35,963 nucleotides of DNA. Origin: Kiritimatiellia bacterium (GTDB lineage Bacteria; Verrucomicrobiota; Kiritimatiellia; UBA8416; JABMPJ01). The stretch is from positions 1-35,963 of the forward strand of contig JADHWE010000021.1 of NCBI GenBank assembly GCA_016783675.1, in the 5' to 3' direction. Shown in pieces: positions 1 to 35,963 of the stretch (positions are counted from its first letter, which is position 1; the number at the start of each line of letters is the position of its first letter). The translations under genes were made by a program, and so were the position numbers. Under the pieces are notes generated by a model. The model had not been told where the DNA came from, made no database searches, and was given only the letters and a program-made list of their open reading frames with translations.

Positions 1-140
1 TCATTCGCGCCTTTTCGCACACTTGGAAATTGGATTTGAGTGTTGGCTGTTGGATATTGAGAAGCACCTCGACATCCCGCCATGGAATGCGATTTCATAA
101 AACAGACTTGGCCAGGCATCAACATTTGAACGATACCAAG

Positions 141-226
141 AGATTAGGGCGAAAGATTAAGGCGAAAGATTAGGGGTAAGAGGGCGAGTCCCCTTGATCT
201 TTCGCCCTAATCTTTCACCTTAATCT
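141..226. repeat. Inverted repeat built from gattaRggcgaaa units; possible terminator or dispersed repeat
   Basis: agattagggcgaaagat (141-157) is the exact reverse complement of atctttcgccctaatct (197-213). Further degenerate gattaaggcgaaa units flank both arms. Lies 3' of the minus-strand PlsC-kinase gene. Confidence 0.7.
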
Positions 227-265
227 TCTCCCTCTGTTGTGATCTTTGCGTTCCTTCGCGGTTCC

Positions 266-1654
266 TTAGTCCTCTCGAGACGCAACGAAGCTGTGCGCCT
301 CGCTCACCAGCGTCTCCAAATCCTTATTCCCCTCCAATCGACACACGCGGCAGCGCGACTCAAGTACTTCGCAGACGAGGCGATAGGCGGATTGGAGCTT
401 GGTCAATTTCGCCACGTCTTCATGCGCCTGCACCTTCTCGCCACGCGACGTGATGCGCGTCATGCTGACATCCGGATCCACATCCAGGAAGATAACCGCA
501 TCCGGCAGGTGCAAGTGATTCAGGTTCAGCCGGCTCATCAGGCGCAGCTCGGGAAACTGCGCGAAGATCGGGTCTTTCTGCAATCCGCCATCCCTGCCAC
601 ACAGAATATCAAGCGCCTTGGCGCAGACATCCGCATTGAAGTACTCCTCGTGATAGAGGATTGCCCATCCGGCCATGTTGAGGAGCGGTGCGCCATCCAT
701 GAAGATGGCGTCCGGGCGGTACCAGCGTTCCACCTGGGACAGGAGCTGGTCACGCAACAGCAGTTCGGCCAGCTTCGGGACCTTGTAGTGAGCCAGATCC
801 TTGGTCGCCTTAGCCTGGCGACTCATCCATTTGCGCACCTGCTCGGTCACGAGCGGCTGCGCATCACGGAGAGTCCCGTCTTTGAACAGCTCGAGATTGT
901 CGCCGATGAAACAACTCTCGCCCTGGGAGGCGCCGGCCAGTCGCTTGGAGACTGTACTCTTGCCGGAGCCGTCGATACCGATCACGGCCACGCAATAAGG
1001 GCGATGCGGCCCCTCCGTGCGCCGTTGCCGCAGCGCCTGCTCTTCGTCGGCCAACGCCTTGAGGTGGTCGTGCAGGCGGTCGGCAATGTCGTGGCTCTCG
1101 CCCTGCAGACGCTGGGGAGGTCCGACCGTGACATGGTTCCAGAGTGGCAGCGGAAATGCCACTTCCCTGGGAAAGGCACGCTCCGGCCCCTCCAGGTAGA
1201 CCGGTATGACTGGCACATCGGAGTTCTTGCGGGCAAGCAGACCGATCCCCGCGTGGAACTCCTCCAGCTTCCCAGGTTCGCCACGCGTGCCTTCCGGAAA
1301 GATGATAAGGCTGTGGCCGGCATCGAGCCGCTTCTGCATCTCCTTGATGGCCCCCAGCCCGCTCTCGCCGCGCGTCACCCATACGGGTTGCATGAGAAAC
1401 TGAACGGCCTTGAACAGAATCTTGGGCTTCTCGAAATAGTCGCGCGCGGCGACGGGGTGCGTCCTGGTGATTTGCCCGGCAGGCAGGGCGGCGAACAGCA
1501 GAAAGATATCGAGATGGCTGTTGTGGTTGGCGATGATGACAAAGCGGTCGAGCCCCTCGATGTTCTCCCGCCCCACGACATTCACGCCGAAGAGCAGCCG
1601 CATCAGGGGGCGTACCAGGAACAGGTGAACCGCCATGCGCACGGCATTTACCAC
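266..1654 (-). CDS. 1-acylglycerol-3-phosphate acyltransferase (PlsC) fused to a P-loop (thymidylate-kinase-like) kinase domain
   Basis: NHNSHLD (HxxxxD) and FPEGTRG acyltransferase motifs, followed by a P-loop GIDGSGKST and a dTMP-kinase-like FLDVDPDVSMTRITSRG region. Confidence 0.85.
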   Translation of the reverse strand: MVNAVRMAVHLFLVRPLMRLLFGVNVVGRENIEGLDRFVIIANHNSHLDIFLLFAALPAGQITRTHPVAARDYFEKPKILFKAVQFLMQPVWVTRGESGLGAIKEMQKRLDAGHSLIIFPEGTRGEPGKLEEFHAGIGLLARKNSDVPVIPVYLEGPERAFPREVAFPLPLWNHVTVGPPQRLQGESHDIADRLHDHLKALADEEQALRQRRTEGPHRPYCVAVIGIDGSGKSTVSKRLAGASQGESCFIGDNLELFKDGTLRDAQPLVTEQVRKWMSRQAKATKDLAHYKVPKLAELLLRDQLLSQVERWYRPDAIFMDGAPLLNMAGWAILYHEEYFNADVCAKALDILCGRDGGLQKDPIFAQFPELRLMSRLNLNHLHLPDAVIFLDVDPDVSMTRITSRGEKVQAHEDVAKLTKLQSAYRLVCEVLESRCRVCRLEGNKDLETLVSEAHSFVASRED

Positions 1655-2505
1655 AGTTCATCACCCCATTTCAGGAACCAGCGCAGGTAGTGGAACGTGA
1701 TGGGAACCGTGAAGAGATAGCACTTCAACGCCTCGATCAGGCGGCCGCGCCCCGGCTGAAGCCGATCCGCCCGGATCCCAAGATCACCCTCGATCTGCTT
1801 GAGGGTGAAACGCCCTAGGCAGACAAGCACGGGAATCAGTATCCCCACACCCACACAATGTACGGCAGGTATGCCGGTCCATCCGGCCAGTCCGGCAAAC
1901 AGCGCAACCGACGCAAGGATCTGCACCAGCAGCGACACGATCACGTTTCGTCGCTGCAGAAGCTGGGCAATGACACCGGCCACGGCTACCGTCGCCACCA
2001 TCAGCATGGCAATCCGCGTTGAGAAAAACATCAAGTAGGCGAGGTGCCCGATGCAGAAGACATAGAAGAAGAGGCCGAAGTCCAACGCGCCCACGGAAAA
2101 CACGATGCCCTCCGAACGGCCGCCCAGCGCGACGAAGAACGGCATGAGGAGAAACGCATAGACCGGAATCGAGACGATAAAGAACCCGTACCAGTTGATC
2201 TGGATCAGGTAGAACATGAACGGAATGGAGAGATAGCAGACCAGGATCCCCCAGCGATCCTGCAGGCGGATATCAACCAGCGACAGGTATTCGCGCAGCG
2301 CGCAGAAACTCAAAACCGCCAGGATCCATAGCGCCACGCCAAAGGAAAACCACTCGGCCACCGCAATCGCCAGAAAAATCCCCCACAGCGGCCGAGCCAG
2401 GTCCAGCATGGTCCAGCGCCCCCGGCTCAAAGCCGCAACACCCCACACCACGGACAGCGCGAGAAGACCGATTAACGAAAAGATCGATGGACTCTGATCC
2501 AGCAT
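1648..2505 (-). CDS. CdsA-like (phosphatidate cytidylyltransferase family) integral membrane protein with degenerate signature
   Basis: Multi-TM protein with C-terminal GDLGIRADRLQPGRGRLIEALKCYLFTVPITFHYLRWF, resembling the CdsA tail. Overlaps the PlsC gene by 7 bp. Confidence 0.65.
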   Translation of the reverse strand: MLDQSPSIFSLIGLLALSVVWGVAALSRGRWTMLDLARPLWGIFLAIAVAEWFSFGVALWILAVLSFCALREYLSLVDIRLQDRWGILVCYLSIPFMFYLIQINWYGFFIVSIPVYAFLLMPFFVALGGRSEGIVFSVGALDFGLFFYVFCIGHLAYLMFFSTRIAMLMVATVAVAGVIAQLLQRRNVIVSLLVQILASVALFAGLAGWTGIPAVHCVGVGILIPVLVCLGRFTLKQIEGDLGIRADRLQPGRGRLIEALKCYLFTVPITFHYLRWFLKWGDELW

Positions 2506-2528
2506 AACACACCCGCTCTAGCTGAACC

Positions 2529-3407
2529 TCACTCTGCCCCGACAGGGAGGTATTTGTCTACCCACTTCTTGAATAGGGATCGGTAGGCCAAGTCGCTATC
2601 CATCCCGCCCTCGTTGTGGCCACCCGCCAGTGTCACGAACTCTTTTGGCTCATTCGCCACTTCATAGAGGCGTTGGCCGTGAGCGAAGGGGATCGTGATG
2701 TCGTCGGGGCCGTGCGCGATCAGCACGGGGCACTGGACGGAACGGATGGTGGTCTCATTGTCGTAACGGTGACGGCAGAGGATACGTACGGGCAAGTAGG
2801 GAAACATGCGCTGGCCCATGTCCATCGTGGAGGTGAAGCTCGATTCCACGACCAGTAGTGCGGGCGTGTGTTGCGCCGCCAGCGAAACGGCTACGCCGCC
2901 ACCCAGTGAGCGGCCGAAGATGATGATGCGTTCCGGAGGAATTCCCAACTCAGCTGTGAGATACGTCCACGCGGCCTCCGCATCCAGAATGGTGCCCTTC
3001 TCGGTGGGATTGCCGGTGCTGCGGCCGTAACCGTGGTAATCGATGATCAGTACGTTCAGTCCCAGATCGTGAAACGTCTGGATCGACCCGAGGCGGCCGG
3101 AGATGTTGCCGGCGTTGCCGTGACAGAACAGCAGGACGGGAGCATTGTCTTCGTCTGCGGACGGGATATACCATCCGGCGATGGTCTCGCCGTCATCCGT
3201 GCTGAGAGAGACATCACGGAAGGCGAGATTGATGTGGGAGGGGTCGAGGTCGACCACCTTTTCGGGATAGTAGATGTAACCGGACTGCCGGAAGTAGACC
3301 AACAGCATCAGTCCAACATAGACGGCCAACGCTATCCGGATTACGGAAAACAGCAGATCCATTGTTTTCGACCTCTTTCGCATTCCTGAAGACTCACGCC
3401 GCGACAT
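2529..3407 (-). CDS. Alpha/beta hydrolase (BEM46-like), membrane-anchored
   Basis: N-terminal TM, FCHGNAGN oxyanion region, GRSLGGGVA nucleophile elbow, HGPDDITIP acid and GGHNEG His motifs. Confidence 0.85.
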   Translation of the reverse strand: MSRRESSGMRKRSKTMDLLFSVIRIALAVYVGLMLLVYFRQSGYIYYPEKVVDLDPSHINLAFRDVSLSTDDGETIAGWYIPSADEDNAPVLLFCHGNAGNISGRLGSIQTFHDLGLNVLIIDYHGYGRSTGNPTEKGTILDAEAAWTYLTAELGIPPERIIIFGRSLGGGVAVSLAAQHTPALLVVESSFTSTMDMGQRMFPYLPVRILCRHRYDNETTIRSVQCPVLIAHGPDDITIPFAHGQRLYEVANEPKEFVTLAGGHNEGGMDSDLAYRSLFKKWVDKYLPVGAE

Positions 3408-3423
3408 CCGGACTCACCCTCAC

Positions 3424-4437
3424 CTACAGACGGAAGCCAATCTGTCCCCCAACGATCAGGGAGAACTCATCGGGATCGGTCGCAATGCTTTCGTCAAAAT
3501 CCACGTCCATATAGATGGAACCCAGCATGAAGCCGAGCCGACCGTATTCGCCTAGCCCGACACCGATCTCCATCCGGGCCACGCTGACCAGGTCCACGTA
3601 GTCGGAGCTCGTCCCACCCACCAGCAGCTCAAGGGCGAAGTGGGACGGGTTTGCGTCAGCGGTGTCCCACTGCCAGTGGATGTGCGGTCCGCCCATGACG
3701 TAGCCGCCATCGGCTCGCACGGCAGGCGTCATGTCGTCGAACTCGATATCGATATCGGCGTAGCCCGCCTCGATAGTCAGCCCGGCATGCGCATCGCGCG
3801 CCTCGAAACCGGTCGACAGTTTCGCCCCCACCAGGAATCCGTTCTCATCGCCCCCCGTGACCCATGACGTATGCAGCCCAAGGTTCCACCAATACTCCTG
3901 CTCACCCGGATGCGCGATGAGATGGTAGATGTAGTCGGCCGTGTAGACCACGAACGCCGCTACTACGACAACCCCGATCAGGACATAGAGGACAATATCG
4001 GCATCCCCCCCACCCCAGTCCGCATGCGTGAGGTCAAAGAAGAGACTCCCATGGACATCGGTGTGATGGTGTGTTCGCTGCGGCCGTTCGTAGTAGACGC
4101 CGGGCTGGGCGCTCTGCGGCGGCGCAGCCTGCTTGACAGCGTTGGACAGGACGTTTGCCGCTGCGTTGCTCGTGACGTTCGTCGCGACGGGTTGCAGCAG
4201 CGGCACCCCGTTCGTATGCGACACGATCACGTAGCCGGATGTCTGGTCCATGACGACCTGCAGCATCTCCGGGGTCACCTGAACAAACCGGGCATCGGGA
4301 TACTGCTCCTTCAGCTCGTCCAGCGTCAGGTATTCACTCTCGGGCTGGCCGGCGAGGGCATAGGGTAACAGGATCGTCCCTGTAAAGACGACGACCAGGA
4401 ACAGTGACAGACAGCGTATCGTACGGGGCGTGGTCAT
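3424..4437 (-). CDS. Secreted/membrane protein of unknown function with a C-terminal beta-barrel-like region
   Basis: 337 aa ORF with signal peptide, a central TM (IVLYVLIGVVVVAAFVVYTADYIYHLI) and a strand-rich C-terminus ending GGQIGFRL. Confidence 0.6.
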   Translation of the reverse strand: MTTPRTIRCLSLFLVVVFTGTILLPYALAGQPESEYLTLDELKEQYPDARFVQVTPEMLQVVMDQTSGYVIVSHTNGVPLLQPVATNVTSNAAANVLSNAVKQAAPPQSAQPGVYYERPQRTHHHTDVHGSLFFDLTHADWGGGDADIVLYVLIGVVVVAAFVVYTADYIYHLIAHPGEQEYWWNLGLHTSWVTGGDENGFLVGAKLSTGFEARDAHAGLTIEAGYADIDIEFDDMTPAVRADGGYVMGGPHIHWQWDTADANPSHFALELLVGGTSSDYVDLVSVARMEIGVGLGEYGRLGFMLGSIYMDVDFDESIATDPDEFSLIVGGQIGFRL

Positions 4438-4481
4438 AACTGTCAGCGACTATAGAAACGCACTCGAAGATCGTCGAGAGC

Positions 4482-4988
4482 CTAATTGCCTTCAGCCAGC
4501 GCTGATTCGTATTCGGCCCGATCGCTATTGCTGAAGCAGACAAACGTGACCTTTTCGATCTCGTCGTGGTCAGCGAGAAAGGCCTTCACCGTTGTGGTGG
4601 CGATGCGGCAGGCCCGGTCGATCGGGAAGCGATAGACGCCGGTGCTGATGGAAGGAAACGCGATGGTCTTCAGGCCATTCTCAACAGCCAGCTGCAGGCT
4701 ATTGCGGTAACAGTCGGCAAGCAACTCCGGCTCCCCTCGCCCACCACCACGCCATACCGGCCCAACCGTGTGGATGACATGTTTGGCGGACAGGTTATAT
4801 CCCGGCGTGATCTTGGCATTGCCGGTCTTGCATCCCCCCAATGTTGCACACTTGGCGAGCAGCTTGGGGCCCGCCGCCCGGTGAATAGCCCCATCCACCC
4901 CACCGCCGCCCAGCAAACTCGTATTGGCCGCGTTGACGATCGCATCGACATCAAGGGTTGTTATGTCGGTTTGTATCACCTCAATCAT
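4482..4988 (-). CDS. Macro domain protein (YmdB-like, ADP-ribose binding/deacetylase)
   Basis: [40 protein letters not shown] and ISTGVYRFP motifs. Start taken at the internal Met (the ORF opens at 5030). Confidence 0.9.
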
Positions 4989-5030
4989 GACGGTGCCGGC
5001 CCTTCCAAGTCGCGCGCCAGATCCCGCCAT

Positions 5031-5591
5031 TCAGAGACAGGCACTGCAGGCTGATGTCGGCTGGACGGACTTGTCGCGAACGGGTTCAACCCCCAGGAAC
5101 ACAATACTCCCTCGCTTCTCGGTTGAGATAAGGAAACACTGCGACCGATCGGGCAGATGCGGGTTAAGGTGAGCACGTACGGCATGGTGCGGTTTGCCCG
5201 TCACCATCGTATCCATGACCGTCATGCGAATGGCACACCCTTTGCAGTGCTCGGTCCGGCCGCACCCCCCGGGCAATCGGGCGTACTCGCACTCGAAGAC
5301 ATCTCCTCCAAGACGCGATTCAATCTGGAGCGGAGTCTTGTGAAGCATCTCGCAAGCATCATTATTTGCCAACACAATGCGGCCGTCCGGTGCGACCACA
5401 ACAACGGGCATCGAAAACCCCTTCAGGTAACGGTCGAGTGATACCCCACACTGCGCAAGAAAATGCTGTTCGCACCCCAGGCACAGAGTCCGGGTGTCGA
5501 TGCCCGGCCGTACGGCGTCACGCGACGCGCGCCCCATCTCCCGGCTACACAACACACATGCTTTCTGCATGATGCACTCCCTACCAACCAC
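5031..5591 (-). CDS. PAS-domain sensor-like protein with Cys-rich motifs
   Basis: MPVVVVAPDGRIVLANNDACEML PAS core; paired cysteines CVLC/CLGC and FECEYARLPGGCGRTEHCKGCAIR. Confidence 0.7.
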   Translation of the reverse strand: MVGRECIMQKACVLCSREMGRASRDAVRPGIDTRTLCLGCEQHFLAQCGVSLDRYLKGFSMPVVVVAPDGRIVLANNDACEMLHKTPLQIESRLGGDVFECEYARLPGGCGRTEHCKGCAIRMTVMDTMVTGKPHHAVRAHLNPHLPDRSQCFLISTEKRGSIVFLGVEPVRDKSVQPTSACSACL

Positions 5592-5819
5592 AGGTCAGTC
5601 TCTCTCGCTTCAGGATTATCATAACTCCCTGCCACCAAGATTGTCCAGAGTCCTCTCCTCCAATCAGCGGCGAAGAATCGCCGCAGATGTCGGGTGCCAG
5701 GTGTCAGGCAAGTCGATCGTTTCGGGGCACTTCCAGCGCTGACGAGAACAGACTTTCGTATGGACCGGGGCAGGTATGCCCCATAGTATCGACTCGACAG
5801 GCAAGGCAAGGACGTCGTC

Positions 5820-6590
5820 GTGTGCGAAATTCATGCACAGTTTCGATTCTACGAGGAGTTAAACGACTTCCTCCCGACTGACCAGCGCAAGCAGACCATC
5901 GACTATCACATCGATGGGCATCCCGGCATCAAGGACCCCATCGAGGCACTCGGCGTGCCGCACTCCGAGGTGGAGCTGATCGTCGTGAACGGGGAATCGG
6001 TCGGTTTCGACTACCAGCTCCAGGACGGCGATCGTGTGGCGGTCTATCCCGTTTTCGAAGCACTCGATGTCTCCCCTCTTGTACGGCTCCGGGATCGCTC
6101 CCTGCGTGAGACGCGTTTCATCCTGGATGTGCACCTGGGGAAGCTTGCCCGTTACCTTCGTCTGCTCGGCTTCGACTCGCTCTACCGCAACGACTACGAC
6201 GATCCCGAGATCATCGCCACGGCAATAGCCGAACACCGCATCATCCTCACGCGTGACCGGCGCCTCCTATTCAACAGCACAGTGACCCACGGCTACTTCA
6301 TCCGCGCCACCGAAGCCGTCCAACAGACCCGCGAAGTCCTGCAACGCCTCGACCTGGCCAACAGCATCCACCCCTTCCAACGCTGCATCGCCTGCAACGG
6401 TCTCCTGGAACCCGTACCCAAGGCAACCATCCTCAACCGCCTCCCACCCCGCACGCAGCGCGACTACGAAGAGTTCAGTCAATGCACGGCATGCAAACGC
6501 GTCTACTGGAAAGGCTCCCACTACGACCATATGACCCAACGCATCCACGAGCTGGCATGCCACGAGAAATGGGCGGTTTCGCAGCCTTGA
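5820..6590 (+). CDS. Mut7-C RNase domain protein with N-terminal ubiquitin/ThiS-like domain and zinc ribbon
   Basis: GTG start; N-terminal beta-grasp-like region; RFILDVHLGKLARYLRLLGFDSLYRNDYDD..IILTRDRRL (Mut7-C PIN-like); CIACN..CTACKRVYWKGSHYDHM zinc ribbon. Confidence 0.88.
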   Translation: MCEIHAQFRFYEELNDFLPTDQRKQTIDYHIDGHPGIKDPIEALGVPHSEVELIVVNGESVGFDYQLQDGDRVAVYPVFEALDVSPLVRLRDRSLRETRFILDVHLGKLARYLRLLGFDSLYRNDYDDPEIIATAIAEHRIILTRDRRLLFNSTVTHGYFIRATEAVQQTREVLQRLDLANSIHPFQRCIACNGLLEPVPKATILNRLPPRTQRDYEEFSQCTACKRVYWKGSHYDHMTQRIHELACHEKWAVSQP

Positions 6591-6704
6591 TTCTTGGTTG
6601 CCCTACCGGCGACTCAAACCACGTCGATGGTTAGCACAGGCAAAACCCGTGGAACAGGGCTCAGCGCACATTCCCGTCGACAACCGCACCACCCCACTGC
6701 GGTA

Positions 6705-6726
6705 ATTGCTCCTTAACCGGCCAATG
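6705..6726 (+). repeat. Left arm of 22-bp perfect inverted repeat bounding the AbiE-like cassette
   Basis: attgctccttaaccggccaatg is the exact reverse complement of 9169-9190. Confidence 0.9.
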
Positions 6727-6741
6727 GGCGAGATATTCTTG

Positions 6742-6837
6742 CGTTACGGAATCCGTTACGGATCTCACCTGTGTGCAGACGGATGGGATTCGGACTTGCA
6801 TTTATTACCGATAACTGCAATATTACGGATCAGTAAT
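6742..6837. promoter_or_regulatory. Candidate autoregulatory operators upstream of the AbiEi-like gene
   Basis: cgttacgga at 6742 and 6754 (12-bp period); ttacggat recurs at 6823 inside attacggatcagtaat. Confidence 0.45.
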
Positions 6838-6850
6838 AGAGAGGGTTGAC

Positions 6851-7885
6851 GTGAATACGAAGGTAATAGAGACAGGCCAAGACCTCGAGGTCACCGTCAA
6901 AGAGGTGGTCGCGGACTGGGAGAACCCCAAGATCCAGCTTGTACGGCCGGAGGGGCAAGACAGGGGTCTCATCGCCGAAGTGGATGTGGACGGAAAAGTC
7001 CATCGGTTCGGCGTGGACTGCAAGCTACGGCCGGCCGTGAGGGATGTAGAGAAACTGGCGGCGAAGACCGCGAGCGGCATATCTCCCCTTCTGGTGACCG
7101 TGCAGGCTACTCGGCCTCTTGTCGAGCACTGCAAACGGCTTGGTGTGAGCTGCCTGGATCTCAACGGGCGAGTCTGGTTGCGAGCCAAGGGGGTGCTGAT
7201 TGACCGGGAAGCGGCCCGCGGACCGGTGCGGTACCGTACGGCCGAGGTGCCGGCGAATCTGTTCTCGTTGAAGGGGTCACGCCTTGCGCGGGCTCTTCTT
7301 TCTTTTCCCGGGCGGCAATGGCGGCAGAACGAACTATCCGAGTTCACCGGGCTCAGCCAGGGATTGCTGTCCCGGCTGCTGAAGCACGCCGGCAAAGAAG
7401 GCTGGGTCACCGGCAGCCGAGGAGACTGGAGCGTGACGGACGCCGACGGCCTTCTGGACACGTGGAGGGCCGCAGACATCTGGAAGAAGCGCGTGAAGGT
7501 TCGTCAGTACTCCGCGCTGGAGGGTGATCTGACGAAGCTGGCAAATCGGGTTTTGGAGCACGTGACCGGGGAGATCGTGTTTACGCAGTGGTTCGCGGCA
7601 GGGTTAAGGTTCCCATATGCAGACGTGCCGATTGTATCGGCGTACGTGGCTGAGACACCGGACGCCCATCTGGCGGAGGTACTCGGTGTACGAGAGGTCT
7701 CCTCTGGCGGAAAGCTCTGGCTCATTACTCCGAAGGATGTCGGCGCTCTTCAGGCGATCCGACGGGTGGACGATTTCCCGATTGTCTGTGACGTTCAGAT
7801 CTACCTGGACCTGCTTCAGGTCGGCTTGCGGGGGCCTGACCAGGCTGAAGCGCTGCGGTCGTGGGACGGGTTTCGCAAGCCGTGA
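6851..7885 (+). CDS. Type IV TA antitoxin-like transcriptional regulator (AbiEi_2-like)
   Basis: ISPLLVTVQATRPLVEHCKRLGVSCLDLNGRVWLRAKG followed by a winged-HTH (NELSEFTGLSQGLLSRLLKHAGKEGWV). Overlaps the downstream nucleotidyltransferase-like ORF. Confidence 0.7.
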   Translation: MNTKVIETGQDLEVTVKEVVADWENPKIQLVRPEGQDRGLIAEVDVDGKVHRFGVDCKLRPAVRDVEKLAAKTASGISPLLVTVQATRPLVEHCKRLGVSCLDLNGRVWLRAKGVLIDREAARGPVRYRTAEVPANLFSLKGSRLARALLSFPGRQWRQNELSEFTGLSQGLLSRLLKHAGKEGWVTGSRGDWSVTDADGLLDTWRAADIWKKRVKVRQYSALEGDLTKLANRVLEHVTGEIVFTQWFAAGLRFPYADVPIVSAYVAETPDAHLAEVLGVREVSSGGKLWLITPKDVGALQAIRRVDDFPIVCDVQIYLDLLQVGLRGPDQAEALRSWDGFRKP

Positions 7886-8718
7886 AGATGGAGCACTACG
7901 AAGACTATTCGGCTGGGGACACGGCACGTTCCGAATCGGTGCTACTGACCGTATGGGCCGCCCTGCACGACCTCACCGAGGACTTGGTTCTGGTCGGCGG
8001 TCTGGTGCCGCGGTACATCTGCCGTGCTGCAGCTGAGACGCTTCATCCCGTCACGATGGATGTTGACTTGGGCGTGTCGCTGGCGTTGAGCAGTGGAATG
8101 TACGACACGACAAAGACACGGCTGCAAAAGGCCGGGTTTGACTGGAAGGACAAGCGATTCGTCAAGACGATCGGAAAGACACACCTGTTCTTGGACTTTC
8201 TGACTGACAAGCCTAGCGATACAGCGCCAGACAGTGCGATGGTGGATGACATACCGGTCGGCGCAGTGTTCGGGGTAAGTCGTGCATTGAATGTGTATCG
8301 GGAGATTGACGTGTCGGGTAAGGATCTATACGGCGCGAATGTAACGGAACGGGTCAAGGTCTGTGAAGTCGGGCCGTTCATCTGCTTGAAGCTCCAGGCG
8401 TATCACAACCGAGCGCAAAACAAGGATGTGTTCGACTTCGTACACGCGGTTCGCGATTACGACGGGGGAGCAGAGGCGGCCGTTGCCGCGTTCCATGCGG
8501 AGTCGGGGCGAAATCTGGCTTTCGAGCGCGCGATGCACACGCTGACGAACCGGTTTGCGGAGGAAACATCGAAAGGGCCCCTTCAGTACGCTGACTTCTG
8601 CGCCGGCAGTTTGATGGCCGACTCCGCGGCCGACGGGGAGTTTCTCCGGCAGCAGTACGCGAATGAGGCGGTTGACGCAGCACAGGCGTTGCTTCGCAGA
8701 GACGTTGGACGGTCATGA
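7861..8718 (+). CDS. Nucleotidyltransferase AbiEii/AbiGii-like toxin
   Basis: LVLVGGLVPRYICRAAAETLHPVTMDVDLGVSL (GG...DxD nucleotidyltransferase core) and KLQAYHNRAQNKDVFDFVHAVRDY (K..R..KD.hD). Internal Met in VKMEHYEDY (7888) is an alternative start. Confidence 0.78.
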   Translation: MGRVSQAVKMEHYEDYSAGDTARSESVLLTVWAALHDLTEDLVLVGGLVPRYICRAAAETLHPVTMDVDLGVSLALSSGMYDTTKTRLQKAGFDWKDKRFVKTIGKTHLFLDFLTDKPSDTAPDSAMVDDIPVGAVFGVSRALNVYREIDVSGKDLYGANVTERVKVCEVGPFICLKLQAYHNRAQNKDVFDFVHAVRDYDGGAEAAVAAFHAESGRNLAFERAMHTLTNRFAEETSKGPLQYADFCAGSLMADSAADGEFLRQQYANEAVDAAQALLRRDVGRS

Positions 8719-8747
8719 TTTCGAGGCTATGAGCAGGGAGAAACTCG

Positions 8748-9107
8748 ATGGCGCGGCCAGACCAACATATCTTCTATGACACAAACAAGGTGTCGCGCGC
8801 GGAGCAGAACCGCCTGTTGCGCAAGGCGCATTCCATCTGCAGCCACTGGTGGTTCGACAAGTTGGACTGCTCAGAGAGCTGGATGCGACAGAAGGTTGAT
8901 GGCGTCTCCTTCGAGGAGGCCATGGCGCATTTCGGCGAACGATCTCTGATGAATGTGATCCATCGGAGGGGGCATATACCGCTGGACGAGCCCCATTTGG
9001 AGGTCGGGTTTCGATCGATGGAGATGCCTGTCGACTACTTCCTTTGGATCGTCGTGCCTCTCGACCGCGCGGACGAAATCAGGAAGGGTTTGGAGGAGAA
9101 GAACTGA
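8748..9107 (+). CDS. Hypothetical protein, 119 aa
   Basis: ORF MARPDQHIFYDTNKVSRAEQNRLLRKAHSICSHWW... with upstream gcagggag RBS-like sequence; inside the inverted-repeat-bounded interval. Confidence 0.65.
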   Translation: MARPDQHIFYDTNKVSRAEQNRLLRKAHSICSHWWFDKLDCSESWMRQKVDGVSFEEAMAHFGERSLMNVIHRRGHIPLDEPHLEVGFRSMEMPVDYFLWIVVPLDRADEIRKGLEEKN

Positions 9108-9168
9108 ACCTGCCGGTCAGCAACAACAATCGAGCAAGATCTAGAACGAGACTAAAGCGATCCGGCCA

Positions 9169-9190
9169 CATTGGCCGGTTAAGGAGCAAT
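9169..9190 (-). repeat. Right arm of 22-bp perfect inverted repeat bounding the AbiE-like cassette
   Basis: cattggccggttaaggagcaat is the exact reverse complement of 6705-6726. Confidence 0.9.
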
Positions 9191-9372
9191 CACCCTCGTC
9201 GACCGCTCAACGATACTGACTGAAGAATCCGCACTGGTTGGCGACCCCAAGATTGACTTCGGCCGCGTGATGAAGCATGTGTGTGTGCGCATGTCCGTCC
9301 ACTTGCACGCGTAGCGACTGCTTCTTCTGCCGGCTGCCGATGTCCCGCCTTTCCTCCCGGCGTTCACGTCAA

Positions 9373-9428
9373 TAGTCTGTACTACACGCTTTGGTAGTCT
9401 GTACTATCCATCGCCATAGTCTGTACTA
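9373..9428 (+). repeat. Three direct repeats of TAGTCTGTACTA with 22-bp period
   Basis: tagtctgtacta at 9373-9384, 9395-9406 and 9417-9428; each is an imperfect dyad (TAGT/ACTA). Confidence 0.92.
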
Positions 9429-9579
9429 TACCCCTGACACAGACCACCCCGTCTGGCTGCCTATCGGACATAACCTGCGGCGACAGCCCACAAAGTGATT
9501 GTCACCATTCCCCTCAATGGCGTGGTGCCCTTCCCCATGCTTGCATCCAACCAGTCGGGTCGCGTAAGGTGACGCCACC

Positions 9580-11169
9580 ATGGGTGCGTTGCAGATACGA
9601 GATACGACTGAGCATGATGTCGAGGCGGTCAAGGCGTTGTTTGTCGACGCGTATGGGCCCGATTACCCTTTTACCGATTTCTATGACACGGGGTGGCTGA
9701 AAAAGGCTGTGTTCGATGACGACACGATGTTCCTGGTGGCGGAATTGGACGGTAAGGTGCTGGGTACGGTCAGTGTCATGTTCGCCACGGGCGGGCTGAG
9801 TGACCTGATCGGGGAGTTCGGGCGACTGGTGGTTCATCACGAGGCACGCGGGCACCACGCGGGCACCGAACTGCTTCAGACGGCGCTGGATCGGGTGTCG
9901 GATTCGGTGCGCTTCGCCTTCGCGGAGGCGCGCACGGCGCACAGCGGGTCGCAGAAGATTCTTGAGGCGAGCGGTTTTCACGCGGTGGGGTTCGAGCCGC
10001 TGAAATACAAACTGATCGAGCGTGAATCGGTCGTACTCTACGCCACGCATCCGGCCGGACTGGAGGACCTGCGTCGCAACAATCCGCGGGTCATCCCGGA
10101 GATCGCGCCACTGGCGATGCATGTGCTCGAACAGGTGGGCATCACGCCTGATGTGATCGTGAGCGACGCGGACGGCTACCCCACACCGAGACCCCGCGGA
10201 ATCACCAACAAGCGCTTCCTGATCGAGGATCTTTCCGAACGGGGATGGAGCCCCCTCCTCCGCATCGAGCGTGGACGGGTCGAGGGGCGCGAAGTATTCG
10301 GTAATCTCAGCCTGTCGCACGGCTTCTTCAAGATCCGCACACAGAAGACGCGCTACCTCGTGGCGCGTGATGGCGCGGCGATTCTGGGTGGACTCGGTTT
10401 CTCGCACGATCCGATCGACCAGAAGGTCCGCATATTCGAACTGATCGGGTTCGACAACGCCGTCAAGGGAGCGCTGCTGGACGAGGTCGATCGCCTCGCC
10501 CGGGAAGAGCTGGACGCGGCCTACATCGAGGCAGATGTCAGTGCCTACGCACCGGAGCTTCAGCGAACGCTGGAGCGGCTCGGTTTCATGGCGACTGCGT
10601 ACTGTCCTTCCATGGTGTTCAGCGAGGTGGAAAGGCTGGATGTCGTCCGCATGGCCAAGCTCTCGGCGCCCTATTTCCGTGAAGAGATTCCACTTACGGA
10701 TGCGGCGGGTAAGACGCGCGACATTGTTGAGTTTTCAATGCTGGATCGTCGCGAGGGACGCGACATATTCCGCGCCGCGGGCGCGACATCTATCTTCAGC
10801 GGCATTGACGAAGGCGACACGTATCACCTCGCGCGGATTGGGCGGATGCGGGACATCGCGGACGGCGAGCGCTTGATCCAGAAGGGCGAAGCCGGTGACC
10901 GGGTCTTTGTGTTGGTGTCGGGCGAGCTGCGCGTGAGCGTTGGGGACAGGGAGGTCGGACGCATCGCCGCCGGGGAGACGGTCGGCGAGATGTCGCTGCT
11001 GGATGAGAACCCGCGTTCGGCCAACGTGATCGCCGCGGGGGACTGCCGCGTACTGGAGATCCTGGGCACGGATCTACAGGAGCTGATGGCACGTCGCCCG
11101 CGGCTAGGCATGGCGCTCATGCGCAACCTGGCCGTCAACCTATCCGCGAAGTTACGTGGCGCCGATTGA
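9580..11169 (+). CDS. GNAT acetyltransferase-like protein (apparently tandem GNAT) with C-terminal cyclic nucleotide-binding domain
   Basis: N-terminal VLGTVSVMF...GEFGRLVVHHEARGHHAGTELLQTAL..ASGFHAVGFE; C-terminal LIQKGEAGDRVFVLVSGELRVSVGDREVGRIAAGETVGEMSLLDENPRSANVIA. Confidence 0.85.
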   Translation: MGALQIRDTTEHDVEAVKALFVDAYGPDYPFTDFYDTGWLKKAVFDDDTMFLVAELDGKVLGTVSVMFATGGLSDLIGEFGRLVVHHEARGHHAGTELLQTALDRVSDSVRFAFAEARTAHSGSQKILEASGFHAVGFEPLKYKLIERESVVLYATHPAGLEDLRRNNPRVIPEIAPLAMHVLEQVGITPDVIVSDADGYPTPRPRGITNKRFLIEDLSERGWSPLLRIERGRVEGREVFGNLSLSHGFFKIRTQKTRYLVARDGAAILGGLGFSHDPIDQKVRIFELIGFDNAVKGALLDEVDRLAREELDAAYIEADVSAYAPELQRTLERLGFMATAYCPSMVFSEVERLDVVRMAKLSAPYFREEIPLTDAAGKTRDIVEFSMLDRREGRDIFRAAGATSIFSGIDEGDTYHLARIGRMRDIADGERLIQKGEAGDRVFVLVSGELRVSVGDREVGRIAAGETVGEMSLLDENPRSANVIAAGDCRVLEILGTDLQELMARRPRLGMALMRNLAVNLSAKLRGAD

Positions 11170-11270
11170 CGCTGTCAGCATTGACAGACAGGGCGCTGAA
11201 CACTACTCTGCAGACCAGATCTGCATCTGCCCGTATTGGGCAAGAGCTGAGCCGCAAAGGAGCGTGTCCT

Positions 11271-12389
11271 ATGACAGGGAAAAGTGGGTATTCACGTCGC
11301 GACTTTTTCAAGGGAGCCAGTGTGCTGGCCGGCGCTGCCGCGCTGGGTGGCGTAGGCACCTCCACCGCCGGTGCCGCCGTCGCCGCCAAGGCTGCGATTC
11401 CCCGGCGCAAGCTGGGCAAGACCGACCTGGAGCTGCCCGCTGTTTCGATTGGAACCGGAGCCGACAACAGCGACCTGAACGTCATCAAGTATGCCATCTC
11501 GCAGGGGATGAACTTCGTTCACACCTCGACCGGATACAAGAAGGGCGTCGCAATCAAGAATGTAGGAGAAGCGATCAAGGGGCAGCGGGACAAGCTAACC
11601 CTTGCTCTGAAGATCACTTGGGCACCCGACGACGACGCGGCATTGGATGCCGCATTCGAGACGCTGGGTGTAGACAACGTCGACATCGCCTTCTTCAACA
11701 TTCACAAGGCTTCACAGGTAAGCGACCCCAAGTTCCGCAAAGGAGCGGAGCGATGGATAAAGATGGGCAAGTTCCGCTACATCGGGTTGACCTCGCACAA
11801 AGAGACCGCCGCATGCCTGAGCGCGGCACTCGACCAGGGCTTCTACAATGCCCTGATGCCGGCCTATAACATCAGCATGGAAGAGGAATTCCTCCCGATC
11901 TTCGAGCGGGCCGAGAAAGAGGGTGTGGGCGTGGTGCTGATGAAGAGCGGGCGGGGGCTGAACGGCGACGCCTACTATGATGCGGTACCGCAGTACCTGG
12001 CTACGACAGGCATCACCACCATCAACAAGGGTTACGGATCATTTCGGGATGTTCAGAAGCAGATCGAGGCCGCCGGGCAGCCGGCGGACGCCGAGATCGG
12101 GAAACGCGTCCGCGAAGCAGCCGCCGTTGCCATGACGGGTCACTGCCAGATGTGCGGGATCTGCGATCAGGTCTGTCCCCGCGGACTGCCGGTCGCCGAC
12201 GTGGTGCGTTGTTCCGACTACTACATGGAGCACGCGCTCTATGTGGGCACGGCTTTCCAGACCTACGAGGAACTGAAAGACCGTCCGCAGACCGCCATCT
12301 GCGGTGACTGCGACCTCTGTGAGCGGGCCTGTCCCAACGGTGTGCCGGTGATGCATCATATCCGTCGGGCCGAGACCACACTCGCGTAG
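11271..12389 (+). CDS. Tat-exported aldo/keto reductase with C-terminal Fe-S cluster motifs
   Basis: Tat signal YSRRDFFKGASVLAGAAALG; AKR core RKLGKTDLELPAVSIGTG; CQMCGICDQVCP and CGDCDLCERACP. RBS aaaggag upstream of 11271. Confidence 0.9.
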   Translation: MTGKSGYSRRDFFKGASVLAGAAALGGVGTSTAGAAVAAKAAIPRRKLGKTDLELPAVSIGTGADNSDLNVIKYAISQGMNFVHTSTGYKKGVAIKNVGEAIKGQRDKLTLALKITWAPDDDAALDAAFETLGVDNVDIAFFNIHKASQVSDPKFRKGAERWIKMGKFRYIGLTSHKETAACLSAALDQGFYNALMPAYNISMEEEFLPIFERAEKEGVGVVLMKSGRGLNGDAYYDAVPQYLATTGITTINKGYGSFRDVQKQIEAAGQPADAEIGKRVREAAAVAMTGHCQMCGICDQVCPRGLPVADVVRCSDYYMEHALYVGTAFQTYEELKDRPQTAICGDCDLCERACPNGVPVMHHIRRAETTLA

Positions 12390-12405
12390 ACACCGGGAGC
12401 GCCGC

Positions 12406-13329
12406 ATGGTTCAACGCCGACTGTTCCTGGCCGCCGGCTGGCTACTGCCATTTGTGCTGGCGGCGCTGTTCATACTGAAGGGGCAACACTACGACCCAGC
12501 CTTCTTCACGCCGCCGGCCGTGCAGGGGCAAGACCTGCCTGTGCCGCTGGAGGTCGGCCACTGGCAACTCGAGGGCGGGCAACTCTTCCCTGCCGACCGC
12601 ATGTTCGAGAAGATCAACGGCAAGGCCGACTACTACCTGCAATACGATGCCGTCGAGCTCTGCAGCGGGGAGTGGATTGCAGGCGATCAGCACTGGGACA
12701 TGTATCTCTACCGCTTCAAGGATGCTGACGGCGCGCGCTATGCCTTCAGCGGTGAACGCCCGGGCAACCCAAGTGAGATTGACGGGATCAAGGGCTACCG
12801 GGTTCCGGGCCAAGTCGCCGTTCTGACGGGAACGTCCTACCTGCAGCTCAACGCCCACAGGGTGGACGCCGACACCGCCCCCGCTGAAACGCTGGCCAGG
12901 GAGCTTGTCGCGTACCTCGGAGAGTCCTCCCCTGTGGCGGACAGTAAGCCGGACCAGTCGCCGGCGACACTGGCCGGTGACGCGCTGATCAAAGACTCGG
13001 AGGGGCTACTGCCTGAAGGCGCCTTCGGGTTCTCCGTGCTCAACGAGGTACAGACAGCCCGGGTTTCTCTGTCCGGTGCAGAAGCGATCTGGTTCAAGGC
13101 ACCGGGCGATATCGAGACACTGATGGCCTATGCGGCAGAGCTGAAACTGTACGGCGGCGCGCACCTGTTTGAGCAAGACGGCGCAACCGGCGGCCTCATG
13201 TTCTCCTCATGGGAGCTTGCCGGTGTCGTGGACGGGGTGCTCTGGGGCGTGCATGCGGCTCCATCTCGCGAAGCGCTATTGGCACACTGGAATGCACTCC
13301 GCTCCGCACTGCAGGGGGACCAACCATGA
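12406..13329 (+). CDS. Hypothetical membrane-anchored protein (DUF6599-like)
   Basis: N-terminal TM, then FPADRMFEKINGKADYYLQYDAVELCSGEW; sits between redox genes with short gaps or overlap. Confidence 0.6.
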   Translation: MVQRRLFLAAGWLLPFVLAALFILKGQHYDPAFFTPPAVQGQDLPVPLEVGHWQLEGGQLFPADRMFEKINGKADYYLQYDAVELCSGEWIAGDQHWDMYLYRFKDADGARYAFSGERPGNPSEIDGIKGYRVPGQVAVLTGTSYLQLNAHRVDADTAPAETLARELVAYLGESSPVADSKPDQSPATLAGDALIKDSEGLLPEGAFGFSVLNEVQTARVSLSGAEAIWFKAPGDIETLMAYAAELKLYGGAHLFEQDGATGGLMFSSWELAGVVDGVLWGVHAAPSREALLAHWNALRSALQGDQP

Positions 13330-14300
13330 GTGCGAACAAGTCCAACAGGCGGGAATTCATCAAGCGCATGAGTGCGGCAGCCGGGGTGGCAGCCGGCTCC
13401 GGTGTGCTGGCAGCAGCGTTCCACAATCGAAACCTGGTGCCAACGGGCGAACAGGCCAAGACGATCCCGTCATTTGCCGTGCCCGGCACTGGAGGCATAG
13501 TGGCCATCGCCGAGGGCACCGATCATGCCCTGGCTGTGCAGGCCGCCCTGCAGGAGCTTGGCGGAATGACGCGTTTCATCAAGGCGGGCGATCGTGTGCT
13601 TATCAAGCCTAACTGCGCGTTCGATCGACCGGCCCACTTCGGCGCCACCAGTTCGCCGACCGTGACCGGCGAGGTGGTTCGCCAGTGCGTAGCGCTCGGC
13701 GCCGAGGTCCGCGTGATCGACAACCCAATCAACGATCCGGAAGGCTGTTTTGTGAAATCCGGGATCATGGAGGCGGTTCAGGCGGCAGGCGCCGAGGTCT
13801 GGCTGCCCTCCCCCGCGCTCTTCGGACGGGTCAAGGTGGGCACACTCCGCATTCCGGAATGGGAAGCGCTCTACCGGCCTCTCACCTGGGCCGACAAGCT
13901 CATCGGTATTCCCACGGTGAAGACGCACAACCTGTGTGGAGCCACCCTGACGATGAAGAACTGGTATGGTCTTCTCGGCGGAGGGCGCAACCGGCTCCAC
14001 CAGGCCATCCATGACGTCATCGCAGACCTGGCCCAGTTCATCCGCCCCACCCTCGTAGTGTTGGACGGCTCGCGGCTGCTCGTGGCGAACGGACCGACCG
14101 GGGGCAGCCCCTCCGATGTGCGTCCCGGGCACGTTGTCGCCGCCGGTACAGACCAGGTCGCCCTCGACAGCTTTGGCGCCGAGTTACTCGGGTTTGCCCC
14201 AACAGACATTGAGTATATAGGAAAAGCCGCGCAACTTGGGCGGGGTCAGATCGAGCGGAGCAAGCTGAACCTGTTCAAGAAAGTGAGGGCCGTCTCGTGA
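13326..14300 (+). CDS. DUF362 domain protein with Tat signal
   Basis: SNRREFIKRMSAAAGVAAG Tat signal; VLIKPNCAFDRPAHFGATSSPTV and VKTHNLCGATLTMKNWYGLLGGGRNRLHQAIHD typical of DUF362. Confidence 0.85.
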   Translation: MSANKSNRREFIKRMSAAAGVAAGSGVLAAAFHNRNLVPTGEQAKTIPSFAVPGTGGIVAIAEGTDHALAVQAALQELGGMTRFIKAGDRVLIKPNCAFDRPAHFGATSSPTVTGEVVRQCVALGAEVRVIDNPINDPEGCFVKSGIMEAVQAAGAEVWLPSPALFGRVKVGTLRIPEWEALYRPLTWADKLIGIPTVKTHNLCGATLTMKNWYGLLGGGRNRLHQAIHDVIADLAQFIRPTLVVLDGSRLLVANGPTGGSPSDVRPGHVVAAGTDQVALDSFGAELLGFAPTDIEYIGKAAQLGRGQIERSKLNLFKKVRAVS

Positions 14301-15721
14301 GAGCCCTGCGCCGCTTTTACCAGGTATTCTTCTTCGGCCTCTTCGTCGTTGCGTTCGTGCTGACGTCGCAGGGCCGACTCAAGGGCTACCCGGTCACCGT
14401 CTTCCTCGACAGCTCCGCGCTCAACGCTGTCGGCACACTACTCTCCGCAAGAAACATCGCGTATACGATGTGGATCGGCCTGCTTATCCTGGCACTGACG
14501 CCCTTCATCGGGCGGTTCTTCTGTGGCTGGATCTGTCCGCTGGGGACGATCTTTCACTTTGCCTCGCGCGCTCTACGCCCGCGCAAGCTTGCGGCACGCA
14601 TCAGGCAGAATCTGCGCAGCCCGGCACAGCTCGCCAAGTACCTCATCCTGGTCGGCCTGCTCACGGCGGCGTCGTTGGGTTTCATGCAGGTGGGTCTGTT
14701 CGACCCGATTGCGCTCCTGACCCGCACCGCGACAGCACTGGCGTCGCCCGGCATGCGTGCGGGTTGGCTGCTGATCGGCATCTTTGCGACGCTCCTTCTG
14801 TTGAATGCGTGGCGACCGCGCTTCTGGTGCCGCTACATCTGTCCTCTCGGCGCACTGCTCGGGGCGACGGCCAAGCTGATGCCGGGCGGGGTCGTGCGCA
14901 ACGAAGAGACCTGCACAAACTGCGGACTTTGCAGCCGCGACTGCATCGGCGCCTGCAGTCCGGACACTTGCACCCGCATGGCGGAGTGTTTTGTATGCTG
15001 GAACTGTGTCGAAGACTGCCCGGAGGGCGCCTTGAGTTGGAAATGGATGCCCAAGAGGCAGCAACTCGATCTCCAAACCGGAATGTCACGACGCGCCTTC
15101 CTTGGTGCAGCCACCGGCGGGGTCGCCACGGCGGCGGCATTGCAGACGCAGGCCGTGGAGGGATACCCCGCCCGCGTACGTCCGCCCGGGGCCCTGGCCG
15201 AACCGGACTTTCTCGACCGCTGCCTCAAGTGCGGAGAATGCATGAAGGTCTGTCCAACCGGCGTACTGCGTCCGGCCATGTCGGAGGCGGGTGTCTCCGG
15301 GCTGTGGACGCCCGTGATGGATATGGAACGAGGGTACTGTGAGTACAACTGCACCTTGTGCGGCCAGGTCTGTCCCTCGGGCGCGATCCAGCGACTCACC
15401 ATCGCGGAGAAGACCGAGCGCCCGGTCAAAACAGGCACGGCGTTTGTTGATCGCTCGCGCTGCCTGCCGTGGTCATTCGATCGCAACTGCCTGGTCTGCG
15501 AAGAAGTCTGCCCGGTCTCACCCAAGGCAATCCACCAGGACACGGTCGAGGTGGAGATCGACGGCAAGAAGACGGAGCTCCACCGTCCGCGCGTCAATCC
15601 GGAGCGCTGCATCGGCTGCGGCCTCTGCCAGCACGAGTGTCCGGTCAACGACCTCGCGGCGATTCGCGTTACCGCGGCGGGCGAATCACGCGCCCCCAGC
15701 GGCAGCTTCTTCCTGCGCTAG
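14297..15721 (+). CDS. NapH-like polyferredoxin membrane protein fused to a NapG-like 4Fe-4S ferredoxin domain
   Basis: TM helices with CGWICPLGTIFH and CRYICPLGALLG; 4Fe-4S motifs CTNCGLCSRDC, CLKCGECMKVCP, CTLCGQVCP, CIGCGLCQHECP; internal MSRRAFLGAATGG. Confidence 0.88.
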   Translation: MRALRRFYQVFFFGLFVVAFVLTSQGRLKGYPVTVFLDSSALNAVGTLLSARNIAYTMWIGLLILALTPFIGRFFCGWICPLGTIFHFASRALRPRKLAARIRQNLRSPAQLAKYLILVGLLTAASLGFMQVGLFDPIALLTRTATALASPGMRAGWLLIGIFATLLLLNAWRPRFWCRYICPLGALLGATAKLMPGGVVRNEETCTNCGLCSRDCIGACSPDTCTRMAECFVCWNCVEDCPEGALSWKWMPKRQQLDLQTGMSRRAFLGAATGGVATAAALQTQAVEGYPARVRPPGALAEPDFLDRCLKCGECMKVCPTGVLRPAMSEAGVSGLWTPVMDMERGYCEYNCTLCGQVCPSGAIQRLTIAEKTERPVKTGTAFVDRSRCLPWSFDRNCLVCEEVCPVSPKAIHQDTVEVEIDGKKTELHRPRVNPERCIGCGLCQHECPVNDLAAIRVTAAGESRAPSGSFFLR

Positions 15722-15884
15722 GCGCCGGCAGACTGACTCCCCACGAAGGACATGAAGAAGAGAGACGGAGAAGTGGACAAAGCAACCTACGCGACGGGTG
15801 CCGCCAAGGAACCAGTTGAGGCGTTGGATGAGCACCTCACAGGTACAGATTCTCAATCACTATCGTTGAGCCATCAACGAGATT

Positions 15885-16751
15885 GACTGCTCCGTTGGGG
15901 TGGTGGTTTGGGGCAGGAGATCGATCGCCCCGAAGGGGCTTCTTCATCGTAGCCCAGGCCAACGGCCTAGGTGTATTCGGTTTATGTATTCGTGCCCTGA
16001 AAGGGCACCTCACTCTTCATCTCACCGTCAATCCCATACATACCGTTCGTCGTACGGAATCTCGTATCGGTCGAGGAAGGCCCGCAGCTCATCCTGGAAC
16101 GATTGTGTGCGGTGATGTTCAACCTGGCACTCGATATACGCCTTTACATCCTTCACATGTGTCGGCCCAACTGAGAACATGCCATATCCGCTTTGCCAGT
16201 AGAAACCGCCATAGTCAGGCCCCAGCGTCTTGATGAATTTGGATGATTCCTGTTTCACTTTGCCGATCAGGGCCATCGGCAGCATCTTCTTTCCGATGTC
16301 CGCGAGCATGTGTACGTGGTCATCCGGGCCACCGACGACCACATACGGACAGCCACAATCCCGTGCCAGCGTTGCCAGATAGGCATGGACGCGTGATCGT
16401 ATCGCATCGTCGAGCCAACGCTTTCGTCCTTTGGTCGAGAAGACGGCGTGAATGTAGATCTGACAGAATGATTGGGGCATAGTCATCGCCTCCGTTCGGA
16501 CCGTTGAGATTGATGCGCCCTTTCAGGGCACCAATACTCTGTACCTTACCCCAGGCCGTTGGCCTGGGCTACGTTGACATCGGCCCGTTGGGCCGATCGG
16601 ACTATGCTCAAGCGTTACATCTCTGGGCTGGTATCTCCTGCCCCTTCGGGGCGGAGGATCAAAGCACATTTCTCGAGTCCGAACGTGCACTCCTAATCTA
16701 CGAGGCGATGGCGGATTCTCGCGATAAACTAACCACCCCAACGGAGCAGTC
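15885..16751. mobile_element. RAYT-containing element bounded by 20-bp perfect inverted repeats and carrying mirrored palindrome arrays
   Basis: gactgctccgttggggtggt (15885-15904) is the exact reverse complement of accaccccaacggagcagtc (16732-16751). Palindromes at 15927-15939, 15956-15968 and 15992-16008 recur in mirror order at 16640-16652, 16550-16568 and 16515-16531. Confidence 0.8.
16028..16486 (-). CDS. REP-associated tyrosine transposase (RAYT, IS200/IS605-like Y1 transposase family)
   Basis: CQIYIHAVFSTKGRKRWL; VVGGPDDHVHMLADIGKKM (HUH-type H.H); FYWQSGYGMFSVGPTHVKDVKAYIECQVEHHR (catalytic Tyr region). Confidence 0.88.
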   Translation of the reverse strand: MTMPQSFCQIYIHAVFSTKGRKRWLDDAIRSRVHAYLATLARDCGCPYVVVGGPDDHVHMLADIGKKMLPMALIGKVKQESSKFIKTLGPDYGGFYWQSGYGMFSVGPTHVKDVKAYIECQVEHHRTQSFQDELRAFLDRYEIPYDERYVWD

Positions 16752-16874
16752 TATATCGTGGGTCAGGTCTTTTTCCTGTCCTGCCGGTTGTTCCGTCCCC
16801 ATTCGGCGGGCCTTTTCGGCAGATGGTGCGAAGCCGATTTGTGCACCCGGAGAGGATGAAGCTACTCCCTACCG

Positions 16875-17333
16875 TCAGGATGCCCCCAATGCGTTGGGAA
16901 CAGTATCCTTCGGACTCACCTTGTACCAGGCATTCTCGATGTTGCCCTTGGCGTCGACCAGGAAGGACGAACGGAGGATACCCATGTACTTCTTGCCGTA
17001 CATGGACTTCTCGGTCCAGACGCCATAGGCCTCGGCCACACGGTGATCCGTGTCGCAGAGCAGCGGGAATCCCAAGCCATACTTGTTGTCGAACTTCTTC
17101 TGCGCCGCGGGCTTGTCGGGGCTGATGCCGACCGTGCGAATCCCTGCCGACGCGAAGTCGGCCTGGGCCTCGCTGACCGCGCAGGACTGCACGGTGCATC
17201 CCGGCGTACTGGCCTTGGGATAGAAGTAGATCAACAGCCGCTCGCCTTTGAAGTCGGCCAGCGACACCTTCTGTTCATCCTGATCCATCAGCTCGAACTG
17301 CGGCGCTTTGTCTCCTGCTTTCAGTGTGCTCAT
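16875..17333 (-). CDS. bcp: Thioredoxin-dependent peroxiredoxin, Bcp/PrxQ type
   Basis: FYPKASTPGCTVQSCAVSEAQADF with peroxidatic and +5 resolving cysteines. Confidence 0.92.
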   Translation of the reverse strand: MSTLKAGDKAPQFELMDQDEQKVSLADFKGERLLIYFYPKASTPGCTVQSCAVSEAQADFASAGIRTVGISPDKPAAQKKFDNKYGLGFPLLCDTDHRVAEAYGVWTEKSMYGKKYMGILRSSFLVDAKGNIENAWYKVSPKDTVPNALGAS

Positions 17334-17370
17334 CGTGTTCTCCTGTTTTCTTGTTTATCTCACAGACGGG

Positions 17371-18636
17371 TCACACGCGACAGCGCATCGGCACGTAGGC
17401 TGACAGCTTGCGGTCGATGAAGCGCGGTTCAATCCGGGCGAACGCCGGGGCGACTGTGACGGGGCCGTCGCCGATGAGCGGCTGGGCGTACCGGATGAAG
17501 TCGTCGGTTACGTCGATGCCGTCGTCGGTAATCCAAGCCTTGGGCAACGGGCGGAACGAGTTTGCGATCTGCTCCAGAGGGGCGTGCCGGTACTCGGCGC
17601 GATAGCTGTCGCCGGGCGCGCGCAGGATCGTGGCCATGAAGCCGGTGCCCTGCTCCATGGCAACCTCCACGGCGTGACGGCCGACTTCGAGGGCCTCGTC
17701 GCGATCGACCGGGGACTGGTGCGCCGACATGGAGCGCTGTAGAACGCCCGGCACCTGCCAGGTGGCCTGGCCACGTGAGGTGAGCCCATTGTCATTCAGA
17801 TAGCTTGCCACAATCTGCGCCGCACAGGTCTTGCTGGCGCCGTACTCGATGTGCCCGAACCCGTCATGCGCTTCGCCGAGCTCGCCAACGTCGAATCCTT
17901 CGCTCACCACCACGATGCAACGGCCTGTTGCGCGAAGCTGCCGGTTGACGTTCGCGTGCAGAGATTCGAGGGTGTGGTGCGCCTCGGCCATGTAGATCTG
18001 CAGCGGCATCTCGCGTTGCGGGTCGGCCAACCGGGCGGCCGCAGGTATGAATCCCGCCTTGCGTCCCATCGCCTGCAGCACGGAAACACACTCGGAGGGA
18101 CACATCCCGCAGTTCTCCTCGTTGGTGTCGCGGATGATGCCGGCCCAGTAGCGCGCGGTACTGCCGTAGCCGGGCGTGTGGTCGAGCAACTTGAACTCGG
18201 GGTCACCCACATCGTTGTCGATCGTCTTCGGCACGCCGGTGCAAATGACGTCCAGCCCGTGCGCGTGGGCAAGGTCAGACACTTTGTGCGCCGTGTCCAT
18301 CGAGTCGTTCCCACCGATGTAGAAAAAGTAGTCGATATCGTGCGCGCGGAAGACGTCGATGATGCGCGCGAAGTCTTCGTCCTGCTCCGGCGTAAGCTTG
18401 TAGCGACAGGTTCCAATCGCGCCGGAGGCAGGGGTGTGCTTCAGGCGGGAGATCTCGTCCGGATCCTGGGCATAGAGGTCGATGAGCTCTTCGTTGAGGA
18501 CCCCTTCGACACCGTGCCAGGCGGCATAGAGGGTCCTAATGCGACCCGGATAGGCCCGACAGCCCTCGATGACTCCCTGCAGGGACGCATTGATCACCGG
18601 TGACGGGCCGCCGGACTGAGCGACAAGTGCGTTCAT
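17371..18636 (-). CDS. 6-phosphofructokinase, probably PPi-dependent
   Basis: AQSGGPSPVINASLQGV, IGGNDSMDTA, VPKTIDNDVGDPEF; the D in GGNDS and K in PKTIDND fit PPi-type enzymes. Confidence 0.85.
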   Translation of the reverse strand: MNALVAQSGGPSPVINASLQGVIEGCRAYPGRIRTLYAAWHGVEGVLNEELIDLYAQDPDEISRLKHTPASGAIGTCRYKLTPEQDEDFARIIDVFRAHDIDYFFYIGGNDSMDTAHKVSDLAHAHGLDVICTGVPKTIDNDVGDPEFKLLDHTPGYGSTARYWAGIIRDTNEENCGMCPSECVSVLQAMGRKAGFIPAAARLADPQREMPLQIYMAEAHHTLESLHANVNRQLRATGRCIVVVSEGFDVGELGEAHDGFGHIEYGASKTCAAQIVASYLNDNGLTSRGQATWQVPGVLQRSMSAHQSPVDRDEALEVGRHAVEVAMEQGTGFMATILRAPGDSYRAEYRHAPLEQIANSFRPLPKAWITDDGIDVTDDFIRYAQPLIGDGPVTVAPAFARIEPRFIDRKLSAYVPMRCRV

Positions 18637-18638
18637 CT

Positions 18639-19241
18639 CTATCGGCCTCCAAACACTACCTGGGTTTCCGGAGCCTGCCCCCGAGCATCGGGAACCACCC
18701 CTTCAAGCGCGAGCAGGCCGCGCTTCATCTCTGCCCCTCCTCCGTAGGAGCCCAACGAGAGGTCGGCCCGTATGACACGGTGGCATGGGACGATCAACGG
18801 GAACAGATTTGTAGCCATGGCGTTCCCCACAGCCCGGGCGCCGCCGGGACAGCCGACATGGGCGGCAAGACCACCGTACGTGGCCACGCGTCCTCGTGCG
18901 ATGCCGTGGGTCGCCCGCAGGACCTTCTCCCGGAACGTCCCACACAGATCCAGGGCCAACAGGTCGAGTGAGAAGGCTACAGCGCTGCCATCGAGAAAGG
19001 CGGCGATGCGGTCCGCCACCTGGTCGACGTCACGGCATGAGGACGCTGCTACGTGCGGATACAATTTCGCAGCCCGGTTTTCCGCGGAGCTATTCTCAGA
19101 AGCTATCAGCACCCGTGTGATCAGTGGACCATTAGCTTCCCCTGACCAGGCAAGCGCTACAGGGCCGAAAGGCGTTCGGTTGACGGTCTTCACATTCATA
19201 GCTGACGGACGGAGCGTAGCTGATAGGCAGGCACATCTCAA
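18639..19241 (-). CDS. ogt: Methylated-DNA--protein-cysteine S-methyltransferase
   Basis: VGCPGGARAVGNAMATNLFPLIVPCHRVIRADLSLGSYGGG (PCHRV active site). Confidence 0.9.
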   Translation of the reverse strand: MRCACLSATLRPSAMNVKTVNRTPFGPVALAWSGEANGPLITRVLIASENSSAENRAAKLYPHVAASSCRDVDQVADRIAAFLDGSAVAFSLDLLALDLCGTFREKVLRATHGIARGRVATYGGLAAHVGCPGGARAVGNAMATNLFPLIVPCHRVIRADLSLGSYGGGAEMKRGLLALEGVVPDARGQAPETQVVFGGR

Positions 19242-19286
19242 CCCCCTAGGCCAACGCCAGAGAATCCGGCGGGGCCATGCATACCT

Positions 19287-19357
19287 TACGGCTCGCTCGG
19301 AGAGCTCGCCCTGCCTGATCCCGTGTTCGGTAGGGCGAGCTCTCCGAGCGAGCCGTA
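19287..19357. repeat. Long perfect hairpin (26-bp stem, 19-nt loop), possible MITE-like/dispersed repeat or terminator
   Basis: tacggctcgctcggagagctcgccct (19287-19312) is the exact reverse complement of agggcgagctctccgagcgagccgta (19332-19357). Confidence 0.9.
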
Positions 19358-19458
19358 CTCAGATAACATACCACGTCCTTCATCAACCGTTTCCCGTTGA
19401 CAGATTCGATGATTTACCGCTTTAATCCGCCCTTTTCCGAACACAACAAGGAGTTCCC

Positions 19459-21378
19459 ATGGCCAAGAAATCACGTAAGTTCAAGACGGATGTCCAACAG
19501 CTTCTGGACCTCGTTACCCATTCGCTCTACTCGAAGAAGGAGATTTTTCTTCGCGAGCTCATTTCCAACGCATCGGATGCGATCGACCGCGTCCAGTTCG
19601 AGGCCCTGACCAATAAGAAGCTCCTCGGCAAGAAAGAGCAGGACTGGAAGATCAAGATCACGCCCGACAAGGATGCCGGCACGCTCACGATCAGCGACAA
19701 CGGCATCGGCATGACGGTTGAGGAACTCGAGACCAACATCGGTACGATTGCCAACTCCGGCACGCGCCGCTTCCTCGAGGAGCTCCAGAAGAATAAGAAG
19801 ACCGCCAATGCCGAGTTTATCGGCCAGTTCGGCGTCGGATTTTACGCCTCGTTCATGGTGGCCGACAAAGTCACCGTGATCACAAAGCGCGCCGGATCAG
19901 ACGAACCGGCCGTGCGCTGGACCTCCGATGGAGCCGGAACCTATACCATGGAAGATGCCGACAAGGAGGAGCGCGGCACGGACGTCATTCTCCATATGCG
20001 CGAGGATATGGACAACTTCCTGGCTGAATACGAGATCCGCCGCATCGTGACCGAATACTCCGACTACATCAGTTACCCGGTCTCGATGGACATCACCCGC
20101 ACGACCAAGGGCGAGAACGAGGGCGACGAGGAAGTCACCACGACCGAGGAAGAAGCCCTCAACTCGATGAAGGCGATCTGGAAGAAGATGCCGGCCGAGG
20201 TGTCCGAGGAGGAGTACAACGAATTCTACAAGCACGTCAGTCACGACTACACCGACCCGCTCAAGGTGATCCACTACCGCGCCGAGGGTACCGCCGAGTT
20301 CCAGGCCCTGCTCTACCTCCCCGCGCAGGCCCCGATGGATCTGTTCTGGCCGGACGCCAAGCGCGGGCTTCATCTCTACGTGAAGAATGTCTTCATCAAC
20401 GAAGACTGCGAGGAGTTGCTGCCCAGCTACCTGCGCTTCCTCAAGGGCGTGGTCGACAGCAGCGACCTGCCCCTAAACGTCTCACGCGAGATGTTGCAGG
20501 ACGACGTGGTTATCCGGCGCATCCGCAAGAGCCTGGTCACGCGTGTACTCAAGGAGCTGGCCGATCTCAAGAAGCGGACGCCCGAGAAGTTCCAGACCTT
20601 CTACGAGAATTTCGGTGTTGTGATCAAGGAAGGGGTACACCAGGACTTCGAGAACTACGACAAGCTCAAGGAGCTGCTCCTGTTCGCTTCATCCAAGAGC
20701 GAAGAAGGCAAGCCCGTCTCCTTGAAGGATTATGTTGCGCGGATGCCCGAAAAGCAGAAGGAGATCTACTACCTGACGGCCGCCAGCCTGGCCCAGGCCG
20801 CCACTTCACCCCATCTCGAAGCGCTGAGAGACAAGGACTACGAGGTCCTCTTCTTTGTCGACGCCATCGACGAATGGGTGGCCCAGCGGCTCACCGAGTA
20901 CGATGGCAAGAAGCTCAAGGCGATTGACCGCGGCGATATCGACATCCATACCGACGAGGAGAAGGCCGAGAAGGACGAAGCCCTCAAGGGCGATGCCGAG
21001 ACGTACAAGCCGGTGATTGAGGCTATTCAGAAGCATCTCGAGGAGGAAATCCAGGAGGTTAAGCTCTCCACCCGCCTGACCGATTCCGCCTGCTGTCTCG
21101 TGGCTGACGAGATGGGTATGAACGCCAACATGGAACGGATCATGAAGGCCATGAACCAGGAAATGCCGCCGGTCAAGCGCGTACTCGAGCTCAACCCCAA
21201 ACACCCGATCATGCCCAAGCTGCTCGCTGCACTTGAGAAGGACGCCGAGAGCAGTGTGGTGGCCGACTATGCCGAGTTGCTCTACGACCAGGCGCTCCTG
21301 ACCGAGGGCTCCCCCATCAAGGATCCCGCCCACTTCGGCCAGCTCGTCAGCAAGCTGATGGTTGAAGGACTCGGGTAA
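19459..21378 (+). CDS. htpG: Molecular chaperone HtpG (Hsp90)
   Basis: [53 protein letters not shown]; good RBS aaggag. Confidence 0.97.
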
Positions 21379-21407
21379 CCCCTCCTTCGCTAGCCTCGAT
21401 ATTACAC

Positions 21408-21506
21408 CTACACCACCGGTATGACGAAGAGGGTGAGAAGCGTGGATGTAGTGAGGCCGAACGCCACCACGGTCGCCAGCGGTCGCTGCACATCCGCGCC
21501 GATGCG
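21408..21506 (-). pseudogene. Remnant of the C-terminus of an RND metal efflux pump
   Basis: Minus-strand translation RIGADVQRPLATVVAFGLTTSTLLTLFVIPVV* aligns with GTGSEVQRPLAIVVVFGLATSTVVTLFVVPAA of the adjacent intact pump. Confidence 0.85.
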
Positions 21507-21563
21507 AGTGCATCCATCCATGCACCCCTTCACTGTGTATGTCTGCGTCCGTCTCCCCAGCGC

Positions 21564-21767
21564 TTAGTGATTGTGGCCGCTATGGTCGTGGCCATCATGG
21601 GGGTCGTGGGCCTTCGGCACGGGTGCGGTTTCCGGCGCCCATTTCTTGGCGCTGCTCTCCTTCGGCGGCACCACCACCGCGGTCTCGGACTCCGCCTTCT
21701 TTCCGCACCCCACGCACAGGCCGGCAATCACCCCCAACACGACAAACACTCCTACTACTTTCCTCAT
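21564..21767 (-). CDS. Small secreted/lipoprotein-like His-rich protein at the end of the efflux operon
   Basis: 67 aa, signal plus candidate lipobox (GLCVGCGKK) and His/Asp-rich tail KAHDPHDGHDHSGHNH; 46 bp downstream of the RND gene. Confidence 0.7.
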   Translation of the reverse strand: MRKVVGVFVVLGVIAGLCVGCGKKAESETAVVVPPKESSAKKWAPETAPVPKAHDPHDGHDHSGHNH

Positions 21768-21812
21768 CTCTACTCCTCTGTTTTGTGGTTCACTTTCTGC
21801 CCGCAGACGTCC

Positions 21813-24800
21813 CTAGACGAACCTGCGGGGCCATCGTTTCTCAATCCATATATACGCAGCCGGGACAACAAACAGCGTGACGACGGTCGATGTGGCGAGA
21901 CCAAACACAACCACGATCGCCAGCGGACGCTGCACTTCTGAACCGGTGCCCGTTGCGATGATGAGGGGCAACAACCCCAGCGCCGTCGTAACCGTGGTCA
22001 TGAGCACCGGCCTGAACTTCGAACGGCAACCGGAGATCACCGCCGCCACTAACTCCGCCCCATCCCTGCGCAGCCGCTCAAACCGAGAGATCAGCACGAC
22101 CGCGTCGGTCAGTGCGATGCCGAACAGTGCGATGAAGCCGATGGAGGACGGAATGCTGACGTTCTCGCCGAAGGCGACCAGCGCCAGGACACCGCCCACG
22201 AGCGCGAGGGGGACATTCACCATGATCAGCAGGGCCAGTCGCAGGGATCCAAAAAGGCCGTACAGCATGCTGAGCACGAGTACCAGCGTAACCGGGATAA
22301 CGATCGCCAAGCGACGGTTGGCCGCCTGCTGTAGCTCAAACTGTCCACCCCACGCAACCCTGTATCCCGGAGGCAACACGCCGGAGGCATCAACGGCGGC
22401 CTGCGCGTCCCGCACAAACGTGCCGACATCGCGTCCGCGCACGTTGCATGTGACGGAGATATAGCGCTGTGTGTTCTCACGGCTGATCTGCCGCAAGCCT
22501 GTCACGGTCTTGATCTCGGCCAGGCTGCTGAGCGGCACATGCGACCCCGATGGCGTCAGGATCAACAGGTTCCCGAGCGCCTCCCGATTCTCCTGGTAGC
22601 GTTTGTCGAGGCGAACCAGGATGCGGGAAGTCATCTCACCCTCGAAGACATCGCCCACCACATCACCGGTCAGGGCCTGGTGGACCACGGCTTGCACCTC
22701 ATGCTTGTTGAGGCCGTATCGCGCCAGGTGCTGTCCGTTCAGGATCACCTGCAGCTGCGTCTGCCCATCGGTCTGTTCGACACGCAGATCAGCCACACCA
22801 TCGATCTCCGCGACGATATGCTCCACATCCACCGCCAGCGCCTTCAACTCGCTCATATCGTCGCCGAACACCTTCATGACGACCTGCGCCCCCGCGCCGG
22901 CAATGAGACCATCGAGTTCGTGTGCAATCGGCTGGGAGAAGCCGATCGAGACACCGAGGAACCCTTCCAGCCGTTCCTCAAGCAGAGCCACGATCTCCTG
23001 CTGATCGCGGGCTCTACTCCACGGCCGACGCGGCTTCAGCGTAATGGTGATGCAACCGTAGTTGGTGTGATGCATGTGCGGTCCGACTTCACCGTAGCCA
23101 ATATCGGCAATCACATTCTTTACCTCGGGCACCTCGGACACGATGGTCGAGATGTCGGAACACACCTTACTGATCTCATCAAGCGAGACGTTCGGATTCA
23201 TGTAGGCGTAGCAGTTAATCGTGCCTTCCTGAAGGGTCGGAACGAACTCCCTTCCCAACCGCGCGAACCCTACCCCTCCGCCAAGGAGGAGCACAAGCAG
23301 CAGCGCACCGAGGGCAAACGGGTGCTTGATCGTCCGGTTGACCATGACCTCGTAGCGGGCCAGCATGCGGCCCAGGATGCGTCCCGGACCATGGCCGGCA
23401 CGTTTGTGATCGGTGCGGTGGAGCATCCGGAAGAAGATCGGCGCCACCAGGAGCGCGTAGAGCAAGGAGCCACCCAGCGTGGCCACAACCGCAAACGCCA
23501 GCGGCTTGAACATCTTGCCCTCGATCTCACCGAGCGTGAAGATCGGCAGAAAGACAATCGCGATGACAGCCACCGCAAAGACAATTGGCCGCCCGACTTC
23601 CTGCGCCGCCTTCAGAATGGCAGTCTCGCTACCCTGCGCTTGCTTGGGATCGCCCGCGGCGGTCTGGAGCTTCTCAACCATGATGATCGTCGCATCAATG
23701 ATCATCCCGAGCGCAATGGCCATGCCACCAAACGAGATGAGATCACCGGGTGTACCGCTGCGCTCCATGAGAAAGAGACCAAACAGCAAGGCAAACGGCA
23801 GCGAACAAACCATGATCAAGGCATTCCTCAGGTTGCCCAGGAAGAGAAATGCCACAATCGAGACAAGCAACAGACCGAACAGCAGCGCGTTGCGCACGGT
23901 GCGAATACTACCCGCCACGAGATCTGCCTGGTCGTAATAGGAGACGATCTTGACGTCGGGCGGCAAGGTCTGGTTGATCTCATCGATACGACTGCGCAGC
24001 GTGCTGATCACCTCGAACGAGTTGGCACGGTGGAGCTTGTATACGCCACCGACCACCACTTCGCGCTCCCCATCCAGGATGGCCACACCGCGCCGGAAGG
24101 CCTGTCCCAAGCGGACCGTGCCCACGTCGCGGACCAACACCGGCTTCCCGTCCACGCTCTTGACAACGGTGTTGGCGACCTCATCCACCGTACTGACGCG
24201 GCCAAGCGTCCGCACAATCAGTTCCTCACTGCCACGCGTAATGAGCCCGGCTCCAACGTTCGCGTTGTTGACCTCGATCGCCTCGCTGACATCGGAAACC
24301 GTGAGGCCATGCGACAGCAACTTCTCAGGAGAGAGCACCACCTCGTACTGTCGGATGAATCCGCCCTGACTGATGACCTTGGCCACACCGGGCACCGTCT
24401 CAATCCCGCGTTTGACGACCCACTCATGCAGCGTCCGCACCTCGGTGATGTCACGGCTCTCGGCTTCCAGGTAGTAGGCCAGGATCTTCCCCATCCCACT
24501 GGCGACGGGGCCCATCTCAAGCCCATGCGGCATACCGACGCCTTCCGGAATTCCCTCCTCGGCGAGCTTGAGTCGCTCCGAAACGAGCTGCCGGGCGCGA
24601 TAGATGTCGACATCGTCCTCGAAGTAGATGTTGACCGTCGACAGCCCCAGTGAGGAGAGCGAGCGAATCTTCTGCACACCGGGAATACTGCGCATTGCCG
24701 TTTCGGTCGGCCGCGTTATCAGCTGCTCGACCTCTTCCGGCGCCATCCCGTCGACCTCGGCGAATACCTGCACGAGATTCGGGCTGACATCCGGAAAGGC

Positions 24801-24911
24801 GTCTATGGAGAGATTCGAGAGCGACCACACCCCCAGTGCACACACGGCCACGGTGGTTATGAAAGCCAGCAGCTTGTGTTTCAGACCAATATGGATAATC
24901 TTTTCAATCAT
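21813..24911 (-). CDS. HME-family RND heavy-metal efflux inner membrane transporter (CusA/CzcA)
   Basis: 1032 aa; SNLSIDAFPDVSPNLVQVFAEVDGMAPEEVEQLITRP and GGMAIALGMIIDATIIMVEKL. Confidence 0.95.
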   Translation of the reverse strand: MIEKIIHIGLKHKLLAFITTVAVCALGVWSLSNLSIDAFPDVSPNLVQVFAEVDGMAPEEVEQLITRPTETAMRSIPGVQKIRSLSSLGLSTVNIYFEDDVDIYRARQLVSERLKLAEEGIPEGVGMPHGLEMGPVASGMGKILAYYLEAESRDITEVRTLHEWVVKRGIETVPGVAKVISQGGFIRQYEVVLSPEKLLSHGLTVSDVSEAIEVNNANVGAGLITRGSEELIVRTLGRVSTVDEVANTVVKSVDGKPVLVRDVGTVRLGQAFRRGVAILDGEREVVVGGVYKLHRANSFEVISTLRSRIDEINQTLPPDVKIVSYYDQADLVAGSIRTVRNALLFGLLLVSIVAFLFLGNLRNALIMVCSLPFALLFGLFLMERSGTPGDLISFGGMAIALGMIIDATIIMVEKLQTAAGDPKQAQGSETAILKAAQEVGRPIVFAVAVIAIVFLPIFTLGEIEGKMFKPLAFAVVATLGGSLLYALLVAPIFFRMLHRTDHKRAGHGPGRILGRMLARYEVMVNRTIKHPFALGALLLVLLLGGGVGFARLGREFVPTLQEGTINCYAYMNPNVSLDEISKVCSDISTIVSEVPEVKNVIADIGYGEVGPHMHHTNYGCITITLKPRRPWSRARDQQEIVALLEERLEGFLGVSIGFSQPIAHELDGLIAGAGAQVVMKVFGDDMSELKALAVDVEHIVAEIDGVADLRVEQTDGQTQLQVILNGQHLARYGLNKHEVQAVVHQALTGDVVGDVFEGEMTSRILVRLDKRYQENREALGNLLILTPSGSHVPLSSLAEIKTVTGLRQISRENTQRYISVTCNVRGRDVGTFVRDAQAAVDASGVLPPGYRVAWGGQFELQQAANRRLAIVIPVTLVLVLSMLYGLFGSLRLALLIMVNVPLALVGGVLALVAFGENVSIPSSIGFIALFGIALTDAVVLISRFERLRRDGAELVAAVISGCRSKFRPVLMTTVTTALGLLPLIIATGTGSEVQRPLAIVVVFGLATSTVVTLFVVPAAYIWIEKRWPRRFV

Positions 24912-24925
24912 GGTAATCCCCTGAA

Positions 24926-26485
24926 TCAGTGCGCGTGGCCGTGGCCGCCGGACGAACGCCCCGACGTGGCGAGCTCAGCCTTCAGATGGAAAGCGTTCTC
25001 GGACGCGACGGCCTCACCGGGCTGCAGCCCTTCGAGAATCTCGATCTGCTGTCCGTCCGACGCGCCGGTCACTATGTCGCGCAGCTCGAAATCGGAATCG
25101 CCCCAAACGAACAGGCAGGTATGATCATTGACCAGCTGTACGCTGGCCTGCGGAACAACGACCGCTTCTCCTTCAGTCGGCGCACGAATCCCGGCCTCTA
25201 CAAACGTGCCGGGGCGGAAGCGCTCCTCCGAGTTGTCCAGCACGACACGGGCCAAGGCACGGCGCGTATCCGCATCCACGATGGGAGAGACAAACGCTAT
25301 CTCTGATTCGAACTCACCCCCATTCGGCAGACGGATCGTCACGGCATACCCCTTCTCGACCGAAGGAATGGCATCCTGGCTGATCGCGAGATCAACCCAG
25401 ACGCTGGAGAGGTCCGCTACAGTGAACACCTCGGAGGCCGTGTCAATGGACTCGCCCATGACGATGTGCTTCTCGACCAACGTCCCGTCAAAGGGGGCTC
25501 GTAGCGCGTACCACGCAAAACGCGCATCCTTGCCGAGCGTGTCGCCCAGCTTAGGGAGATCGCCCTCTGCGCAGTTCGGGTCGGGACACTGACAGGGCTC
25601 CGACAGGGCCACCTTGGGAATCAGGGCACGCAGGGAGGTAACGACCTCATCATCGGCGCCCTTCAGACGCAGTCGTTTCTCGGCGGCCACAGCATTGAAA
25701 GCGGCCACCTGGCGCTCCTGGGCCGCCTCGGTATACTCAATCATGGTCTCGAAACGTGCCGTATCCATAGTCGCCTGAAAGGCGGCACGCGCCTGCCGCA
25801 GGGCGGTTTCAGCCGCGAGAAGCTCTTGCGCGCTACTGATCTGCTTGGCATGCAGATCGGCCTCCCGCTCATGCGTGGTCCGAGCGGCCAGGTAGGCCGC
25901 GTGGGCAATCAGTAGCTGTCCGCGGTACTGCCCCATCTCGAGGCCGTCCAACTTGCGAATGGCCTCCTCTGCGGCCCCCTCCTTGAGGAGCCGGATTAAT
26001 CTGGCCACATTGCCATGAATCGCTTTGGCACGAGGCAGCAGGAGCTCACAGCACCCCACTTCGGCTTCCATCGCATAGAAGTCCAGCTTGGCTTCGGCCA
26101 GTCCCTCGCTTTCGACCCAGGCGAGTATCTCGCCGGCTTGCACGTGGTCACCCAGCGACTTCGTGACGGCCCGCACCACGCCGGCCGCACGCGGTACGAC
26201 GTGCGCGAAACGATCAGCGTTGACCTTTATCTCACCGGGCACACGGATCTCGCTATGCACGGTGCCTTCAACTGCTCGTGTGATCTTGATACCGAGTCGG
26301 GCAACCTGCTCCTGTGTCACAGCCACGCGCTGCACATGACTATCTTCGCCCCCCGCCGGACTGTTGTGTGCATGCCCCGCATGTGCGTCGACCTCTGCGA
26401 CCGCCCACGCACGGCTTGCGCCACCGACCGATAGGCACATCACAAGGCTTAGAATGGTTGACTGATAGCTGATAACTCTCTTCAT
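24926..26485 (-). CDS. RND efflux periplasmic adaptor (CusB/CzcB-like)
   Basis: His-rich N-terminus (DAHAGHAHN), VPRAAGVVRAVTKSLGDHVQAGEILAWVES, LRAPFDGTLVEKHIVMGESID. Confidence 0.92.
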   Translation of the reverse strand: MKRVISYQSTILSLVMCLSVGGASRAWAVAEVDAHAGHAHNSPAGGEDSHVQRVAVTQEQVARLGIKITRAVEGTVHSEIRVPGEIKVNADRFAHVVPRAAGVVRAVTKSLGDHVQAGEILAWVESEGLAEAKLDFYAMEAEVGCCELLLPRAKAIHGNVARLIRLLKEGAAEEAIRKLDGLEMGQYRGQLLIAHAAYLAARTTHEREADLHAKQISSAQELLAAETALRQARAAFQATMDTARFETMIEYTEAAQERQVAAFNAVAAEKRLRLKGADDEVVTSLRALIPKVALSEPCQCPDPNCAEGDLPKLGDTLGKDARFAWYALRAPFDGTLVEKHIVMGESIDTASEVFTVADLSSVWVDLAISQDAIPSVEKGYAVTIRLPNGGEFESEIAFVSPIVDADTRRALARVVLDNSEERFRPGTFVEAGIRAPTEGEAVVVPQASVQLVNDHTCLFVWGDSDFELRDIVTGASDGQQIEILEGLQPGEAVASENAFHLKAELATSGRSSGGHGHAH

Positions 26486-27873
26486 TTGCTTTCCTCCACG
26501 TTGATCTCTACAAGCGCTTCAATAGGGGTTCCCGTGACCTGCTGTACCGCGGCAACGGCGATATGATAGGACGATAGGGCATCGACCAGCGCGCCCCGGG
26601 CCTCAAACAGTCCCCGTTGTGCGCCGAGCATATCCAGAAAATCGAACTTACCCTCACGGTACCCCTCGTGCGCCGCGTCAAAGGCCTCCTGCATCGCCGG
26701 CACCACCCTGGTGCGCAGAGCCTCCGCCTTGCGCTGCGCCACGGTCAGGGCCGCATGGGCCTCGGCCAGCTCAGCCGACAGGGCCGTCTCGGCCGCACGC
26801 CGCTTTGCGGCCACTGTGGCCAGGTTGTGCTTCGCGGCGGCGATGTTGCCCTGGTTGCGATCGAAAAGTGGAAGGTCGAAGCCCACTTCAAAAGCCAGGG
26901 CCTCTGTCTCGTCCTCCCTGTACTCGACATAGCGAGCGGTCGCTTTGAGGTCCGGCACGCGTTTCGCTTTCTGTGATGCGAGGGACGCCCGGGCGAGTTG
27001 ACCCTCGGACTCCCAACGCGCCATGTCAGGATTCCGCGCCAGCAGTGGACGCAGAGCGGCCAGGTCGGGCACGCGGCCCAACGTTGTATCGAGATGGCCG
27101 TGCGCCGAATCGAACCGGGCGTTGCCGCCCCACAGGGCCGCCAGGCTCATGCGCGCCATCTCCAACGCATTCTCCGCTTCCAGCAACCCTATGTGAGCCA
27201 TCTCCAGCTCTGCCACCGCCTTGGAGCGCTGCAGGGGAGGCTCCTTGCCCGCCTTGACCCGTTCGCCCACGGCATGTGCCGTCTTCTCCGACAGTTCGAC
27301 CATCGAGACGGCGAGAGCATGGCTCTCTTGTGCTGCAAGGACGCCCACGAAACGCTGCGCCGTGGCACTGAATACCTCGAGACGCTTCTGTTCGTACTCC
27401 CAGCCGGCCAGCTCGCCCTCGGCTTCGGCCACGCGCGAGCGGCGGCGACGTTTGCTGCCCAGCTCGATCCATTGCACGAGCGCCACGGAGGTTTCCACGT
27501 TATCAAAACCCATCCCGTCGCGATCGACCTCTTCGACCTCCAGCATTAGCCTGGGATTCCGCAGCAGACCCGCCTGCAACAGGCGCGCCGCCGCCGCGCG
27601 CCCCTCATGTGAGTAGGCCTCCAGGGCCGGGTTGTGCAGCAGCGCCAGGGCCAGAGCCTGCTCCAGTTTGATTACGCCTTCCAAGGCGGTCGGTGTCGCA
27701 CGGATCTCCTCGTGCGCCCCATCCCCCGCCGCCTTGAGCTGTGCCCCCAGCGGTCGCGGCGCAGGTCGCCCGGCATGGCGCGGCGCGGTAGCGCATCCGG
27801 CGCCCAGCGCCAGCACGCCAAGCGGCACCAACAGGTTACGGGTCATTTTGCCTCTATTCATCATCGTCTTCAT
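26482..27873 (-). CDS. TolC/CusC-family outer membrane efflux protein
   Basis: Signal/lipoprotein-like N-terminus MTRNLLVPLGVLALGAGC; ALALALLHNPALEAY and FEVGFDLPLFDRNQGNIAAAKHNL. Overlaps the adaptor start by 4 bp. Confidence 0.9.
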   Translation of the reverse strand: MKTMMNRGKMTRNLLVPLGVLALGAGCATAPRHAGRPAPRPLGAQLKAAGDGAHEEIRATPTALEGVIKLEQALALALLHNPALEAYSHEGRAAAARLLQAGLLRNPRLMLEVEEVDRDGMGFDNVETSVALVQWIELGSKRRRRSRVAEAEGELAGWEYEQKRLEVFSATAQRFVGVLAAQESHALAVSMVELSEKTAHAVGERVKAGKEPPLQRSKAVAELEMAHIGLLEAENALEMARMSLAALWGGNARFDSAHGHLDTTLGRVPDLAALRPLLARNPDMARWESEGQLARASLASQKAKRVPDLKATARYVEYREDETEALAFEVGFDLPLFDRNQGNIAAAKHNLATVAAKRRAAETALSAELAEAHAALTVAQRKAEALRTRVVPAMQEAFDAAHEGYREGKFDFLDMLGAQRGLFEARGALVDALSSYHIAVAAVQQVTGTPIEALVEINVEESK

Positions 27874-27970
27874 CTCATTCCTCTTACACGACATTATCTG
27901 TCCATCATCTCGGCTCGCTCGCAGGCACAGCGAGACCACGCCTGCAAAACAAGGAAAAGGGAAGGAGGAA

Positions 27971-28393
27971 TCAGATGCGCAGCACGACGGTTCGGCAGAC
28001 GTCGAGTGATGGCGAGGTCCGGGGCGAACCCCAACCATGTAGTCTGGACCGGTCGGCCCATGAAGCGATATCGCCCGAACACAGCTGCGGCGCGGGTAAA
28101 AGGGCTAACGGCGACCGCTGTTCGCGCAGGGTCTTGGACACCTTGACGAGCAAGGGCGCATGTTCCGTACCGAGGTCAACGTCCACGCAAGCGTGACCGC
28201 TGCAATCTGAAGCGGTCAACTCCAGGTCGGCGCAGGCGTGGTCGTCATGTTCCTCAGCGTGCGCAGGCGCGCAGTGCCCGGCGTGCTCCACTTCCAGCGC
28301 GACATGTCCATCCGCGCCGATGCAGAGGACCATGCCGCCCACGCCGGAAACAAGCACCACCATGCTCATCCAGCAGGCCAAGGCAAACCGCAT
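27971..28393 (-). CDS. His/Cys-rich secreted protein heading the efflux operon
   Basis: MRFALACWMSMVVLVSGVGGMVLCIGADGHVALEVEHAGHCAPAHAEEHDDHACADLE...; signal-like start and metal-ligand-rich body. Confidence 0.6.
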   Translation of the reverse strand: MRFALACWMSMVVLVSGVGGMVLCIGADGHVALEVEHAGHCAPAHAEEHDDHACADLELTASDCSGHACVDVDLGTEHAPLLVKVSKTLREQRSPLALLPAPQLCSGDIASWADRSRLHGWGSPRTSPSLDVCRTVVLRI

Positions 28394-28593
28394 GACTTTG
28401 TGAAGTATTCTCACTGCGCCGGAAAGAATACCACCATCCTCACCTTTCCCGCAACAGCGAAGAACAGAGGACAAAAAGGTGCTGCGGTGTACGTCTTTTA
28501 TGCTCCGCTTGTACGCTGTACATCAAGAAGCACCTCTGGTACGACTGCAACGCAGTGAGGGTCCCAATGGCGATGCATGATCAACAATCAGGA

Positions 28594-28657
28594 GCATCCC
28601 GTAGGGATGCCAGGCTATAGGTGGATAGGCTGTAGGCTAAGCGTCCTCTGGGACGCT
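28594..28657. repeat. REP-like palindrome pair
   Basis: gcatcccgtagggatgc (28594-28610) and agcgtcctctgggacgct (28640-28657), in the same style as the palindromes of the RAYT element. Confidence 0.7.
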
Positions 28658-28675
28658 TCTGAACGGGAAATAGCC

Positions 28676-28849
28676 ATGCGGGGCGAACACCATCTAGCGG
28701 ATCCAGCGTGGCTGCACACATCGGACAACGATCCGCGCGGCTGGATCGATCCGTGCGGGATCAGGGAAGTGTGGATGCACACCGGCACCGCCTGCAACCT
28801 GCGCTGCCCCGACTGCTTTGCCGGCGGCGCGACCTGCAGCAAGATGTGA
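28676..28849 (+). pseudogene. Truncated radical SAM protein N-terminus
   Basis: GIREVWMHTGTACNLRCPDCFAGGAT contains CxxxCxxC; the ORF stops six residues later (ATCSKM*). Confidence 0.65.
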
Positions 28850-28864
28850 TACGGGAGGAGATGA

Positions 28865-29032
28865 GTGAAGAAGAAATACGCAAAGCTGGCAGGTCTTGTC
28901 GTGGTCGTCTCGTTGCTGGGGGTTGATGAAGTGGTGGCTGCGGCACTTCTGATTGGAGAAGTCCTTGGCTCTTGCCACCAACCATTTGTCGGGATACCGT
29001 GTGGCCTTGTTTCCACATCAGCCCAAATCTAA
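28865..29032 (+). CDS. Small 55-aa protein with signal/TM-like N-terminus (GTG start; absent from the supplied ORF track)
   Basis: RBS gggaggag at about 28853; V(M)KKKYAKLAGLVVVVSLLGVDEVVAAALLIGEVLGSCHQPFVGIPCGLVSTSAQI*. Confidence 0.5.
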   Translation: MKKKYAKLAGLVVVVSLLGVDEVVAAALLIGEVLGSCHQPFVGIPCGLVSTSAQI

Positions 29033-29042
29033 GGAGTCACCG

Positions 29043-30659
29043 ATGACCCGCACACGCACCGCTCACCGCCGTCTGTTCAGCCTTGTTCTGGTTGGACTTC
29101 TGATTACGACCGCCGCCATCGCCGCGCCACGACTGCCGGGGTTCTTCACGAACAACATGGTCTTGCAGCGCGAAATCGCGGTACCGGTCTGGGGCTGGGC
29201 CGATCCCGGTGAGGTGGTCACGGTGGCGTTTGGCGGCCAGTCCGTTTCCGCTACGGCCGATGCCAAGGGCAAGTGGATGGCAAAGCTGGCGGCTATGCCG
29301 GCCTCGGGCGAGGGACGCGTGCTGAACGTGTCGTCCCCCGGCAACAACCCCATCACGGTCGCGAATGTTGTGGTTGGCGAAGTGTGGATCTGCTCCGGCC
29401 AGTCGAACATGGAGTGGGCTCTGAACGCGGTAAAGAACAGCAAGGAAGAGATTGCCGCGGCCAACTATCCCCTGATCCGCCACGTGAAGATCGGGCATGT
29501 GACCGCAGACGTTCCACTTGCAGACGTGAAAAGCCAGTGGCAGATCAGTTCCCCGGGTACGGCCGGTGGCTTCACCGCCGTGGGGTACTTCTTTGCACGC
29601 AAGCTGCACGATGAACTGAAGGTACCGATCGGCCTGATCGGATCCAACTGGGGCGGGACCCGGGTGGAACCGTGGACGCCGCCGGTCGGTTTTCGTTCGG
29701 TCCCGGAGTTGGCCGACATTGCGAAGCGTGTTGATGCCACGCTCCCCGGAACGATAGGCGGACAGGCGAGCTATATGCAGTATCTCACAGACGTGGAGAA
29801 CTGGCTACCGAAGGCCAAGACCGCCGTGAACCATGGCGAGAACCCCGCGCCCTGCCCCACCCCGCCGCGCATCGGCGCCAGTCACCAGGATCCCACCCGC
29901 ATCTATAACGCCATGATTCATCCGCTGGTTCCCTATGCCATCCGTGGTGCGATCTGGTACCAGGGCGAATCGAACGGCGGCGAGGGTGTCTCCTACTTCC
30001 ACAAGAAGCAGGCCCTCATCGGCGGCTGGCGCAAGCTGTGGAACCAGGGCGACGACGCCACGGGGCCGGGGCAAGCTTTCCCCTTCTATTTCGTACAGCT
30101 CGCCAACTTCCAGAAGGCCAACGACAATCCTGCCGGCGGTGACGGCTGGGCAAAATTTCGCGAAGCCCAACGCCAGTGCCTCACCATTCCGAACGTCGGC
30201 ATGGCGGTCATTACCGACATAGGCGAGGCCCGCGACATCCATCCTCGCAACAAACAGGATGTCGGGCTCCGCCTCGCGCTCTGGGCGCTCGCCAAGGATT
30301 ACGGACAGAAGGACCTCGTCTATTCGGGGCCGCTCTACAAGAGCCATGCCGTTGAAGGTAGCGCTATCCGCGTTAGGTTCGACAGCGCCGGCAGCGGCCT
30401 GATGGTCGGCAAGAAAGAGGGCCTGTCCCCAACGGCTGAGGATGCCGCGGGCAGTCTCAAGCGCTTCGCCGTCGCCGGTGCCGACAAACAATGGCACTGG
30501 GCCGACGCCGTGATCGATGGTGACAGCGTCGTGGTTTCGAGTCCCGACGTTGCCGCCCCGGTGGCTGTCCGATACGCGTTCAGCATGAACCCGCTCGGCT
30601 GCAACCTCTATAACCGCGAAGGCCTCCCCGCCTCACCGTTCAGGACAGACGACTGGTAG
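29043..30659 (+). CDS. Sialate O-acetylesterase-like secreted carbohydrate esterase
   Basis: Signal peptide; FFTNNMVLQREIAVPVWGWADPGEVVTV; ICSGQSNMEW SGNH Ser block; IWYQGESNG. RBS aaggag. Confidence 0.92.
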   Translation: MTRTRTAHRRLFSLVLVGLLITTAAIAAPRLPGFFTNNMVLQREIAVPVWGWADPGEVVTVAFGGQSVSATADAKGKWMAKLAAMPASGEGRVLNVSSPGNNPITVANVVVGEVWICSGQSNMEWALNAVKNSKEEIAAANYPLIRHVKIGHVTADVPLADVKSQWQISSPGTAGGFTAVGYFFARKLHDELKVPIGLIGSNWGGTRVEPWTPPVGFRSVPELADIAKRVDATLPGTIGGQASYMQYLTDVENWLPKAKTAVNHGENPAPCPTPPRIGASHQDPTRIYNAMIHPLVPYAIRGAIWYQGESNGGEGVSYFHKKQALIGGWRKLWNQGDDATGPGQAFPFYFVQLANFQKANDNPAGGDGWAKFREAQRQCLTIPNVGMAVITDIGEARDIHPRNKQDVGLRLALWALAKDYGQKDLVYSGPLYKSHAVEGSAIRVRFDSAGSGLMVGKKEGLSPTAEDAAGSLKRFAVAGADKQWHWADAVIDGDSVVVSSPDVAAPVAVRYAFSMNPLGCNLYNREGLPASPFRTDDW

Positions 30660-30700
30660 GCAATACCGACAGCATGTAGGGCCGCACCGCGTGCGGCAAA

Positions 30701-30793
30701 GGCTAAGCCGTCGCGAAGCCGCACAACTCGTCCAGCCGTCGGTCCGAGCTCTTGGTCATGCGTGGCAACAACAATCGTGAGGCCATCAGCCGC
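30701..30793 (-). pseudogene. Remnant of an ABC transporter ATPase C-terminus (LolD/MacB-like)
   Basis: Minus-strand translation ADGLTIVVATHDQELGPTAGRVVRLRDGLA matches the H-loop THD and RVxRLRDG tail. Confidence 0.7.
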
Positions 30794-31038
30794 ACCGTTT
30801 ACGGACGGAACCGCTGATCATGGCTGCCTGCGGCAAGCCGCGGACGCAGCTAGAGCATGCCGCCCGGCATGCGAGCTGCTCCGGTTCGCGTTCCCACGCT
30901 CACCGGCTCGCGGCTTCTGCCTTGCCATCCATGGCGTCCCATATGTTCACTGGCGGGGCAAGCGGCTCCGTTCCTTTCAAAAGAACCACCATCAGCCCCG
31001 ACCACCACCCCAAGGAATTCCGAGCCTGAACAAGATAC

Positions 31039-31521
31039 ATGGTGCACCCCGTCTACATGAGCGCCATCCAGGCGATATGGGATGCGGTCGGTATTCCGGC
31101 GCGGCTAGTCTTTCCATACCGGGACCGGACGAAGGGAGAGTTGCTACGTAAGTGCGCCGACCGCAAGAACCTCGCGAGTCTGGTGGGTAGCTCCACGAGT
31201 TGCGGCAAGTTCCAGCGGCACAACCTTACGCACTGCGGGGAATGCATTCCATGTCTTGTGCGGCGCGCCGCCTTCCTCAAAGCCAAGATGCGCGACACAA
31301 CAACCAAGGGCTACCTCCGTGACAAGCTGGCCCATTCCGAGTCCAAGGATGTTGCTGCAGCCGCAGCTTCGTATCTCCGATATCGGGACGAGGGAATCCG
31401 GCGTTTTGCGGGCGGTTCGCTTTCGTTCGCCTCTCACTCCGACCGTGGACAATATGAGAGCGTCGTGGCGGATGGCATGGACGAGCTTGGTGAACTCCTG
31501 TCGAGCCACGGCGTGATATGA
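31039..31521 (+). pseudogene. Truncated QatC-like (QueC-family) protein, C-terminal part only
   Basis: MVHPVYMSAIQ..FPYRDRTKGELLRKC..LVGSSTSCGKF..THCGECIPCLVRRAAF; an in-frame stop just upstream removes the PP-loop N-terminus. Overlaps the TatD-like gene by 4 bp. Confidence 0.75.
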
Positions 31522-32246
31522 TCGACTTCCACTGTCACCTCGACCTCTATCCAGACGCGCGGAGACTTGCCGCTCGGGTTGCGTCAAGGAATCGCTTCAC
31601 ACTCGTTGTCACCACCGGTCCGCGTGCGTGGCAGGCGACATCCCGAGTATTCGCAGGCCATGAGAGCATCAGGGTTGCACTAGGCTTGCATCCTGAGATA
31701 ACCGAGCAGAAGGTATCCGAGCGCGAGCTGTTGATTTCGTGCGTTTGCCAAACGGAGCTCATTGGGGAAGTCGGGCTGGACGGTTCCGTGCAATACCGTC
31801 ATACGCGAGAGCAGCAGGAAGCCATACTTGAGGCCGTACTGACGGAGAGCGAGCGATGTGGAGGGAAGATCCTCAGCGTTCACTCGCGGAATGCGGCCGG
31901 TCCCGTTCTTGACTACGTTGAGCGCCTCTGCCGGAATAGCGTCCCTGTTCTGCATTGGTTCTCAGGCACGATGGAAGAGACTCGCCGTGCCGTGGCTATG
32001 GGGTGTTGGTTCAGCGTGGGACCGGCGATGCTCCGCGGGGCGAAAGGTCGTAGGATTCTGGAGGAGCTGCCTACCGCCAGAGTCCTGCCGGAGACCGACG
32101 GGCCATTTGCGATGAATGGCTCCTCTCCCTATATGCCTTGGGAGGCAATTTCAATCGCACCTACTGTCGCCGCCACATGGAATGTGACGGCAGAGGAAGT
32201 TCGGCAGCAGTTCCTGAACAACCTTTCTCACCTACTGGACACCTGA
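31518..32246 (+). CDS. TatD-family metal-dependent DNase, QatD-like
   Basis: IDFHCHLD, GEVGLDG, SVHSRNA, LHWFSGT, LPETDGPF carry the complete TatD metal-ligand set. Confidence 0.85.
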   Translation: MIDFHCHLDLYPDARRLAARVASRNRFTLVVTTGPRAWQATSRVFAGHESIRVALGLHPEITEQKVSERELLISCVCQTELIGEVGLDGSVQYRHTREQQEAILEAVLTESERCGGKILSVHSRNAAGPVLDYVERLCRNSVPVLHWFSGTMEETRRAVAMGCWFSVGPAMLRGAKGRRILEELPTARVLPETDGPFAMNGSSPYMPWEAISIAPTVAATWNVTAEEVRQQFLNNLSHLLDT

Positions 32247-33179
32247 CTGTCTGCCCTCGTACTCCGCGACCCGCATCTCCAGCGTGGTTTCTGCGAATCC
32301 GAACCGAGCTTTCAGCTCACGGGACAGCTTCTGCATGGTGGCTTCTGTGTTGCCACTCTCGTTTCCATGCTTCAGAAGTACACCTGCGCTGAGAACGACA
32401 ACGTCCTCGGTGATTGACCAGATCCTGACTCGGTCGAGTTCGGCCACTTCTGGGAACTCGTCGGCAACGAAGAGTTCGACATCGTGGGTGTTGATGTGTG
32501 TGGGTGCGACTTCCATCAGGATGCGTGTCGTGTCTCGGAACAGCCCCCACGCCCACACCAGGATGACACCGGCTATTCCGATGCTGAGGAGCGGGTCGAT
32601 CCACTTCCAGCCTGTAGCGGCCATGATAAGCGCGCCGATTACGATCGCGACGGATGATACTGCATCAGCCATCATGTGAGCCACGGCGCTGCGCACGCTA
32701 ATGTTCTTGCCGTGCCCGTGCAGGAGGACGATGCTCGCCACGTTGACGGCGAGTCCGATCGCTGCGACCAGGAACATCTCACGAGTCAGGATCTCAACCG
32801 GATTCAGGAGACGGGCGATACTCTCGTACGCGATGTAGGCTGTGACGGCAAACAGGAAGAGCGCGTTTGTGTATGCGGCCAGCACCTCGGCCCGTAACAG
32901 GCCGAAGGTACGATGGTGGCATGGCTTAGCCCGCGCAAGCCGTACGGCAAGCGCACTGATCCCGAGCGCGAAAACATGCGTGAACATGTGCCCCGCATCG
33001 CTGAGCAGGGCCAGACTGCCGGAGAGGAACCCACCCACAATCTCCAGGATCATCCCGGCCAGTGTGATGCCGATGGAGATGTACAGCCGTCCCAAGGGGG
33101 CGTGTCGATGCTCCAGCAGTTCAGACATTCCGCCGTGCTCGTGTGTGTAGTTCTCCTTATGATGGTGATGCTTGTCCAT
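32232..33179 (-). CDS. Cation diffusion facilitator (CDF) metal transporter
   Basis: His-rich N-terminus (MDKHHHHKENYTHEHGG), SGSLALLSDAGHMFTHVFAL, AVAHMMADAVSSVAIVIGA. Confidence 0.92.
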   Translation of the reverse strand: MDKHHHHKENYTHEHGGMSELLEHRHAPLGRLYISIGITLAGMILEIVGGFLSGSLALLSDAGHMFTHVFALGISALAVRLARAKPCHHRTFGLLRAEVLAAYTNALFLFAVTAYIAYESIARLLNPVEILTREMFLVAAIGLAVNVASIVLLHGHGKNISVRSAVAHMMADAVSSVAIVIGALIMAATGWKWIDPLLSIGIAGVILVWAWGLFRDTTRILMEVAPTHINTHDVELFVADEFPEVAELDRVRIWSITEDVVVLSAGVLLKHGNESGNTEATMQKLSRELKARFGFAETTLEMRVAEYEGRQSGVQ

Positions 33180-33181
33180 TG

Positions 33182-33706
33182 CTATTCAGCTTTCTTGCTG
33201 TCTCTGCTGCCCGTGAGCGCACTCAGCCGAAGGGCCAATCTCGCCATCTTCTCCACGGCACTTGATGAGATAGTTGCTCCTGTGATGCCATCCACCCGTT
33301 CATTCAGCCTACCTCGATCGTTCAGCCCCGCACCTTCGTACTGCTTCAGGTAACGTTCACTACGAATCGGGCGACCACGCTTCTCTCGGTCCGCAAGAAT
33401 CCGGGCGCTTCGGATTCGCCCCTCAAACACGACGAAACCAGCCTTGATGGGCCCATGCTTCCCGCGCGCCGACATAACCCAGAGAGTACCCTCAGCACCC
33501 GCGTAGTACACGATGCGTTTTGGTGTGCCGTCGCGGCCGAGGATCTCGCGACAGGCTGCTGCCACGGAACCCGTCACGGACAGCGACTGCACAGCAGGCG
33601 TGTTGTCGAACTGCTCCTTGAGGAGGCGCTCCACCGCATCCTCTTTGGCCAGGCCGGCCATTGGTAATGCGAGCAGCAAACCCAACTGGAGAAATCTAGA
33701 AGTCAT
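33182..33706 (-). CDS. FMN-binding domain protein (secreted)
   Basis: Signal-like MTSRFLQLGLLLALPMAG; NERVDGITGATISSSAV is the FMN_bind flavinylation-type motif. Confidence 0.8.
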   Translation of the reverse strand: MTSRFLQLGLLLALPMAGLAKEDAVERLLKEQFDNTPAVQSLSVTGSVAAACREILGRDGTPKRIVYYAGAEGTLWVMSARGKHGPIKAGFVVFEGRIRSARILADREKRGRPIRSERYLKQYEGAGLNDRGRLNERVDGITGATISSSAVEKMARLALRLSALTGSRDSKKAE

Positions 33707-34829
33707 AACCGATCCCGAGATTGAACCCATTCTGGTCCTTCCCGTTATCATTGTCCTGCCACTGGTAATCCGCCTTGATCACCACTTGCTCGTGTGGCCA
33801 CCAATTCACACCGGCATCGACCTGTGTCTTGCCTGTGTTTTCGCCGGCCTCTCCTGCTTGGTTGTCCCACTCGCTGTACCTAACGAAGACCCCCACCTCG
33901 TCAATCAGACGATACGACGGCTCGACATACCAGCCATACTGGCGGTCCGCCCCGACCGACTCCGGGCCGCTCCCGTCCAACATCCATTCGCCGTACAGCG
34001 CCCGCAACCCAAGTGCGCCACGCCGAAGCTCAGCGTGGAGTTCCCCAAGCACGCCATCACCGGCTGTGTCGTCGTTGCTCTGGGTCATGTCGGACTGGTA
34101 GACGATCGCACCGCCTACGGTGAAACCAGGTACACGCCAGTTCAGGGCGAGCGTCCCGGCCAGGTCAGAGGCCTCGGCCTTGGCAACCTTTTGCCTTCCC
34201 GAGCGCACGGCATAGTTGCTGTTGCTCGACGTGTTCAGGCCTGAATGCATATAGGCCGCATACTCCCATCCTTCCACAAGCTGGCCATGTATGCCGGCAC
34301 CTGCTTCCCACCAGGTCGTGGGAATGATCTTGTTCTCGATCGGGTTGCGTTCGACCCCGTAGAACGTCGGCGGCTCATGGGTCGGGTTCAAGAACCCGAC
34401 TGGCAGGAGGAATAAGCCGCCCCGAGCGATATGGTTCTCGTTGAGATCGAAATCAATGAACGCCTGCTCCAGTTCTACTTCCCCTGGTGCATCCCCACCC
34501 GATAGGGAGTGCTCGAGCTCCAGCTCAGAACTGAATCGGATTCGGTCACTGAAATCGTAGCCGAAGTAGAGCACGAACCGGTGGAAATCCATCTCTTCCT
34601 TATCGGACGCCCCGCCTTTCCCGGACAGGTTGTTGTAGTGCAGTTCACCATACCCCCCGAGTTGCACCCCCCCGAAGGCGTCGAGGCTGTCACTTGAGCC
34701 GCGCAATTCTGCGACTTCCTGCTCCAGACGTTCGAGCCGTTCGTCAGTGGTCTCAGCCTTCACCTGCGCTACGCTCGCCGCGCCGACTGCGGTCACCATG
34801 ATTGCGATTGCCATTCTCTTTTTGTTCAT
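33696..34829 (-). CDS. Porin-like outer membrane beta-barrel protein
   Basis: Signal peptide; coiled-coil RLERLEQEVAELR; VQLGGYGELHYNN; terminal GFNLGIGYDF. Confidence 0.8.
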   Translation of the reverse strand: MNKKRMAIAIMVTAVGAASVAQVKAETTDERLERLEQEVAELRGSSDSLDAFGGVQLGGYGELHYNNLSGKGGASDKEEMDFHRFVLYFGYDFSDRIRFSSELELEHSLSGGDAPGEVELEQAFIDFDLNENHIARGGLFLLPVGFLNPTHEPPTFYGVERNPIENKIIPTTWWEAGAGIHGQLVEGWEYAAYMHSGLNTSSNSNYAVRSGRQKVAKAEASDLAGTLALNWRVPGFTVGGAIVYQSDMTQSNDDTAGDGVLGELHAELRRGALGLRALYGEWMLDGSGPESVGADRQYGWYVEPSYRLIDEVGVFVRYSEWDNQAGEAGENTGKTQVDAGVNWWPHEQVVIKADYQWQDNDNGKDQNGFNLGIGYDF

Positions 34830-34852
34830 ACCGTGCCCCTTTGCTTTGACGT

Positions 34853-34868
34853 GTTAGGTCGCCCTAAC
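34853..34868. promoter_or_regulatory. DtxR/MntR-like operator upstream of the porin gene
   Basis: gttaggtcgccctaac, arms gttagg/cctaac; 24 bp upstream of the porin start. Confidence 0.7.
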
Positions 34869-34919
34869 TCTCTGCCTAAAACCCTACTCACTCGTTTTTG
34901 CGTAATGATTCCCAGGCCG

Positions 34920-35312
34920 CTATCCGTTGCCGGTGGGCCGTGCGTTCAAATGTCTCAGTCCGGCCAGAAAAGCAGGACTGACGATGTGCTCCAATTGGCA
35001 GGCTTCCTCGGACGCCTGCCTGGCGTCCATTCCCAGAACGGCCACCATGAACTCATGGAGGACAGTCTGACGATCGTCCAACTCTCCGGCAATTCTCCGC
35101 CCCGCCGCGGTCAGTAATATGTCCTTGTGGACGCGCTTGATCAGCGATGCTTCCTTTAAGCGTTCCAGCATCTGCACAACCGATGGTTTACTGACGTCCA
35201 ATAGTCGCGCAATCTCCGAAACATGAGCGTGCCCGTGCTTGCTCTCCAGTTCTCCGATAATCTCTATGTACATCTGCTGCTTGAGCGTGATTCGGTCTAT
35301 CCGTGATTTCAT
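34920..35312 (-). CDS. DtxR/MntR-family metal-dependent transcriptional regulator
   Basis: Winged HTH HVSEIARLLDVSKPSVVQMLERLKEASLIKR followed by LTAAGRRIAGELDDRQTVLHEFMVAVLGMD..ACQLEHIVSP. Confidence 0.85.
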   Translation of the reverse strand: MKSRIDRITLKQQMYIEIIGELESKHGHAHVSEIARLLDVSKPSVVQMLERLKEASLIKRVHKDILLTAAGRRIAGELDDRQTVLHEFMVAVLGMDARQASEEACQLEHIVSPAFLAGLRHLNARPTGNG

Positions 35313-35322
35313 GGGTGCGAGA

Positions 35323-35340
35323 AGTTAGGCGGCCCTAACT
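35323..35340. promoter_or_regulatory. DtxR/MntR-like operator upstream of the regulator gene (autoregulation)
   Basis: agttaggcggccctaact; shares gttaggNNgccctaac with the site at 34853. Confidence 0.72.
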
Positions 35341-35402
35341 CGCATGTCAAGAACCAACCAGAGCTACCCCAGGTTCCGCGCCCCGAGCTTCTGCCAGACC
35401 GA

Positions 35403-35963
35403 TCACCCTCGGGACTTCAACTTCACTTCCTCGATCCAGCAGAACAGTACGGGGACGACAAGCATCGTCACCACTTCAATTAGCATTCCGCCGAAGGAGG
35501 GGATGGCCATCGGCACCATCACATCGCTTCCGCGGCCTACAGAGGTCAGCACAGGAAGCAGGGCGAGAATCGTGGTCGCTGTTGTCATGAGGCAGGCGCG
35601 GTGGCGGCGTTCTCCGGCTTCGCGCACGGTCTTGCGTAACGCGTCCTTCGTCTTCGGCGCGCGTTCGCGCAGAAGCTGGGTCAAGTACGTGCCCATCACC
35701 ACGCCGTCATCGGTCGCGATTCCGAACAGCGCCAGGAAACCGACCCACACGGCCACACTCAGGTTTATGGTGTGAATCTGGAACAGGCTGCGCATCTCAA
35801 CGCCAAATACGCTGAAGTTCAGGAACCAAGGCTGACCGTAGAACCAAATCAGAAGGAAGCCGCCGCACCAGGCGACAAAGACGCCGGTGAAGATGAGGAA
35901 CGTGGTCGATACAGAGCGGAACTGGAAGTAAATGATCATGAAGATGATGAAGAGCGCGAGAGG
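35403..35963 (-). CDS. CusA-like RND efflux transporter, C-terminal part (runs off the right edge)
   Basis: LSVAVWVGFLALFGIATDDGVVMGTYL and ACLMTTATTILALLPVLTSVGRGSDVMVPMAIPSFGGMLIEVVTMLVVPVLFCWIEE; frame remains open to the window end. Confidence 0.88.
   Translation of the reverse strand, partial: PLALFIIFMIIYFQFRSVSTTFLIFTGVFVAWCGGFLLIWFYGQPWFLNFSVFGVEMRSLFQIHTINLSVAVWVGFLALFGIATDDGVVMGTYLTQLLRERAPKTKDALRKTVREAGERRHRACLMTTATTILALLPVLTSVGRGSDVMVPMAIPSFGGMLIEVVTMLVVPVLFCWIEEVKLKSRG

Follow-up and report, generated by a model that had tools for sequence, protein, structure and literature searches.

Outside integrons and the dif modules of Acinetobacter, it is an open question how small toxin-antitoxin (TA) and defence genes move when they carry no recombinase of their own. 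The case described here is a contig of a Kiritimatiellia bacterium (JADHWE010000021.1; the whole analysed stretch of 35,963 nucleotides is referred to as the window), in which an AbiE-like gene pair and one further gene lie between two inverted copies of a 22-mer. Judging from its ends and from related units elsewhere, the interval is probably a non-autonomous TA cassette whose mobility is supplied in trans by a two-recombinase element that targets palindromic dispersed repeats.

Borders and gene content of the AbiE cassette

A preliminary description of this locus had reported a perfect 22-bp inverted repeat around three genes, and this was borne out. The 22-mer ATTGCTCCTTAACCGGCCAATG at 6705-6726 (+) recurs as its exact reverse complement at 9169-9190 (22/22 positions), and the repeat can be extended to 26 nt with 25/26 positions complementary (6701-6726 and 9169-9194). 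These are the sole two matches in the window at three or fewer mismatches, shuffled sequences giving none. The three open reading frames lie where they had been placed, the interval 6705-9190 yielded no gene for a transposase or an integrase, and the remark that the cassette shows no target-site duplication is correct. The features of the locus are as follows.

6552..6704, no strand: left outer flank, the 'B' side of the insertion site; a diverged copy of a dispersed intergenic repeat, reaching into the 3' end of the Mut7-C gene
6705..6726, + strand: left 22-mer, comprising the outer arm ATTGCTCCTTAACCGGCC and the start of the spacer (AATG)
6713..6735, + strand: putative left recombination site (attL-like), TTAACCGGCC-AATGG-GCGAGATA; PWM score 25.1
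6803..6838, no strand: a pair of inverted repeats that overlap one another (TATTACCGAT/ATCAGTAATA; TATTACGGA/TCAGTAATA), a short way upstream of the first gene
6851..7885, + strand: AbiEi-like winged-helix antitoxin/repressor, 344 aa, GTG start (plasmid homologues, wHTH matches)
7882..8718, + strand: AbiEii-like nucleotidyltransferase (NTase) toxin, about 278 aa, GTG start (PF08843, motifs)
8748..9107, + strand: 119-aa orphan protein, accessory gene (no family)
9139..9168, - strand: inner region of the R-end, reading inward GTGGCCGGATCGCTTTAGTCTCGTTCTAGATCT, i.e. the inner arm and the first AGTCTCGTT repeat
9169..9190, - strand: right 22-mer, outer arm and spacer of the putative right recombination site (attR-like); PWM score 26.6
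9191..9229, no strand: right outer flank, the 'A' side of the insertion site; a hairpin-like dispersed repeat

The 22-mer belongs to an imperfect palindrome, CCTTAACCGGCC-5 nt-GGCCGGTNAAGG, of which it makes up the outer arm and the spacer. When the 36-kb window was scanned with the PWM, the best background score was 13.3. The inner part of the left site is similar to the L-ends of the recombinase elements described below (CCGGCCAATCGGCGA), the likeness being weak (15.5/51.7 bits on the L model), for which reason the AbiE cassette may represent a unit that is old or has diverged.

AbiE toxins are bacteriostatic, are neutralised by their antitoxin without contact, and the system gives protection against phages. 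As in AbiE systems of type IV, the regulator and NTase genes form an overlapping bicistronic operon, the regulator coming first and the GTG start of the second gene overlapping the upstream stop by 4 bp. The regulator shows wHTH matches at residues 144-202 (E 3.5e-4, under the cut-off); plasmid homologues covering 94-97% of it are annotated as type IV TA AbiEi antitoxins, and its homologue in genome G071 scores 20.6 bits against PF09952 (AbiEi_2; cut-off 21). The NTase falls just under the cut-off for PF08843 (AbiEii; 22.1 bits, E 1.6e-4, cut-off 22.5) and its plasmid homologues are annotated as AbiEii/AbiGii toxins. AbiEii proteins are characterized by motifs I/II, hG[G/S]x15DhD, and motif IV, +DxxD, and AbiE promoters bear two inverted repeats which are bound by AbiEi (PMC3985639). 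In the present NTase motifs I/II read VGG...DVD and motif IV, placed by alignment, KDVFD; the operator-like inverted repeats at 6803..6838 are a candidate AbiEi operator, a function that we infer. The pair departs from type IV AbiE in lying just under the Pfam cut-off, in the spacing of motifs I and II (19 vs about 15) and in the extra 119-aa gene, and is best called AbiE-like, with a presumptive TA activity.

The nearest homologous pairs are in genomes G071 (49% and 61% identity for the two proteins) and G047 (38% and 38%). The preliminary description had held that orthologous loci with the same genes but without the repeats would speak against its reading; its refuting conditions had a mixed outcome. 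Homologous AbiE pairs without flanking repeats do occur, so that the repeats relate to mobility and not to TA function. About 160 bp downstream of the pair in G071, the closest relative (L054:8695-10384), lies a HigBA-type pair consisting of Gp49 and an HI1420-type antidote.

It had also been suggested that the 119-aa gene is a third component of the system. On this account the gene would specify an effector, a chaperone or a second antitoxin, and a three-gene defence system would lie between the repeats. The gene directly follows that of the NTase. Three copies are present in the genome of the window: that in the cassette, a full-length one of 85% identity on contig C113 and a truncated one of 65% on C12. 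The C113 copy again follows a 374-aa gene and an NTase-like gene, overlapping the end of the latter by 4 bp. Against this, neither of the two closest homologous pairs (G071, G047) has the gene, the family is absent from 345 other genomes of the class and from a 388-genome sample of the phylum, and no AbiE model matches the pair on C113, whose NTase-like gene has IGS...DAD and lacks the +DxxD motif. The co-occurrence with AbiE pairs that had been proposed as a check was missing in the two closest pairs, the 85% paralogue standing behind another regulator/NTase-like pair, and we regard a true third component as unlikely. Since its closest AbiE relatives lack the gene and copies occur in the genome of the window only, it is better seen as an optional passenger of regulator/NTase-like operons than as a conserved component, and it may be an exchangeable accessory. 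Profile searches gave no family match for the 119-aa protein, and no plasmid or viral relatives were found when these were sought. An AlphaFold2 model was poor (mean pLDDT 55) and its Foldseek matches, none of which reached E<=0.001, were disregarded. The three-gene set on C113 (L060:1870-4269) is itself a candidate TA operon, recognised by no library.

Units with related ends

A search of the whole genome with the 22-mer gave two further copies with one mismatch each, on contigs C29 and C50 (reversed control 0). Copies of the core with 0-1 mismatch thus lie on C13 (both ends), C29 and C50/C109; the last two contigs overlap by 139 identical bases and so represent one locus. Other cargoes, which the preliminary description had proposed to look for, were indeed present in the host genome: a recombinase element (C29) and a HigBA cassette (C50/C109).

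The element on C29 is about 3.4 kb in length, as set by its L-end (GGGCATTAACCGGCCAATCGGCGACCGTTTTCCC) at L014:8450. It opens with the core and has the order R-end, DUF6431 gene, gene for a 134-aa protein, TyrA, TyrB, L-end. TyrA and TyrB are tyrosine recombinases of 343 and 381 aa specified by overlapping genes (PF00589, E 6e-33 and 2e-24), and the catalytic residues checked (R, HxxR, H...Y) are all present in both. The element contains neither a third recombinase-fold protein nor a large TnpB, the third ORF being a truncated copy of tyrB. This truncated second tyrB lies behind the L-end and is followed by a second L-end (L014:8450-9178); it is taken to be what is left of a second copy, either tandem or nested.

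A relative in genome G102 has a TyrA of 79% identity and the gene order and both kinds of end found on C29. G102 was the only other genome with TyrA among 346 genomes of the class (E<=1e-40) and in the 388-genome phylum sample (E<=1e-60), and IMG/VR yielded no TyrA relatives. Plasmid relatives of TyrA (34%) adjoin a second integrase and, in pBD2, also a DUF6262 gene.

The AbiE cassette has the outer core and the R-end in common with the C29 element, the inner L-ends being weakly similar. At C50/C109 ends like those of the AbiE cassette bound a unit of about 1 kb, with genes for a Gp49/HigB-type toxin and for an HTH antitoxin. When 85,000 genomes were scanned for exact copies of the 19-nt core, four stretches came up (L041, L042, L043 and L044). 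Two of them, L041 and L043, come from a single MAG with the label Lentisphaerae, and L043 is identical to contig C110 of the genus-mate G004. L042, labelled Verrucomicrobia, is a gene-less mini-element of 0.4 kb that has an R-end on one side and a recombinase-type L-end on the other; the inner R-end region of the AbiE cassette together with the core is 90% identical to an end of this mini-element over 50 bp. L044 (Bacteroidia) is surrounded by unrelated sequence, and we took it for a chance match. In G004 an R-end adjoins a canonical AbiEi/AbiEii pair (PADLOC, 209 and 351 bits) and is 86% identical over 111 bp to the R-end of the HigBA cassette; its left end was sought with the PWM and not found. 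The right end of the window's AbiE cassette matches the end of this second AbiE cassette as well. The sample comprises three complete non-autonomous units and two autonomous elements.

A search with the palindrome pattern also caught a diverged site on contig C103. Here a Fic-domain gene lies beside a diverged core with three mismatches (L032:939-2120), and the inner repeats differ (ATAGAGGTAA). The second end of this cassette was not found; a second R-end on C103 begins at L032:3661 and runs off the contig. The Fic gene possibly represents another cassette family of like kind.

Two inverted recombination sites around the genes, in a genome with tyrosine recombinases, would also be expected of an invertible phase-variation switch, in which such an enzyme flips the 2.4-kb segment. 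We consider this very unlikely. The recombinase genes are on a different contig, the inner arms of the two sites are unlike (GCGAGATA vs GGCCGGATC), and like ends elsewhere enclose unrelated cargo. Moreover, the candidate operator, the upstream region and the operon all lie within the segment, so that inversion would leave expression unswitched.

Short terminal inverted repeats around genes other than a transposase, which the cassette bears, are typical of MITE and transporter units, and would also be seen in the remains of a classical DDE insertion sequence in which cargo had taken the place of the transposase. Such a relic is extremely improbable here, given the lack of a target-site duplication and the structure of the ends, in which a palindrome is followed by TCTCGTT repeats; these ends are shared with elements that have no recombinases other than tyrosine recombinases.

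The target repeat and its empty site

When the search was carried outward from the 22-mer alone, target and element were inseparable; they were separated by comparison of the inner ends (R-end and L-end). The A-side repeat, which adjoins the AbiE cassette on the right, occurs also at 15810-15893 of the window, at C50:7320-7408, at C40:4340-4424 (a flank copy with no core) and beside an empty palindrome in L041. The left outer flank is collinear with the left flank of that empty site and shows a weaker match to the B flank of the HigBA cassette.

The empty site in L041 is a 41-nt palindrome, ATTGCTCCTTAACCGGCCAATGTGGCCGGTTAAGGAGCAAT, perfect except for the 3-nt centre. The preliminary description had proposed that empty sites be sought in relatives and that loci with and without the cassette be aligned. 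An empty site was thereby found in a genus-mate, and the window flanks, joined without the cassette, align with it through the palindrome (174/241 columns identical; score 117, shuffle maximum 25). L041 is a copy of the repeat at another, non-syntenic place, and its palindrome may be either a target before insertion or the scar left by an excision. The Mut7-C neighbour, which would have marked a syntenic empty locus, is absent from the four genus-mates.

A second kind of unit uses the same repeat. An IS200-type Y1 transposase (RAYT-like; 16028-16486, minus strand; PF01797, E 3e-22) lies within a unit at 15877-16759 of the window with the ends GTTGGGGTGGT/ACCACCCCAAC. Its outer flanks are shared with the HigBA cassette (81/90 and 104/108 positions identical), and the homology of the flanks stops exactly at GCTCC and GGAG. 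One type of palindromic repeat thus houses two kinds of unit that are unrelated, the HigBA cassette and the Y1 unit. Relative to the A and B flanks, inserts are found both ways round, which a target that is nearly palindromic permits.

These findings bear on the further possibility that the 22-mers are merely the two halves of a common REP-like intergenic palindrome, the TA genes having arrived by homologous recombination or some other route without the recombinase element. The sequence beyond the 22-mers is indeed a dispersed repeat, the Y1 unit sits between the same types of flank with its homology ending at GCTCC/GGAG, and the C40 copy of the flank has no core. What makes this explanation improbable is the inner R-end (9139-9168), which is common to the recombinase-related ends well past the palindrome. 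Its motif has five matches in the 346 class genomes, each adjoining the core (controls 0). The reservation that the 22-mer might be a common intergenic repeat unrelated to the borders consequently stands for the sequence outside it, which is dispersed, and falls for the 22-mers themselves, which are exact borders of the cassette.

Probable mobilisation in trans, and known systems

Mobilisation by the two-recombinase element builds on the shared ends, the several cargoes, the recombinase genes with complete catalytic residues and the empty site. The suggestion of a passively mobilised unit gains from the same source, the ends being common to a tyrosine-recombinase element and a TA cassette in the genome, with an empty site in a genus-mate. 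The cassette at 6705-9190 would consist of the AbiE pair and the accessory gene, bounded by two tyrosine-recombinase sites that are inverted and imperfectly palindromic. TyrA and TyrB specified by C29 would recognise its ends and act in trans, and the cassette would travel, probably as a circle, and insert into the centre of the dispersed palindromic repeat CCTTAACCGGCC-AATGT-GGCCGGTTAAGG. Each 22-mer would then be a hybrid junction composed of the outer arm of the target palindrome and the spacer; insertion of a circle between the palindrome arms would account for the lack of a target-site duplication. What we infer is that these recombinases act on this cassette, that a circle is formed on the way and that the gene pair has TA activity. 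The junction spacers are unequal (left AATGG, right ACATT; the empty site has AATGT), which is unexpected from an integrase that needs homologous spacers. Unequal spacers are known from SEs and GInts, where heteroduplex junctions are resolved (PMC10214605, PMC5385486).

The C29 and G102 elements resemble SE, GInt, Tn554 and RIT elements in having two tyrosine recombinases and small proteins between imperfect inverted repeats, both recombinases of the C29 element being catalytic and specified by one operon, and SEs and GInts also in the unequal spacers at the two junctions (PMC10214605, PMC5385486). They differ in that those elements have a third (tfp, ginC, ritB) or a large (TnpB) recombinase, the C29 element neither, and in their accessory genes (DUF6431 and the 134-aa protein), their length of 3.4-3.6 kb and their non-autonomous relatives with TA cargo.

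Functionally closest are the Acinetobacter dif (pdif) modules, which are small gene or TA modules without a recombinase, have inversely oriented tyrosine-recombinase sites and are thought to be moved in trans (PMC6449649). The AbiE cassette likewise has no recombinase, inverted sites and a TA cargo. Here, however, the candidate recombinases come from a mobile element and not from host XerCD, and the contigs are chromosomal as far as seen, the relatives of the lineage being labelled Lentisphaerae/Verrucomicrobia. A dif/XerCD origin of the sites was rejected: the window contains no dif-like site, and the palindrome is identical to E. coli dif at 11/28 positions, which is no better than shuffles (mean 11.5). 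As its sites are not dif, the cassette is not a member of the dif modules.

Integron cassettes, too, are small gene or TA cassettes on which a tyrosine recombinase acts in trans, yet they have direct attC sites and IntI, whereas the present sites are inverted and form no array. Identity with integron cassettes was rejected on these inverted sites and on the score of TyrA against the integron integrase model, which is far under the cut-off (53 bits, cut-off 265). With REP/RAYT systems of the IS200 type the locus shares a dispersed palindromic intergenic repeat as target, and a Y1 unit in the same type of repeat; the ends of the AbiE cassette, on the other hand, match tyrosine-recombinase elements and not RAYT ends (GTTGGGGTGGT).

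More broadly, the 3.4-kb two-recombinase/DUF6431 element may represent a chromosomal TA trafficking system apart from integrons and dif modules, which would move cassettes of 0.4-2.5 kb into palindromic repeats; the case for and against this appears to us evenly balanced, and the same holds for its proposed cargo, an interchangeable set of AbiE-like, canonical AbiE, HigBA-like and possibly Fic genes. Since a probable driver, various cargoes, the gene-less mini-element and an unoccupied target site are all available, trans-mobilisation is directly testable. Cassettes of this kind may be discovered by looking for the ends of the driver and not for a recombinase adjoining the genes.

Two further repeat clusters were noted in the window. 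Three ATAGTCTGTACTA-type repeats with a 22-bp spacing lie at 9372-9431, upstream of a GNAT/cNMP-binding gene, and are a possible operator array. Near the start of the contig, at 141-227, there is a cluster of overlapping inverted repeats (AGATTAGGGCGAAAGATTAAGGCGA).
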